Assembly: GCF_963360655.1 (NCBI RefSeq)
Contig: NZ_OY725717.1
Coordinates: 496,001-560,000 of the forward strand
Origin: Collinsella aerofaciens
GTDB lineage: Bacteria > Actinomycetota > Coriobacteriia > Coriobacteriales > Coriobacteriaceae
Direction of reading: 5' to 3'
DNA: 64,000 bases
The stretch's first letter is position 1. Each line of letters opens with the position of its first letter. Below the pieces are notes generated by a model. It was given only the letters and a program-made list of their open reading frames with translations, did no database searches and was not told the origin of the DNA. Both the position numbers and the translations under genes were made by a program. Positions 1 to 64,000 of the stretch are shown in pieces.

Positions 1-159
1 GATTCTACAGCGCGCCCCGGTGTAGCTGTGCGGGAGGTGCCCCGTCGCCCACTTCTTGGCCGCGCCCACCGAGACCCCCGCGAACTTCGCGGCGGCGGTC
101 GGCCCCATGCCGTCCTCCGTCGCCAGGAGGAAGAGCTCGACCTTCTCCCTGCTGTACAT
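1..159 (-). CDS. N-terminal part of a transposase-type HTH protein (runs off window)
   Basis: The open frame starts at an ATG at 159 with a TGGAGG ribosome-binding site 5 nt upstream and runs through the window edge, so only the first 53 residues are visible. It begins MYSREKVELFLLATEDG and continues with GPTAAAKFAGVS followed by AAKKWATGH, a helix-turn-helix layout (about residues 18-42) typical of the DNA-binding front end of IS3/IS30-type transposases. The catalytic part is not visible. The five-copy repeat just upstream (233-372) fits an insertion-sequence setting. A small HTH protein that is not a transposase is possible. Confidence 0.55.
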   Translation of the reverse strand, partial: MYSREKVELFLLATEDGMGPTAAAKFAGVSVGAAKKWATGHLPHSYTGARCRI

Positions 160-232
160 GCGAACCTCCAGTCCGGACCGCCCCGCGGTCCAACTTTCTG
201 TCCGCACCCCCTCCCACTCTGAAGCGAAATTC

Positions 233-372
233 TGGGACGCAGTTTCCGGTTGAGGGCCGATCCGGAAACTGCGTCCCACTCCGGGACTGGATTCCGGGAC
301 GTAGTTTCCGCCGAGGGCTCCAAAGGGAAAACGCATCCCATTCTGAGCGCCAAATCCGGGACGCAGTTTCCG
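233..372. repeat. Five copies of a 15-17 bp repeat in alternating orientation
   Basis: The motif GGGACGCAGTTTCCG occurs at 233-249 (+), 262-278 (-), 294-310 (+, one base changed), 326-340 (-, diverged) and 356-372 (+). Adjacent copies face each other and could pair as hairpins. The array fills the space between the transposase fragment and the terminator of the purine operon. It may be a REP-like palindromic family or an insertion-sequence end region. The function is unknown. Confidence 0.8.
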
Positions 373-397
373 TATGCGGAGGCGCTCCAAACAAAAG

Positions 398-424
398 GCC
401 CCGGCTCGCGATGGAGCCGGGGCC
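398..424 (-). terminator. Rho-independent terminator of the purine operon
   Basis: An 11-bp perfect GC stem (398-408 with 414-424) with a 5-nt loop is followed on the minus strand by TTTTG. It lies 70 bp downstream of the molybdenum hydroxylase stop codon. Confidence 0.85.
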
Positions 425-493
425 AAAGGCGCAGCATATGCAGTTGATGTTGAGCGCGAACAGCTCGTCAGCAATGGCTGTCCGCGCCCTACC

Positions 494-3271
494 CTACCCG
501 CGGTTGCGGACGCGGCTGTAGGGCGTATCCACCATGGGCAGATTTGGACGCAGCTTGCCGTCAAACGTGCGGTAGGCGTTCTGTACGGCGGGCGCCGTGG
601 GGATCGTTGCGATCTCGCCGATGCCCTTGCCGCCGTATGCCACGGGCAGCAGTTCGTCCTTCTCCACGTAGATGGCGTGGATATCCGGAATCTCGGGCGC
701 GCGGAACAACCCGAGCGTGCCGTACCTTGCCTGGGGCACGCAGTCCTTGAGCGGCCAGTCCTCGGTAAGCGCATAGCCCATACCCATGAGCACGCCGCCT
801 TCGATCTGACCCTGGATGGAGATGGGGTTGACCACCTTGCCGGAATCGTGCGCAGCATAGACCTCGCTCACGCGGCCGTCATCGTCCAAAATGACCACAT
901 GCGTGGCAAAGCCGTAGCAGATGTGGCTCTTGGGGTTGGGAACATCCGCACCCAGCTTGTCGGTCGGCTCCAAGTACACGTAGCCAAACTCGCATCCCTC
1001 GAGTGCCTTGATGGCGGCCGCGGGATCCTGAGGATGCATACCCTGACCAGCGACGAGCTCCTGCGTGTGCAGCTGATAGGCGCGACCGTCGTCGTACTCA
1101 ATCTTGACGCCGTCGCCATGTGCATTCACGGGAGCGGCGGGCGCAGACTTGCCGGCCTCGATGTCAAGCATGGCATCGCGCAGCAGGAAGGCGGCACCGC
1201 GCACGGCCTCGCCGGTCACGACCGTCTGACGCGAGCCAGACGTGGTGCCGGAGTCGGGAGCGTTCTCGGTGGAGCACTCGCCGTTGGCAATGCAGCGAAG
1301 CGGCAGACCGCAGGCCTCGGCAACGTCCTGCAAAAAGACGGTGTTGCAGCCCTGGCCGATGTCGGACGTGGCGGCATAGACCACGGCCACGCCGTTCTCG
1401 ATGCGAATCTTGCAGCGACCGGCATCGGGCAGGCCCACGCCCACGCCGGCGTTCTTCATGGCGCAGGCGATACCGGCGTGTCCGGGATGCGCGTAGTAGG
1501 CATCCTTGACCTCGAGCAGCGTCTCCTTAAGCGCCGTGGAGCAATCGGCAATCTGGCCGTTGGGCAAAACCTCGCCCGGCTCGATAGCGTTACGGTAGCG
1601 GATCTCCCACGGATCCAGGCCGACCTTCTCTGCCAGCAGGTCGATCAGGCTCTCGAGCGCAAACTCGGACTGGCAGACGCCAAAGCCGCGGTACGCGCCG
1701 GCAGGCGGGTTGTTGGTGTAGTAGCCAAAACCGCGAATGTCGGTGTTCTGGTACTTGTAGGGGCCGACGGCATGCGTGCAGGCGCGCTCGAGCACCGGGC
1801 CGCACAGCGAAGCGTAGGCGCCGGTATCAAAGTTGATCTCGCAATCCAGGCCGGTAAAGTTGCCCTCGGCGTCGCAACCCAGCGTAAAGGTGCCGTCCAT
1901 GGCGTGGCGCTTGGGATGGAACGCGAGTGACTCGGCGCGCGTGAGCTTGCACTTCACAGGACGCTGGAGCTTATAGGCAGCAAGCGCGGCCAGGTGCTGG
2001 ACCGAAACGTCCTCCTTACCGCCAAAGCCGCCGCCCACGAGCATGGTCTCGACGACCACGCGCTCGGGCTCGTTGTCCCAGCCAAACATGTGGGCGCACT
2101 CTTTGCGCGTATCGTAGGCGCCCTGGTCGGTCGACTGCACCTTGACGCCGTTCTTGTACGGGAAGGCCACGGCGCACTCGGGCTCCAAGAAGGCATGCTC
2201 GGTAAAGGGCGTGGTAAAGCGCTGTGTCACGGTAAACGCGCTTTCGGCCAGCGCCTTGGCGGCGTCACCGCGCGTCACGTGACGGCTCTGGCACACGTTG
2301 TCCTTGAGCTCCACCGTGTTGCCAAAAGCAAAGAAGCTGTCGTGCAGGCGCGGGGCGTCGGCAGACCTGGCCTCGGCGATGTTGCGCACGGGCTCCAGCG
2401 GCTCGTAATCAATCTTTACGAGCTTCTTGGCCTTCTCGAGCGTCGCCTCGTCCTCGGCAACCACCAGCACGATGGCATCGCCCACGCAGCGGGTGATATC
2501 GCCCTGGGCAATCATGACGTCCCAGTCCTGGATAAGGTGGCCGACCTGGTTGACCGGCACGTCCTCGGCGCGCAGGATGCCCACCACACCGGGTAGGGCC
2601 TCGGCCTTGGAGGTATCGATGGAGAGCACGCGGGCACGCGGATACTTGGAGCGCACGGCGCTGGCGTAGGTCAGGCCCGGCTGGTCGATCTCGTCGATGT
2701 CGTCGGGGTACTTGCCCTCGCCGAGCACCTTCTTGCGCACGTCAATACGGAAGGCGCGCTTGCCCACGCCGTAGTCGTCGCCGCGCTCCAGATCCTCGTC
2801 GATCTGCTTTTCGCCGCGGAGCACCGCAGCGGCCAGCGCAATGCCCTCGATAATCTTTTTGTAGCCGGTGCAGCGGCAAACATTGCCGCGGATGGCGTAC
2901 TTGATCTGCTCCTCGGTAGGCTCGGGATCCTCGGCGATGAGCGCTGCACCCGCCATGACCATACCGGGGATACAAAAGCCGCACTGCACGGCGCCCACGG
3001 CGCCAAAGGCGTACACAAACGCCTCGCGCACGTTCTCGGGCAGGCCCTCGACGGTCACGATGTTGCGGCCGGCGGCAAGCGCGGTGGTCAGCACGCACGC
3101 CTTGACGGCCGCACCGTCCACATGGATGGTGCAGGTACCGCATGCGCCCTCGGAGCAGCCGTCCTTGGCGGAATGGATATGCAGGTCGTCGCGCAGGTAG
3201 CGCAGCAGCGGTTTATTTTGGGTCGTCGTACGCTCGATGCCGTTAACGGTAAAAGTGAATTCCTGTGCCAT
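494..3271 (-). CDS. Molybdenum hydroxylase of the selenium-dependent xanthine dehydrogenase type (fused 2Fe-2S and Mo domains)
   Basis: This 925-residue protein carries a plant-type [2Fe-2S] domain (Cys39, 44, 47, 59) and a second 2Fe-2S domain (Cys97, 100, 132, 134). From about residue 170 it is a molybdopterin hydroxylase domain with GGGFGGKED at 413-421, AYRGFG at 526-531 and the catalytic-type GGKGIGE with Glu886. No FAD domain is present and none is encoded nearby. Its neighbours YgfK and SsnA are the known partners of the selenium-dependent molybdenum hydroxylase group, where selenium is a labile Mo ligand and not selenocysteine; no in-frame TGA is seen. The likely reaction is hydroxylation of xanthine or a related purine, or the reverse with urate (inferred from context). 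The ATG start has a GAAGGGA site. It is the last gene of the operon. Confidence 0.88.
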   Translation of the reverse strand: MAQEFTFTVNGIERTTTQNKPLLRYLRDDLHIHSAKDGCSEGACGTCTIHVDGAAVKACVLTTALAAGRNIVTVEGLPENVREAFVYAFGAVGAVQCGFCIPGMVMAGAALIAEDPEPTEEQIKYAIRGNVCRCTGYKKIIEGIALAAAVLRGEKQIDEDLERGDDYGVGKRAFRIDVRKKVLGEGKYPDDIDEIDQPGLTYASAVRSKYPRARVLSIDTSKAEALPGVVGILRAEDVPVNQVGHLIQDWDVMIAQGDITRCVGDAIVLVVAEDEATLEKAKKLVKIDYEPLEPVRNIAEARSADAPRLHDSFFAFGNTVELKDNVCQSRHVTRGDAAKALAESAFTVTQRFTTPFTEHAFLEPECAVAFPYKNGVKVQSTDQGAYDTRKECAHMFGWDNEPERVVVETMLVGGGFGGKEDVSVQHLAALAAYKLQRPVKCKLTRAESLAFHPKRHAMDGTFTLGCDAEGNFTGLDCEINFDTGAYASLCGPVLERACTHAVGPYKYQNTDIRGFGYYTNNPPAGAYRGFGVCQSEFALESLIDLLAEKVGLDPWEIRYRNAIEPGEVLPNGQIADCSTALKETLLEVKDAYYAHPGHAGIACAMKNAGVGVGLPDAGRCKIRIENGVAVVYAATSDIGQGCNTVFLQDVAEACGLPLRCIANGECSTENAPDSGTTSGSRQTVVTGEAVRGAAFLLRDAMLDIEAGKSAPAAPVNAHGDGVKIEYDDGRAYQLHTQELVAGQGMHPQDPAAAIKALEGCEFGYVYLEPTDKLGADVPNPKSHICYGFATHVVILDDDGRVSEVYAAHDSGKVVNPISIQGQIEGGVLMGMGYALTEDWPLKDCVPQARYGTLGLFRAPEIPDIHAIYVEKDELLPVAYGGKGIGEIATIPTAPAVQNAYRTFDGKLRPNLPMVDTPYSRVRNRG

Positions 3272-3283
3272 GGTGATTCCCTT

Positions 3284-3763
3284 CTACACGCCGGCGGCGA
3301 TGCCGGTGCGGTCGTGGATGGCGCCATGCGGGCAGACGACGGCGCACATGCCGCACGACAGGCAGTCCACGCCGTCGATATGGGCGCAGTTGTCCTCGAT
3401 GCGGATTGCGCCGGCAGGGCACTTTTTGGCGCACATGCCGCAACCGATGCAGCTGGTGTCGCAGATCTTGCGCGCAATGGCGCCCTTATCGGTGTTGTTG
3501 CAGCGCACCAGGATGTTCTGGTAGCCGGGAACGAAGGCAATCACGCGCTGCGGGCACGCCATGCCGCACAGGCCACAGCCCGTGCACTTGGAGCGGTCCA
3601 CGCGGGCGACGCCGTCGACCAGTGCGATGGCACCGTGGGGGCAGGCCGTGACACAGGCACCACAGCCAATGCAGCCTTCGCTGCAGCGGGCGTCGCCGCC
3701 TGCGGAAGCACAGCCGCTTCCGCAGGCAACGTAGGCCACGTTATGTTGAATGGATTTGGCCAT
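3284..3763 (-). CDS. Polyferredoxin with four [4Fe-4S] motifs
   Basis: This 159-residue protein is built almost wholly of ferredoxin repeats: CIGCGACVTACP (31-42), CTGCGLCGMACP (60-71), CIGCGMCAKKCP (105-116) and CLSCGMCAVVCP (134-145). That predicts four 4Fe-4S clusters. It also has a Cys-rich N-terminus (Cys14, 18, 27), which could bind further metal. It lies 12 bp before the Mo hydroxylase and 11 bp after YgfK, so the three are surely co-transcribed. The likely job is to carry electrons between the Mo/2Fe-2S enzyme, which lacks a flavin subunit, and the flavin-containing YgfK. RnfB-like ferredoxins have a similar layout, but no Rnf genes are near. Confidence 0.9.
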   Translation of the reverse strand: MAKSIQHNVAYVACGSGCASAGGDARCSEGCIGCGACVTACPHGAIALVDGVARVDRSKCTGCGLCGMACPQRVIAFVPGYQNILVRCNNTDKGAIARKICDTSCIGCGMCAKKCPAGAIRIEDNCAHIDGVDCLSCGMCAVVCPHGAIHDRTGIAAGV

Positions 3764-3774
3764 AAGAGACTCGC

Positions 3775-6774
3775 CTATTTCTTAAGAAGGTACGAATAGT
3801 TGTCGCGCACAGCCCTGATGGTCAGGCGGACGGCCTCGGGAAGACCGGTGTTGACGGCATCGACCGAGACGGTGCGGACCGTGCCGGCGACGCGGACCTT
3901 AAAGTGGTCCTCGTCCACGGCCAGGAAGCCCTCATTCTCGGAGTTCTCCATGTCCTCCTCGCTCCAGAACAGGGTGAGCTTGTCCTTGTAGGGACGACCC
4001 TCCTGGTAGGGGCAGAACACGGCGCAGTTGCCGCACTCGTTGCACATGCCATCGACATGAACGACCTGATGCTTGGCCAGGCCCGGCACCTTAATGGCCA
4101 CGTTGGCGCGGTTGGGGCACACGTCGCAGCAGACCTCGCACACCGAGCCGCAGCCCAGGCAGCGAGTCTTGGTGCAGTTGCGCTTGTCGCGGCACAGCGA
4201 CCCCTTGCGCTCGTAGCAGGTGTCCTCGCGGCCAGTCTGCTCGTTGCAATCGGCGTACTTGTTAAAGTCCACGCCGGCGATGGCACGGGCGACCTCGGCG
4301 GCGTCGGCAATAGCCTCAACCACGGTGGCAGGACCGCGACGGCAGTCGCCCGCAGCCCAGACACCCTCGACACCGGTGGAGGTGGCGGCAAGGCGGCCGC
4401 GACGGTCGTGCTCGACGCCCGCGGCGTCGTACAGGCTGGCATCGATGCCCTCGCCCACGGCGCAGATCACCGTGGTGGCGGAAAGCTCGACGGTCTCGCC
4501 CGTGGCGACGGGGCTGCGACGGCCGCTTGCATCCGGCTCGCCGAGCTCCATAACATCGCAGGTCAGCACGGCGCCGTTAAGTGCCTTGGGCGCCAGTAGC
4601 TCGCAGAACTCAACGCCGTCGGCAAGAGCAAGATCGAGCTCTTCCTCGTCGGCAGGCATCTGCTTCTTGGTGCGGCGATACACCAGGCGCACGTTCTTCA
4701 CACCAGCCAGACGCTTGGCCACGCGGGCAGCATCCATGGCGGTGTTGCCGGCGCCAATGACTACGACGTCCTCGCCCAGCTCGAGCTTCTCGCCCTTCTT
4801 GGCGGCCTCGAGGAACTCCAGCACGTCGAGCTCGGCACCCTCGCCCAGGCCGGCGGAACCGGGCATCCAGGCACCGGTGGCCACGACAACGTCGGTAAAG
4901 CCCCGAGCCTTGAGCTCTTCGATGGACTCCACGCGAGCATTGAGCTGCACCTTGGCGCCAAAGGCCAGGCAGAGCTCTGCGTCGTGGGAGATATCGTCGC
5001 TCGCAATGCGGAACTCAGGAATCACGTGACGGACCACGCCGCCGAGCGAATCGCGGGCCTCAAAGATGGTGACGGGCACGCCGGCACGCGTCAGGAAGAA
5101 CGCCGTCGCCAGACCGGCCGGACCGCCGCCGATAACGGCAACGTTGCGCTCGCCGTCGTTGGCGATGGCCTGGGCGCGCAGCTTGGGCAGCACGGCGGTC
5201 ATGGCCTCGCGGGCAGCCTTGAGCTTGCTGGCGCGAATCTGGGCGCCCTCGGGCTCGTAGAACGCACGCTCGCAGGCACGGCCGCAGGGATGCGGGCAGA
5301 TGGTGCCGGTAATGAACGGCAGGGCGTTGCGCTCGATGATGATGTTGAGTGCGTCCTCGTAGCGGCCCTCGTCAACGGCCGCCAGGTAGGCGGGAATATC
5401 CTGCTGGATGGGGCAGCTCGTGCGGCACGGCGTGGTAAAGCAGTCGGAAAGCGGGCTCTTGCCGGCGACCTTGCGGTCGGGCAGCGGGCGCAGCGGCTTC
5501 TTGTAGAGCGGGTTGGTGAGTGAGTCGGTCTGGATCGCAGTCACAGCCTCGAGAGAGACGCCCGCGAACGGCTTGCCATCCAGGTCGGTAAACTCGCCGG
5601 CCATCTGGCTAAAGCGCTCGTAGCCACCAGGCTTGAGCACGTCGGTCGCCAAGGTGACGGGCCAAATGCCGGCATCGTACAGGGCGCGGATGTTGTAGAC
5701 CGTGGCACCGCCGGAGTAGCTGATGCGCAGCTTGCCATCGAACTGCTCGGTAATGCGACGGGCGGCCTCGATGGTCAGCGAGAACAGCGAACGGCCCGAC
5801 ATGTACATCTCGGTGGAGGGCAGCTCGTTCCTCGTCACGTCGACGGGGAACGTGTTGGTCAGCTTGACGCCAAACTCCAGGCCGCGCTCAGCGCACAGGG
5901 CAATCAGGCGCTCGAACATAGGCACGGCGTCGGCCCATTGCAGGTCCTCGCGGAAGTGCGTATCGTCGAAGACGATGTAGTCAAAGCCCAGCTCGTTGAG
6001 GCGCTGACGTGCAAACTCATAGCCCAACAGCGTGGGGTTGCACTTGATGTAGGTGTTGAGGCCCTTCTCGGTGATCAGATAGGTCGCGATGCGCTCGATC
6101 TCCGCCGGCGGGCAGCCGTGCAGGGTAGACTCGGTGATGGAGTTGGAGACGCGTGCCGGGATGGACTCGACAAACGCGGCGTCGACATGCTCAAACTTGT
6201 CCAGGTTGGCGAGCGCCCATGCGCGGCACTCGTTCCAGACGTCGGAGCCGCTGGCGTCCTTCATGCCCTCGATGTAGGCGTCGACCTTGGGGCTCTTAAT
6301 GCCCTCCAGGTCATAGCCCACGGACATGTTGAAGACAAAGCCGTCCGGGCTGCCCAGGCCGTACTCGCGAGCGATCAGGTGGCAGGCAAACCATGCCTTC
6401 ACGTACTCGGCAAAAGCCTGCGGAACCTCGAGCTCGGTCGACCACTCGCAGTTGTAGCACTCGTCCTGCGCCACAATGCAGGGCTTGTTGACGCACTTGG
6501 AGAGCTCCTCGCCGTCCATAACCTGAACGGTCTTGAGCTCAAAGAAGCGGGAACCGGCCACGTAGGATGCCACGATGTTCTGGGCCAGCTGCGTGTTGGG
6601 ACCGGCGGCCGGGCCAAACGGAGTCTCGATGCGCTCGTCAAAAATGGGAAGCGCACCCTCCTGGTTGGTCGTGACCATCTTGCGCACGCCAAAGACGGCG
6701 CCCTGAGTCTTGTGCTCCTCGATGATCCAGTTCATCAGCTGCGAAAACGGGATCGGCCTCATGATGTCGCTCAT
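3775..6774 (-). CDS. ygfK: YgfK-type flavoprotein / iron-sulfur oxidoreductase
   Basis: The protein has 999 residues from the ATG at 6774 (GAGAGGAG site), which fits the family better than the longer frame to 6897. Residues 1 to about 430 form a dihydropyrimidine-dehydrogenase-like barrel region. Cys445/450/454 and Cys493/497/501 form a GltD-type Fe-S region. GGGPAG (549-554) and GAGNTA (674-679) are the FAD and NAD(P) binding folds. The C-terminus has a Cys-rich ferredoxin module (CLGCGSVC, then CNECGNCAVFCP). The family was named putative selenate reductase in E. coli, but its conserved neighbours point to purine degradation. Here it probably passes electrons between NAD(P)H, its flavin and the polyferredoxin. 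Confidence 0.9.
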   Translation of the reverse strand: MSDIMRPIPFSQLMNWIIEEHKTQGAVFGVRKMVTTNQEGALPIFDERIETPFGPAAGPNTQLAQNIVASYVAGSRFFELKTVQVMDGEELSKCVNKPCIVAQDECYNCEWSTELEVPQAFAEYVKAWFACHLIAREYGLGSPDGFVFNMSVGYDLEGIKSPKVDAYIEGMKDASGSDVWNECRAWALANLDKFEHVDAAFVESIPARVSNSITESTLHGCPPAEIERIATYLITEKGLNTYIKCNPTLLGYEFARQRLNELGFDYIVFDDTHFREDLQWADAVPMFERLIALCAERGLEFGVKLTNTFPVDVTRNELPSTEMYMSGRSLFSLTIEAARRITEQFDGKLRISYSGGATVYNIRALYDAGIWPVTLATDVLKPGGYERFSQMAGEFTDLDGKPFAGVSLEAVTAIQTDSLTNPLYKKPLRPLPDRKVAGKSPLSDCFTTPCRTSCPIQQDIPAYLAAVDEGRYEDALNIIIERNALPFITGTICPHPCGRACERAFYEPEGAQIRASKLKAAREAMTAVLPKLRAQAIANDGERNVAVIGGGPAGLATAFFLTRAGVPVTIFEARDSLGGVVRHVIPEFRIASDDISHDAELCLAFGAKVQLNARVESIEELKARGFTDVVVATGAWMPGSAGLGEGAELDVLEFLEAAKKGEKLELGEDVVVIGAGNTAMDAARVAKRLAGVKNVRLVYRRTKKQMPADEEELDLALADGVEFCELLAPKALNGAVLTCDVMELGEPDASGRRSPVATGETVELSATTVICAVGEGIDASLYDAAGVEHDRRGRLAATSTGVEGVWAAGDCRRGPATVVEAIADAAEVARAIAGVDFNKYADCNEQTGREDTCYERKGSLCRDKRNCTKTRCLGCGSVCEVCCDVCPNRANVAIKVPGLAKHQVVHVDGMCNECGNCAVFCPYQEGRPYKDKLTLFWSEEDMENSENEGFLAVDEDHFKVRVAGTVRTVSVDAVNTGLPEAVRLTIRAVRDNYSYLLKK

Positions 6775-6872
6775 AATGAGCTCCTCTCTGTAACGCCCGG
6801 CGAGACCGCGCGGCGGGCGCAAATACGGTGTAGCGCTAGCACAGCGCCGGCGACCCCGCGGAGGCCGCCTAT

Positions 6873-6908
6873 ACGCGCGTCGAACGCGGCGAAACATCCG
6901 ACGCGCGT
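6873..6908. other. GC-rich hairpin in the ssnA-ygfK gap
   Basis: The 149-bp gap between the two genes contains a perfect 10-bp inverted repeat (6873-6882 with 6899-6908; ACGCGCGTCG). It has no U-run, so it is not a standard terminator. It could stabilise or process the polycistronic mRNA. Confidence 0.45.
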
Positions 6909-6923
6909 GAATCTACTTGTGAA

Positions 6924-8279
6924 TTAGTAGGTGCGATCGTTGAGCGTGCTCCAGAGCTTCTTGGACTCGGCCATGGTCCACGCGTTGATCTTGTCCTCAT
7001 CAATGCCAACGAACTCGCGATCCTTGTACAGGACGCGGCCGTTGATGATGGTGGTGCGGCAGTTTTTGCCCATCATGCCAAAGAGCATGTGGCCGTCGAT
7101 ATTCTCCTCGCTCAGCGGCGTAAAGGGCTTGTAGTCCATAACGATAACGTCGGCGGCAGCGCCGGCCTCGAGCACACCGAGCTTGCGATCGAAGTACTTG
7201 CTCGCCATCTTGGCGTTGTTCTCAAACAGCATCGTCATGGCCTCGCACCAGCCCACGTTGGGCATGGCGGCGTTGTGGCGCTGAATGATCAGGAAGACCT
7301 TAAGGCTCTCGAGCATATCGTGGGTGTAGGCGTCGGTGCCCATGCACACGGGAATGCCGCGGCGGAAGAACTCGAGCACGGGGGCGCAGCCCACGGCGTT
7401 GCCCATATTGGATTCGGGGTTGTTGACCAGCCAGGTGCCGGACTCCTTGACGATATCCATCTCGGCAGGCGTCACGTGGATGCAGTGGCCCAGCATGGTG
7501 TCGGGACCCAGCAGGTTGTGCTGCAGCAGGCGCTCGACGGGACTGATGCCGCCGCGGTTGAGGCGGGAATCCCACACGTCGTTCATGCCCTCGCACACGT
7601 GGATGTGGAAGCCGGTCAGGCCGTTGTTGGCCTCGGCCATCTTATCCATGGTCTCGTCCGAAAGCGTAAAGGTGGCGTGACCGCCAAACATGGCGGCGAT
7701 CATGTGGTTGTCGTTATCGCGACGCTCCTTGGCGGCCCACTGGGCAAATTCGGCGTTCTCGGCAATGGCCTGGTCGCATTTTTCCTGGCCGCGGCGATCG
7801 GAGACCTCGTAGCACAGGCACGAACGCATGCCCAGCTCCTGAGCGGCGTCCTTAATGGTAAAGAGGCTACCCGGAATCTCGCAGAAGCTCGCGTGGTGAT
7901 CGAAGATCGTGGTGACGCCATCGCGGATGGAGTCCAGAATCGTGGCATAGGCACTGGCCTTGGTGCCGTCGAGCGTCAGGTTGTCGTCGATCTTCCACCA
8001 CTGCTGCTCAAGATTCTCCAGGAAGTTGGTGGGGTTGCAGCCCTTAATGGCAAGGCCGCGGGCCAGACCCGAGTAGATGTGGGTGTGGCAGTTGATGAGT
8101 CCGGGCATGATGAGGTTGCCCCGGGCGTCGACGTACTCGGCATCCGGGTACTTGGCCTTGAGCTCGCACTCGGGGCCCACTTCGACGATCGTATCTCCGT
8201 CAATGGCGACCGCACCGTTGGGGATGAACGGGGCCTGAGCGTTGCGGGTAAAGACGGAACCGTTAGCGACCAGAAGCAT
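6924..8279 (-). CDS. ssnA: SsnA-type amidohydrolase / chlorohydrolase
   Basis: This 451-residue metal-dependent hydrolase belongs to the amidohydrolase superfamily. Metal ligands are visible: HTH in NCHTHIYSG (His65, His67), FHIHVCE (His225, His227), GHCIHV (His265) and MGTDAY (Asp315). This set is typical of guanine-deaminase/TrzN-like enzymes. SsnA occurs with YgfK and molybdenum hydroxylases in purine-utilisation clusters, so a purine or ring-opened purine is the expected substrate; the exact reaction is not shown by sequence. The start at 8279 (AGGGAG site) was chosen over an upstream in-frame Met at 8297. Length is close to E. coli SsnA. Confidence 0.9.
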   Translation of the reverse strand: MLLVANGSVFTRNAQAPFIPNGAVAIDGDTIVEVGPECELKAKYPDAEYVDARGNLIMPGLINCHTHIYSGLARGLAIKGCNPTNFLENLEQQWWKIDDNLTLDGTKASAYATILDSIRDGVTTIFDHHASFCEIPGSLFTIKDAAQELGMRSCLCYEVSDRRGQEKCDQAIAENAEFAQWAAKERRDNDNHMIAAMFGGHATFTLSDETMDKMAEANNGLTGFHIHVCEGMNDVWDSRLNRGGISPVERLLQHNLLGPDTMLGHCIHVTPAEMDIVKESGTWLVNNPESNMGNAVGCAPVLEFFRRGIPVCMGTDAYTHDMLESLKVFLIIQRHNAAMPNVGWCEAMTMLFENNAKMASKYFDRKLGVLEAGAAADVIVMDYKPFTPLSEENIDGHMLFGMMGKNCRTTIINGRVLYKDREFVGIDEDKINAWTMAESKKLWSTLNDRTY

Positions 8280-8296
8280 GGATGCTCCCTTCGACA

Positions 8297-8458
8297 TCAG
8301 AGGCGGGGTTTGACACCTCTGACATGGCGGAGTGCGAAGCGCCGGCCTACACCGGAAACGGGCCCTCTCCCGTCAACGCTTCACCAAAGGGACAAACCCT
8401 TTGAAGTGCGGCTTGGCGCCGCATGACGTCGGCGGACGAGGCGATGCGCCCGCCGACG
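8297..8458 (-). promoter_or_regulatory. Structured permease-ssnA intergenic region
   Basis: The 195-bp gap contains three perfect stems: 8427-8435 with 8450-8458 (9 bp), 8407-8412 with 8418-8423 (6 bp), and 8297-8303 with 8316-8322 (7 bp, just ahead of the ssnA ribosome-binding site). None ends in a U-run. The pattern suggests mRNA processing or differential expression inside the operon. It does not match the purine riboswitch consensus. Confidence 0.4.
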
Positions 8459-8474
8459 AATAGCACCGAATTGG

Positions 8475-9869
8475 TTACTTCTTGCTCTCGGGCAAGACCA
8501 GATCCACGGCAGCGTCCTTGGCAGCATCGATGTGCTGAGCCACGACCGGCGTCTGCGGAAGGATCAGGTTAAGGACAATGGCCATGATGGCGGTGGGGGT
8601 TACAGCATTGGAGCCGATGACGGTGGGCACCCAGGTGGGCATACCCTCACCGGCAAGGCAACCGCTGGCCATCCAGATACCCAGGCCAAAGACGACGGAG
8701 GTACCGACGATGGTGGTAGTGCGCTGCGTGAGGCCCTCGCGGGTGAACATGCGCACACCGTTCATGGTGATGGTGCCAAAGACGCCGACGGTCGCGCCGC
8801 CGATGACGGGCTGCGGGATAGCGGAAAGGACGGCAGAGAGCTGCGGGAACAGACCGGCGATGGCAAAGACGGCCGCGATGATCACAAAGACCCACTTGTT
8901 GACGACCTTGTTGGAGCAGATGATGCCCACGTTCTGGCCAAGGGCGCTGGTGGGAAGACCGCCCAGCAGGCCGCCAACCATAGAGGTGAGGCCCTGGGAC
9001 ACGATAGCGCCGGAAAGCTCGCGCTCGGTGGGCATACGGTCGATGGAGCCCAGGCAGGCGGCAGAGACGTCGCCGATAACCTGGATAGCAACCATGGGAA
9101 ACACGACGGCGAGGGTAATGCAGACCTCGGGATCAAACTCGAGCGCGTAGGGCATGAGCTTGGGAAGGGCGAAGACCTGAGCGGTGGCGACGCTGGAGAA
9201 GTCGATCATGCCAAAGGGGATGGAGACAATCATGCCGACGATCATGCCAAAGAACACGGATCCCAGCTTGAGCGTGCCCTTGCCAAAGTTGGCGAGCGCA
9301 AAGACCACGGCGAAGGTGATAAGAGCGACGCACCAGGCCTGCGGGGTGCCCCACAGCGGCGTACCCATACCGCCGGCCATATACTTGACGGCCGTGGGAT
9401 ACAGCGAAACGCCGATGGAGAAGATGACCGTACCGGTCACGACGGGCGGGAACAGCCACTTGATCTTGCTGTAGGCCAGACCAAAGAGGACCGCGACGGC
9501 GCCGCCGACGATCTCGCCGCCCAGCAGCGCACCAAAGCTAAAGCCCGAGGCACCCATGGCCTGCAGGGCCGGCAGGAACGCGAACGAAACGCCCATGACG
9601 ATGGGCAGGCCGCCGCCGATGCGACGGAAGGGAGCGAAGGCCTGAAGGGCCGTGTCGATTGCCGAAAGAATGAGCGCAACCTGAATGATGTCGGTGCTCT
9701 GCTGGCTATTAAAGCCATAGACGCCGGCCATGATGACCGCCGGGGTAATGATGCCGGCAAACGATGCCAGTACGTGCTGAAGGGCACACGGGATCATTTC
9801 CTTAACGGGAGGCATGCCTTCGCGAGTGAACAGGGCTTCAGTGCCGTTCGTAACCGTCTCCTGGGTCAT
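8475..9869 (-). CDS. NCS2-family xanthine/urate permease
   Basis: This 464-residue, highly hydrophobic protein fits the 14-segment nucleobase-ascorbate transporter (NCS2) fold. QHVLASFAG at 31-39 is the family's early motif. The signature appears as LGQNVGIICSNK (about 310-321). The Gln-Asn at 312-313 is the form seen in xanthine/urate members rather than uracil permeases, although the usual Thr of the motif is Asn here. IQVIGD (262-267) replaces the common VExxGD motif. It is the first gene of the purine operon and divergent from the regulator, so import of xanthine or urate is the likely role. Confidence 0.9.
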   Translation of the reverse strand: MTQETVTNGTEALFTREGMPPVKEMIPCALQHVLASFAGIITPAVIMAGVYGFNSQQSTDIIQVALILSAIDTALQAFAPFRRIGGGLPIVMGVSFAFLPALQAMGASGFSFGALLGGEIVGGAVAVLFGLAYSKIKWLFPPVVTGTVIFSIGVSLYPTAVKYMAGGMGTPLWGTPQAWCVALITFAVVFALANFGKGTLKLGSVFFGMIVGMIVSIPFGMIDFSSVATAQVFALPKLMPYALEFDPEVCITLAVVFPMVAIQVIGDVSAACLGSIDRMPTERELSGAIVSQGLTSMVGGLLGGLPTSALGQNVGIICSNKVVNKWVFVIIAAVFAIAGLFPQLSAVLSAIPQPVIGGATVGVFGTITMNGVRMFTREGLTQRTTTIVGTSVVFGLGIWMASGCLAGEGMPTWVPTVIGSNAVTPTAIMAIVLNLILPQTPVVAQHIDAAKDAAVDLVLPESKK

Positions 9870-9956
9870 TTGACCACCAATCCTCGAAGTAGTTGTTTTC
9901 GCATCTAACGCTCTATTGTGACGCAGTGCGGGGTTGAGGTTGTGCCTTCATTGCAT

Positions 9957-9985
9957 ATCGTATTAAAGATGATTCTCATTCTCAA
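9957..9985 (-). promoter_or_regulatory. Candidate promoter of the purine operon
   Basis: On the minus strand TTGAGA (9980-9985) is separated by 17 bp from TACGAT (9957-9962), about 90 bp upstream of the permease start. The spacer and -35 overlap GATTCTCATTCTCAAT, which loosely resembles a metalloregulator site. The rest of the 352-bp divergent region (9870-10221) is AT-rich, with two TGGTCAA direct repeats near 10053 and 10082 that could bind the divergent regulator. Confidence 0.35.
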
Positions 9986-10221
9986 TAATAATTTTTTGTT
10001 ATCAGACTATTCTTCAGCTGAAATAACGCATTTCCGCAGGTCATGAAAGTGTCTGGTCAAAATAACATCTAACTTTTCTTTTGGTCAACCGTTTACCGCC
10101 AAATATCTACCGCTCATCTGTATTACGCAATGTACCTGCGGATATACGAGATGATGGGCAGCGTGTTACCATGAGAAAAAATTGTTATGAACATTTCCGA
10201 TTTCACCCAAAGGAGTTGCCC

Positions 10222-10878
10222 GTGAACGAGACCGTACGCCGCTTTTTGCCGATGGTCGATTTTCTGGAGCAGATACTCGGCAAAAACAGTGAAATCGTGC
10301 TGCACGATTTCTCGGATCCCGACCACGCCATCGTCGATATTCGCAACGGCATCGTGAGCGGCCGCAAGGTCGGCGGCCCCGCCACCGATCTGGCGCTCAA
10401 GATCATGCACGACGCCAAGTATCGCGACCTGCCGTTTATTACGGGCTACGAGGGCCGCGGCGCCGGCGGCAAGACGTTGCAGTCAGCGACGTACTTTATC
10501 CGCGAGAATGACGAGATCGTCGGTATGCTCTGCGTCAACACCGACCTCTCGACCGTGCGCTCCATCAACGCCATGGCGCAGCAGCTCATGGCGTGCTTCG
10601 ACGCAGCGCCGACGCGCACGGAGCCCGCCCCTATCGAGGTCGAAAGCCTTTCGGAGTCCACACAGGAGCTCATCGACCGCAGCATTGCCGAGTTGCTGAG
10701 CGCGCGCGGGCTGGACGTAGCGTCACTTGGTCAGAGCGACCGCGTGGACGTCATTCGCCACCTCAACGGCAACGGGGTGTTCATGCTCAAGGGTGCCGTG
10801 GCCTGCGCCGCCACCGCGCTGGGCATCTCGGAGCCCAGCGTCTACCGCTACCTGCAAAAAGTTCGCAAGGAGGGCTAA
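10222..10878 (+). CDS. YheO-type transcriptional regulator (PAS_6 plus HTH)
   Basis: The protein has 218 residues from a GTG at 10222 preceded by AAAGGAG. The frame is open further upstream, but no start there has a good site. Residues 1-112 form a YheO-like PAS domain (VLHDFSDPDHAIVDIRNG, then GYEGRGAGGK and a ligand-sensing core). Residues about 160-218 form the C-terminal helix-turn-helix ending SEPSVYRYLQKVRKEG. The domain pair defines the YheO/DauR family; DauR controls D-arginine catabolism in Pseudomonas. Its divergent position makes it the obvious candidate regulator of the purine operon, with a purine as likely effector (inference). Confidence 0.85.
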   Translation: MNETVRRFLPMVDFLEQILGKNSEIVLHDFSDPDHAIVDIRNGIVSGRKVGGPATDLALKIMHDAKYRDLPFITGYEGRGAGGKTLQSATYFIRENDEIVGMLCVNTDLSTVRSINAMAQQLMACFDAAPTRTEPAPIEVESLSESTQELIDRSIAELLSARGLDVASLGQSDRVDVIRHLNGNGVFMLKGAVACAATALGISEPSVYRYLQKVRKEG

Positions 10879-10925
10879 CGAACAAAATGGAGCGCGGCTC
10901 CACAAGCGACCCGTCACTTGACAAA

Positions 10926-10957
10926 AGACCCTGCAGCTCGCACGCGCTGCAGGGTCT
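10926..10957. terminator. Bidirectional Rho-independent terminator
   Basis: An 11-bp perfect stem (AGACCCTGCAG, 10926-10936 with 10947-10957) is followed by TTTTT on the plus strand and TTTT on the minus strand. It lies between the converging regulator and ridA. Confidence 0.88.
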
Positions 10958-10990
10958 TTTTGCATGTCATGTTTAGTTGTTGCCAACGCC

Positions 10991-11368
10991 TTAGAGAGCG
11001 GCGACGACCTCGATCTCAACCAGACCGCCAGCCGGAAGGGCGGCAACCTGGAAGGCGCTGCGCGCGGGGAACGGGGCCTCGAACTTGGAGGCGTAGATCT
11101 CGTTCACGGCAGCGAAGTCGGCAATGTCGGCCAGGTAGACCGTGGTCTTGACGACATCGGCAAAGGTGGCGCCGGCAGCGGTCAGCAGGGCCTCGACGTT
11201 GGCGAGGGACTGCTTGGCCTGGGCCTCGACGCCCTCGGGCATCTTGCCGGTCGCGGGATCGATGCCCAGCTGGCCGGACAGAAACACCATGTTGCCGGTC
11301 TGGATACCAGGGGAATACGGGCCGATGGCTGCGGGTGCGTTATCGGAAGACACGACGGTCTTGCTCAT
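10991..11368 (-). CDS. ridA: RidA family 2-iminobutanoate/2-iminopropanoate deaminase
   Basis: The 125-residue protein starts at the ATG at 11368 (AAGGAG site) and is full length for the YjgF/YER057c/UK114 family. It contains the N-terminal NAPAAIGPYSPG motif, FLSGQLGIDP and the catalytic Arg103 in FPARSAF. RidA hydrolyses reactive enamine/imine products of PLP enzymes such as 2-aminoacrylate. It sits next to the purine locus across a shared terminator. Some purine routes pass through diaminopropionate, whose lyase releases aminoacrylate, so a link is possible but not shown. The 299 bp upstream (11369-11667) hold no gene that I can see. Confidence 0.95.
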   Translation of the reverse strand: MSKTVVSSDNAPAAIGPYSPGIQTGNMVFLSGQLGIDPATGKMPEGVEAQAKQSLANVEALLTAAGATFADVVKTTVYLADIADFAAVNEIYASKFEAPFPARSAFQVAALPAGGLVEIEVVAAL

Positions 11369-11667
11369 GTTTTTCTCCTTACGATCAGATAGAGAGCATG
11401 AGCGCGGCGTTCGCACCGGGAGGCACAGTTCGGTCTGAACACCGCGCTTGATTGGGATAGTACTCAAGGTTTCCGCACGATGCAAGATAATTATCACGCT
11501 GCGAGAATATTTTATCGCCCAACGGCGCCCGTTGGCAGCTGAACGGTTCTCCACGGGGTCAGCCAGCCCAAGCTGCTGAAGACTTTATCCCGCTTGGAGC
11601 ACGGGCATCGCCTGCCGCAACGGCGCCACTATACTTTTGATTATCTGAGCATTTTGAAAGGCAGGAT

Positions 11668-14163
11668 ATGACCGCAACCGCCAGTCGAACCACCAACCGC
11701 AGACCCGAGCTCTTGGCCCCCGCCGGAGGCCCGGAGCCCTTTGCCGCCGCGCTCGCTGCCGGGGCAGACGCCATCTACTGCGGCATGGGCAGCTTCAACG
11801 CCCGCCGCAAGGCAACCAACTTTACCGACGAGGCCTTTGAGCAAGCCTGCCGCGCCGCGCATCTAGCCGGGTCGCGCGTCTACGTCACGGTAAACATCGT
11901 CATCAAGCAGTCCGAGATGAGCGATGCGCTGCAACTCATCCATCGCTGCTCCACGCTGGGCGCCGATGCCTTCATTATCCAGGACTGGGGTCTGTTCTTT
12001 GAGGTCAAGCGCGCCATGCCCGGCATCGAGACGCACATCTCGACCCAGGCGAACATCCATGACGACCGCGGAACGCTTTGGTGCCGCGAGCAGGGCGCCG
12101 ACCGCGTGACCCTCTCGCGCGAGCTCTCCATCGACGAGATCGCCGCTATCCACGACGCCGCACCCGATGTGGACCTCGAGGTCTTTAGCCACGGTGCCAT
12201 CTGCTTTTGCTACTCGGGTCTGTGCCTGCTATCGAGCTTTGCCATGGCTGGTCGCTCGGCCAACCGCGGCATGTGCGCCCAGCCCTGCCGCCTACCCTAC
12301 GAGCTAATTGACGAGAACGGCCGCTCGCTCTCCCCTGCCGGTCGCGAGCGCGCGCTGTGCCCGCGCGACACCAACACATCGCAGCTTGTTCGCCGTCTGT
12401 ATGACGCCGGCGCCGCATCACTCAAGCTCGAGGGCCGTATGAAGGCCCCCGATTACGTGTATTCCATCGTCGACGTGTACCGTCATCAGATTGATGACAT
12501 GCTTGCCGATGTTTCGACCTCTAAGGATGAGGATGCCGCCCGCCAGCGACAGCTCAAGCGCTGCTTTAACCGCGACTTTACGCACGCCTACCAAGACGGT
12601 ACCTCGGGCGACGAGATGATGAGCTACGAGCGCTCCAACAACCGCGGCCAGATTGTGGGCACGGTGCTGGGCAGCCGCCTGGCCAACCGCGATGTACGCG
12701 GACTCAAGCCCGACGATCGCCGTCGCCGCGCCGCCATCGCCCGCATTGAGCTGTTTGAGCCCGTGGGCAAGGGCGACCTGCTGGAGCTCCGCCACGATAA
12801 CGAGTTTGACCAGTTCCTGACCACCATTGCCGCCGATGATGCCGCTGCCGGCGATGTTATCGAGTGTCGCGTGCCCCGTAGCATGCCCGAGGGCTGCCGC
12901 GTGCGCGTGATTCGAAGCCAGCGCGCCATTGACGCCGCCGGCGCCGCGCTCAAGCGCGATGTGCTGCGCCGCCGCGCCGTAGACGTGTCCGTTGTGGCGC
13001 GTCTGGGCGAGCCGTTTGCCGTTACGCTCACCTGCTGCGACGACCCCGCGCTCACCGCCACCGCCACCGGCTTTACCGTCGAGGCCGCCAAGACTCGCGC
13101 CGTCGAGGCGGCCGATCTGGTTGAGCACGTCGGGCGCATGGGCTCCTCTCCCTTTGAGGCCGCAAGCTTTGACGTTTCGCTCGACGCCGGCTGCGGTATG
13201 GGCTTTTCCGCCGTGCACAAGGTGCGCGCCGCCGCTTGTAAGGCGCTGGAAGAGGCCATTCTGGCACCGTACGAGGAGCGCGCGAAAACGCTCGAGCTGC
13301 CGGCGATTGTAACCAGTGATTCCCGCCCCGCGCCCGAGCACTACCGCGATGAGCCGCAGATCTGCGCCACCGTCACCTCGCTCGAGGCCGCCGAGGCCGC
13401 TCGCGCCGAGGGTGTAACGCGCATCTACATGACCACCGACGCGCTCGATGCGGCCGAGCTCTCCCCCGCCGATGCATTTGAGCAGGGCATCGTACCCGTA
13501 CTCGACGAGGTCTGCCGCGCCGTTGACCACGTACGCGTCGACCCGTGGGTTGTTGCCGGCGCCACGGTCGCTATTGGCAACATCTCTGAGCTTGCCCTGG
13601 CCGCCCAGGTTGGCGCCACGGCCGAGATTCGCTCTTGCCTGCCGGTGCACAACACGCCCTGCATGGAGGCGCTTGCCGAGCGCGGAGCCGGTGCGTTTTG
13701 GCTCTCGCCCGAGATCACGCTCGACGAGATTGTCTCGCTCGGCGCCGCCGCGCCCGCGGCTCTGGGCATCACCGTCTTTGGCCGCCCGCGCGTTATGACG
13801 AGCGAGCACTGCATCCTGCAGGTGGCCAATGGCTGCATCCACGATTGCGCCAACTGCCGCCTGCGCGCCCGCAAGCTGTCGCTCAAGAATATCGACGGCA
13901 AGGTCATGCCCGTGCGCACCGACATCCATGGCCGCTCTCGCTTGTACGACGCCTACCCCATCGACCTTACGCCGCAGGTACCGCAGTTGCTCGACACCGG
14001 CGTCCGTCGTCTTATGGTCGACGGAACCTTGCTCGAGGCCGATGAGATTGGCCGTGCCGTCGCTCGCGTCCGTCGCGCCGTCGAGGCGGCTCAAGCCGGC
14101 CGCAAGCCCGCCGCCCGCCTGCGCGGCGCCACCTCGGGCTGCATGTTTGTGGGAATTAGCTAA
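11668..14163 (+). CDS. U32 peptidase-family protein (RlhA/TrhP-like RNA hydroxylation factor)
   Basis: The protein has 831 residues and begins with the U32 core ELLAPAGGPEPFAAALAAGADAIYCG. The family signature follows near residues 176-206 (CFCYSGLCLLS, then GRSANRGMCAQPCR). The middle matches the long U32 members with a DUF3656-like region. The C-terminus has a second Cys cluster (CILQVANGCIHDCANC, near residue 715). Long U32 proteins with such clusters include E. coli RlhA, needed for 23S rRNA C2501 hydroxylation, and the related TrhP for tRNA. The role here is inferred. It is followed 15 bp later by a pseudouridine synthase, consistent with an RNA-modification pair. Confidence 0.88.
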   Translation: MTATASRTTNRRPELLAPAGGPEPFAAALAAGADAIYCGMGSFNARRKATNFTDEAFEQACRAAHLAGSRVYVTVNIVIKQSEMSDALQLIHRCSTLGADAFIIQDWGLFFEVKRAMPGIETHISTQANIHDDRGTLWCREQGADRVTLSRELSIDEIAAIHDAAPDVDLEVFSHGAICFCYSGLCLLSSFAMAGRSANRGMCAQPCRLPYELIDENGRSLSPAGRERALCPRDTNTSQLVRRLYDAGAASLKLEGRMKAPDYVYSIVDVYRHQIDDMLADVSTSKDEDAARQRQLKRCFNRDFTHAYQDGTSGDEMMSYERSNNRGQIVGTVLGSRLANRDVRGLKPDDRRRRAAIARIELFEPVGKGDLLELRHDNEFDQFLTTIAADDAAAGDVIECRVPRSMPEGCRVRVIRSQRAIDAAGAALKRDVLRRRAVDVSVVARLGEPFAVTLTCCDDPALTATATGFTVEAAKTRAVEAADLVEHVGRMGSSPFEAASFDVSLDAGCGMGFSAVHKVRAAACKALEEAILAPYEERAKTLELPAIVTSDSRPAPEHYRDEPQICATVTSLEAAEAARAEGVTRIYMTTDALDAAELSPADAFEQGIVPVLDEVCRAVDHVRVDPWVVAGATVAIGNISELALAAQVGATAEIRSCLPVHNTPCMEALAERGAGAFWLSPEITLDEIVSLGAAAPAALGITVFGRPRVMTSEHCILQVANGCIHDCANCRLRARKLSLKNIDGKVMPVRTDIHGRSRLYDAYPIDLTPQVPQLLDTGVRRLMVDGTLLEADEIGRAVARVRRAVEAAQAGRKPAARLRGATSGCMFVGIS

Positions 14164-14178
14164 CCGAAAGGCTTACAC

Positions 14179-14838
14179 GTGAACGAAGAACCTCAAGTCC
14201 TCTACTGCGACGCCTGGCTCATGGCCATCGACAAGCCCGCTGGCATGATCGTCCACGGTGACGGCACCGGCGAGCGCACACTTACCGACTACGCTAGCGA
14301 CCTTTTGTTGGCGATGGGCGACGGCTTTGCCGCGACTGACATGCAGCCGCTCAACCGCCTGGACCGCAACACCACCGGCGTGGTGTTGTTCTCGCTCGAC
14401 AAGCAGACGCAACCCGCTTTTGACCAGATGATCATCGACCACGCATTCGAAAAGCACTACCTGGCGCTCGCCGAGGGCAAAATCGACTGGAACGAAAAGC
14501 TCATCGACAAGCCCATCGCCCGCGACCGCCACGATAGCCGCAAGATGCGCGTTGGCGCCAGCGGCAAGCCGTCTCAGACGCGCGTCAAGGTACTCAAGCG
14601 TCTTAAGAGCCGCCGTGGCCTGCCCACGCGCTCGTATATCGATGTCGAGTTGCTCACCGGCCGCAAGCACCAAATCCGTGTGCATCTGGCGAGCGAGCGC
14701 CATCCCCTGGTTGGCGACGACCTGTACGGAACGCCGCGCCCCTGTGGCCTGATGCTCCACGCCCACAGCGTGTCCTTCACGCATCCCGTAACCGGCGAGC
14801 ACATCCACATCGAAGCCCCCTGCCCCTGGGAGCCCTAA
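14179..14838 (+). CDS. RluA-family pseudouridine synthase
   Basis: The 219-residue protein starts at a GTG at 14179, with AAAGG upstream. The catalytic motif is RLDRNTTG with Asp62, and RKHQIRVHL near residue 158 is the second family motif. It lacks an N-terminal S4 domain, so it is a short RluA/TruC-like enzyme; the target RNA cannot be told from sequence. It is probably co-transcribed with the U32 gene. Confidence 0.93.
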   Translation: MNEEPQVLYCDAWLMAIDKPAGMIVHGDGTGERTLTDYASDLLLAMGDGFAATDMQPLNRLDRNTTGVVLFSLDKQTQPAFDQMIIDHAFEKHYLALAEGKIDWNEKLIDKPIARDRHDSRKMRVGASGKPSQTRVKVLKRLKSRRGLPTRSYIDVELLTGRKHQIRVHLASERHPLVGDDLYGTPRPCGLMLHAHSVSFTHPVTGEHIHIEAPCPWEP

Positions 14839-14851
14839 AACCTGCCAATAA

Positions 14852-14877
14852 GGGACAGGCACCTTTGTGGTGGCTTT
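14852..14877 (+). repeat. 26-bp repeat, copy 1
   Basis: The segment starting GGGACAGGCACCTTTGTGG matches 15246-15271 with two mismatches, in the same orientation. The two copies bracket the hairpin and tandem-repeat region between rluA-type gene and deoR-type gene. Confidence 0.75.
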
Positions 14878-14907
14878 GTCGCAATGGCTCAGCCGCGGTC
14901 CCAAAAC

Positions 14908-15118
14908 GTCTCGATCTGTAACAGTTAGAGCTCATTTTCCGGCCTATCTGTTACAGATCGAGACATTCGAATCCCCCTTAAGGGAAAATCTCAATCTGTA
15001 ACAACAACTCGGCAAAATCGGCCCAAGATGTTACAGATTGAGACAAAGGGACGGTGCGGTTCGGAAGTATCTCACTCTGTAACATCTAACCCACTTTTAA
15101 CGGTCCAGTTGTTACAGA
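14908..15118. repeat. Three hairpins sharing a TCTGTAACA/TGTTACAGA core
   Basis: Hairpin 1 pairs 14908-14924 with 14948-14964 (17 bp, perfect). Hairpin 2 pairs 14989-15003 with 15029-15043 (15 bp, perfect). Hairpin 3 pairs 15076-15084 with 15110-15118 (9 bp core with weaker flanks). Hairpin 1 has a G-C pair where hairpin 2 has A-T, a compensatory change. The loops differ. No coding frame explains them. Confidence 0.85.
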
Positions 15119-15119
15119 C

Positions 15120-15163
15120 GTAGACAAACCGGTAGACAAACCGGTAGACAAACCGGTAGACAA
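15120..15163. repeat. 12-bp tandem repeat, 3.6 copies
   Basis: GTAGACAAACCG is repeated perfectly at 15120-15131, 15132-15143 and 15144-15155, with a partial fourth copy to 15163. It directly abuts the third hairpin. Confidence 0.9.
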
Positions 15164-15165
15164 CG

Positions 15166-15200
15166 AAAGCGGCAACGCCCGTGATGGACGTTGCCGCTTT
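15166..15200 (+). terminator. Rho-independent terminator after the pseudouridine synthase
   Basis: A perfect 12-bp stem AAAGCGGCAACG (15166-15177 with 15189-15200) is followed by TTCTATT on the plus strand. It is 330 bp after the pseudouridine synthase stop. Confidence 0.65.
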
Positions 15201-15232
15201 TCTATTGAGAAAACTACTCGGTTTCCGTTGCT

Positions 15233-15271
15233 AACCACCACAATGGGGACAGGCCCCTTTGTGGTGGTTTT
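15233..15271. repeat. 26-bp repeat, copy 2, inside a small hairpin
   Basis: Copy 2 of the GGGACAGGC repeat (15246-15271) is overlapped by an 11-bp stem AACCACCACAA (15233-15243 with 15259-15269). Confidence 0.7.
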
Positions 15272-15293
15272 GGCCTTAGCCCGTCCCCTGCTG

Positions 15294-16040
15294 CTAGACC
15301 GTGATGACGTTGTCCATTGCCCGGTACTTGGCGGGGACCTCGCCTGCGGTAATAATCGTTGCGTCGCGGAAGTCCGCGAACTTGACGGGCGCCACCATGC
15401 CAAATTTACTGGCGTCCGAGATTACGAAGCGTTTGGCGGTATGGCGCATCGAGATACGCTTGACCTGTGCTTCCTCGATATCCGGTGTGGTGAGACCTTG
15501 CTCGGCCGCGATGCCGTTGGATCCCCAAAAGCCGCAGTTGAAGTTATAGCGGTCCAGGGTTGCCAAGGCATCGGGGCCAACGAGCGCCTCGGTCTCGGGT
15601 TTGAGCTCGCCGCCCAGCACCACGGTACGCATGCCGCGCAAAGCAAGGTGCTGAGCATGGAGCACGGAATCGGTCACATAGGTGACGCCGTCGAGACGCG
15701 GAAGATGCTCGATGAGCTTGAGGGTCGTTGAGCCCGAATCGATATACACAAAGCTATCGGGCTCTACCAGGGCCGCGGCACGAGCACAGATGCGCTCCTT
15801 GTCATCGTTATGGAGATCACTGCGTTCGCTGATCGTCAAGTCGCGCGTCACGTGCGCGCGCTCCAGACTCGTCGCACCTCCGTGCACCTTGGCGATACGG
15901 TGCGCGCGGTCGAGCGTTTGCAAGTCACGGCGAATGGTGGACGGTGTCACGCCCAGGGCCTCGGCAAGTTCCGGCACGGTAACCGAGCCGGCCTGCTGCA
16001 CCATCGACACGATCGCATTGAGCCTATCTTCCGCAAGCAT
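15294..16040 (-). CDS. DeoR-family transcriptional repressor
   Basis: This 248-residue protein has the DeoR winged-helix N-terminus (VPELAEALGVTPSTIRRDLQ, then KVHGGA) and a C-terminal sugar-phosphate-sensing domain (YIDSGSTTLKLIEHLP and FVISDASKFG). The ATG at 16040 has a GGAGTAA site inside the 3' end of the upstream oxidoreductase gene and a 3-bp gap, so translation is probably coupled. DeoR proteins usually respond to a phosphorylated sugar intermediate; the likely target here is its own two-gene operon. Confidence 0.93.
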   Translation of the reverse strand: MLAEDRLNAIVSMVQQAGSVTVPELAEALGVTPSTIRRDLQTLDRAHRIAKVHGGATSLERAHVTRDLTISERSDLHNDDKERICARAAALVEPDSFVYIDSGSTTLKLIEHLPRLDGVTYVTDSVLHAQHLALRGMRTVVLGGELKPETEALVGPDALATLDRYNFNCGFWGSNGIAAEQGLTTPDIEEAQVKRISMRHTAKRFVISDASKFGMVAPVKFADFRDATIITAGEVPAKYRAMDNVITV

Positions 16041-16043
16041 CGC

Positions 16044-17123
16044 TTACTCCTCCTCGGGGTACACGACTCCCCAATCGGCGCGGAGCTTGGTCATAAGCTC
16101 CATAACATCAGAAGCATAATCCAGCAGCTCGCGCTTGGAGTCGTCGCCGGCAACGGCCTTCTCAAGATCGGCCATCTCATAGCAAAGGGCGTAAGCTTCG
16201 GTGCCGGCGTGGACCTCCTCGTGGTGGCCGTCCACAGTCCACACGATGGTCGCGTGATCGGCGCGCGGATACTCGTTGACCTCGATATAGCACTTGTCGA
16301 AGCTGATGACCGAGCGCTTGGGCTGCTTGGAGTGGAGCGTGAGGCTCACAACACCCAGCTGCTGCTCGGCGTTACGGCAGACAATGCCGCCCGCAACGTC
16401 GACACCGGTCTCACAGGTGTTGCCCAGCGAGACAACCTCAGCGGGCTGGCTCGCCATAAAGAGGCGCATAACGGAGAGCGCATACACGCCAATGTCGAGC
16501 ATGGCGCCACCGGCAAGGCTACGGTTGTAGAAGCGGTTGGTCAGGTCGCCGTACTCCTTATAGCTGCCAAAGTTGAGCTGAGCGAGATTCATGCGGCCGA
16601 ACTCGCCGACATCCATGCGACGACGCAGCTCCTGATACAAGGGCATGTGAAGCACCGTGGTGGCGTCCATAAGGACCACGTTGTGCTCGTCGGCAATGGC
16701 GCGGGCCTCGTCAAGCTCGGCGGAATTGAGGGTAATGGCCTTCTCGCAGAGCACGTGCTTGCCAGCTGCCAGAGCGGCTCGCAGATAGGTGATATGCGTG
16801 TTGTGCGGCGTGGTGATATAGACTGCGTCAATGTCCGGATCGGCGTAGAGATCCTCGACCGTGCCATAGACCTTCTCAACGCCATACTGCTCTGCAAAAG
16901 CCTGAGCCTTGGACAGCGTGCGGTTGGCAACGCCCGCGAGCTTTCGGCCGGCAAGGGCGAGAGACTGAGCCATCTGGTTGGCGATAACGCCACACCCAAT
17001 TACAGCCCAACGAAGCTCGGGAGCCGTAAAGATGTCGTTTGGGAACGGCTGATTCTGGACCGAGGCAAACGCCGCCTTTGCGGCTGCCTCGGCGTCGAGC
17101 GGAGCCTGTTTGGAATCTGCCAT
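16044..17123 (-). CDS. Gfo/Idh/MocA-family NAD(P)-dependent oxidoreductase
   Basis: This 359-residue protein has a Rossmann motif VIGCGVIA near residues 41-48 and the family motif HVLCEKAIT (about 125-133), whose EK-x is the cofactor/substrate lysine signature. GGAMLDIGVY (about 209) is also characteristic. A non-conserved tail of about 35 residues precedes the Rossmann fold. Such enzymes oxidise sugars, inositols or dihydrodiols; the substrate is unknown. It forms an operon with the DeoR regulator. The ATG has an AGGAGG site. Confidence 0.9.
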   Translation of the reverse strand: MADSKQAPLDAEAAAKAAFASVQNQPFPNDIFTAPELRWAVIGCGVIANQMAQSLALAGRKLAGVANRTLSKAQAFAEQYGVEKVYGTVEDLYADPDIDAVYITTPHNTHITYLRAALAAGKHVLCEKAITLNSAELDEARAIADEHNVVLMDATTVLHMPLYQELRRRMDVGEFGRMNLAQLNFGSYKEYGDLTNRFYNRSLAGGAMLDIGVYALSVMRLFMASQPAEVVSLGNTCETGVDVAGGIVCRNAEQQLGVVSLTLHSKQPKRSVISFDKCYIEVNEYPRADHATIVWTVDGHHEEVHAGTEAYALCYEMADLEKAVAGDDSKRELLDYASDVMELMTKLRADWGVVYPEEE

Positions 17124-17254
17124 GATGTGCCTCCTGAGTCATCGGAAGTCCTTCATTTCTAACAAACCTATAGTCGCACAATTGCGCGCGTATCTGCTCG
17201 TATTTGCGTATTTATTTGCTTATCGGTCATTATTTAGCCATAGTTGGCAGATGT

Positions 17255-17292
17255 TTGCGCGGCTATGCGCATTGTCGCGCAAGGCTATGCGC
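17255..17292. promoter_or_regulatory. Candidate operator upstream of the oxidoreductase-DeoR operon
   Basis: TTGCGCG (17255-17261) and its inverse CGCGCAA (17276-17282) flank GGCTATGCGC, which recurs directly at 17283-17292. The cluster lies about 130-170 bp upstream of the operon start and could bind the DeoR protein. It is only a sequence-symmetry argument. Confidence 0.35.
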
Positions 17293-17408
17293 GTAAATGC
17301 GCATGCGACGATCCTTGTGAAACATAAAGGGGCGGAACACCAAAGCCCTAAAAGACAGACCCAGCTGTATTACTTCACCCCTCTGGGGGCATCAGACATC
17401 AAAGGATC

Positions 17409-17561
17409 GTCCCAAACTGCCGGCACATAGAGACTGTCCCCCCAACGACTGGTCATTTAAGTCTGTCCCCAATGAATGGTCGTCCCCAGCTGCCGACAGA
17501 AAATGAACGCCCCCAGGTGCCGGCATTTCAACGGCCACTCATTTAAGTCTGTCCCCAATGA
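17409..17561. repeat. Interleaved direct repeats in the gap before the L24 terminator
   Basis: A 23-bp segment with core AAGTCTGTCCCCAATGA is perfectly repeated at 17453-17475 and 17539-17561. A second motif, GTCCCCAGCTGCCGACA, occurs in related forms at 17409-17425, 17482-17498 and 17509-17525. The region 17124-17573 holds no gene; apart from these repeats and the operator-like symmetry nothing else is apparent. Confidence 0.8.
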
Positions 17562-17573
17562 GTAGGGATAGAA

Positions 17574-17607
17574 AAAGGCCCGGGTGCCGTGGGGCATCCG
17601 GGCCTTT
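17574..17607 (-). terminator. Terminator of the rplC-rplX operon
   Basis: A 15-bp GC-rich stem with one mismatch (17574-17588 with 17593-17607) is followed by TTTTTC on the minus strand. It lies 27 bp after the L24 stop, so the transcript ends here and does not continue into L5. Confidence 0.88.
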
Positions 17608-17633
17608 GCTAGCAACTTGATGTTGCGGGCAGC

Positions 17634-17939
17634 TTAGAACTTGTGGCCGCACTTCTTGCAGACGCGCAGCTTGTTCTTGCCGTCCTTCTCGTGACCGACG
17701 CGGGTAACCTTACCGCACTCGGGGCAAACGAGATTGACGTTGGAGGCGTCGATGGGAGCCTCCTGCGAAACGATGCCGCCCTGCTGGTTGGCAGCGTTGG
17801 GCTTGACGGCCTTCTTGACGACCGAAACGCCCTCGACAACGACCTTGTTCTCGGCGGGGAGAGCACGCAGGATAACGCCCTGCTTGCCGCGATCCTTACC
17901 AGAGAGAACCTGGACCTTATCGCCCTTCTTGATATACAT
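17634..17939 (-). CDS. rplX: 50S ribosomal protein L24
   Basis: The 101-residue protein begins [21 protein letters not shown], the KOW motif of L24. A C-terminal zinc-ribbon-like pair (CPEC near 72-75 and CKKC near 93-96) is present. It is the last gene of this operon; rplE, rpsN, rpsH and the rest of the spc genes do not follow. Confidence 0.98.
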
Positions 17940-17952
17940 ATATCTCCCCTAA

Positions 17953-18321
17953 CTACAGGGTCTCGGGAGCGAGCGAGACGATCTTCATGTACTTCTTGTC
18001 ACGAAGCTCGCGAGCGACAGGCCCGAAGATACGGGTGCCGACGGGCGAACCATCGTTGTTGATGACAACGCAGGCGTTCTCATCAAAGCGAATGTAGGAG
18101 CCATCCTTGCGGCGGATCTCCTTAACGGTGCGAACGACGACGCAACGGACAACGTCCTTCTTCTTGACGTTGGCGCCAGGGGTAGCCTCCTGGACAGCAC
18201 CGATGAACACATCGCCGATGCCTGCATAACGACGCTTGGAACCGCCAAGCACCTTGATGCAGCGAATCTTGCGAGCGCCGGAGTTGTCGGCGACGTTCAG
18301 CATGGTTTGCATCTGAATCAT
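17953..18321 (-). CDS. rplN: 50S ribosomal protein L14
   Basis: This 122-residue protein is standard length, with [20 protein letters not shown] near the start and [13 protein letters not shown] toward the end. It is a component of the large subunit at the 30S interface. It is separated from rpsQ by an unusual 118-bp structured gap, and 13 bp from rplX. Confidence 0.98.
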
Positions 18322-18346
18322 GGTAGATGTTCCTCCGAACTAAGAA

Positions 18347-18412
18347 CCGAAGAGAGGTGCGCAGCCTTTAGGCGGCCTGTGGTATGCAAACCAGGCATAC
18401 GCACATCTTCGG
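18347..18412 (-). promoter_or_regulatory. Possible three-way-junction RNA between rpsQ and rplN
   Basis: Nested stems: CCGAAGA (18347-18353) with TCTTCGG (18406-18412); GTGCG (18357-18361) with CGCAC (18400-18404); GTATGC (18382-18387) with GCATAC (18395-18400); and a small stem 18364-18367 with 18370-18373. The gap is much longer than others in the operon, which range from overlaps to 32 bp apart from the rplW-rplB gap. It may be an internal regulatory or processing site upstream of L14. Confidence 0.5.
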
Positions 18413-18439
18413 AAACGTACAAGTCGTAAGAGCGACTGC

Positions 18440-18700
18440 TTATTTAGCGCGCTCGACGACCTCGATGAGGCGCCAACGCTTCATCTTGGACATAGGACGG
18501 GTCTCCATAACGCGGACGGTATCGCCCACGCCAGCCGTGCACTCCTCGTCGTGAGCGTGCAGCTTCTTGGAGCTGGTCATCATCTTGCCGTACTTGGGGT
18601 GACGCTTGCGCTCGGTGATGGTGACAACAATGGTCTTGGCACCGGAGACGGAGGTAACGACACCCGTACGGACCTTACGCGAGTTACGCGAATCAGTCAT
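18440..18700 (-). CDS. rpsQ: 30S ribosomal protein S17
   Basis: This 86-residue protein contains RTGVVTSVSGAKTIVVTI and the KKLHAHDEE and GDTVRVMETRPMSKMKRWRL motifs of S17. It lies 16 bp after rpmC. Confidence 0.98.
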   Translation of the reverse strand: MTDSRNSRKVRTGVVTSVSGAKTIVVTITERKRHPKYGKMMTSSKKLHAHDEECTAGVGDTVRVMETRPMSKMKRWRLIEVVERAK

Positions 18701-18716
18701 GTTCTCTCCTTAGGTC

Positions 18717-18932
18717 CTACTCGGCGACAGCGGACTTCTCCGCTGCGATCTCGCGGGCGCGCTGCTCCGTGAGGACGCGAGCGATGTCCTTCTTCACGGT
18801 GTTGACGCGAGCGGTGTTGTCCAGCTGGCTGGTGGCCATCTGGAAACGAAGGTTAAAGAGCTCGGCGCGCATTTCCTTCAGCTTCTCAACGAGCTGAGCG
18901 TCCGAGAGCTCACGAATCTCTGCGGGCTTCAT
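18717..18932 (-). CDS. rpmC: 50S ribosomal protein L29
   Basis: This 71-residue protein has [20 protein letters not shown] and the LFNLRFQ core of L29. Its ATG overlaps the last base of rplP, indicating translational coupling. Confidence 0.98.
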   Translation of the reverse strand: MKPAEIRELSDAQLVEKLKEMRAELFNLRFQMATSQLDNTARVNTVKKDIARVLTEQRAREIAAEKSAVAE

Positions 18933-19435
18933 TAGTTCTCCTCCTTGGCGGCGGCGGCGTCCTCAGCAGCCCACTTGGCCTCGAGAGCGGCCTCCTCAGC
19001 CATCTCCTTCTCGATGCGCTGCTCAGCGTTCTTAGCAGCAACAATCTTGGTCTTGATGGGAAGCTTGTGCTGTGCAAGACGCAGAGCCTCGCGAGCGACC
19101 TCCTCGGGCACGCCCTTGACCTCGAACATGATGCGGCCGGGCTTGACGACGGCCACCCACTCCTCGGGGTTACCCTTACCAGAACCCATGCGAGTCTCGG
19201 CAGGCTTCTTGGTGATGGGCTTATCGGGGAAGATCGTGATGTAGACACGACCGCCACGCTTCATGTAGCGGGTCATGGCAATACGAGCGGCCTCGATCTG
19301 ACGGTTGGTGATCCAATGGGCCTCGAGAGCCTGGATACCAAACTCGCCGAAATGCAGCTCGGTATTACCCTTGGCCTGGCCCTTCATGGAGCCACGCTGC
19401 ACCTTGCGGTGAAGAATACGCTTAGGGGCAAGCAC
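18932..19435 (-). CDS. rplP: 50S ribosomal protein L16 with C-terminal extension
   Basis: The protein has 167 residues, whereas the family is usually about 137-140. It begins at a GTG ([15 protein letters not shown]) and has the full L16 core ([36 protein letters not shown]). The extra roughly 28 residues at the C-terminus are charged and Ala/Glu-rich ([18 protein letters not shown]), probably an exposed helix. It overlaps rpsC and rpmC by one base each. Confidence 0.98.
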
Positions 19436-20145
19436 TACTGACCCCTCCTCTCGGAGTTACGACGACGAGGACGGGAAGAGCCCTCGAGTGCAGGGTTGGG
19501 AACAGGCTGGCCCGGGAGCTTCTCGCCCAGGTAGATCCAGACCTTCACGCCGCAAGCGCCCATGGTGGTGCTGGCGACAGCCGTGCCGTAGTCAATCTTG
19601 GCACGGAGGGTGTGCAGAGGTACGCGACCCTCACGGTACCACTCACGACGGCCCATCTCGGCACCGCCGAGACGACCGGAGCACTGGATACGGATGCCCT
19701 TAGCGCCGGCCTTGCGGGCGGACTGGACAGCCTTGCGCATAGCGCGACGGAAGGCAACGCGGCCCTCGAGCTGCTCGGCGATAGACTGAGCAACGAGGTT
19801 GGCGTCGAGCTCGGGGCGCTTGATCTCGACAACGTCGACGGAGAGCTGGCCCTTGGAGACGCCAGCGACCTTCTCGAGCTCGGTGCGGAGGGTATCGATC
19901 TCGGCACCCTTCTTACCGATGACAACGCCGGGGCGAGCGGTGAGGATGATGACCTTCACCTTGTCGCCAGCGCGCTCGATCTCGACGCGGGAGACAGCTG
20001 CGCGGGAAAGACGCTTCTCGAGGTACTTGCGGATCTCGAGATCGTTACCGAGGGTCTTAGCGTAATCCTTCTCTGCGAACCAGCGGGAGCGCCAGTTCTC
20101 GGTGATGCCAAGACGGAAGCCGGTGGGGTAGACTTTCTGACCCAT
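19435..20145 (-). CDS. rpsC: 30S ribosomal protein S3
   Basis: This 236-residue protein has [14 protein letters not shown], the KH-type motif [11 protein letters not shown] and the C-terminal [20 protein letters not shown] of S3. It lies at the mRNA entry site of the 30S subunit. It starts 6 bp after rplV. Confidence 0.98.
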
Positions 20146-20151
20146 ACAGCT

Positions 20152-20523
20152 TTACGCCTCCTTTCGAGGAGCAACGACGACGGTGATGTGGGAAGTACGC
20201 TTCAGAATGCGAGAAGCGGAACCCTTGGCGCGGGGACGGATGCGCTTAAGCGTCGGACCCTCGTCAACATAGGCAGCGGCGACAACCAGGTTGTCGGCAC
20301 GCAGACCGTTGTTGTTCTCGGCGTTCGCAACGGCGGAACGGAGAACCTTCTCGACATCCACGGCGACGGCGCGGTCGCAGAAGTGGAGGATGTCGAAGGC
20401 CTGAGCGACAGGCTTGCGGCGGATCAGATCGACCACCAGGCGGGCCTTGCTGGGGGAAACACGCACGTACTTAGCGACGGCGCGAACCTCGGTGGCCTCA
20501 GTTTCAATAGACTTAGTTGCCAT
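20152..20523 (-). CDS. rplV: 50S ribosomal protein L22
   Basis: This 123-residue protein has [20 protein letters not shown] and the C-terminal [20 protein letters not shown] segment that lines the exit tunnel. It is 14 bp after rpsS. Confidence 0.98.
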
Positions 20524-20537
20524 TTACGGTTAACCCC

Positions 20538-20798
20538 CTATTTGGCCTTGTGGCCACGGAACGTACGAGTCGGCGCGAACTCGCCGAGCTTGTGACCAAC
20601 CATGGACTCGGTAACATACACGGGCACATGCTTGCGGCCGTCGTGGACGGCGATGGTGTGACCAACCATCTCGGGGAAGATGGTGGACGCGCGGGACCAG
20701 GTCTTCACGACGTCCTTCTTGCCAGCCTCGTTCATCGCGGTGATACGCGAGAGAAGGCGAGTCTCCACGAACGGGCCCTTTTTGAGACTTCTGCTCAT
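20538..20798 (-). CDS. rpsS: 30S ribosomal protein S19
   Basis: This 86-residue protein begins [19 protein letters not shown] and has the [19 protein letters not shown] motif of S19. It is 32 bp after rplB. Confidence 0.98.
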
Positions 20799-20830
20799 AA
20801 GTGCTTTCTCCTAAAACTCGGTATCCGAAA

Positions 20831-21661
20831 TTACTTCTTACGGCGACGAATGATGTGCTGGTTCGAGACCTTCTTCTTCTTGCGCGTACGAAGGCCCTTC
20901 GTCGGCTTACCCCAGGGGGTAACAGAGGGACGACCAGAGGTGTGGTTCTTGCCCTCGCCACCGCCGTGCGGGTGGTCGACAGGGTTCATGACGGTACCGC
21001 GGACGGTCGGGCGCACGTTCATGTGACGCTTACGGCCGGCCTTGCCGATGACGATGTTGGAGTGATCGGCGTTGCCGACCTCACCGACGGTGGCGCGGCA
21101 GGTAACGAGGATGCGGCGCATCTCGGAGGAAGGCATACGGACGATGGCGTACTTGCCCTCCTTACCCATCAGCTGGCAGGAGTTACCGGCGGAACGGGCG
21201 ATAGCGGCGCCCTTGCCCGGCTGGAACTCGACGGCGTGGATGAGCGTACCGACGGGGATGTCGGCGAGGGGCAGAGCGTTGCCCGGCTTGATGTCGGCGT
21301 CAGAACCGGACATAATGGTCTGACCGACCTCGAGGCCCTTGGGGGCCAGGATGTAGCGCTTCTCACCGTCAGCGTAGTGCAGCAGAGCGATGCGAGCGGA
21401 ACGGTTCGGATCGTACTCGATCGTGGCAACCTTGGCGGGCACGCCGTCCTTGTTGCGCTTGAAGTCGATCACGCGGTAACGACGCTTCACGCCGCCGCCC
21501 TGGTGGCGGGTGGTGATGCGGCCGTTGTTGTTACGACCGGCCTTCTTGGGCAGGGGCTCGAGAAGAGACTTCTCGGGCTTGGTGCAGGTGATCTCGGAGA
21601 AATCGGAGATCGTCTGCCAACGCCTACCAGCGGAGGTCGGCTTAAGGTGCTTTACAGCCAT
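20831..21661 (-). CDS. rplB: 50S ribosomal protein L2
   Basis: The 276-residue protein starts at the ATG at 21661 ([14 protein letters not shown]), chosen because the family starts here; the frame is open upstream to 21736. [20 protein letters not shown] and the catalytic-site [12 protein letters not shown] are visible. It is preceded by an unusually long gap with hairpins and promoter-like sequence. Confidence 0.98.
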
Positions 21662-21740
21662 TACAATCCCTTTCAATAGGAATCCGTTAGCCATCGCAGA
21701 CAGGGATTCGAGGTTCTGCCTCGGGTGCGATGACACCGGA

Positions 21741-21824
21741 CGTATACACGGTTCCGGGCGTGTCCATTTTATACGCCCAAAACCTTGAGCTCTCGCCTCC
21801 CCTATTTGGGAGGCATGAGCTCAC
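21741..21824 (-). promoter_or_regulatory. Hairpin and promoter-like element between rplW and rplB
   Basis: The 179-bp gap holds a stem GCCTCCC/GGGAGGC extended by GAGCTC on both sides (about 21789-21824). Next on the minus strand comes GGCGTATAAAATGGACACG, then the 26-bp segment at 21742-21767 that resembles 23607-23632 upstream of rplC. These suggest an internal promoter or regulatory point before L2, where other bacteria usually have a short gap. Confidence 0.45.
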
Positions 21825-21840
21825 TCAACAGCAGCGAGTC

Positions 21841-22128
21841 TTAGGCCTGGTTGCCAAAGACCTCGATGGTGTCGCCCTCGGCCAGCGTGACGATGGCCTT
21901 CTTCCAAGAACGGGTCTTGCCGGCGACATAGCGCACGCGCTTGGTCTTGGGCTTGACCGTCAGGGTGTTCACGCGAACGACCTTGACGCCGAAGATCTCC
22001 TCGACAGCGTCCTTGATCTGATACTTGTTAGCATCCTTGGCGACCTCGAACGTGTACTTGTTCTGCTCCATGCCGGAGAAGGAACGCTCGGACACGATCG
22101 GACGGATGATGATCTCGTGGGCGGTCAT
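21841..22128 (-). CDS. rplW: 50S ribosomal protein L23
   Basis: This 95-residue protein begins MTAHEIIIRPIVSERSFSGM with the YTFEVAKDANKYQIKDAVEE core of L23. It binds next to the tunnel exit. It directly follows rplD with no gap. Confidence 0.98.
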   Translation of the reverse strand: MTAHEIIIRPIVSERSFSGMEQNKYTFEVAKDANKYQIKDAVEEIFGVKVVRVNTLTVKPKTKRVRYVAGKTRSWKKAIVTLAEGDTIEVFGNQA

Positions 22129-22755
22129 TTAAGCAAGCACCTCCCCGAAGTGAGCGGCGATGTCGGCGGGCATCAGCACAGCGTTGTTGTTGACGAGATC
22201 GTAGGTGTTGGCCTCGTCGGCGGTGATGATGAACGTCTTGGGAATGTTGCGGAACGACAGGTAGGCGTTGACGTCCTCATCGCGAACGATGATGGTCAGA
22301 CGCTTGCCCTCAAGGCCGAGAGCCTTGAGCATGGCAACGGCAGCCTTGGTGGAAGGCTTCTCGAAGCCGTAGTCGTCGACGAGCACGAGCTCGCCATCGG
22401 CCAGCTTGGCGGACAGCGCGGAGCGCATAGCCAGCTTGACCTCCTTGTTGTTCATACGCTTAGCGTAGGAACGGGGCTTGGGGGCGAAGACAACGCCACC
22501 GTGACGCCACTGGGCAGCACGAATGGAACCCTGGCGGGCACGGCCGGTGCCCTTCTGACGCCAAGGCTTCTTGCCGCCACCGGAAACCTCAGAGCGGCCC
22601 TTAGCGGACTGGGTGCCCTGACGCCAAGAGGCCATCTGGCACTTGACGATGTGGTGCATAACGTGGATGTTCGGCTCGATGCCGTACACCTCAGCGGCGA
22701 GCTCGGCCTCGGCGACCTTCTTGCCCTCGCTGTTCTTTACTTCAAACTTTGCCAT
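22129..22755 (-). CDS. rplD: 50S ribosomal protein L4
   Basis: This 208-residue protein has the tunnel-loop signature QKGTGRARQGSIRAAQWRHG and KPRSYAKRMNNKE. L4 is the autogenous regulator of the S10 operon in E. coli; whether it does so here is not known. Confidence 0.98.
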   Translation of the reverse strand: MAKFEVKNSEGKKVAEAELAAEVYGIEPNIHVMHHIVKCQMASWRQGTQSAKGRSEVSGGGKKPWRQKGTGRARQGSIRAAQWRHGGVVFAPKPRSYAKRMNNKEVKLAMRSALSAKLADGELVLVDDYGFEKPSTKAAVAMLKALGLEGKRLTIIVRDEDVNAYLSFRNIPKTFIITADEANTYDLVNNNAVLMPADIAAHFGEVLA

Positions 22756-22801
22756 TTAAGTGTTCTCCTTGGTATGACGCTGGGCTAAATGGGCTGGGCC
22801 C

Positions 22802-23413
22802 TTAGGCCATACGGATGGCGACGAGACCATTCTTGGCACCCGGGACAGCGCCCTTGACCAAGATGAGGTTCTGCTCGGCATCGATGCGGACAACGGAAAG
22901 GTTCTTGACGGTAACGCGCTCGTTACCCATGTGACCGGCCATCTTGACGCCCTTGAGGACGCGTGCAGGATAGGCGCACTGACCGATAGAACCGGGGTGA
23001 CGCTGGAAGTGAGAACCATGCGTCATAGGACCGCGGCGCTGACCCCAGCGCTTGATGCGACCCTGGAAGCCCTTACCCTTGGAGGTACCGATGACGTCGA
23101 CCTTCTCGACATCAGCGAAATCAGCGACGGTGACGACCTCGCCGACCTTGTGCTCCTCGCCGTTCTCGACGCGGACCTCACGAAGGAAGCGGACAGGCTC
23201 GACGCCAGCCTTGGCAAAGTGACCAGCCATGGGCTTGTTCACGTTCTTGGCCTTGATGTCGCCGAAACCGATCTGGACGGCGTCATAGCCGTCGGTTGCC
23301 TGAGTTTTAACCTGCGAGACAGCGCAGGGGCCAGCCTGGATGACCGTGACGGGAACGACGTTGTCGTCCTCGTCCCAAACCTGGGTCATGCCAATCTTGC
23401 GGCCGAGAATCAT
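22802..23413 (-). CDS. rplC: 50S ribosomal protein L3
   Basis: The 203-residue protein starts at the ATG at 23413 ([21 protein letters not shown]). An in-frame TTG at 23422 is an alternative; neither has a strong ribosome-binding site. [20 protein letters not shown] and the [13 protein letters not shown] segment are conserved. It is the first gene of this operon, because rpsJ, normally upstream, is 15 kb away with the str genes. A leader of about 190 nt with a hairpin lies upstream. Confidence 0.97.
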
Positions 23414-23442
23414 GCTGATCAAGATATGATCCCAACTCTCGC

Positions 23443-23494
23443 GTGGTCTTGGGACAATGCGTACACCACCGAGCGTACGCCCCTAGAGGACCAC
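23443..23494 (-). promoter_or_regulatory. Candidate regulatory hairpin in the rplC leader
   Basis: On the minus strand GTGGTC and GACCAC (23489-23494 with 23443-23448) close a structure containing an inner GCGTAC/GTACGC stem and a GGG/CCC helix. It lies 30 bp ahead of the weakly initiated rplC start. Position and shape fit an autogenous r-protein leader, but it matches no leader family that I recognise. Confidence 0.5.
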
Positions 23495-23605
23495 TACTTA
23501 CACGACGTGCTCCCCAGCCTTGTATTTCGCCCGGACTACCTGACAACCCTATTAAGCAGGCATTTTGTCCAGCCAGAATACTCCCCTGGTTTCACACAGC
23601 TGTTT

Positions 23606-23635
23606 AGTATACACGGCTGCGGGCGTATCCATCGA
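23606..23635 (-). promoter_or_regulatory. Candidate rplC promoter
   Basis: TATACT (23606-23611) on the minus strand is a good -10. The best -35 at 18 bp is TCGATG (23630-23635), which is weak. The site lies between the long hairpin at 23675-23851 and the leader hairpin. The -10 overlaps a motif shared with the rplB upstream region. Confidence 0.4.
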
Positions 23636-23674
23636 GATTCATATTTCACTCACATTGTTTACGCAGGTAAAGTG

Positions 23675-23851
23675 CGTGGCACGTTCCCAGTGTGCGGCGG
23701 AGGGGGCGGGCCTGAGACATATTAAGGTTGCTGCTCTACAGTCCTGCTCACGACGGAGAGCACATTAATTGCTCTCCTGTTCGTGCGGAACTCGCGACAA
23801 CCTTAATATGTCTCAGGCCCGCCCCCTCCGCCGCACACTGGGAACGCCACG
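23675..23851. repeat. Long hairpin element A with conserved core
   Basis: Arms of 48 bp are perfectly complementary (23683-23730 with 23798-23845) and continue for 6 bp (23675-23680 with 23846-23851) beyond a 2-nt bulge. The 67-nt centre (23731-23797) contains GTCCTG, an inner stem GGAGAGCA/TGCTCTCC (23755-23762 with 23770-23777) and TCGTGCGGAACTCGCGA. The centre is shared with 41757-41823 and, more distantly, 56347-56410, while the arms are unique to this locus. It lies between the phosphatase stop and the rplC promoter. Confidence 0.92.
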
Positions 23852-23881
23852 TTGATGTCTGCTAAACCTTGCTCGCTCAGG

Positions 23882-24508
23882 CTAATGACTTTGTTGGGGG
23901 TCCACTATTTGCTGGAGGGTGAACTTGCATTGGGACGGTTCGCCTTCTGCTTGTGGCTTTGCCTCATCGAAATCGAAGATCATGATGGCGCAGTTGGGGA
24001 GTTTTGCTGGGAGCTCGAAGCCCTCTGGGGCTGCAGCCTTGATGAATTGGCGGCTGGCGCTGCCGTGGCTTACTGCTAGGAGGGTTTCGATGCCCTCGGA
24101 GCCCATGAGATTGGTGAGGGTGCCTAACATGCGTTCTTGCAGCGCTTGGCTTCCTTCTCCTCCGAAGGGGACCAGGTCCTCGCCCGGATCCCAGACGTCG
24201 GTGGGTAGCGCGTCGTGCGGGCCTTCTTCGAAGGTGCCGTAGCAGCGCTCGATGATGCCTTCGCAGGGCTCGACTGCTGCGTCCGGACCGAGGAGTTCGC
24301 ATGCGACAAGACTTGCCGTGTCCATGGCTCGGCCTAAGGGTGATGAGACCACTTTGTCGGGGACGACGCTGTGGGCTTTGAGCCATGCGGCCGCTGCCCG
24401 TGCCTGCTGACGGCCCAGATCGGTGAGCGGTGAATCACAGCGACCCTGGACCAGCTTTTTGACGTTGAACTCCGTCTGACCGTGGCGGAGTAGATACAGC
24501 TTCTTCAT
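23882..24508 (-). CDS. Histidine phosphatase / phosphoglycerate mutase-like
   Basis: This 208-residue protein begins MKKLYLLRHGQTEFN, the RHG motif with catalytic His9. The second catalytic site is LLAVSHGSASRQF near residue 160. SSPLGRAMDTA is also typical. It belongs to the broad cofactor-independent-looking phosphatase branch (GpmB/CobC-like), and the substrate is unknown. It starts 39 bp after the CDF gene on the same strand. Confidence 0.9.
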   Translation of the reverse strand: MKKLYLLRHGQTEFNVKKLVQGRCDSPLTDLGRQQARAAAAWLKAHSVVPDKVVSSPLGRAMDTASLVACELLGPDAAVEPCEGIIERCYGTFEEGPHDALPTDVWDPGEDLVPFGGEGSQALQERMLGTLTNLMGSEGIETLLAVSHGSASRQFIKAAAPEGFELPAKLPNCAIMIFDFDEAKPQAEGEPSQCKFTLQQIVDPQQSH

Positions 24509-24547
24509 GCTCTCCCCTTCTGCATAACCTGCTTTGCCGGCACAGCC

Positions 24548-25708
24548 TTACTCGTGGGTATGTCCTACGTAGTCTTCGTCGATCGTAATCTTGGCAATCG
24601 ACCTGGGGTATTCCGATTCGACCCGTTGTGCCAGCGCGTGCTTTAAGTCTTCGGCACTCATCTGCAGATCCGAGGGACGCACGCAGTCGAAGATCACGTT
24701 GGTGTGCGTAGGGCCCGGCACGCAACGCAAATCGTGAATCGAAAGGCGGCTATCGATTTGTTGAGCCATGGCGTTAATGCGCAAACGCATGCTTGCCACC
24801 TTGGGATCGTCGGTCACGATGGGGTCGTAGTGAAGTGTGACAATCATGCCGTCTTCGTTCCTAAACGACTGCTCGATGTTATCGAGCGTGTCGTGACTTT
24901 CCAGCGGGCTGGCCTCGGCCGCCATCTCGGCATGCGCACTTGCAAACTTCCTGCCCGGACCGTAGTCGTGAACCATCAAATCGTGAACGCCCAAAACGCC
25001 GGGATAGCTCATGATCTTGTCTCGAATGTGCTTGACCAGCTTAGGATCGGGCGACTGACCCAAAAGCGGGCTCACCGTATCTTGAATAAGTTCAAGGCCG
25101 CTCCAGCCAATATAGGCGCCAACGGCAAGGCCAACCCATGCGTCAAGATTGATGTGCGTCACCTGCGAAACAATCGCACATGCCAGCACGGCGCCTGTGG
25201 CAAGGACATCGTTCTTGGAATCCTGCGCGGTCGCATGCAGCGTCTCGGACTCAATGCGATCGCCGAGCTTTTGGTTGAGGGCCGCCATCCAGAGCTTTAC
25301 GACCATCGAAAGCACTAGAACTGCCACCAGGGCAAGCGAGAACTCGACAGGTTCGGGGTGGATGATGCGCTCAACCGAGGACCTCACCAGCTCAACGCCG
25401 ATCAGCAGCACGAGCGCCGCCACGACCAGACCCGAGAGATACTCGTAGCGGCCATGTCCGTAAGGATGCTCGGGGTCCGCCGGCTTGCTCGCCAGCTTAA
25501 AGCCCAGCACGCTCACGATATTCGAGCTGGCATCGGACAGGTTGTTCATGGCATCCGCCACAATCGAAACCGATCCCGACAGCACACCAATTGCGCCCTT
25601 CGCAGCACAAAGCGCAACATTAGCGAGAATACACACCATGCCCGTCAACGTGCCCACGCGCGCACGGTCGCCCTGCGCACGACGAACGATCCACTCGACC
25701 ATCTTCAT
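24548..25708 (-). CDS. Cation diffusion facilitator (CDF) transporter
   Basis: This 386-residue protein has about six membrane segments in residues 15-215. TM2 metal-site sequence is VADAMNNLSDASSN and TM5 site HATAQDSKNDVLATG, followed by HPYGHGRYEY. The cytoplasmic dimerisation domain carries VLGVHDLMVHDYGPG and HAEM motifs. It has a further roughly 80-residue C-terminal part ending in a His-containing tail. Likely an exporter of Mn, Zn or Fe by proton exchange; the metal is not deducible. Confidence 0.93.
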   Translation of the reverse strand: MKMVEWIVRRAQGDRARVGTLTGMVCILANVALCAAKGAIGVLSGSVSIVADAMNNLSDASSNIVSVLGFKLASKPADPEHPYGHGRYEYLSGLVVAALVLLIGVELVRSSVERIIHPEPVEFSLALVAVLVLSMVVKLWMAALNQKLGDRIESETLHATAQDSKNDVLATGAVLACAIVSQVTHINLDAWVGLAVGAYIGWSGLELIQDTVSPLLGQSPDPKLVKHIRDKIMSYPGVLGVHDLMVHDYGPGRKFASAHAEMAAEASPLESHDTLDNIEQSFRNEDGMIVTLHYDPIVTDDPKVASMRLRINAMAQQIDSRLSIHDLRCVPGPTHTNVIFDCVRPSDLQMSAEDLKHALAQRVESEYPRSIAKITIDEDYVGHTHE

Positions 25709-25786
25709 CAGCCCCCACGGTACTGCCTATATATATCTATTGCTCAAACGGATTGTAGTGTAGCCACTTTGTCCTTCAGATACAAA

Positions 25787-25816
25787 AAGGCCGCGACCCA
25801 CACGGGCCACGGCCTT
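25787..25816 (-). terminator. Terminator after the PTS IIC gene
   Basis: A 13-bp stem with two wobble positions (25787-25799 with 25804-25816) ends in TTTTT on the minus strand, 39 bp downstream of the IIC stop. Confidence 0.8.
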
Positions 25817-25854
25817 GGAGCATGGCAAAGGAATCGTCCTTGTGTCGCACAGGT

Positions 25855-27069
25855 TTACGCGCTTACTTCGGCCACGCTCTTCGAGGTTTCGGGTGAATCG
25901 GCTCCGTCCCCCATCGTCTGTCCCTTCGCCGGCACCACGCCAAAGCAGTAGCTCAGCGCCGCAGACACCGCAAATGCCACACCGCCGGCAGCGCAGCACC
26001 ACAGCAGGTTCGAGATGCCGCCCGTGGCAAAGCCAATGACCATGAGGACATTCGTCATGCCGATGGTATAGGCCGTAACGTGGCCCACGGCTGCAACAAG
26101 GCCTCCGACGGCGCCGCCAATGGCCATGCACGTCAGGCACCTGCCATATTTAAAGCCGCAACCGTACAGCGCCGGCTCGCTTACGCCGCCAAGAACACCC
26201 GAGATTGAGTAGCCCAGCATGAGCGCCTTCTCGTCCTTATCCGCAACGCGGAGCGACGCGCCAAAAGGCATGCCCCAAACGGCGAACGTCGCCATCGTCG
26301 CGGCAATCAGGATGCACGAATCCGTTCCCACACTCATAAACTGCGCGTACGCAAGCGATAGAACGACGTTGCTGACGCCCGCTATCTTTAGGAACTCCCA
26401 GCCCGCGGCAAGCCCCATGAGCGTGAGCAGCGACACGATGCCACCGGAATTGCCAAGCATAAACATAAGCTGGCCCAACAGCATGCCCAGATAGCTGCCC
26501 GCCGGCGCCGTAATACACAGCGAAACCGGAACCATGACAAGCATGGTCGCAAACGGAACGAACGAAAACGCCACGGCCTTAGGGATAACGCGCTGAAAGA
26601 AACACTCCACCCGCCATAGCACGGGTACCGAGATAAGAACCGGAATAACAGTCGTCGTGTAATCGTTGACCGGCGCGGGAAGCAGACCATATACGGAAGT
26701 CATCGATGCCCCCGTCGTCGATGCGGCATCGACAAGCTTGAGTAGATCGGGCGCAATCAATACGCCGCCCAGCATCATGCCCAGCTGCTCCGAGCAACCG
26801 AGCTGGCGGGCGGCCGCCCAACCAAGATAGATGGGCAAAAAGTAGTAGCCGGCGTTATAGAGCCAACTGTAGAACAGGCGATAGATTTCAGAATCGGCAG
26901 ACCACAGGCCAAGCATGCCCTCGCCCATAATGACGGCGACGGTGCGGAACAACGCCGCGCAGACAATAAAGGGCAGTGCCGACATCATGCTTTTGGACAG
27001 ATAGTCCACCACGGCCATGGCGTTTGATGAAACCGTCGTTGTAAACGAGGTGTTAGAAACTTGTGGCAT
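25855..27069 (-). CDS. PTS IIC domain protein (glucoside/sucrose type), no IIB or IIA domain
   Basis: This 404-residue membrane protein starts at the ATG at 27069 (AAAGG site; the upstream ATG at 27093 is also possible). It matches the EIIC domain of the glucose/beta-glucoside superfamily: MMLGGVLIAPDLL, WGMPFGASLRV and the substrate-loop motif GVSEPALYGCGFKYGR. No IIB cysteine domain or IIA histidine domain is fused or nearby. It may be served by separate IIA/IIB proteins or have become a non-PTS carrier. It lies 40 bp after accDA, so it may be read with the fatty-acid operon. Confidence 0.85.
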   Translation of the reverse strand: MPQVSNTSFTTTVSSNAMAVVDYLSKSMMSALPFIVCAALFRTVAVIMGEGMLGLWSADSEIYRLFYSWLYNAGYYFLPIYLGWAAARQLGCSEQLGMMLGGVLIAPDLLKLVDAASTTGASMTSVYGLLPAPVNDYTTTVIPVLISVPVLWRVECFFQRVIPKAVAFSFVPFATMLVMVPVSLCITAPAGSYLGMLLGQLMFMLGNSGGIVSLLTLMGLAAGWEFLKIAGVSNVVLSLAYAQFMSVGTDSCILIAATMATFAVWGMPFGASLRVADKDEKALMLGYSISGVLGGVSEPALYGCGFKYGRCLTCMAIGGAVGGLVAAVGHVTAYTIGMTNVLMVIGFATGGISNLLWCCAAGGVAFAVSAALSYCFGVVPAKGQTMGDGADSPETSKSVAEVSA

Positions 27070-27109
27070 GGAACGCCTTTCCCAATGCGACATGCGGGCT
27101 GTCCCTTTG

Positions 27110-28834
27110 TCACATCGTGCGGTACTGACCGATTGCGCGGTACTTTTCGTAGCGAAGGTTTGTGAGGGTCGCGTCGTCGAGCCGCCCAAGCGCATCGAAG
27201 GCATCGAATGCCGAGGACATGACGGCACCGGCGATCTCCTCATGCGACAGGCCCCTATCGTCAACAATGCCGTCGATGATGCCGAGTGTCAGCAGATCGG
27301 GGGACGTGAGCTTAAGCGCCTCGGCGGCCTCATTCGCGCGCTCGGTATCCTTCCACAGGATCGACGCACAGGCCTCGGGGCTCACGACCGAATAGGCGGA
27401 GCTCAAGAGCATCAGGATGCGGTCGGCCACGGACAGCGCCAGCGCGCCACCAGAGCCGCCCTCGCCTGTCACCACCGAGACAATCGGTGTCTTAAGGCCG
27501 CTCATCTCCATGAGATTCTGGGCAATCGCCTCGCCCTGGCCGCGCTCCTCGGCACCGATGCCGCAAAACGCGCCCGAAGTATCGACCAGGCACAGAACCG
27601 GTCGACCAAACTTTTCGGCCTGGCGCATAAGGCGACGCGCTTTGCGGTAGCCCTCGGGATGTGCCATACCAAAGTTGCGACGCATGCGCTCTTTGGTCGT
27701 GGTGCCGCGCTCGATGGCGATGACCGTTACGGGGCGTCCGTCTTTCCAGCCAATGCCAGCCACCACAGCAGCGTCGTCGCCAAAGTAGCGGTCGCCGTGC
27801 AGCTCCACAAATCCATCCAGGCCCAGCGAGATCATCTCGCCCGCCGTGGCGCGATCTGCCGAGCGGGTCTGCTTGACAATCTCGAGCGCGGTTTTTGGTG
27901 CGGCCGAGCGCTTAAACAAGTGCCCCAGCTTTTTGCCGCGGCGACCCGTATGCACAATCTCGTGCGGTGCCCCCAGGCCGGGCGCGTGCCCTTCGTGCAG
28001 CGCCAGCAACTCGCCTACCGTGAGCGCAATCTCGCCACGCGGAACAACGGCATCGCAAAAGCCGTGCTCCAGCAAAAACTCGGAGCGCTGGAATCCCTTG
28101 GGCAGGCGCTTGTGCATGTTCTGCTCGATCACGCGCGGGCCGGCAAACGCCGTCAGGGCATCGGGCTCGGCCAGGATAATGTCGCCCTCCATGGCAAAGC
28201 TCGCGGTTACGCCTCCGGTCGTGGGGTCGGTGAGCACCGTGATATACAGGCCGCCCGCCTCGCTGTGGCGCCTAACCGCCGCAGAAATCTTGGCCATCTG
28301 CATAAGCGATGTCACGCCCTCTTGCATGCGCGCGCCGCCCGAAACGGTAAAGCCGACAACCGGCAATCCCAGCTCGGTCGCACGCTCAAATGCGCGACAG
28401 ATCTTCTCGCCCACCACGGAGCCCATCGAGCCCATCATAAAGTTGGCATCCATAAAGAAGAGTGCCGTATCGCAACCGCAGATTTTGCCCCTGCCGCACA
28501 CAACGGCATCGCGCTCGCCCGAACGCTCACTCACGCTCTTGAGCTTGTCGGCATAGCCGGGAAACGAGAGGAAGTCCTCCGGCGCCAGATTGGCATCCCA
28601 TTCCTCAAACGTGCCCTCGTCAACCGTCATGCGCATGCGCGCGCGACCGCTCACGCGAAAGTGTTTGCCGCAACGAGGGCAGACCTCGAGGTTGTCGTGC
28701 AGGCGCGCCTCATCGATCACACGGCGGCACTCCGGGCACTTGATAAACACGTGGCGCGCGGGAAACTCGGCGCACGACTCGGTCATCGGCCCCTCGAGGA
28801 CGTTGACCGTCTTCGCTTTTCTATTCATCAGCAT
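27110..28834 (-). CDS. accDA: Acetyl-CoA carboxylase carboxyltransferase, beta-alpha fusion
   Basis: This 574-residue single chain joins AccD (about 1-290) and AccA (about 300-574), which are separate in E. coli. The AccD half has the zinc ribbon CPEC near residue 34 and CPRC near 52, and the GGARMQEG crotonase loop. The AccA half has VDTSGAFCGIGAEERGQ and GEGGSGGALAL. It transfers CO2 from carboxybiotin on AccB to acetyl-CoA to give malonyl-CoA. ATGs at 28834 and 28828 both overlap the accC stop; the second is an equally possible start. Confidence 0.95.
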   Translation of the reverse strand: MLMNRKAKTVNVLEGPMTESCAEFPARHVFIKCPECRRVIDEARLHDNLEVCPRCGKHFRVSGRARMRMTVDEGTFEEWDANLAPEDFLSFPGYADKLKSVSERSGERDAVVCGRGKICGCDTALFFMDANFMMGSMGSVVGEKICRAFERATELGLPVVGFTVSGGARMQEGVTSLMQMAKISAAVRRHSEAGGLYITVLTDPTTGGVTASFAMEGDIILAEPDALTAFAGPRVIEQNMHKRLPKGFQRSEFLLEHGFCDAVVPRGEIALTVGELLALHEGHAPGLGAPHEIVHTGRRGKKLGHLFKRSAAPKTALEIVKQTRSADRATAGEMISLGLDGFVELHGDRYFGDDAAVVAGIGWKDGRPVTVIAIERGTTTKERMRRNFGMAHPEGYRKARRLMRQAEKFGRPVLCLVDTSGAFCGIGAEERGQGEAIAQNLMEMSGLKTPIVSVVTGEGGSGGALALSVADRILMLLSSAYSVVSPEACASILWKDTERANEAAEALKLTSPDLLTLGIIDGIVDDRGLSHEEIAGAVMSSAFDAFDALGRLDDATLTNLRYEKYRAIGQYRTM

Positions 28835-30164
28835 AGAGATGCCCCATCAGATCGGTGTGGTACATGCCCGACAAGAACTCATCGTTTGCCAGCACGTCGA
28901 GTTGAAGCTCGCTGTTTTCGCTCACGCCCTCAATCACGAGCTCGCCCAGGGCCGAGCGCATCTTGCGAATGGCGCCGTCACGCGTGGGCGCGCACACGAT
29001 GAGCTTGCCGAGCATGGAGTCGTAGTACGGCGGAACTTTCGCACCGGTAAACATGGCGGAATCCCAGCGCACGCGCGGACCACCCGGCACACGCAACGCG
29101 GTAACCGTTCCGCATGACGGCAGAAAGTCCGGCGTTTCGGCATTGATGCGGCACTCCATGGCGTGATTGCGGATCGGCATGTCTTCCTGCTCAAAAGGCA
29201 GAGGCTGGCCGGCCGCCACACGCAGCTGCCACTTGACCAAGTCGGTATCGGTCACAAACTCCGTAACCGGATGCTCCACCTGCAAGCGCGTGTTCATTTC
29301 CATAAAGTAGAAATTGCCGTCGTCCGAATACAGGAACTCGATGGTACCGGCTCCTTCGTAGCCGACGGCACGAGCCAGGTCACGCGCTGCCTTGTGCATG
29401 CGAGCACGAATGTCGTCGTGTCCGTCGAGGCACGGTGCGGGGCTCTCCTCGATTAGCTTTTGGTTGCGACGCTGCACCGAGCACTCGCGCTCGCCGAGCG
29501 AAAACACATGGCCCTGCTTATCGGCCATAATCTGCACCTCGACATGGTGCGCCGGCGCGACGAACTTCTCCATGTAGCACTCGCCGTCGCCAAAAACGGC
29601 CTCGCCCTCGGCACGCGCCTCGATGAACGCCTTTGCCGCATCTTCCACGCGCTCGACCTTACGAATGCCGCGACCACCACCGCCTGCACGCGCCTTAATA
29701 AGCACGGGGCAGCCAATGCGCTCGGCCTCGGCCGTTGCCTCCTCGGGGCTTTTGAGCAAATCGCAGCCCGGCACGATGGGCACACCCGCCGCGGCAGCCG
29801 TTCGACGCGCGGCGTCCTTGTCGCCCATGCTATCGATCACCTCGGCCGAAGGACCGACAAACGCCAGGCCATACTTGTCGCAGTCGCGCACGAAGCTCGC
29901 CTTCTCGGAGAAAAAGCCATAGCCGGGATGAATTGCCTTGGCGCCCGACTTTACGGCACAGGTGAGCACGGCATCGTCGTTGAGGTAGCTCTCGGCAAGG
30001 CGCGGACCGCCGATGCAATACGCCTCGTCGGCAAGCTGCACGTGCAGCGCGTCCGCATCGGCCGTGGAATAGACGGCGACGGTTTTGATGCCCATATCGC
30101 GGCACGCGCGGATAACACGGACCGCGACCTCGCCGCGGTTGGCGATGAGCACTTTGTCGAACAT
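28821..30164 (-). CDS. accC: Biotin carboxylase subunit of acetyl-CoA carboxylase
   Basis: The 447-residue protein starts at the ATG at 30164 (MFDKVLIANRGEVAVRVIRA, AAGGAAGG site). It is an ATP-grasp enzyme with the KARAGGGGRGIR glycine-rich loop and the MEMNTRLQVEHPVTEF signature. It carboxylates the biotin on AccB with bicarbonate and ATP. It starts 10 bp after fabZ and overlaps accDA. Confidence 0.97.
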   Translation of the reverse strand: MFDKVLIANRGEVAVRVIRACRDMGIKTVAVYSTADADALHVQLADEAYCIGGPRLAESYLNDDAVLTCAVKSGAKAIHPGYGFFSEKASFVRDCDKYGLAFVGPSAEVIDSMGDKDAARRTAAAAGVPIVPGCDLLKSPEEATAEAERIGCPVLIKARAGGGGRGIRKVERVEDAAKAFIEARAEGEAVFGDGECYMEKFVAPAHHVEVQIMADKQGHVFSLGERECSVQRRNQKLIEESPAPCLDGHDDIRARMHKAARDLARAVGYEGAGTIEFLYSDDGNFYFMEMNTRLQVEHPVTEFVTDTDLVKWQLRVAAGQPLPFEQEDMPIRNHAMECRINAETPDFLPSCGTVTALRVPGGPRVRWDSAMFTGAKVPPYYDSMLGKLIVCAPTRDGAIRKMRSALGELVIEGVSENSELQLDVLANDEFLSGMYHTDLMGHLYADE

Positions 30165-30174
30165 GAAGCCTTCC

Positions 30175-30597
30175 TTAACTTTCGTGCATGAGTGCAAAAG
30201 ACATATCGGCGCGGCAGCAAACCTCACCGTTGACGCTCGCAGTACCCGTCGCAAAGCGGAACGGCCCGCGCGCACGCGTGATGGAGCACACTAGATCCAC
30301 CGTGTCGCCCGGGCGCACCGGACGCTTAAAGCGCACTTTATCGAGGCTCGTATAGAACGGCGTCGCGCCGCGCGCCTCCTCATCGCCCATCAGCAGCACG
30401 CAGCAGTTCTGGGCGAGCATCTCGCATTGGATCACGCCGGGGACCACCGGGTTTCCCGGAAAATGCCCCTGCAAAAAGTACTCGTCGCCCGTAATCGTGA
30501 TCTTGCCGTGGGCCTCGTCGCCCACCAGCTCGGCTTCGTCGAGCAAAAGCATCGGCTCTCGATGCGGTAACAGTTCTTTAAGCTCTTCTTTGTTCAT
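30175..30597 (-). CDS. fabZ: 3-hydroxyacyl-ACP dehydratase
   Basis: The 140-residue protein starts at the ATG at 30597 with AGGTGA placed 5 nt upstream; a longer frame reaches 30606. The hot-dog fold active site is HFPGNPVVPGV with the catalytic His, and the Glu lies in IQCEMLAQ. It removes water from 3-hydroxyacyl-ACP in each elongation cycle. Confidence 0.96.
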   Translation of the reverse strand: MNKEELKELLPHREPMLLLDEAELVGDEAHGKITITGDEYFLQGHFPGNPVVPGVIQCEMLAQNCCVLLMGDEEARGATPFYTSLDKVRFKRPVRPGDTVDLVCSITRARGPFRFATGTASVNGEVCCRADMSFALMHES

Positions 30598-30606
30598 GGA
30601 TATCAC

Positions 30607-31080
30607 CTATCCGATCCTCATGAGGCAGCTGCCAAACTCCACGAGGTCGCCGTCGGCCACGCAGATCTCGAGAACCTCGCCATCCGCCTCTGCCGTCACC
30701 TCGTTGAGAACCTTCATGGCCTCGATGATGCAGAGGGTCTCGCCGGCCTTGACCTTAGAGCCCACGTGCACAAACGGCTCGTCGCCCGGCGCCGGGACAG
30801 CATAGAAAACGCCGACCATGGGAGCGGTCACCTCGGTGCCCTTGGGCTCCGGTGCGGCGGCAGGTGTCTGCGCGGCGGGCTCCGGTGCGGCAGGCGCGAC
30901 TGTGGGAGCTGCAACTGGAGCGGCCATAGCGCTCGGCATGGGCATGGGCACGGCAACCGGCTGTGCGGCGCTCGCGCGCTCGAGTTCGACCGCGGTGCCA
31001 TCGGGCTCCTCAACGCGTACGCGCGTGAGGCCGCGGTCCTCCATAACATCGGCTATCTCGGCAAGTCTTTTGGAATCCAT
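30607..31080 (-). CDS. accB: Biotin carboxyl carrier protein
   Basis: This 157-residue protein has an N-terminal helical segment, an Ala/Pro-rich linker (about 38-80) and the biotinyl domain with EAMKV at 120-124; Lys123 is the biotinylation site. The divergent birA gene 5 kb upstream is the expected modifying enzyme. Confidence 0.97.
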   Translation of the reverse strand: MDSKRLAEIADVMEDRGLTRVRVEEPDGTAVELERASAAQPVAVPMPMPSAMAAPVAAPTVAPAAPEPAAQTPAAAPEPKGTEVTAPMVGVFYAVPAPGDEPFVHVGSKVKAGETLCIIEAMKVLNEVTAEADGEVLEICVADGDLVEFGSCLMRIG

Positions 31081-31083
31081 GCT

Positions 31084-32334
31084 CTAGCTCCTCGTATATC
31101 TACGCAGCGCGATGGCGGCGTTGTGTCCGCCAAAGCCCAGGTTGGTCGAAAGCGCCCAGGTAAGGTCAGCGCGAACCGCGCGATTGGGCGTGTAGTCAAG
31201 ATCGCAGGCGGGATCGGGCGTGTGGTAGTTAATGGTCGGCGGCACCACGCCCTGCTCGAGCGCCATGGCGCAGGCCATGACCTCGATGGCGCCCGTGGCA
31301 CCGATCATGTGGCCGGTCATCGACTTAGTCGACGAGACGTGCGCGGCGCGCGCCGCGTCCTCGCCGAGCGCACGCTTAATGCCCGCCGTCTCGGACGAAT
31401 CGTTGAGCTTGGTCGATGTGCCGTGGGCATTGATGTAGAGGCCCTCGGAAGGCCTGACGTCGCCCTCGGTCACCGCCAGCGATATCGCGCGGGCAATGCC
31501 GGCAGCCTCGGGATCAGGGCTCGTGATGTGATAGGCATCATCGGTGTTGCCGTAGCCCACGACCTCGGCATAAATGTGCGCACCGCGGGCCTGCGCATGC
31601 TCCATGCTCTCGAGCACGAGCACGCAGGCACCCTCGCCCATCACAAAGCCGTCGCGGTCTGCATCGAACGGGCGGCAAGACGTCGCGGGATCGGGGTTGG
31701 TGGTCAATGCGCGGCAGGACGTAAAGCCCGCAACGGCATCGGGGATAATGGCCGCCTCGGCGCCGCCCGCGAGGATCGCGTCGGCATAGCCGTGCTTGAT
31801 GGCGCGGAACGCCTCGCCCACCGCATGGGCCGAGGTTGCGCACGCGGTCACCACGGGCAGGGTCGGGCCCTTTGCCTTGTGGCGGATTGCGATATTGCCC
31901 GATGCCATGTTGGGGATCATCATCGCGATCATATAGGGCGATGCGCGGCGGGGCCCACGTTCGGCAATCGTATGGACGTTGTCGACGAGCGTCGTCATGC
32001 CGCCCACGCCCGAGCCCACGTAGACGCCCAGGCGCTCGCGATCGATGGCGCCTTCGACATCAAAGCCCGCATCGTGCATGGCTTCGTCCGAAGCCGCCAT
32101 CGCAAACTGAACGCAAGGGTCCAGATGCTTGGCGTTACGCTTGCCAAAGTACTCGTTGCCGTCAAAGCCCTTGACCTCGGCCGCCACCTTGACGGTAAAC
32201 GCATCGGTATCGAAGTGCGTGATCGGTCCGATGCCGCACGTACCGGCGCACATGGCCGCCCAGGTGGCAAGCGCGGTGTTGCCGAGCGGCGATACGGCAC
32301 CGATGCCGGTGATTGCAACTCTCTGTTCCATCAT
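31084..32334 (-). CDS. fabF: Beta-ketoacyl-ACP synthase II
   Basis: This condensing enzyme of about 416 residues has a catalytic Cys in VTACATSAHAVG and His residues in INAHGTSTKLND and STKSMTGHMIGATG. The start is one of two adjacent ATGs (32334 or 32331) after GAGGAG. It elongates acyl-ACP with malonyl-ACP. It ends 3 bp before accB. Confidence 0.96.
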   Translation of the reverse strand: MMEQRVAITGIGAVSPLGNTALATWAAMCAGTCGIGPITHFDTDAFTVKVAAEVKGFDGNEYFGKRNAKHLDPCVQFAMAASDEAMHDAGFDVEGAIDRERLGVYVGSGVGGMTTLVDNVHTIAERGPRRASPYMIAMMIPNMASGNIAIRHKAKGPTLPVVTACATSAHAVGEAFRAIKHGYADAILAGGAEAAIIPDAVAGFTSCRALTTNPDPATSCRPFDADRDGFVMGEGACVLVLESMEHAQARGAHIYAEVVGYGNTDDAYHITSPDPEAAGIARAISLAVTEGDVRPSEGLYINAHGTSTKLNDSSETAGIKRALGEDAARAAHVSSTKSMTGHMIGATGAIEVMACAMALEQGVVPPTINYHTPDPACDLDYTPNRAVRADLTWALSTNLGFGGHNAAIALRRYTRS

Positions 32335-32370
32335 GGTCTCCTCATCCAAGCCGTTCTTCGGCCCTGGTTT

Positions 32371-33144
32371 CTACATCGCCATTCCGCCGTCGACGCGTAC
32401 GACCTCGCCCGTAATGTAGGCAGCCGCATCGCTCGCCAAAAAGCGCACCACGCCGGCCACTTCCTCGGGGCGCGCCATGCGCTTTAGGGGAATCTGCTCC
32501 TCGGTTGCCGCGCGAACCTTCTCCGAGAGCTTTGCCGTCATATCCGTCTCGACAAACCCGGGGGCGACCGCGTTCACTCGTACGCCGCGGGGCGCAAGCT
32601 CGCGCGCCACCGCCTTAGTCAGGCCGATCACGCCCGCCTTGGAGGCAGCGTAGTTGGCTTGCCCGGCATTGCCCATCAGGCCCACGACCGAGCTCATGTT
32701 GACGACGCAACCGCCGCGCTGGCGCATAAAGGTCTTGGTGAGCGCGCGCGTCATATTGAATGTTCCCTTGAGATTGACATCGAGCACGCGGTCGAAGGCA
32801 TCGTCGCCCATACGCATGAGCAGGCCATCGTGCGTGATGCCGGCGTTGTTGACGAGCGCCCAAATGGAGCCAAAGTTGTTGAGGACCGCTTCCACGCACG
32901 CGTTGACGGCAGCGGGGTCGGCCACGTCGCATTGATATGCGCGTGCCGCGGCGCCAACCGCCTTGCAGGCTTCGCACGTCTCGCGCGCCGCATCGACGCC
33001 ACCGGCATAGACGACGGCGATATCAAAGCCGTCCTCCGCCAGACCGACAGCGCAGGCGCGGCCGATACCGCGCGAGCCACCCGTGACCAGTGCCACGCGA
33101 CGCGAGTCGTTGAGCTCGAGCGTGCCGTTGTTCAAGTTGCCCAT
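32371..33144 (-). CDS. fabG: 3-oxoacyl-ACP reductase
   Basis: This 257-residue short-chain dehydrogenase has the cofactor motif TGGSRGIG (21-28), NNAG (99-102) and the catalytic triad Ser151, Tyr165 and Lys169 (NYAASK). It reduces 3-ketoacyl-ACP with NADPH. The ATG has a GAAAGGAA site. Confidence 0.95.
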   Translation of the reverse strand: MGNLNNGTLELNDSRRVALVTGGSRGIGRACAVGLAEDGFDIAVVYAGGVDAARETCEACKAVGAAARAYQCDVADPAAVNACVEAVLNNFGSIWALVNNAGITHDGLLMRMGDDAFDRVLDVNLKGTFNMTRALTKTFMRQRGGCVVNMSSVVGLMGNAGQANYAASKAGVIGLTKAVARELAPRGVRVNAVAPGFVETDMTAKLSEKVRAATEEQIPLKRMARPEEVAGVVRFLASDAAAYITGEVVRVDGGMAM

Positions 33145-33174
33145 GTCATTCCTTTCGGGTTACAGCACTGTGGA

Positions 33175-34101
33175 CTATGCGAGCTCGTCGGCAATAGCTG
33201 CGACCTGCTCGGCCGTTTCGCACGAATACACGCGAACGTCGCTCAGCGTGCGCTTGACCAGGCCCGACAGCGTTTTGCCGGGGCCGACCTCAATAAACGT
33301 GTCGATGCCCTGATCCTGCAGAGCATGCAGCGTGTCGACCCAGCGAACGGCATGGCTCACCTGGTTGCCGAGGACATCCGATGCCGCTCGCGGGTCCGCC
33401 GGATAGGGTGCCGCCGTCATGTTTGCCATGACCGGAATCAGCAGCGGAGACGGCGCGTGGCCGTCTTGGATATACGTCGCCAGCCCCTCAGTCGCCTCGG
33501 CCATATAGGGGCTATGAAATGCACCCGACACCGCGACTTTCATAGCGCGGCCACCTGCCTCTTTTACTAGGACGTCGAGCTCCTGCAGCGCCTCGGGCGC
33601 TCCGGCAACAACCGTCTGCTGCGGGCTGTTGTAGTTGACCGGCCAGCAGTCCTCGCCGGCCTGTTTTGCCAAGCCCTCGACTTGCTCCGCATCGAGCTTG
33701 ATGACGGCGCGCATGCCGCCCGGATGGCGCTCGGCAGCCGCGGCCATCAGCACCGCGCGCTCGCACACGAGCTCAAAGCCTGCTCGCGTATCGAATGCCC
33801 CCGCAAAGGTGAGCGCGGCGACCTCGCCCAGCGAAAAACCTGCACAGGCGGTAGGTACCACGCCGCGCTCACGCAGGGCGGCAGCCGCTGCCAGGTCGTG
33901 AACGAACACGCACGGCTGCGTGTTCTCGGTCTGCGAGAGCTCCTCCTTCGAGGCGCTCCGGCACTGCTCGCTGGTCCCCGGGCGCACCTCGTCGGCAATG
34001 GCGAACACCTCGGCGGCCGCCGGCGATGCCTCAATCAGGTCGACGCCCATCGTGGGGTGCTGGGCGCCCTGGCCGGCAAACAGAAACGCTACGCTACCCA
34101 T
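33175..34101 (-). CDS. fabD: Malonyl-CoA:ACP transacylase
   Basis: The 308-residue protein starts at the ATG at 34101 (MGSVAFLFAGQGAQ). The nucleophile is Ser90 in GFSLGE, where the most common form is GHSLGE. The catalytic His is in GAFHSPYM near residue 198. It loads malonyl groups on ACP. Its start overlaps the fabK stop by 13 bp. Confidence 0.96.
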   Translation of the reverse strand: MGSVAFLFAGQGAQHPTMGVDLIEASPAAAEVFAIADEVRPGTSEQCRSASKEELSQTENTQPCVFVHDLAAAAALRERGVVPTACAGFSLGEVAALTFAGAFDTRAGFELVCERAVLMAAAAERHPGGMRAVIKLDAEQVEGLAKQAGEDCWPVNYNSPQQTVVAGAPEALQELDVLVKEAGGRAMKVAVSGAFHSPYMAEATEGLATYIQDGHAPSPLLIPVMANMTAAPYPADPRAASDVLGNQVSHAVRWVDTLHALQDQGIDTFIEVGPGKTLSGLVKRTLSDVRVYSCETAEQVAAIADELA

Positions 34102-35033
34102 GCGCACGCACCTTTCAGGACGTGCTCGGCACCATCGACCAGGTCGTCGACGATTTCACGTGCGCTCTGGCACTCGTTGACCATGCCGGCAATCTGTCCA
34201 CACAAAAACGAACCCTCTTCGTAATTGCCGTCCTTGGCGGCCTTGCGAAGGGCGCCCGTACCCATGGCCCCGAGCTCCTCGATGCTTACGCCCGCCGCCT
34301 CGCTCTTGGCGTAGGCGTTGGTGAAGGGGCTCTTGAGGGCACGCACCGGGTGTCCCGTCGAGCGGCCGGTCGCACGCGTCGAGGTGTCGTTGGCCTTCAG
34401 GACCATCTCTTTGTACTGCTCCGAGACGGTGCACTCGTCTGCGACCAGAAAGCGCGTACCCACTTGCACGCCTTCGGCGCCCAGCATAAAGGCGGCCGCC
34501 ACGCCGCGGCCGTCGGCAATACCGCCGGCGGCCACGACGGGAATGTCAACCGCATCGACGACCTGCGGCACCAGTGCCATCGTCGAGGTCTCGCCAATAT
34601 GGCCGCCCGATTCGGTACCCTCGGCAACAACCGCCGTGGCTCCACGACGTGCCACGAGGCGCGCCAGCGCCACCGAGGCAACGACCGGGATGACCTTGAT
34701 GCCCGCCTCGTTCCACGCCTTCATGTACTTGGCGGGATTGCCGGCGCCCGTCACGACAACCGGCACTCGCTCGTCAATCACGACCTGCGCGACCTCGTCG
34801 GCAAACGGGCTCATGAGCATGACGTTGACGCCAAAGGGCTTATCCGTCTTGGCGCGCAGCTCATGAATCTGGTCGCGAAGCCAGTTGGCGTCGGCGTTCA
34901 TGGCCGCGATGATGCCTAAGCCACCCGCCTCGGACACTGCGGACGCCAGCGAGGCATCGGCAATCCAGGCCATACCGCCCTGGAACACGGGCTTTTCGAT
35001 GCCGAGCAGATCGCAGAGAGGAGTCTTGAGCAT
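34089..35033 (-). CDS. fabK: FMN-dependent enoyl-ACP reductase II
   Basis: This 314-residue nitronate-monooxygenase/FabK-type barrel has VFQGGMAWIADASLA, EGTESGGHIGE and AGGIADGRGVAAA, which shape the FMN and phosphate sites. It is the only enoyl reductase in the operon (no FabI), so triclosan sensitivity of this step is expected to be low from what is known of FabK. It lies 2 bp after acpP. Confidence 0.94.
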   Translation of the reverse strand: MLKTPLCDLLGIEKPVFQGGMAWIADASLASAVSEAGGLGIIAAMNADANWLRDQIHELRAKTDKPFGVNVMLMSPFADEVAQVVIDERVPVVVTGAGNPAKYMKAWNEAGIKVIPVVASVALARLVARRGATAVVAEGTESGGHIGETSTMALVPQVVDAVDIPVVAAGGIADGRGVAAAFMLGAEGVQVGTRFLVADECTVSEQYKEMVLKANDTSTRATGRSTGHPVRALKSPFTNAYAKSEAAGVSIEELGAMGTGALRKAAKDGNYEEGSFLCGQIAGMVNECQSAREIVDDLVDGAEHVLKGACAWVA

Positions 35034-35035
35034 CT

Positions 35036-35272
35036 CTACTTCTCCAATGCCGCCTCGACCGTATCGGCGAACTCGCCGACCGTCTTGGGGTTCTCCTCGG
35101 TATCGAGCTCAATGCCAAACTCGTCCTCGACGGCAACGAGGATCTCGACGGTGCCCAGGCTGTCGAGACCAATCTCCTCGAGCGTGGACTCGGGCTTCAT
35201 CTCGACATCGTCAAGACCGGCGGTCTCGCGGATAACGTCGCAAACGCGCTCGAAGGTCTTCTGATCTGCCAT
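35036..35272 (-). CDS. acpP: Acyl carrier protein
   Basis: The 78-residue acidic protein has the phosphopantetheine site at Ser38 in GLDSLGTVE; the usual form is DSLDxVE, so Gly40 replaces Asp. It carries the growing acyl chain. Confidence 0.96.
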   Translation of the reverse strand: MADQKTFERVCDVIRETAGLDDVEMKPESTLEEIGLDSLGTVEILVAVEDEFGIELDTEENPKTVGEFADTVEAALEK

Positions 35273-35324
35273 GGTAGTTCTCCTTTGTTTGTGCCCTAGG
35301 GGCGTTTTTATTTCCTATGTGCGA

Positions 35325-36284
35325 CTACTTCCAACGAAGCAGATAGCCACCTATATCCAGACCGGCGCCAAATCCAACCAAGGCGATGGTGTCGCCTGTG
35401 TGAAGTGCACCGGCGTTTGCCAGCCGGTCGAGGGCAAGCGGAATGCATGCGCTCGAAATGTTGCCGGTCTCGCGCAACGTGCGAACCACGCGCTCGTCCG
35501 GCACGCCCAGGCGCTTGACCGCCTGGCTCAGGATTCGTTCGTTAGCCTGATGGAATACAAAATGATCGATGTCTTCGACCAAAATGCCCGCATCGATCGC
35601 AAGCTTATGGACCGTGCCGCAGATGGCGTTGACGCCGAACTTGAACACGCGGCGGCCGTTCATGGACAGCACGCTCGCGCTATCTGCGGAAGCCCTAAAC
35701 GGCGAGGTACCGACCAGACCGGGAACGCGCAACGTCTCGACGTCGGGCGCCGTCGAAAGCTCAACGGCAAGGGGGTTGTCTCCCCCAGCTTCAATCACTG
35801 CGGCGCCTGCCCCATCGCCAAAAAGCACGCAGGTGGCACGGTCGGTCCAGTCGAGCGCGCGCGTCATCTGCTCGGCAGCAACAACAAGCACGCGCTCGGC
35901 ACGGCTGCGGGCGATATAGCCCTCGGCGACATCGAGCGCAAATACGAAGCCGGCACAAGCCGCCGAGACATCGAAGGCAGGGCACGTCGCGCCAAGTCGC
36001 TCAGCAACGGCACACGCCTCGGCGGGAACAAGGTGGTCACCCGTCGTCGTCGAGCAGACGATCAGATCCAGCTGGCTCGCGTCGATTCCGGACACCTGGA
36101 GTGCCCGCTCGCTCGCCGCTACGGCAAGGTCGTCAAGTGACTCGGTGGTGCAGACGTGGCGGCTCTTGATGCCTGTACGGGTAAAAATCCACTCATCCGA
36201 GGTATCGAGGAACTCAGACAGCTCGTCATTGGAAACGCTGCGCTCAGGAAGCGCCGAGCCTGTTCCAAGAATCGTGAAACCCAT
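35325..36284 (-). CDS. fabH: Beta-ketoacyl-ACP synthase III
   Basis: The 319-residue protein starts at the ATG at 36284 with a perfect AAAGGAGG site. The catalytic Cys110 is in SAACAGFVFAL, with the His in FHQANERI and the Asn in TGNISSA. It starts fatty-acid synthesis from acetyl- or branched acyl-CoA and is the first gene of the ten-gene fab/acc operon. Confidence 0.96.
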   Translation of the reverse strand: MGFTILGTGSALPERSVSNDELSEFLDTSDEWIFTRTGIKSRHVCTTESLDDLAVAASERALQVSGIDASQLDLIVCSTTTGDHLVPAEACAVAERLGATCPAFDVSAACAGFVFALDVAEGYIARSRAERVLVVAAEQMTRALDWTDRATCVLFGDGAGAAVIEAGGDNPLAVELSTAPDVETLRVPGLVGTSPFRASADSASVLSMNGRRVFKFGVNAICGTVHKLAIDAGILVEDIDHFVFHQANERILSQAVKRLGVPDERVVRTLRETGNISSACIPLALDRLANAGALHTGDTIALVGFGAGLDIGGYLLRWK

Positions 36285-36302
36285 CACTAACCTCCTTTGA
36301 GT

Positions 36303-36368
36303 TGTTGACGTGTTTACATCGACCAAGAGAGGATAACGCATTTCAGTCTTTGTTGACGTGTTAACATT
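36303..36368. promoter_or_regulatory. Paired operator-like repeats in the fabH/birA divergent region
   Basis: GTTGACGTGTTTACAT (36303-36318) and GTTGACGTGTTAACAT (36353-36368) are nearly identical and exactly 50 bp apart. The second is an imperfect palindrome (TGTT...AACA). They lie between fabH and birA and are good candidates for the binding site of a fatty-acid regulator; no regulator gene is adjacent. Confidence 0.6.
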
Positions 36369-36460
36369 AAATTGTCCAAATGCGACAAAGGCTTCACATT
36401 GTGTCTATCTCTCGACACCATTGCGCGATTGCCTTATTTACTTAGGAGGTAGCAGCTGTT

Positions 36461-37237
36461 ATGGATTCTCGTTTAACGATAGTCGACGTAACCGGATCGA
36501 CCAACGATGACCTGCTCGAAGCAGGAAAACAGGGGGCGCCGCACGGCACAGGACTTGCCGCCCGGGCTCAAACAGCAGGGCGCGGCCGGCGCGGGCACAA
36601 GTGGGACTCAACCGTCGGCAACTTATTGCTTTCGCTTGTCCTGCGCCCATGCGTTAATCCTGCAAAGTTCTCTGGTCTTGCCGCCGTCAGCGGCCTAGCG
36701 GTGCTCGAAGCACTCGAAAAGCAGGGTCTTGCAAACGAGATTCGCCTTAAATGGCCCAACGACCTTGTCGCGCGAGGACGCAAGCTCGGCGGCATTCTGG
36801 TCGAGGCCGCACGCGATAACGAAGGCAAACCTTTCGCCGTCTGCGGCATTGGCGTCAATGTGAACTATGCGCCCCAAGAGGTGCCCGATGGCGGCCTGCC
36901 GGCAATCGGTCTCTCGGATCTCAACGAGAGCGTACCTGCCGTCGACATGCTCCTCGATGAGGTCTATCACGCAGTTATAGACGCTGCAGATGCCTGGGCA
37001 GAGCGCCTCAACGCCAAGGAAGAAGATGCCGGTCCGCTCGCGCCCGTCCACGACGAATATATCGCCCACCTTAATTGGATCGGGAAGCACGTTATCGCCC
37101 GCTCCCCCGCTGGAGACGAGCTGGCACGAGGCATATTTAGAACGGTCGACGATTGCGGCCGAGCATGCATTGAGACCGAGAGCGGCTTGTGCGTCTTCCA
37201 CTTCGAAGAAGCATCCTTGCGCCCCCTGAGCGAATAG
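36461..37237 (+). CDS. birA: Biotin-[acetyl-CoA-carboxylase] ligase, no HTH domain
   Basis: This 258-residue protein has GRGRRGHKW (40-48, the biotinyl-AMP loop), KWPND (97-101) and GGILVEA, followed by a C-terminal SH3-like domain. It lacks the N-terminal DNA-binding domain of E. coli BirA and so is a ligase only. It is divergent from the fab/acc operon that encodes its substrate AccB. An AGGAGGT site precedes the ATG. Confidence 0.95.
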   Translation: MDSRLTIVDVTGSTNDDLLEAGKQGAPHGTGLAARAQTAGRGRRGHKWDSTVGNLLLSLVLRPCVNPAKFSGLAAVSGLAVLEALEKQGLANEIRLKWPNDLVARGRKLGGILVEAARDNEGKPFAVCGIGVNVNYAPQEVPDGGLPAIGLSDLNESVPAVDMLLDEVYHAVIDAADAWAERLNAKEEDAGPLAPVHDEYIAHLNWIGKHVIARSPAGDELARGIFRTVDDCGRACIETESGLCVFHFEEASLRPLSE

Positions 37238-37300
37238 GGCGCCGCAGCCGTCGGCTCGGCAGACGAATTCGCTATCCCAAAATCTAAACTCAAAATCAGA

Positions 37301-37321
37301 ACCACCCTTAAAAAGGGTGGT
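37301..37321 (+). terminator. Terminator after birA
   Basis: An 8-bp stem ACCACCCT/AGGGTGGT (37301-37308 with 37314-37321) with a short A-rich loop is followed by TTGCTCTT on the plus strand. Confidence 0.7.
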
Positions 37322-37348
37322 TTGCTCTTAGGGTATAACCCACGGGCC

Positions 37349-38025
37349 CCGGGCTCGCGTCTAAAGGCGCGGGCCCGGACTTCGTCCAGGCCTAGTGCAT
37401 CTTGACCCGTGGCGCGCCGGTCGAACCGGCAGCATCACCCCCTCTTGAAGGGGTCCTCGTACTCCTTCACGCTCAGCTTGTCCAGCGCGATGTCGTGGGA
37501 CTCCTGCTCCCTGATGTACTTGGCGATCGTCGCCTCGTTCAGGCCGACGGTGGACACGTAGTAGCCCTCCGCCCAGAACTTCCTGTTGCCGAACTTGTAC
37601 TTGAGGTTGGCGTGCCTGTCGAATATCATCAGCGAGCTCTTCCCCTTCAGGTAGCCCATGACGCTCGCGACGCTGTACTTCGGCGGGATCGCCAGCAGCA
37701 CGTGCACGTGGTCGGGCATCAGGTGCCCCTCGATTATCTCGATCCCCTTGTACTCGCACAGCTTCCTGAGGATCTCCCCTATGTCGCTCCTGATTTGGTT
37801 GTAGATCACTTTGCGCCTATACTTCGGCGTGAACACGATGTGGTACTTGCACATCCACTTCGTGTGGGAAAGGCTGTAGGCCTTCTGGGCCATGGCGACC
37901 ACCCCTTCGACTCGAATTCTTGACGGCCTGAACAATCGTCAATATCGGTCGGAGGGGTGGCTTTGTAAAGCCGTTTGTCTCCACCCGCGTAGCGGGTGGT
38001 TTAAAGCTGGCCGCTGCGCGGCCAG
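37349..38025 (-). mobile_element. IS200-type insertion sequence (approximate limits)
   Basis: A single Y1 transposase gene is flanked by hairpins as in IS200/IS605 elements. On the gene's 5' side are 37959-37972 (GGCTTT/AAAGCC), 37981-37999 and 38007-38025. On its 3' side is 37349-37359 with 37368-37378. No terminal inverted repeats or target duplication are expected for this family, so the exact ends cannot be fixed. It lies between birA and rpsJ. Confidence 0.75.
37435..37893 (-). CDS. tnpA: IS200-family Y1 transposase TnpA
   Basis: The 152-residue protein starts at the ATG at 37893 (MAQKAYSLSHTKW), as is usual for the family. The HUH motif is HVHVLL in LMPDHVHVLLAIPPK and the catalytic Tyr is in ATIAKYIREQ. 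Length and motifs are intact, so the enzyme should be active on single-stranded DNA. No tnpB is present. Confidence 0.93.
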   Translation of the reverse strand: MAQKAYSLSHTKWMCKYHIVFTPKYRRKVIYNQIRSDIGEILRKLCEYKGIEIIEGHLMPDHVHVLLAIPPKYSVASVMGYLKGKSSLMIFDRHANLKYKFGNRKFWAEGYYVSTVGLNEATIAKYIREQESHDIALDKLSVKEYEDPFKRG

Positions 38026-38045
38026 CGGACTAAAGTCTTGAAACA

Positions 38046-38082
38046 AAAGGGCCCCGCTGCCATAACGGCAGCGGGGCCCTTT
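38046..38082 (-). terminator. Terminator of the rpsL-rpsJ operon
   Basis: A 15-bp perfect stem AAGGGCCCCGCTGC (38046-38060 with 38068-38082) is followed by TTTTG on the minus strand, 20 bp after rpsJ. It separates S10 from anything downstream. Confidence 0.9.
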
Positions 38083-38101
38083 AAGCTATGAGCGATATCG
38101 C

Positions 38102-38410
38102 TTAGAGCTTGATGTCGATGTCGACGCCAGCGGGGAGGTCGAGACGCATGAGCGAATCAACAGTGCCCGAGGTGGGGTCGAGGATGTCGATGAGGCGCTT
38201 GTGGGTGCGCATCTCGAACTGCTCACGGGAGTCCTTGTTCACGTGCGGCGAGCGGATAACCGTGTACAGGTTGCGCTCGGTGGGCAGGGGGACAGGACCG
38301 GAAACGCGAGCGCCGGTCTTCTGAGCGGTCTCGACGATGAGCTTCGCGGACTGATCGACGACCTCGTGATCATAGCCCTTGAGGCGAATGCGGATCTTCT
38401 GGGTAGCCAA
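38102..38410 (-). CDS. rpsJ: 30S ribosomal protein S10
   Basis: The 102-residue protein starts at a TTG at 38410 with GGAGG 6 nt upstream ([19 protein letters not shown]). Core motif [20 protein letters not shown] is conserved. It is the last gene of the str operon and is followed by a strong terminator, so it is not co-transcribed with rplC as in most bacteria. Confidence 0.98.
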
Positions 38411-38470
38411 CTTAAACCTCCAAAGAGTGCGAGAGACGTTCTCGCGGATTACGTAACAGGGAGCTCGAAC

Positions 38471-40570
38471 TTAGGCGTTCTTGCTCATGACCTCGTCCAC
38501 GATGGACTTGGGCGCGGGCTCATAAGAGTCGAACTGCATCGTGTAAGATGCACGGCCCTGGGTCTGGGAGCGAAGGTCGGTAGCGTAACCGAACATCTCG
38601 CCCAGCGGCACCTTGGCACGGATGAGCTTGCTGTTCTTGCGATCCTCCATGCCCTCGATCTTGCCGCGGCGACCGGAGAGGTTGCCCATAACGTCGCCCA
38701 TGTACTGCTCGGGGGTCTCGACCTCGACAGCCATGATCGGCTCGAGCAGCTGCGGATCGGACTTCTTGAGGGCGTCCTTGATAGCCATGGAACCGGCGAT
38801 CTTGAAGGCGGCCTCGGAGGAGTCGACCTCGTGGTAAGAACCGTCGAACAGGGTGACCTTAACGTCGAGGACCGGGAAGCCGGCGATAACACCGGTGTTC
38901 AGGGCCTCCTGGATGCCCTTGTCGATGGACGGGATGTACTCCTTGGGCACGACGCCGCCGACGATAGCGTTGACGAACTCGTAGCCGAAGCCCTCCTCCA
39001 TCTTCTCGAGCTTGATGACGGCGTGGCCGTACTGACCGCGACCGCCGGACTGGCGGACGAACTTGCCCTCAGCCTTCTCGACGTCGTGACCAGCGGTCTC
39101 GCGGTAGGCGACCTGGGGCTTACCGACGTTAGCGTCAACCTTGAACTCGCGGAGCAGACGGTCGACGATGATCTCGAGGTGCAGCTCGCCCATGCCGGCG
39201 ATGATGGTCTGGCCGGTCTCGTGGTTGGTGGACACCTGGAAGGTCGGGTCCTCCTCGGCGAGCTTGGTCAGAGCCAGGGACATCTTGTCCTGCTCGGCCT
39301 TGGTCTTGGGCTCGATGGCAACGTCGATAACGGGCTTAGCGAACTCGATCTTCTCGAGGACGATCTCCTTGCCCTCGGCGCACAGAGTGTCGCCGGTGGT
39401 GGAGTTCTTGAAGCCGACGCAAGCGACGATGTCGCCGGCGGCAGCGTCGTCACGGTCGATACGCTCGGCGGCGTTCATCTCGAGGATGCGGCCGAGGCGC
39501 TCGCGCTGACCGTTGGAAGCGTTGACCACGTAGGAGCCGGACTCGGCGCGGCCGGAGTAAACGCGGACGTAGGTGAGCTTACCGACGAACGGGTCGGTCA
39601 TGATCTTGAAGACCAGGCCGGAGAAGGGCTCGTCGAAGGAAGGATGACGCTGGATCTCCTCACCGGTGTCCGGATCGGTACCGGTGACGGCCTCAACGTC
39701 GAGCGGGCTGGGCAGGTAGTCGACGACAGCGTCGAGCAGCTCCTGGACGCCCTTGTTCTTGTAGGCAGAACCCACGAAGACGAGGTTGAGCTCGTTGGCC
39801 AGAACGCCCTTGCGCAGAGCAGCCTTGAGCTCCTCGACGGTGAAGTCCTCCTCCATGAGGATCTTCTCCATGAGCTCGTCGTCAAAGCTGGCAGCAGCGT
39901 CAAGGAGCTCCTCGCGCTTGGTGGCAGCGATGTCGGCAAACTCAGCCGGGATCTCGTCCATCGGCTCGGGGTAGGTCATACCCTTCTCGTCGGCCTTGAA
40001 GTCCCATGCAGTCATGGTGACCAGGTCGATGACGCCCCAGAAGTTGTCCTCGGCGCCCATCGGGACCTGAGCGGCCACGGCGTTAGCATCGAGACGATCC
40101 TTCATGGTCTCGATAGCATTGAAGAAGTCAGCGCCCACGCGGTCATACTTGTTGATGAAGGCGATGCGGGGGACGTTGAAGGTAGAAGCCTGACGCCAAA
40201 CGGTCTCAGACTGGGGCTGAACGCCGGCAACGGCGTCGAAGACGGCGACAGCGCCATCGAGGACGCGCAGGCAGCGCTCGACCTCGGCGGTGAAGTCAAC
40301 GTGGCCCGGGGTGTCGATGATCTGGATGCGGTAGTCCTTACCGTCCTTGTTCCAGAAGCACGTGGTAGCAGCGGAGGTAATGGTTACGCCGCGCTCCTGC
40401 TCCTGAACCATCCAGTCCATGGTGGCAGCGCCCTCATGGACCTCACCGATCTTGTGGGTCTTACCGGTGTAGTAAAGAATACGCTCGGTCGTGGTGGTCT
40501 TACCGGCATCGATGTGGGCCATGATGCCGATGTTACGGGTATCGGAAAGCTTGTACTTAGGCTTAGCCAT
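38471..40570 (-). CDS. fusA: Translation elongation factor G
   Basis: This 699-residue GTPase has G1 [13 protein letters not shown]3 DTPGHVDF and G4 NKYDR. All five EF-G domains are present. It drives ribosomal translocation. The next gene in most str operons, tuf, is missing; rpsJ follows after 60 bp. Confidence 0.98.
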
Positions 40571-40589
40571 GTTAGTTCCTTACCTTAAC

Positions 40590-41063
40590 TTACCAACGAT
40601 AGTGAGAGAACGCGCGATTGGCCTCGGCCATCTTGAAGACGTCCTCACGCTTCTTGACGGAAGCGCCCAGGCCGTTGGAAGCGTCGAGGATCTCGTTGGC
40701 GAGACGCTCGGCCATGGTCTTCTCCTTGCGAGCGCGGGAGAAGTTGACGATCCAGCGGATACCCAGAGCGGTGGAACGACGGGAGTTGACCTCCATCGGG
40801 ACCTGATAGGTAGCGCCACCGACACGCTTGGGCTTAACCTCGAGCGTGGGCTTGACGTTGTCCATAGCCTTCTTGAAGGTAGCGAGAGCGTCGCCACCCT
40901 CGGACTTCTCGGCAACGATCTCGAAAGCGGTGTAAACGATGCGCTCAGCGGTGGCCTTCTTGCCGTCAAGAAGGACCTTGTTGATGAGCTGAGTCACCAG
41001 GCGGTTGTTGTAAACGGCGTCAGGCTGAACCTCACGACGATTAGCTGCTGCACGACGCGGCAT
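40590..41063 (-). CDS. rpsG: 30S ribosomal protein S7
   Basis: This 157-residue protein begins [20 protein letters not shown] and has the [11 protein letters not shown] and [16 protein letters not shown] motifs. It binds the 3' domain of 16S rRNA. Confidence 0.98.
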
Positions 41064-41136
41064 GTGAAATCTCCTTAAGTGTCTACCGTGCGGCGCTTAG
41101 GCGGCACACGGCGAAAGTATCAAAACGTTATCTGGC

Positions 41137-41514
41137 TTATTTAGCCTTGGGGCGCTTAGCACCGTACTTGGAACGGGCCTGCATACGGTTCTGGACCGGA
41201 GCAGCGTCGTAGGCGCCACGGATGACGTGATAACGGACACCAGGGAGGTCACGGACACGACCGCCGCGGACGAGCACGATGGAGTGCTCCTGCAGGTTGT
41301 GGCCCTCACCCGGGATGTAAGCAGTAACTTCGATGCCGTTGACAAGGCGAACACGGGCAACCTTACGAAGAGCCGAGTTCGGCTTCTTGGGGCTCGTGGT
41401 GAAGACGCGGGTGCACACGCCGCGCTTCTGGGAGTTGTGCTGCAGAGCAGCGTTCTTGGACTTCTTGGGCACGGAACGACGGCCCTGGCGAACCAGCTGG
41501 TTAATAGTAGGCAA
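41137..41514 (-). CDS. rpsL: 30S ribosomal protein S12 (natural Arg88)
   Basis: The 125-residue protein starts at a TTG at 41514 with AAGGAG 6 nt upstream ([18 protein letters not shown]). The decoding-centre loop [12 protein letters not shown] has the usual Lys43. The second loop reads [13 protein letters not shown], so residue 88 is Arg (CGT at 41251-41253), where E. coli and most bacteria have Lys. It is the first gene of the str operon. Confidence 0.98.
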
Positions 41515-41607
41515 AGCGTACTCCTTCTCGAATGATTCCAGCTTTCTGTAAAGTGCAACGGCTTGAATCGAGGGGTCAGCATCCCCCTACGAAACACGCA
41601 GTTCGAT

Positions 41608-41636
41608 AGGATACGTGGCGTTAGCTGTGCCGTCAA
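41608..41636 (-). promoter_or_regulatory. Promoter of the rpsL operon
   Basis: TTGACG (41631-41636) and TATCCT (41608-41613) are separated by exactly 17 bp, about 95 bp upstream of rpsL. Just upstream of the -35 is GGATACGCCCG (minus strand, within 41642-41660), which also occurs upstream of rplC and in variant form upstream of rplB. Confidence 0.8.
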
Positions 41637-41719
41637 CAGACCACGCCGCCGGGCGTATCCCAAAATAGCCATATTTCCGCAAAGCCTACACAAAAGGAAT
41701 CCCCTCCTGTGCGCGGGGG

Positions 41720-41860
41720 CGGATTCCCGGCCCGGGCGGCCCGCTGTTTAAGTTTGCTGCTCTACAGTCCTGCGCAAGACGGAAAGCACATTAAGTGCTT
41801 TCCTTTGCGTGCGGAACTCGCGACAAACTTAAACAGCGGGCCGCCCGGACCGGGAATCCG
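41720..41860. repeat. Long hairpin element B with conserved core
   Basis: Arms of 37 bp (41720-41756 with 41824-41860) pair with one mismatch. The 67-nt centre (41757-41823) is the same length as in element A and identical except at a few bases. The inner stem is GGAAAGCA/TGCTTTCC, an A-T pair where A has G-C. The arms are unrelated to those of A. It lies 84 bp upstream of the rpsL promoter. The 524-bp gap 41515-42038 holds, besides this, the promoter and the anti-sigma terminator, plus a GGGACAGG motif at about 41896. Confidence 0.92.
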
Positions 41861-42002
41861 ACGTGCTTGTCGGGGCAACGTTCCCTTCCAAATAGGGACA
41901 GGTTTATTTTGGTCGGTTTTATCTGGGGAAACGTCGCGCTCCAGCGGTGATCTGCTCTCATCTGTCGCATGGAAATCGGCGGCGTTTCCATTTAACGCAA
42001 AA

Positions 42003-42033
42003 GAGGCCGCTTCCCCTAGTAGGAAGCGACCCC
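42003..42033 (-). terminator. Terminator of the sigma/anti-sigma operon
   Basis: A stem with core CGCTTCC/GGAAGCG (42008-42014 with 42022-42028) and wobble-containing extensions is followed by TTTTGCG on the minus strand, a few bases after the anti-sigma stop. Confidence 0.65.
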
Positions 42034-42038
42034 AAATC

Positions 42039-43115
42039 TTACGAATAGACGATGGTAAAGGGCTCTTTCGTTTCGGTCTCCCCTGTTGATGTATACCTCA
42101 CAATTTCAAGGGTTACCGAGACAACTTGATCGACATCAATCAACTTCGTTGGCACCCAGATGTTCTCTCCGCTATTGCGCCCATAAGAAAAATATAAGTT
42201 GAACACCCCTGCGTCGTCATCTTCGATAATCTGCTCCGATCCATCCTTGTAGCTGACGGTCAGCTTATTATCAACTGCTTCATAGCCCAAATCATCGATG
42301 TGCGTCTGGATGGAAAACGGGCTAATCTCAAGAGGCGAGTCACCGGAGCGGAGTTCCTTTGTATCGACGTACGCTCCAATATTGAACTCGGGTGTCGACG
42401 CCTCAAACCGCCTCGCACTCTCACCTTCACCCTCGGTCCAATGGATATTCCAGGTGACAGCATGTTGCAAATCTCGCTCGCGATCCATAGCGGCAAAGTA
42501 CATCGTGCCATTAATGACAGTATCGCTTGATGTGTCCTTATCAATTGTGCTGCGTGTGTCAGGCCATTCCTCGCCGAACTTCATATCGGGCGTGCCGATG
42601 CCCTGCTCTTCTTCACCATAGAGAACAAGTTCGCCAATCTCTGCTGCTGGCTTGTAGTAGTTAACTCCATTTGGATTGGACAACGTAAACGTCACGGCTC
42701 CGCAGCCGTTTTGGTCGATTGCCATCTCATGGATATCAAGCGTATAGCCGTTGCCCTCGACGGACAGATTAACCTCCTGGACTGCGCCTTCCAGGCTTTG
42801 GGGCGCGATGCCATCGCCAAACTCTCTGGTGTAGGTATATTTAGTTCCCGATGAGCCGCCGTTGGTCCAGGTAATGGAATCCCCGTTGCCGTGGTTTCCC
42901 CAGGCAGAGGCAAAATAGCTGGAATTGACGACGGCGTAGGCGACCCCTCCGGTCGCCAGCACTCCGGCAAGGCATCCGATCACGGCAACATACAGAGGCT
43001 TCGCGTGACCCTTTCGGCGAAGCGGCTCACCAGCAGCGGCATAAAGAACACGGTCAGCAAGATCGCTATCGGCTTGGACGGACTCGAAGGCCTGCTTGAT
43101 TTGATTGGATTTCAC
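42039..43115 (-). CDS. Probable membrane-anchored anti-sigma factor
   Basis: This 358-residue protein has a short cytoplasmic N-terminus (about 1-40), one membrane segment (about 42-64, LYVAVIGCLAGVLATGGVAYAVV) and a large extracytoplasmic domain rich in Asp, Glu and Ser/Thr. It overlaps the sigma gene by 50 bp, so the two are translationally coupled. This arrangement and topology are those of anti-sigma factors with DUF4179-like sensors. No zinc-type HxxxCxxC motif is seen at the N-terminus. The signal is unknown. Confidence 0.75.
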   Translation of the reverse strand: MKSNQIKQAFESVQADSDLADRVLYAAAGEPLRRKGHAKPLYVAVIGCLAGVLATGGVAYAVVNSSYFASAWGNHGNGDSITWTNGGSSGTKYTYTREFGDGIAPQSLEGAVQEVNLSVEGNGYTLDIHEMAIDQNGCGAVTFTLSNPNGVNYYKPAAEIGELVLYGEEEQGIGTPDMKFGEEWPDTRSTIDKDTSSDTVINGTMYFAAMDRERDLQHAVTWNIHWTEGEGESARRFEASTPEFNIGAYVDTKELRSGDSPLEISPFSIQTHIDDLGYEAVDNKLTVSYKDGSEQIIEDDDAGVFNLYFSYGRNSGENIWVPTKLIDVDQVVSVTLEIVRYTSTGETETKEPFTIVYS

Positions 43116-43584
43116 GGTCGCCCTCCTCTAGGATGAACTTGAGCTTCGATCTGCCGCGAGCCAAACGCGTTCGAACAGTCGCGGCTGGCACATGCAATAA
43201 CTCGGCAATCTCTGAGGTCGAAAAGCCCAGATAGTAATAGAGCATGATGGGAACACGGAATCGTTCCGGAAGTCGCATAACGTCTGACAGGACCGCCTTG
43301 GTCTCCTCCTGCGCCGTCGAAAGCGAATCGGCCAGGTTCTCAATATCCTCCACACGCCTCCATGGCTTTCGAAAGAGAGATTTGCATTCATTGATCGTGA
43401 CCCGAATAAGCCATCGACGAAGATGTTCCCAGCTTTCAAATTGGGCATCGCTTTTGAGTAACTTCAGAAAGACGTCTTGAGCGACATCGTCGGCATCGGC
43501 ACGATCGCGCAGATACGTCAATGCGATTCGAAACACGACATCACGGTGATCCTCGACCGCCTGTCTAAATGCTTGTTCTTCCAT
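43066..43584 (-). CDS. ECF-type RNA polymerase sigma factor
   Basis: The 172-residue protein starts at the ATG at 43584 (GGGAGG site). Sigma region 2 (about 8-75) has DADDVAQDVFLKLL. Region 4 (about 110-165) has LPERFRVPIMLYYYLGFSTSEIAELL followed by VPAATVRTRLARGRSKL. There is no region 1 or 3. It likely directs genes for an envelope response together with its anti-sigma partner. It sits between rpoC and rpsL, interrupting a usually contiguous pair. Confidence 0.92.
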   Translation of the reverse strand: MEEQAFRQAVEDHRDVVFRIALTYLRDRADADDVAQDVFLKLLKSDAQFESWEHLRRWLIRVTINECKSLFRKPWRRVEDIENLADSLSTAQEETKAVLSDVMRLPERFRVPIMLYYYLGFSTSEIAELLHVPAATVRTRLARGRSKLKFILEEGDREIQSNQAGLRVRPSR

Positions 43585-43634
43585 AATCACCTCCCGGTGA
43601 TGCTGATGTTTCTTGCTGAGGCCCTCACCATAGA

Positions 43635-43661
43635 TACGCTTTGACCGAACGAAATGTTTCA
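43635..43661 (-). promoter_or_regulatory. Candidate ECF autoregulatory promoter
   Basis: TGAAAC (43656-43661) and CGTA (43635-43638) on the minus strand are separated by 17 bp, closely like the SigW-type consensus (TGAAAC, about 16 bp, CGTA). It lies about 50 bp upstream of the sigma gene, so the sigma factor probably drives its own operon. Confidence 0.6.
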
Positions 43662-43750
43662 AATTCAAGCAGGAATAACCTACCAAAAAAACCCTGCCCC
43701 TTATTGGCAAGGGATCGACGGAACGCAACAGGTTGAGCATACGCAAGCGA

Positions 43751-43850
43751 GCGGCCCCCAGAGCGTACAAGGTGGCATGAAAAAGGCAGGGCATTGACCT
43801 TTTGGTCATGCCCTGCCTTTTGAATGACAGATTGTAGCTCTGGGGGCCGC
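43751..43850 (-). terminator. Double-stemmed terminator of rpoBC
   Basis: An inner 18-bp stem (43781-43799 with 43804-43821, one bulged base) ends in TTTTTC on the minus strand. It is enclosed by an outer stem of 19 bp (43751-43764 and 43766-43770 with 43832-43850, one bulged base). Confidence 0.88.
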
Positions 43851-43894
43851 GCAGCGACGGAGATCGCCGCCGTTCGTTAGAACGGCGGAACTAG

Positions 43895-51871
<7,977 letters not shown>

Positions 51872-51944
51872 CAGGTTTTTCCTCCTTCACGGAAATGCTC
51901 GGTGGGTTGGCGAGGCATAGCTTCGCCAGTTATCGCAACCTAAT

Positions 51945-51972
51945 AGTTTATCAGGTACCGATCGTTGGGCAA
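51945..51972 (-). promoter_or_regulatory. Candidate rpoB promoter
   Basis: TTGCCC (51967-51972) and TAAACT (51945-51950) on the minus strand are 16 bp apart, about 75 bp upstream of rpoB. A short hairpin GGCGA/TCGCC lies between it and the gene. Confidence 0.45.
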
Positions 51973-52049
51973 GAAAAGCCTTGACGCAATTGAGTTTTTG
52001 GAGTAGCAAAGTTTTTCGACAGAAAATGCGCAGGTAGATGCATGTATAT

Positions 52050-52063
52050 CGAACACCTGTTCA
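52050..52063. promoter_or_regulatory. LexA/SOS-box-like sequence
   Basis: CGAACACCTGTTCA contains GAAC-4 nt-GTTC, the Gram-positive/actinobacterial LexA-site pattern. It lies in the galU-rpoB gap about 80 bp upstream of the rpoB promoter candidate, with no SOS gene adjacent. Confidence 0.4.
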
Positions 52064-52110
52064 TATATTTTCTGTGAACAGAGGGCCAGCAATCGCAGCT
52101 CTTATAAAAA

Positions 52111-52138
52111 ACGGGCGCGAACCGAAGTCCGCGCCCGT
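52111..52138 (-). terminator. Terminator of galU
   Basis: A 9-bp perfect stem ACGGGCGCG/CGCGCCCGT (52111-52119 with 52130-52138) is followed by TTTTTT on the minus strand, 20 bp after the galU stop. Confidence 0.9.
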
Positions 52139-52158
52139 AAATGTCGATGCCCGAAGGC

Positions 52159-53067
52159 TTACTTGCGCATCAATCCGCCGTGCTCGTCAATGGCGTCCCA
52201 GAAGGCGCTGGCAAAGCGGGGGTCGCTTGCAGCCATGAGGGCGTTGGTGGCCATCCAGCCAGAGGGATTGCCGGTGTCGTAGCCCGAGAGCGGGTCGATG
52301 ACGACAGCGTACATGGCCTCGCGGTCGAGCGAACGGGCCATGGCGTCGGTGAGCTGGATCTCGCCGCCCTTGCCGGCCTGCTGATCTGCCAGCAGGTCCA
52401 TGACCAGCGGGCTCAGCAAGTAGCGACCGACAATGTACAGGTTGGACGGAGCAGCCTCGGGAGCGGGCTTCTCAACCAGACCGCCGATACGCCAGACAGC
52501 GCCCGGCTCGGCATCGGCAACGTCCTCGGCGCCTTCGAGCGAACCGACGCGCTCACCGGCGATAACGCCGTAGCGGCTGACTTCCTCGGGCGAGCAAGCA
52601 GCGACGGCGATAACCGAAGCTCCACCGTGCTCCTTGGAAACGGCGAGCATCTTGTCGCAGATGTCGCGATTAGGCACAACGTAGTCGCCCAGAAGAACCA
52701 GGAAGTTCTCCCCTGCCACGGCGTCGGCAGCAGAGCGGATAGCATGGCCGAGGCCCTTGGGCTCGTACTGATAACGGAAGTCGACCGGCATACCGCCAGC
52801 GTGGGCGACGGCATCGGCATAGGCGTTCTTGCCGCGCTCGCGCAGCAGGTTCTCGAGCGAGCGATCGGGCTGGAAGTAGTTCAGTAGCTCGGGCTTACCG
52901 GGAGAAGTAACGATGATGGCGTCGTCGACCTCCTCGGGGTCGAGCGCCTCCTCAACGACGTACTGAATGACGGGCTTGTCGAGCACCGGCAGCATCTCTT
53001 TGGGCGTGCACTTGGTGCCAGGCAGAAAACGCGTGCCAAGACCGGCGGCGGGGATGATTGCCTTCAT
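52159..53067 (-). CDS. galU: UTP-glucose-1-phosphate uridylyltransferase
   Basis: The 302-residue protein starts at the ATG at 53067 (MKAIIPAAGLGTRFLPGTKC). The nucleotide-binding motif GLGTRFLPGTK and KEMLPVLDKPVIQYVVEEA are typical of GalU. It makes UDP-glucose for cell-surface polysaccharides. It is on the same strand as rplL and rpoB and lies between them, separated from rpoB by a terminator. Confidence 0.96.
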   Translation of the reverse strand: MKAIIPAAGLGTRFLPGTKCTPKEMLPVLDKPVIQYVVEEALDPEEVDDAIIVTSPGKPELLNYFQPDRSLENLLRERGKNAYADAVAHAGGMPVDFRYQYEPKGLGHAIRSAADAVAGENFLVLLGDYVVPNRDICDKMLAVSKEHGGASVIAVAACSPEEVSRYGVIAGERVGSLEGAEDVADAEPGAVWRIGGLVEKPAPEAAPSNLYIVGRYLLSPLVMDLLADQQAGKGGEIQLTDAMARSLDREAMYAVVIDPLSGYDTGNPSGWMATNALMAASDPRFASAFWDAIDEHGGLMRK

Positions 53068-53202
53068 GTTATTCAAAGATCCTTTCGCAGGCGCAAAAGC
53101 GCCCCATGCGTGCGGCACACAGCCGCAGACCAAATTGCGATACCCAAGCATCTTACCGCTGGAACTATATGTCGCTACAAGGCAGAGACAATTCTTCAGC
53201 AG

Positions 53203-53280
53203 GTCAACGCAAATTCCTTGATTATCGACTTTATCCGAACACCTCCCACATTCATCCGCACATGTACGGATGAATGTGGG
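53203..53280. repeat. Palindrome and 13-bp flank repeat at the left side of the IS30 element
   Basis: A 14-bp stem CCCACATTCATCCG (53245-53258 with 53267-53280) lies just ahead of the transposase gene. GTCAACGCAAATT at 53203-53215 recurs directly at 54852-54864 on the far side of the element. Confidence 0.7.
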
Positions 53281-53288
53281 AACCCGAT

Positions 53289-54672
53289 ACCCTGAGGGCC
53301 GGATCGGTCGGCCCCGGGAGATCGGAGGACGGCATGTCCGGAAAGAAGAAGAGTGGCTCCGCGAGGGCGGTTCCGAGGGCCTACGGAAGGCTCACGAGGC
53401 ACGAGCGGGACACGGTCCAGAGGATGCTGGAGCGCAGGGCGTCGTGCAGGGAGATCGCGAGGGAGCTGGGCAGGTCGCCCTCGACGGTGAGCGCCGAGGT
53501 GGCGTCGCACAGGTTCGTGACGGCGCCGAAGGCCAGGCGCGGCGAGCGCGTGGACGCCTCCGCCGACCTGTCGGCGGCCTGCCCGCGCCTGGCGGCGTGG
53601 CCGCGATGCTGCAACGGGTGCGGGCGGTACCGCGCGATCGGCTGCAAGCGCCGCCCCCACGTCTTCTACGAGGCCCGGGCCGCGCAGCTGTGCGCCGACT
53701 CGGTCCTCGTCTCGTCCAGGCGCGGGATAGACGCCGACGAGCCCGCCGCGGCGGCCAGGCTGGAGGCCATCAGGGACTGCCTGCGCCGGGGGCTGTCGCC
53801 CGAGCAGATGGCGGCGCGCAACGGCGGCCCGGTGGACCTGTCGCCGTCGACCATCTACCGCTGGGTCTCGGCGGGCTACGACGGCATGACCAACATGGAG
53901 CTCAGGCGCAAGGTCGGCTACAGGCCGAGGAAGCGCGCCGCCGGCCGGGCGGCGACCCGCCACTCCGCCCGCAGGTCGTACGCCGCGTTCCTCGCCCTCG
54001 GGGAGGACGCGTGCGCCGCGGCCTGGGAGATGGACACCGTCGAGGGCGCCCGGGAGGACTCCGCCTGCCTGCTCACGCTGCTGCACCGCCCCAGCAGGCT
54101 GCAGCTCGCGCTGCCGCTGGCGGAGAAGACCGCCGGGCGCGTCGCGGCCGCCCTGGGCGATATCAGGGAGGTCCTCGGCGCCGACGGGACGCGCCGCGTG
54201 TTCCGCGCCGTGCTCACCGACAACGGCACGGAGTTCTCCGACGAGCGGGCGATCGCGGCGCTGCTCGGCGAGGGGCCGGGCGAGACGAGGCTGTTCTACT
54301 GCGACCCGCGCCGCAGCGACCAGAAGGGCGCCTGCGAGCGAAACCACGTCGAGATAAGGAAGCTGCTGCCCAAGGGCTCCGGACTCAGGTTCGACCGGCT
54401 CGCCCCGGCGGACCTGGCGCTGGCCATGTCGCACGTGAACTCCGAGCCCCGCGGCGCGCTCGGCTTCTCGACGCCCGCGCGCGCCTTCAGGGCGATGCTC
54501 GGGGAGGACGCGGCGGCGCTGCTGGACGCCTACGGCGTGGAGGACGTGGCGCTCGGCGATCTCGACCTGACGCCGGGGCTCATCGAGAGGGCGCGCGCCG
54601 AGAGGGGCGATGCCCCGCTGGCCTAGCCTGGAAGAAAACGGAATAGACGGACCGACCGTCCGGCTGAGTCTA
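53289..54672 (+). mobile_element. IS30-family element (approximate limits)
   Basis: One transposase gene is flanked by imperfect inverted segments (about 53289-53317 and 54644-54672; shared GCCGGA and CGGTCGG blocks with small gaps) that may be the terminal repeats. A larger element bounded by the 13-bp direct repeats is also possible. Local GC is higher than in the neighbouring ribosomal genes, consistent with acquisition. It lies between galU and rplL. Confidence 0.6.
53334..54626 (+). CDS. IS30-family transposase
   Basis: The 430-residue protein starts at the ATG at 53334 (MSGKKKSGSARAV) with GGAGG upstream; the frame is open a little further back. The HTH is in residues about 20-56 (LTRHERDTVQRML, then REIARELGRSPSTVS). 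The DDE residues are Asp234 in WEMDTVEG, Asp296 in LTDNGTEF and Glu335 in GACERNH. All three are intact, so the protein looks active. The alternative +2 frame that is also open over this gene is a shadow. Confidence 0.93.
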   Translation: MSGKKKSGSARAVPRAYGRLTRHERDTVQRMLERRASCREIARELGRSPSTVSAEVASHRFVTAPKARRGERVDASADLSAACPRLAAWPRCCNGCGRYRAIGCKRRPHVFYEARAAQLCADSVLVSSRRGIDADEPAAAARLEAIRDCLRRGLSPEQMAARNGGPVDLSPSTIYRWVSAGYDGMTNMELRRKVGYRPRKRAAGRAATRHSARRSYAAFLALGEDACAAAWEMDTVEGAREDSACLLTLLHRPSRLQLALPLAEKTAGRVAAALGDIREVLGADGTRRVFRAVLTDNGTEFSDERAIAALLGEGPGETRLFYCDPRRSDQKGACERNHVEIRKLLPKGSGLRFDRLAPADLALAMSHVNSEPRGALGFSTPARAFRAMLGEDAAALLDAYGVEDVALGDLDLTPGLIERARAERGDAPLA

Positions 54673-54966
54673 GGAAGAGGTGCCGGGCGGCGGGCGGAGC
54701 ATGGCCACCGGACCCATCGAAACACATCTCCACCGTTCCTTCAACTGGGAAAACGGCGCCCCCGGACCCCAGGAGGGGCCGCGGGGGCGTTCGGCTAACT
54801 GCGGGAATGGCCTATTTGCTCAATGTGTTCGGCTGAGATCGGAAATCAACCGTCAACGCAAATTATTGCTCGAATGGTGCAATTTTATTGCCCAACGGCA
54901 GGGTGCCCGATACGACGCAAATCACAGAACATGGCAGTTTGAGCTACCGATGTCGAGGGACCGAAA
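54627..54966. other. Gene-free region right of the IS30 element
   Basis: This stretch holds a GC-rich hairpin near 54756-54789 and the second copy of the 13-bp repeat (54852-54864). I see no gene or promoter in it. Confidence 0.5.
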
Positions 54967-54974
54967 AACAAAAA

Positions 54975-55003
54975 AGACGGGGCTCGCAATGCGAACCCCG
55001 TCT
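54975..55003 (-). terminator. Terminator of rplJL
   Basis: A 13-bp stem with one wobble (54975-54987 with 54991-55003) is followed by TTTTTTG on the minus strand, 28 bp after rplL. The rplJL transcript therefore ends before galU and rpoB. Confidence 0.9.
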
Positions 55004-55030
55004 GCAAAGAAATCTGGCGAGAAAGCCTGA

Positions 55031-55408
55031 TTACTTGAGGGTGACAGCAGCGCCAGCAGCCTCAAGCTTCTCCTTGGCAGCCTCGGCGTCCTCCTTCTTG
55101 GCACCCTCGAGAACAGCCTTGGGAGCGCCCTCGACGACCTCCTTGGCCTCCTTCAGGCCAAGGTTGGTGAGCTCACGGACGGCCTTGATGACCTGGATCT
55201 TGTTGTCGCCGAAGCCCTCGAGCACGACGTCAAACTCGGTCTTCTCCTCGGCCTCAGCAGCGCCAGCAGCGGGAGCGGCGACAACAGCGGCAGGAGCAGC
55301 GGCGGAAACGCCGAAGGTGTCCTCGATAGCCTTGACGAGCTCGGAAGCCTCGAGAAGGGTCATTTCCTTAAGAGCATCGATGATCTCATCGGTGGTAAGC
55401 TTAGCCAT
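55031..55408 (-). CDS. rplL: 50S ribosomal protein L7/L12
   Basis: The 125-residue protein starts at the ATG at 55408 ([23 protein letters not shown] site). It has an Ala-rich hinge and the C-terminal domain [20 protein letters not shown] and [14 protein letters not shown]. It forms the ribosomal stalk with L10. Confidence 0.98.
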
Positions 55409-55510
55409 TTCTAAGTCCTTTCGGTTTCCGTGTCTGTGCACGGAGATCAGTTAAAACACGGCGCGAATGCGCCAGGGGTGCGGCGTTGCCGCCGCGGGCG
55501 AAAACAGCGA

Positions 55511-56032
55511 CTAGGCTGCCTTCTGCTCGGAGACCTGCTGAATCGAACGAGCGAGACCAGAGGAAACGCCGTTGACGCAGACAGCGATGTCGCGAGCGAA
55601 ACCGGAGATGAGACCGGCGATCTGGCCAAGAAGCTGATCCTTGGTGGGCAGCTCGGCGATAGCCTTAACATCATCAGCGGAAACGGCCTTGCCGTCGGAG
55701 ATACCGCCCTTGATCTCAAGGACGCCCTTGGACTTAGCGGAGAAGTCCTTAAGGGCCTTAGCGGCCTCGACCGGCTCGGTCTCGTAGAACACATAAGCGA
55801 CGGGGCCGGCGAGAATCTCGTCGATCTCGGGCTGCTCCTGGTTCTTGAGGGCGATCTTGACCAGGTTGTTCTTGTAGACCTTCATCTCGGCGCCGCACTC
55901 GCGAAGCTGATGACGCAGCTCCTGAGCCTGCTTAACCGTCAGACCGTTGTAGTTGACAACGAACAGACCGGCGTTCTCGGCGATACGGGACTCGATCTCT
56001 GCAACCTTGTCGATTTTGTACTGCTGGGGCAT
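55511..56032 (-). CDS. rplJ: 50S ribosomal protein L10
   Basis: This 173-residue protein has the N-terminal RNA-binding domain (FVVNYNGLTVKQAQELR, KVYKNNLVKIAL) and a C-terminal helix for L7/L12. The leader upstream has the L10-leader structure, so L10 probably controls its own operon. rplK and rplA are not upstream. Confidence 0.98.
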   Translation of the reverse strand: MPQQYKIDKVAEIESRIAENAGLFVVNYNGLTVKQAQELRHQLRECGAEMKVYKNNLVKIALKNQEQPEIDEILAGPVAYVFYETEPVEAAKALKDFSAKSKGVLEIKGGISDGKAVSADDVKAIAELPTKDQLLGQIAGLISGFARDIAVCVNGVSSGLARSIQQVSEQKAA

Positions 56033-56106
56033 GAATTACACCTCCTCGAATTCTTTCCGGGCACGGTCCGCCACAAGGACGTGACGGGGGCATGTCCAAA
56101 AAGAAA

Positions 56107-56222
56107 GCCCCCGCGCTGCATGAGCGACGGGGGCGAGAAGACATATCTACTCGACCACCTCGGCTGGCGGGAAGTCCCATTAAGCTCGCGGGTAAGACCC
56201 GTTTGCGCCGGCTGTCTCTGGC
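56107..56222 (-). ncRNA. L10 leader RNA with attenuator
   Basis: On the minus strand, CCAGAGACAGCCGG (56208-56221) begins the conserved part, followed by CTTAATGGGACTTCCCGCC and AGCCGAGGTGG (to about 56155), as in the L10 leader family. Downstream a strong hairpin (56107-56117 with 56123-56134) ends in TTTCTTTTT, a Rho-independent attenuator 75 bp ahead of rplJ. Excess L10 complex would favour termination, as known for this family. Confidence 0.85.
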
Positions 56223-56248
56223 AGCGGATTCGTGCGTGAACCGAAAGT

Positions 56249-56277
56249 ATTATGGCGGGGACCCCGGCGTCGGTCAA
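56249..56277 (-). promoter_or_regulatory. Promoter of the rplJL operon
   Basis: TTGACC (56272-56277) and CATAAT (56249-56254) on the minus strand are 17 bp apart. The -35 overlaps the foot of hairpin element C. Confidence 0.75.
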
Positions 56278-56479
56278 CGGCAACCCTGACTGCACACAAT
56301 TCCACCATCTCGGCCGCGCCGCCAAAGGCCAGGCGCAAGCTTTTCGCTCGGTCAGGTCCTGGGCTCGCACGAAGAGCACATTTAGTGCTCTTCGGCTCGT
56401 GCGGAATCTACGAAAAGCTTGCGCCTGGCCTTTGGCGGCGCGGCCTGTGTTGACTTTGGGGCAGCCAGGGTTGCCGTTG
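56275..56479. repeat. Long hairpin element C with related core
   Basis: Inner arms of 35 bp are perfectly complementary (56312-56346 with 56411-56445). After an internal loop, a further 19-bp stem with one mismatch pairs 56275-56293 with 56461-56479. The 64-nt centre (56347-56410) shares GTCCTG, GAGCACATTTAGTGCTC and TCGTGCGGAATC with the centres of elements A and B but is more diverged. It lies directly upstream of the rplJ promoter and 60 bp after the aminotransferase stop. Confidence 0.9.
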
Positions 56480-56539
56480 GCCGGCGCGCCCCACGCATAA
56501 CCCTTATGTCGGTGGGCTGATGTGTTGCATCCCTGAGGG

Positions 56540-57676
56540 CTACAAGGTTGAAATGAAGGTGGACAGGCGGCGGAGGCCTTCGTCCAGGTCTTTGTCGGAA
56601 ACGCAGTAGCTGAGGCGGATATGGCCTTCGGTTCCGAAGCAGTTTCCGGGAACTAGGGCTACGTTTGCCTCTTTGATGGCTTTGATGCAGAAGTCTTCGC
56701 TGGTTAGGCCGAACTTTTTGATGCTCGGGAAAGTGTAGAAGGCTCCTGCGGGCTCTACTACGTCGAGGCCCATGGCGTTTAAGGCTTCGAGTACGCGCTC
56801 GCGGCGGGCTCGGTAGACTTCGAGCATGGGAGCGGGGTCGACGGTCAGAGCTCGAGCTGCGGCGTCCATCTCAAATGAAACGGCGCTCGATACTAAGTAT
56901 TGGTGGGCCTTTGCGATCTCGGCGATGACGGGTGCCGCTGCCGCGAGCCAGCCCAGGCGCCAGCCGGTCATGGCCCAGGGCTTGGAGAAGCTCTCGATGA
57001 CTACCGTCTGCTCACGCAGCTCCGGGTGGCGCTGGGCAAAGCGCTCGTAGTCGTCCACGTAGACCAGGCGGTTGTATACGTCGTCGCAGATCACGTAGAT
57101 GCCCGCCTGCTCTGCCACGTGTGCCACGGCGTCGAGCGATGCCGCGTTGAGGATGCAGCCTGTAGGATTGTTGGGCGTGCAGATGACGATGGCCTTAGTC
57201 GCCGGCGTCACGCAAGCACGAAGTGCGTCCTCGTCGATCTGAAATTGCGCAGGCTCCGTATCCAAAAAGACCGCCTTGGCGTGATTGGCCACGACGATGC
57301 TCTCGTACAGGCCAAAGGCCGGCGTGGGGATGATGACCTCGTCGCCTGGATTGAGCATAGCCATAAACGTAGCCGACAGGGCCTCAGTCGCACCATCGGT
57401 CAGGATGACCTCGTCAGCAGAAAACGAAAGGCCCGCGTCGCCCATATATGCGGACAGCGCCTCGCGCAGGGCAGGGCGACCGTTGTTGGGCGGATAATGC
57501 GTGTCACCGCGGTCCAGCGCGGCGGTCACCTCGGCGCTAATCACGTCGGGCGTGGGAAAATCGGGCTCGCCGAGCGCAAGCGCGATGCACCCTGGGTGCT
57601 GGGCAGCGAGCGCGTTAATCCGACGGATGCCGGAGGGCTTGAGCGTGGCAAGCGAAGTATTCATGGGCAGGCGCAT
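56540..57676 (-). CDS. PLP-dependent class I/II aminotransferase
   Basis: This 378-residue fold-type I enzyme has the PLP lysine in ESFSKPWAMTGWRLG (near residue 235), NNPTGC (about 168-173) and an Arg near the C-terminus (HIRLSYC) that binds the substrate carboxylate. It resembles the PatA/AspC subgroup acting on aspartate or aromatic amino acids. The ATG at 57676 has a GAAAGGAA site. Confidence 0.92.
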   Translation of the reverse strand: MRLPMNTSLATLKPSGIRRINALAAQHPGCIALALGEPDFPTPDVISAEVTAALDRGDTHYPPNNGRPALREALSAYMGDAGLSFSADEVILTDGATEALSATFMAMLNPGDEVIIPTPAFGLYESIVVANHAKAVFLDTEPAQFQIDEDALRACVTPATKAIVICTPNNPTGCILNAASLDAVAHVAEQAGIYVICDDVYNRLVYVDDYERFAQRHPELREQTVVIESFSKPWAMTGWRLGWLAAAAPVIAEIAKAHQYLVSSAVSFEMDAAARALTVDPAPMLEVYRARRERVLEALNAMGLDVVEPAGAFYTFPSIKKFGLTSEDFCIKAIKEANVALVPGNCFGTEGHIRLSYCVSDKDLDEGLRRLSTFISTL

Positions 57677-57769
57677 GGCGTTCCTTTCGTAAGGGTTGCA
57701 CTAGGATAGCGCGGCGAGGCGCCGCCAGACGGTGTAACCTAAACGGAAACCAACCGGAAAGGAGGCGGC

Positions 57770-58429
57770 ATGGAGACGATCGCGCGCGGCGATGTACCAA
57801 AAACGTTGCAGACCATTGCGTATATCAGCATTCCCGATAGCGCCGATCTTGAGTTTTTGCTTTGGGACCTCCAGGATGCCATCGCGGCCTATGCACAGCT
57901 TTCTGGCACCACGCTCCCCCGCCCGATCGATTTGGAAGCGGATGATGCCGGTGCAGTCGATGGCATCGTGCTAGCCATTGAAGATGTGGCTGACGATGAG
58001 ACGTTGACAGCTATCGAGCAGGCGCTTGAGCGCTTTGGCGGTACGGGAACGCGCGTCTATGCCGCGATTCGAGCCGCACAAGAGGGCGCTAAGCAGGCGC
58101 GCGGGACCGCCGTTCGTCTGCACGAGGCATGTGAGCGCCTTGACCAATTGTGGTGTGGCGGCGTTGTCGTCTGTGCCGGCAGCGGTATTGCGGCGCTTCG
58201 CCACTCCCCGCGTATGGGTCTCTTGCGTCGACCACTTTCAGAAGCGATGGATAAGCTTGTGGGCGCTGTGCGCATGGGCTGCTCCATTGAGCATGCGCAG
58301 CTGCTTGGCGGTGGCAATGCCGGTAGCGTCGATGCCGACGGCATGGTGCGCGCTAGGCCCGCTGTGCCCGCACTAATCTGGCGCGCCATCATCAAACGCC
58401 TCGGCGCCCGTGCCCAATCAGATATCTAA
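57770..58429 (+). CDS. Uncharacterised 219-residue protein
   Basis: I do not recognise a family. The ATG at 57770 has a perfect AAAGGAGG site, so the gene is real. The protein is acidic in the first half and has a hydrophobic WCGGVVVCAGSGIAAL stretch near residue 127, followed by SPRMGLLRRPLSEAMDKLVGA. This could be the second half of a flavodoxin-like alpha/beta fold, but nothing decisive is visible. It has no signal peptide. It is divergent from the aminotransferase and convergent with the DNA glycosylase. Confidence 0.85.
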   Translation: METIARGDVPKTLQTIAYISIPDSADLEFLLWDLQDAIAAYAQLSGTTLPRPIDLEADDAGAVDGIVLAIEDVADDETLTAIEQALERFGGTGTRVYAAIRAAQEGAKQARGTAVRLHEACERLDQLWCGGVVVCAGSGIAALRHSPRMGLLRRPLSEAMDKLVGAVRMGCSIEHAQLLGGGNAGSVDADGMVRARPAVPALIWRAIIKRLGARAQSDI

Positions 58430-58430
58430 A

Positions 58431-58994
58431 TTAGCGAGCGCCCCAGTCAACGGCCTCGCGCCAGCGCCCAACAAGACGCTCTAGGCGCCACGCCGCGTTA
58501 GCGGGACTAGTTGACGGCAATACGACAGCGGGCAGGCCTGTCCGCTCCTGTAGATAGCGCTTATAGAGGCGCCCCGCCGTACCTCCGTTGCATACCACCT
58601 GCTCAATAGGCGCATTGCCCGCAATGCGCTCGATATGTGCCGGCACAACGTTGCGAATGCTCGCGTCACTCGAGCCCTTGATGTCGCAGCTCCCGATCAC
58701 GTCCCACAGGGCCACGCCGCCGTTAAGCAGCATGGAGCGCTTGGCGGCAATCGAGGCATCGAGCGTCGCAGGCTCACTGCCTGCCAAAAGGTCGCCCTCG
58801 TTGGGCGGCACGGACACACCGAGGCATGCGGCTATCACGCGCCAAAAGCGGTTCTGCGGATTGCCATAGTAGAAGGCATTGGCGCGCGAGAGCACCGAGG
58901 GAAACGACCCCAGCACCAAAACGCGCGAGCGCTCGTCAAACACGGGCTCAAACCCATGCTCAATATGTTGATAGCCCTCGTCCGTCGCGGCCAC
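58431..58994 (-). CDS. DNA-deoxyinosine (hypoxanthine) glycosylase, UDG superfamily
   Basis: This 187-residue protein starts at a GTG at 58994, 3 bp after the GH13 stop. It has VLVLGSFPSVLSRANAFYYG and NPQNRFW, the active-site motif of the UDG superfamily family-6 (HDG) group, and the C-terminal LPSTSPANAAW motif. It removes deaminated adenine from DNA. Confidence 0.88.
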   Translation of the reverse strand: MAATDEGYQHIEHGFEPVFDERSRVLVLGSFPSVLSRANAFYYGNPQNRFWRVIAACLGVSVPPNEGDLLAGSEPATLDASIAAKRSMLLNGGVALWDVIGSCDIKGSSDASIRNVVPAHIERIAGNAPIEQVVCNGGTAGRLYKRYLQERTGLPAVVLPSTSPANAAWRLERLVGRWREAVDWGAR

Positions 58995-58997
58995 GAG

Positions 58998-60374
58998 CTA
59001 GACCCTCAGCAGATAACGCACCTCATAGGGCGCAAGTTCAAGGGAGCCCGGCAGCTCGACCGTGGGCACGTCGTCGGCAAGCAGGTCGACGAAGGAACCG
59101 TTGAGCTCGCCGGCGGTGAAGGTATAGGGCTCGTTCACGGCATTGACCGCCACGAGTACCGTCGCGTCATCGCAGGCGCGCTCGAACAGCAGCTGCTTGT
59201 TCTGTATCACCACGTTGCGGTACGCGCCGTAGTTGAGAGCACGGGCCGCCGCGTCGTCGGTCGAGCGCAGGTGCGCGAGCTGCTTGATGAAGGTCGTCAG
59301 CTCGTTGGGCGCAGGCTTATCGAGCGCAGGCCGCAGCGCCCAGTCGCCATCGGGACCGCCCTTTTCGCCGGCAATCCCCCACTCGCTGCCGTAGTAGACG
59401 CACGGGATGCCCGGCATGCCAAACAGCATGCCATAGGCGGGACGCAGGCACGACTTGTCGGTGAGGATGCTTGCTAGGCGCGGCACGTCGTGGTTGTCGA
59501 CAAACGACAGCAGGTGTTTGCCGCGGTAGATGCACCACGGGTCACCGCCAAACTGACGGTGCAGCGAGTGCGCGATCTCGAACATGTTGACCGAATTAAA
59601 GCTGGAGTACAGGCCCTTGTAGCACTCGTAGTTGGTGCAGGAGTCGAGCATTTCGTCGCTGACGATCTGGTTGTAGTCGCCGTGGAGCGTCTCGCCGATC
59701 AGCACAAAGTCGGGCTTGAGCTCACGGGTAAAGGCGTGCAGGCGGCGCATGAAGTCGCGGTCGAGCATATAGGCAACGTCCAAGCGCAGGCCGTCGACGC
59801 CAAAGACCTCGGCCCAGCGACGCACGGACTCAAGCAGGTAATCGACCACGGCGGGATTTTGCAGGTTGAGCTTCACAAGCTCGAAATGGCCCTCCCAGCC
59901 CTCGTACCAAAAGCCGTCGCCGTAGCAGGAGTCGCCGTCAAAGCTAATGTGGAACCAGTCCTTGTACGGTGAGTCCCACTTGCGCTCCTGCACATCGCGG
60001 AAGGCCCAAAAACCGCGGCCGACGTGGTTGAAGACGGCATCGAGCACCACGCGGATGCCATGGGCATGCAGCGTGTCGCATACGGCGGCAAAGTCGGTAT
60101 CCCCACCCAGGCGGCGGTCGATATGACGCAGGCTGCGTGTATCGTAGCCGTGGCTATCGGACTCGAGCGGCGGGTTGATCAGCACAGCGCCAACGCCGAG
60201 TTCCTGCAGGTAGTCGGCCCACTTGGCGATTTTCATAATGGGAGCATCGGGGTTAGGAGCAACGTTGACGGCCTGGGCAAGCTCGTCCTCGGCAACGGGT
60301 GCGGCGTTTTCGTGCGGAGCTCCACAGAAGCCCAGCGGATAGATCTGATAGAACGTCGTCTCGTATGCCCACAT
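58998..60374 (-). CDS. GH13 alpha-amylase-family glycosidase
   Basis: This 458-residue (alpha/beta)8 enzyme has the nucleophile Asp near 197 (GLRLDVAY), the acid Glu near 226 (LIGETLHGD) and the transition-state Asp near 295 (FVDNHD). DAVFNHVG is the first conserved region. There is no signal peptide, so it acts in the cytoplasm, probably on maltodextrins or cyclodextrins. The ATG has a GGGAGG site. Confidence 0.92.
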   Translation of the reverse strand: MWAYETTFYQIYPLGFCGAPHENAAPVAEDELAQAVNVAPNPDAPIMKIAKWADYLQELGVGAVLINPPLESDSHGYDTRSLRHIDRRLGGDTDFAAVCDTLHAHGIRVVLDAVFNHVGRGFWAFRDVQERKWDSPYKDWFHISFDGDSCYGDGFWYEGWEGHFELVKLNLQNPAVVDYLLESVRRWAEVFGVDGLRLDVAYMLDRDFMRRLHAFTRELKPDFVLIGETLHGDYNQIVSDEMLDSCTNYECYKGLYSSFNSVNMFEIAHSLHRQFGGDPWCIYRGKHLLSFVDNHDVPRLASILTDKSCLRPAYGMLFGMPGIPCVYYGSEWGIAGEKGGPDGDWALRPALDKPAPNELTTFIKQLAHLRSTDDAAARALNYGAYRNVVIQNKQLLFERACDDATVLVAVNAVNEPYTFTAGELNGSFVDLLADDVPTVELPGSLELAPYEVRYLLRV

Positions 60375-60445
60375 AGCAACCTCCCGGTAAGCTCAACACA
60401 ACGACATCCATTGTATGCCCAGCTTGTATCCTCTCCCCCAAAATA

Positions 60446-60512
60446 AGTTGCGGTGGAATAGTTCCTGTCTGGGCCTTCAGAAGCCTTAAACAGGAACTAT
60501 TCCACCGCAACT
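60446..60512. repeat. 23-bp perfect inverted repeat
   Basis: Arms 60446-60468 and 60490-60512 (core GCGGTGGAATAGTTCCTGT) are exactly complementary around a 21-nt loop. There is no U-run. It lies between the MFS gene stop and the GH13 start on the minus strand. Confidence 0.88.
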
Positions 60513-60527
60513 GATGAGGGGACGTGA

Positions 60528-61724
60528 TTAGGCGACGGGCTTGGCGCGGCGGATGGCCGGAAACAGCACGGTGATGGCGAGGATGACGCCCACGACGGCA
60601 ATCGCCCCGCCCACAAAGCCGATCCAGGCGATACCGGGACCCGAAACCACGGCTCCGCCGATCGCGGTACCCGTGCCGATACCGAGGTTGAACAGGCCCG
60701 AGAAGATCGACATGGCGACGGCCGACGAATCTGCCGGCGTGTGCTTGATGAGCTCGGCCTGAAACGCCACGTTAAAGGCCGTGGCGCAGCAACCCCACAG
60801 TGCGCAGACGGCAAGCACTGTCACGAGCGACGATGCGGCCGGCCCCATGAGCAGCAGGGCCACCGGCACGCCGGAGAGCGTGATAGCAAGGAACGGAAAA
60901 CGGTGCCCGTCGAACAGGCGGCTGAACAGCCAGCTGCCCACCAAGCCGGAACAGCCAAACGCCGTCAGCGTCATGGTGATGGCGCCCGCATCGACGTGCG
61001 CGACCTGCGCCAGGAAGGGCTCGATATAGCTGTAGCTTGCGTAATAGCCGGTCGCCATGAAGACCGTGACTGCGTAGAGCGCGATGAGGAGCGGGTTCTT
61101 GAGCAGCTCGGGCAGCTGTTTGACGGTAAAGCGCTCACCCGCCGGCATGGCCGGGAACACCGCTGCCTGGTAGACGACCGCGATGGCTGAGAGGCCCCCG
61201 ACCACGGCAAACGTCATGCGCCAGCCCACGGCCAAGCCAATGGCGCGACCGAGAGGCAGGCCAAAGATCTGCGCGATGGACGAGCCCGTGGCGATCATGC
61301 TGATGGCGAGCGCGCCGTGGCGAGTGTCGACCAGGCGCGAGGCCATAATCGAGGCGACTGACCAGAACACGGCATGTGCGCAAGCGACCACCAGGCGCGC
61401 GCAGACCAGGATGGGATAGGTCGGCGCCACAGCGGACAGGAACTGACCGAGCGAGAACACGGCAAGCACGCCCAGCAGCATCCGCTTAAACTCGAAACGC
61501 GAAGCGAACACCATGAGCGGCAACGACAGCAGCATGACGCCCCAGGCATAGACCGAGATCATGATGCCCGCCTGGGCCTCGGTGAGCGAGAACGACGCGG
61601 CGATATCAGTCAAAAGGCCGATGGGCATAAACTCCGACGTGTTGAACACGAACGCACAGCAGGTGAGCCCGACGAGTGGGAGCCACTGCCTGAGCGTGAT
61701 GCCGTCTTGCCTTGCCTGAGTCAT
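60528..61724 (-). CDS. MFS exporter of the DHA1 / sugar-efflux (SotB-like) group
   Basis: The 398-residue protein with 12 predicted membrane segments starts at the ATG at 61724. FNTSEFMPIGLLTDIA is the SotB/AraJ-like first-segment motif, and RLVVACAHAVFWSV is also typical. The substrate cannot be told; relatives export sugars or drugs. Confidence 0.88.
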   Translation of the reverse strand: MTQARQDGITLRQWLPLVGLTCCAFVFNTSEFMPIGLLTDIAASFSLTEAQAGIMISVYAWGVMLLSLPLMVFASRFEFKRMLLGVLAVFSLGQFLSAVAPTYPILVCARLVVACAHAVFWSVASIMASRLVDTRHGALAISMIATGSSIAQIFGLPLGRAIGLAVGWRMTFAVVGGLSAIAVVYQAAVFPAMPAGERFTVKQLPELLKNPLLIALYAVTVFMATGYYASYSYIEPFLAQVAHVDAGAITMTLTAFGCSGLVGSWLFSRLFDGHRFPFLAITLSGVPVALLLMGPAASSLVTVLAVCALWGCCATAFNVAFQAELIKHTPADSSAVAMSIFSGLFNLGIGTGTAIGGAVVSGPGIAWIGFVGGAIAVVGVILAITVLFPAIRRAKPVA

Positions 61725-61769
61725 ATATAACGTCTCCAATCGTTTTGAGCGGAGGCGATTATATAGCAA

Positions 61770-61803
61770 CGGCCCCGCATCCGTCAGTACAGAAGCGGGG
61801 CCG
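61770..61803 (-). terminator. Probable terminator after feoB
   Basis: A 9-bp perfect stem CGGCCCCGC/GCGGGGCCG (61770-61778 with 61795-61803) lies 41 bp downstream of the feoB stop. The minus-strand U-run is weak (GTTGCTAT). Confidence 0.5.
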
Positions 61804-61844
61804 AAAACAATTCGATACACAGAGGTTGCGTCGTCAATTCATAA

Positions 61845-64000
61845 CTAAGCCAGCCCCAGCAATATGCCCGCCGAATGCACGACAAACGCCACGATCCAGG
61901 CGACCGTCACTTGAAACGCGAACACGGCAACGGCGTAGCGCGCGCCCAGCTCGCTCTTGACGGCGCCGATGGCTGCCACACAGGGCGGGTACAGCAGCGT
62001 AAAGACCAGGAACACATAGGCAGTGAACGGCGAAAACATGGTCGACAGTGCCGCGGGCGAGGTCGCGCCCAAAAGCACCGTGAGGGTCGAGATGACACTC
62101 TCCTTGGCGATAAGTCCGGTGACGAGCGCCGTGGATGCACGCCAGTCGCCAAACCCAAGCGGCGTCAGCGCCGGCGCAATGATGCTGCCGAGACCCGCAA
62201 GCAGACTCTGCGACTGATCGGCGACCACATTAAAGCGGATGTCGAACGTCTGAAGGAACCAGATGACCACGGTAGCGGCAAAGATAATGGTAAAGGCCTT
62301 GGTAATAAAGTCTTTGGCCTTATCCCATGCCAGCATCACCGTCGTCTTGACGCTCGGCAGGCGGTAATTGGGCAGCTCCATGATAAACGGCACCGGGTCG
62401 CCCTTAAATGCCGTGCGGTTGAGTACCAAAGCCGCGATACAGCCAACCGCAATGCCGATCAGATAGAGCGAGACCATGGCGGGAACCGTCGCCTGTGGGA
62501 AAAACGCCCCGCACAGCAGACCATAGACCGGCAACTTGGCCGAGCAGCTCATGAACGGCGTGAGCATGACCGTCATCTTGCGGTCGTGCTCGGATGGGAG
62601 CGTACGGGTCGACATGATAGCCGGCACGGTGCAGCCAAACCCGACGAGCATGGGTACAAAGCTGCGGCCCGACAGGCCAAAACGACGCAGCACCTTATCC
62701 ATGACAAAGGCGACGCGCGCCATGTAGCCCGAGTCTTCCAGAATGGAGAGGAACAAGAAGAGCACGACGATAATCGGCAGGAAGGTCAGCACACTGCCCA
62801 CGCCCGTAAGCACGCCGTCGACAGCCAGCGAGCGCACCACGTCGTTGGTGCCGAACGCCTTGAGGCCCGCATCGGCCGAGGCGATGATAGCAGCGATACC
62901 GTCCTCCATGAGTCCCTGCAACGCCGCGCCGATCACGCCAAACGTCAGCCAAAAGACGAGGCCCATGATCACCAGGAACGCCGGAATGGCCGTGTAGCGA
63001 CCCGTCAGGATGCGGTCGATCTTGACGGAGCGCACGTGCTCGCGGCTTTCGTGCGGTTTGACGACGCAGCGCCCGCACACGTCGCCGATAAAGCTAAAGC
63101 GCATATCGGCCAGCGCGGACAGGCGGTCGGTGCCGGCCTCGCCCTCCATCTGGGTAATGATGTGCTCGATAGCGTCGAGCTCGTTGCGATCCAGGTGAAG
63201 CGCCTCGGTCACCAGCTCGTCGCCCTCAACCAGCTTGGTCGCCGCAAAGCGCACCGGGATGTGCGCCGTCACGGCATGGTCCTCGATCAGGTTGGCAATG
63301 CCGTGGATGCAGCGATGCAGTGCGCCGCCGTCCGATCCATCGGGCGCACAGAAGTCCAGGCGACCGGGGCGCTCGCGGAACCGCGCCACGTGCAAGGCAT
63401 GATCCACCAGCTCGCCGATACCCTCGTTGCGGGCAGCGCTAATGGGAACAACAGGCACGCCCAACAGGCTCTCGAGCAGATTGACGTCCACGGCGCCGCC
63501 GTTGGCCGTCACCTCGTCCATCATGTTGAGCGCGATGACCATGGGGCGGTCGAGCTCCATAAGCTGCAGCGTCAGGTACAGGTTACGTTCGATGTTGGTG
63601 GCGTCGATGATGTCGATGATGGCATCGGGGTTTTCGTCCAAGATGAATTGGCGGCTGACGATCTCTTCGCCCGTGTACGGCGACAGGGAGTAAATGCCGG
63701 GCAGATCGGTAACGCTTGCCTCGGGATGGTTACGGATGGTGCCGTCCTTGCGGTCGACCGTCACGCCAGGAAAGTTACCGACGTGCTGGTTGGAGCCCGT
63801 AAGCTGGTTGAACAGCGTGGTCTTACCGCAGTTTTGGTTGCCGGCGAGGGCAAAATGCAGCGGTGCGCCCTCGGGCACGGCCGTTTTTGCCGCACGGGGC
63901 GAATACATCCCCTCGCCGAGTGCCGGATGCTCCGTCGTTCCGATTGCGGCGTTGGCGCGCGGACCGGTATCGGTGTCGTGCACATCCACGAGCTCAATGC
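61845..64000 (-). CDS. feoB: Ferrous iron transporter FeoB (5' end outside window)
   Basis: The frame stays open to the window edge. A GTG at 63989 is the first visible start, giving 714 residues, but the protein may be longer. From that GTG, G1 is GNQNCGKTT (50-58), G3 is DLPG (95-98) and G4 is NMMD; the membrane domain follows from about residue 330 with GFGCTVPAIMSTRTL and gate cysteines. It imports Fe(II), with GTP hydrolysis in the N-domain. The residues before the GTG read IEL-VDV, which could be the end of a FeoA domain fused in front. Confidence 0.93.
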   Translation of the reverse strand, partial: IELVDVHDTDTGPRANAAIGTTEHPALGEGMYSPRAAKTAVPEGAPLHFALAGNQNCGKTTLFNQLTGSNQHVGNFPGVTVDRKDGTIRNHPEASVTDLPGIYSLSPYTGEEIVSRQFILDENPDAIIDIIDATNIERNLYLTLQLMELDRPMVIALNMMDEVTANGGAVDVNLLESLLGVPVVPISAARNEGIGELVDHALHVARFRERPGRLDFCAPDGSDGGALHRCIHGIANLIEDHAVTAHIPVRFAATKLVEGDELVTEALHLDRNELDAIEHIITQMEGEAGTDRLSALADMRFSFIGDVCGRCVVKPHESREHVRSVKIDRILTGRYTAIPAFLVIMGLVFWLTFGVIGAALQGLMEDGIAAIIASADAGLKAFGTNDVVRSLAVDGVLTGVGSVLTFLPIIVVLFLFLSILEDSGYMARVAFVMDKVLRRFGLSGRSFVPMLVGFGCTVPAIMSTRTLPSEHDRKMTVMLTPFMSCSAKLPVYGLLCGAFFPQATVPAMVSLYLIGIAVGCIAALVLNRTAFKGDPVPFIMELPNYRLPSVKTTVMLAWDKAKDFITKAFTIIFAATVVIWFLQTFDIRFNVVADQSQSLLAGLGSIIAPALTPLGFGDWRASTALVTGLIAKESVISTLTVLLGATSPAALSTMFSPFTAYVFLVFTLLYPPCVAAIGAVKSELGARYAVAVFAFQVTVAWIVAFVVHSAGILLGLA

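Follow-up and report, generated by a model that had tools for sequence, protein, structure and literature searches.

The 64,000-nt stretch of the Collinsella aerofaciens genome analyzed here (contig NZ_OY725717.1, positions 496,001 to 560,000; hereafter the window) contains three long hairpins, A, B and C, which the first-pass annotation had placed upstream of the rplC, rpsL and rplJ operons, respectively. Element A, extending over 23682-23846, consists of a left arm (23682-23730) and a right arm (23798-23846) that pair over 49 bp with 100% complementarity, and of a 67-nt core (23731-23797, in plus orientation) with a bulged internal region and an apical stem. The inverted-repeat search delimited element B by arms of 37 bp (41720-41756 and 41824-41860, 97% complementary) around a 67-nt spacer (41757-41823, plus strand), and element C by arms of 35 bp (56312-56346 and 56411-56445, 100% complementary) around a 64-nt spacer (56347-56410, plus strand) that is diverged and carries a GGTCAGGTCC / GGAATCTACG variant. 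Outside the arms of C lie decayed outer arms, at 56267-56305 and 56449-56487, which are 79% complementary to each other. The long, exactly complementary arms attributed earlier to A are confirmed, and so is a conserved center that recurs in B and, in diverged form, in C: the 85-nt centers of A and B are 89% identical, and a covariance model (R1) built from 37 copies matches A at 23719-23815 on the plus strand (E 6e-30) and C with an E-value of 3.6e-23, although these matches are in part built in, since all three hairpins were used in making the model. The 85-nt center of B is in addition identical to those of L004 and L005, which occupy unrelated sites of the same genome and have different arms.

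Scanning the window for inverted repeats with an arm score of at least 20 and a spacer of at most 130 retrieved four, three of which are A, B and C. The fourth, at 60443-60515 (36 nt, 86%, with strict arms at 60446-60468 and 60490-60512), is nearly loopless and has no core. Between A and B, a Y1 (IS200-type) transposase match lies on the minus strand at 37504-37860 (G000:C6:533504-533860); the genome has four such matches, all with the same E-value. At 212-379 a 44-nt sequence, TCCCACTC...GGGACGCAGTTTCCG, occurs in three copies with a spacing of 62 nt and by eye resembles sequence beside the elements L093 and L096. A tRNA search of the window returned none.

Along its plus strand the core reads, after the left arm, (C)TGCTC followed by one to three bases, ACAGTCCTG and a mid helix, and then a variable apical stem, GTGCGGAACT, (C)GCG and the right arm; AGTCC can pair with GG-A-ACT around a bulged A. 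In the core alignment, all 10 arm-helix pairs and six of the eight apical pairs have changed on both sides; no covariation is seen in the conserved inner helix, whose U.G pair is retained in 36 of the 37 sequences. Over the whole structure there are 171 double-changed cells, against a mean of 50.7 in shuffled alignments, and none of 500 shuffles reached 171. Mini-core versions without the long apical stem exist as well, in L330 and L331 and, at the def-fmt site, in 18 of the 20 close loci that could be read.

All three hairpins are members of a non-coding, interspersed family found in the order that includes Collinsella. Where three members restricted to translation operons had been described, a BLAST search with the center of A retrieved 26 copies in this genome at E≤1.1e-6, plus two weaker partial matches, and together with element C and a mini-core copy at def-fmt (L292), which lie beyond those 26, the total comes to at least 28. 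Flanking arms were recognized by local alignment in all of the 26 BLAST copies except one (L019). Nor are the neighbors limited to translation genes: judging from the protein sequences, they presumably also include thrB-, metK/sdaA-, ptsH-, groES- and nrdD-like genes. Across the genus, BLAST with the center of B matched 34 of 43 genomes at E≤0.001, and a covariance-model search matched 40 of 43. At the same threshold R1 matched 159 of the 297 sampled genomes and 42 of the 107 genera of the order, some of them weakly, in six coded families (f1, f2, f5, f6, f7 and f10), so that the core, for which a search in other genomes had been proposed, is not confined to this one. As a specificity control we used 78 loci that a 15-base pattern had picked up by chance (587 kb); one of them (L082, from a Coriobacteriaceae MAG) matches R1 at 7.6e-28, and the best E-value among the other 77, which include the Paraeggerthella locus L110 that we take to be from the same order, is 0.26. 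Among 111 distant loci that were fetched (31 + 80), a script recognized core and arms in 94 and not in the remaining 17, and in all of the 63 distant elements that could be compared the core has the same orientation as the model.

Some elements occur as inverted pairs 223-275 bp apart (in G000, C6 52531/52806, C6 892318/892593 and C1 343430/343653), and such pairs recur in other species. By eye, a second short repeat is seen beside the elements L010, L027, L093, L096, L132 and L196, namely a GAAGGCCAC..GTGGCCTTC hairpin adjoining a AACTTATATATGTT-like stretch and without the full core.

The position of the elements relative to genes is asymmetric. With gene boundaries counted at four gene-finder settings (the gene finder used first had missed the ORF to the right of element A), a left boundary was found within 110 nt of the element center for 32-34 of the 47-53 sites, as opposed to 0-2 for the right boundary, which implies that the elements follow gene ends and that their polarity is independent of the sense of transcription. 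Of the same sites, 19-22 are in a ++ context, 13-16 in a -- context and 14-16 between convergent genes; one is divergent, and therefore nearly every copy is downstream of a gene. At four of 49 sites the end of the left-hand gene reappears, inverted, across the core (p<0.005), whereas about 0.5 would be expected if all 104 elements are counted; the example at def-fmt is weaker (p 0.027). In the reverse direction, with the end of the right-hand gene across the core, no case was found among 35 sites, but since right-hand genes are farther away, the direction of inverted copying is only partly informative.

The arms were compared in 160 distinct Collinsella elements, 155 of which passed the arm filter. 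In the inner 30 arm columns of these 155, 4354 of 4574 positions (95%) are Watson-Crick pairs, and the rest comprise 43 G.T, 43 A.C, 98 other mismatches and 36 gaps. Pairing drops outward to 62% in columns 43-48, beyond which the columns come from a smaller number of longer alignments, matching at their ends by construction. The outer stem (columns 31-66) has more G.T than A.C (110 vs 64), as do the arms overall (159 vs 111), and the left arms are rich in G (41%, with C at 28%). How pairs change was followed in 209 pairs of orthologous elements, each change being counted once per site and column. We found 74 compensated changes (39 transitions and 35 transversions), 20 double changes that yield non-Watson-Crick pairs, and 153 one-sided changes (45 to G.T, 47 to A.C and 61 to other mismatches). 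When tandem sites are arranged by transcription and distinct mismatches are counted once per site over 176 elements, 21 wobbles fall on the sense strand and 24 on the antisense strand (p 0.77); a site-averaged count over fewer elements had leaned toward the sense strand (G.T 3.8 and A.C 1.8 at ++ sites, G.T 0.3 and A.C 3.2 at -- sites), a lean not repeated in the 176-element count. The observation that arms are unrelated between copies holds broadly, with 241 arm matches within sites and 13 across sites. Nine of these 13 reflect, in our reading, a single site that is flipped (L040, six matches) or split in two (L033, three), and four are otherwise unaccounted for (L196 with L195, L220 and L241, and L011 with L160). 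With so few cross-site matches, an exchange of arms between sites was rejected.

Outside Collinsella the arms of the 94 distant elements are also complementary, with 2156 of 2354 inner columns forming Watson-Crick pairs, and their mismatches comprise 93 A.C, 28 G.T and 54 others. The excess of A.C comes from f2 (76 A.C vs 20 G.T, p 7e-9) and perhaps also from f7 (seven to one, p 0.07), with none in f1 (five to four), f5 (four to two) or f10 (one to one). An A.C mismatch on the plus strand of the core is a G.U pair on the minus strand, and the f2 pattern is therefore compatible with two causes, selection for pairing in an RNA read from the minus strand, or a mutational preference for G-to-A on the plus strand. 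By the gene model, 11 of the 15 f2 sites examined are ++ (A.C 15 and G.T 2 at these), so that both neighbors run along the plus strand of the core and a minus-strand RNA would be antisense to them. Genomes of f2 in which A.C dominates the mismatches include those of L397-L400, L412, L413 and L416, a strand bias specific to the lineage.

Most sites are inherited. The elements of this genome fall into 25 site groups, 24 of which have an orthologous element in one or more of three other species. At site A the element was found in 21 of the 21 close genomes read, with mean identities of 77% in the left arm, 80% in the right arm, 95% in the core, 99% in the left flank and 91% in the right flank. 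Because these 21 genomes show few and mutually alignable arm types, a wholesale replacement of arms was dropped for this site; at some other sites, for instance site 22, the arms look unrelated. In nine more distant genomes, inspected by eye, only L270 has the core element at site A; in the rplC slot a long, coreless hairpin is present in L273, L276 and L277, and L271, L272, L274, L275 and L278 have neither. The hairpins of L276 and L277 are very long, near-loopless palindromes and the loop of L273 is unrelated, in a slot where close relatives carry element A. At def-fmt the element is present in all of the 20 close loci that could be read, with two more cut by contig ends, and absent from the eight distant loci read.

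The site of L013 is polymorphic: of 20 readable close relatives, nine have the element, which in two of these runs into a contig end, and 11 have an empty site, a count that leaves out L345, which is unreadable, and the distant L358 and L359. By eye, the empty allele has no palindrome, and the idea of a pre-existing palindrome as insertion target was therefore set aside as unsupported at this site. The left arm, too, is missing from this clearest of the empty sites, which means that the arms there are not simply native flank, and the comparison of filled and empty alleles for a target-site duplication was left with element boundaries that are ambiguous by eye. The inverse duplication of one flank, raised as a possibility in the first-pass annotation, is accordingly borne out in part: the inverted ends of left-hand genes at four sites and their lack in the reverse direction agree with it, but the missing left arm does not. 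L013 and L016 (G000 C6 812715 and 814944) have opposite orientations and flank about 2.2 kb, and the segment between them is missing in relatives whose second element is about 200 nt past the first gene.

The core can be inverted between arms that stay in place. At site 4 this distinguishes L040 from L005, with the same arms on either side, and the core of L295 has the opposite orientation to that in 18 loci that match it on both flanks; L392 is likewise inverted relative to two loci. Over the pairs compared, orientation is the same in 1895 and flipped in 81. In group 15 a further flipped pair, supported by both flanks, was flagged; the 42 flipped pairs of group 2 are supported by a single flank and resemble rearrangements. 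There are also elements whose two arms are of different allelic types (L281, L297 and L298; L309), and non-matching arms are found in L036, L044 and L019 as well. Some of the non-matching arms could be assembly joins; L309 comes from a one-contig genome.

For Collinsella, homogenization of arms that is blind to the type of mismatch, decay toward the outside, inverse copies of gene ends and inversion of the core fit template switching by a polymerase. We infer that such switching keeps the arms complementary in this genus, and regard fold-back copying as the main cause of complementarity in Collinsella to be the best explanation at hand, one that we hold tentatively and with somewhat less than even confidence. 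The structured core consists of conserved bulged segments able to pair, topped by a variable apical stem and set inside the long arms. A nascent DNA strand, after passing one arm and the core, would fold back and copy itself, giving near-perfect inner arms in which a change, whatever its type, spreads to the partner, and leaving the outer stem to decay. The same copying would sometimes place the adjoining gene end, inverted, across the core, and would now and then invert the core itself. The core-bearing unit would moreover have arrived at new positions next to gene ends, and a given site can lack it. Several observations run counter to this. Changes confined to one arm are more numerous (153) than compensated ones (74), the core is conserved throughout the order with its orientation mostly kept, the clear empty site lacks the left arm together with the core, and non-matching arms occur. 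There are also the A.C excess in f2 and the G.T excess in the outer stem of Collinsella, and because of the strand bias in f2 the claim of mismatch-blind arms is limited to Collinsella. Template switching does not account for the conservation of the core, for the identical centers of B, L004 and L005 or for the f2 bias. For the conservation of the core and the identity of centers at unrelated sites, we infer past mobility together with selfish maintenance or an exapted role; our guess is that the core spreads as a selfish or exapted element, recognized as a folded DNA strand by an enzyme. In a stronger form of this idea, which we think rather unlikely, the hairpin would be a mobile DNA element made up of the folded core only, building its arms anew wherever it lands by copying the end of the flanking gene through fold-back, so that the complementary ends of every copy would be its own, with a putative order-specific enzyme recognizing the bulged core on single-stranded DNA. 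No enzyme that mobilizes the family was found.

The arms might instead be kept complementary by selection for pairing in a structured RNA, with the core acting as a motif in mRNA 3′-UTRs, in leaders or in antisense transcripts, for example as an RNase III site, a barrier to exonucleases or a protein-binding bulge. This is a possibility to be taken seriously, if less probable than fold-back copying. Helices that vary around conserved, unpaired segments are a usual feature of structured RNA, the U.G pair of the consensus inner helix is retained almost without exception, core orientation is mostly kept, nearly every copy is downstream of a gene, and the G.T excess in the outer stem of Collinsella as well as the A.C excess in f2, read as G.U on the minus strand, would be expected if RNA pairing were selected. 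However, the favored strands disagree, the U.G pair pointing to the plus strand and the f2 arms to the minus strand, and the latter is antisense to the flanking genes at most of the f2 sites examined. Moreover, Collinsella displays no preference for wobbles in the inner arms (43:43), among one-sided changes (45:47) or between sense and antisense strands (21 vs 24), transversions are as common as transitions among the compensated changes, cores do become inverted, and Rfam gave no match at gathering score. The strand-specific RNA role suggested at first is thus disfavored in Collinsella by the lack of a G.U preference and by the core inversions, and is kept alive by f2.

Selection could also act on the DNA, on a cruciform or a protein-binding site serving as chromosome organizer, insulator or replication barrier, for which complementarity of the arms would itself be the selected property. 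The strand-symmetric Watson-Crick arms of Collinsella, the conservation of positions between species in 24 of 25 site groups and the long hairpins without core in the same rplC slot (L273, L276 and L277) would suit such a role; yet presence is polymorphic among close relatives, unpaired chimeric arms persist and f2 has its strand bias, so that we consider it quite unlikely, and we know of no protein that binds these hairpins. As for a cruciform that insulates a promoter, as proposed in the first-pass annotation, just one of the 47-53 sites is between divergent genes. Mobilization as a REP/REPIN or MITE-type element by a Y1 (RAYT) or DDE transposase is very unlikely. The copies are interspersed, intergenic, palindromic and present in tens, some of them as closely spaced inverted pairs, and the Y1 family is present in 36 of 42 Collinsella genomes, but it is the arms that vary and not the ends, the stems far exceed the 5-13 bp given for REPs in PMC3733652, and a search with PF01797 (Y1) at E≤1e-5 matched nothing in G014 (12 model matches) and G016 (at least 14). 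A REP/RAYT transposase is therefore not required in these element-rich genomes, and membership in that system does not hold. The location at gene 3′ ends could finally suggest intrinsic terminators with unusually long stems, the least probable of the readings and one that we rejected: at least five T within the 8 nt after the 3′ arm were found at only two of 35 sites on the plus strand and one of 35 on the minus strand, and at the L013 site an ordinary terminator-like hairpin follows, by eye, in filled and empty alleles alike.

MITEs, ERIC and Correia-type repeats are non-coding, dispersed sequences that fold into hairpins and have conserved terminal repeats. The Collinsella hairpins are like them in the first three respects, but their ends are mostly private to each site and terminal inverted repeats common to the copies were not found, as is seen from the ratio of within-site to cross-site arm matches. 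The attC sites of integrons are bulged hairpins conserved in structure more than in sequence; those described here are likewise bulged, but the copies are dispersed rather than arranged in arrays and it is the inside that is conserved. PMC3733652 describes REPs as short interspersed intergenic palindromes, in tens of copies and often at or beside gene ends, with stems of 5-13 bp in which G.T pairing is often seen. Like REPs and REPINs, the hairpins are short, dispersed palindromes of similar copy number, intergenic and close to gene ends, whereas the Collinsella stems are several times longer (median strict arm score 31 over 35 sites), the sequence of the arms is free, the center is conserved and G.T pairing is not preferred in the arms. 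The closest parallel to the proposed origin is that of quasipalindromes homogenized by template switching: PMC8604942 reports both homogenization of arms and inversion of the spacer, and cites bacterial data favoring transversions. Homogenization regardless of mismatch type is seen in Collinsella and not in f2, and inversion of the spacer between intact arms is seen for L040 relative to L005 and for L295; the case treated in PMC8604942, however, concerns short-spacer inverted repeats in yeast genes, whereas the spacer here is a conserved family dispersed across a bacterial order.

In keeping with the first-pass remark that no described element of this design was known, no Rfam family, RF01700 among them, reached its gathering score in the window or in 26 further loci (16 + 10), where lax thresholds gave only weaker matches. 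None of the outcomes that the first-pass annotation had named as refuting it arose. Collinsella-1 RNA (RF01700) and HMP2_254 are candidate RNA motifs from Collinsella, the latter being a 51-bp motif directly upstream of L7/L12, according to PMC2864571 and PMC8040213. Compared by position, element C is upstream of an rplJ-like gene. A search of the open-licence PMC literature, with preprints outside its scope, found no published description of the hairpin family, including in the excerpts consulted of PMC8040213, PMC2864571, PMC8604942, PMC3733652 and PMC2267715, and the family is apparently undescribed.

Dispersed palindromes normally keep their ends, whereas in this family the inside is kept across an order and the ends are rewritten and yet remain complementary. 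The copies amount to well over a hundred natural records of inverted-repeat evolution at known sites. If template switching drives the arms, the family would let that process be read from evolution in gut bacteria, and RNA-motif finders would be warned that selection on RNA is not needed for strong covariation. If the strand bias in f2 reflects RNA pairing, a large undescribed RNA family would be at hand. On either reading, the question posed is what recognizes the core, and how the core spreads.
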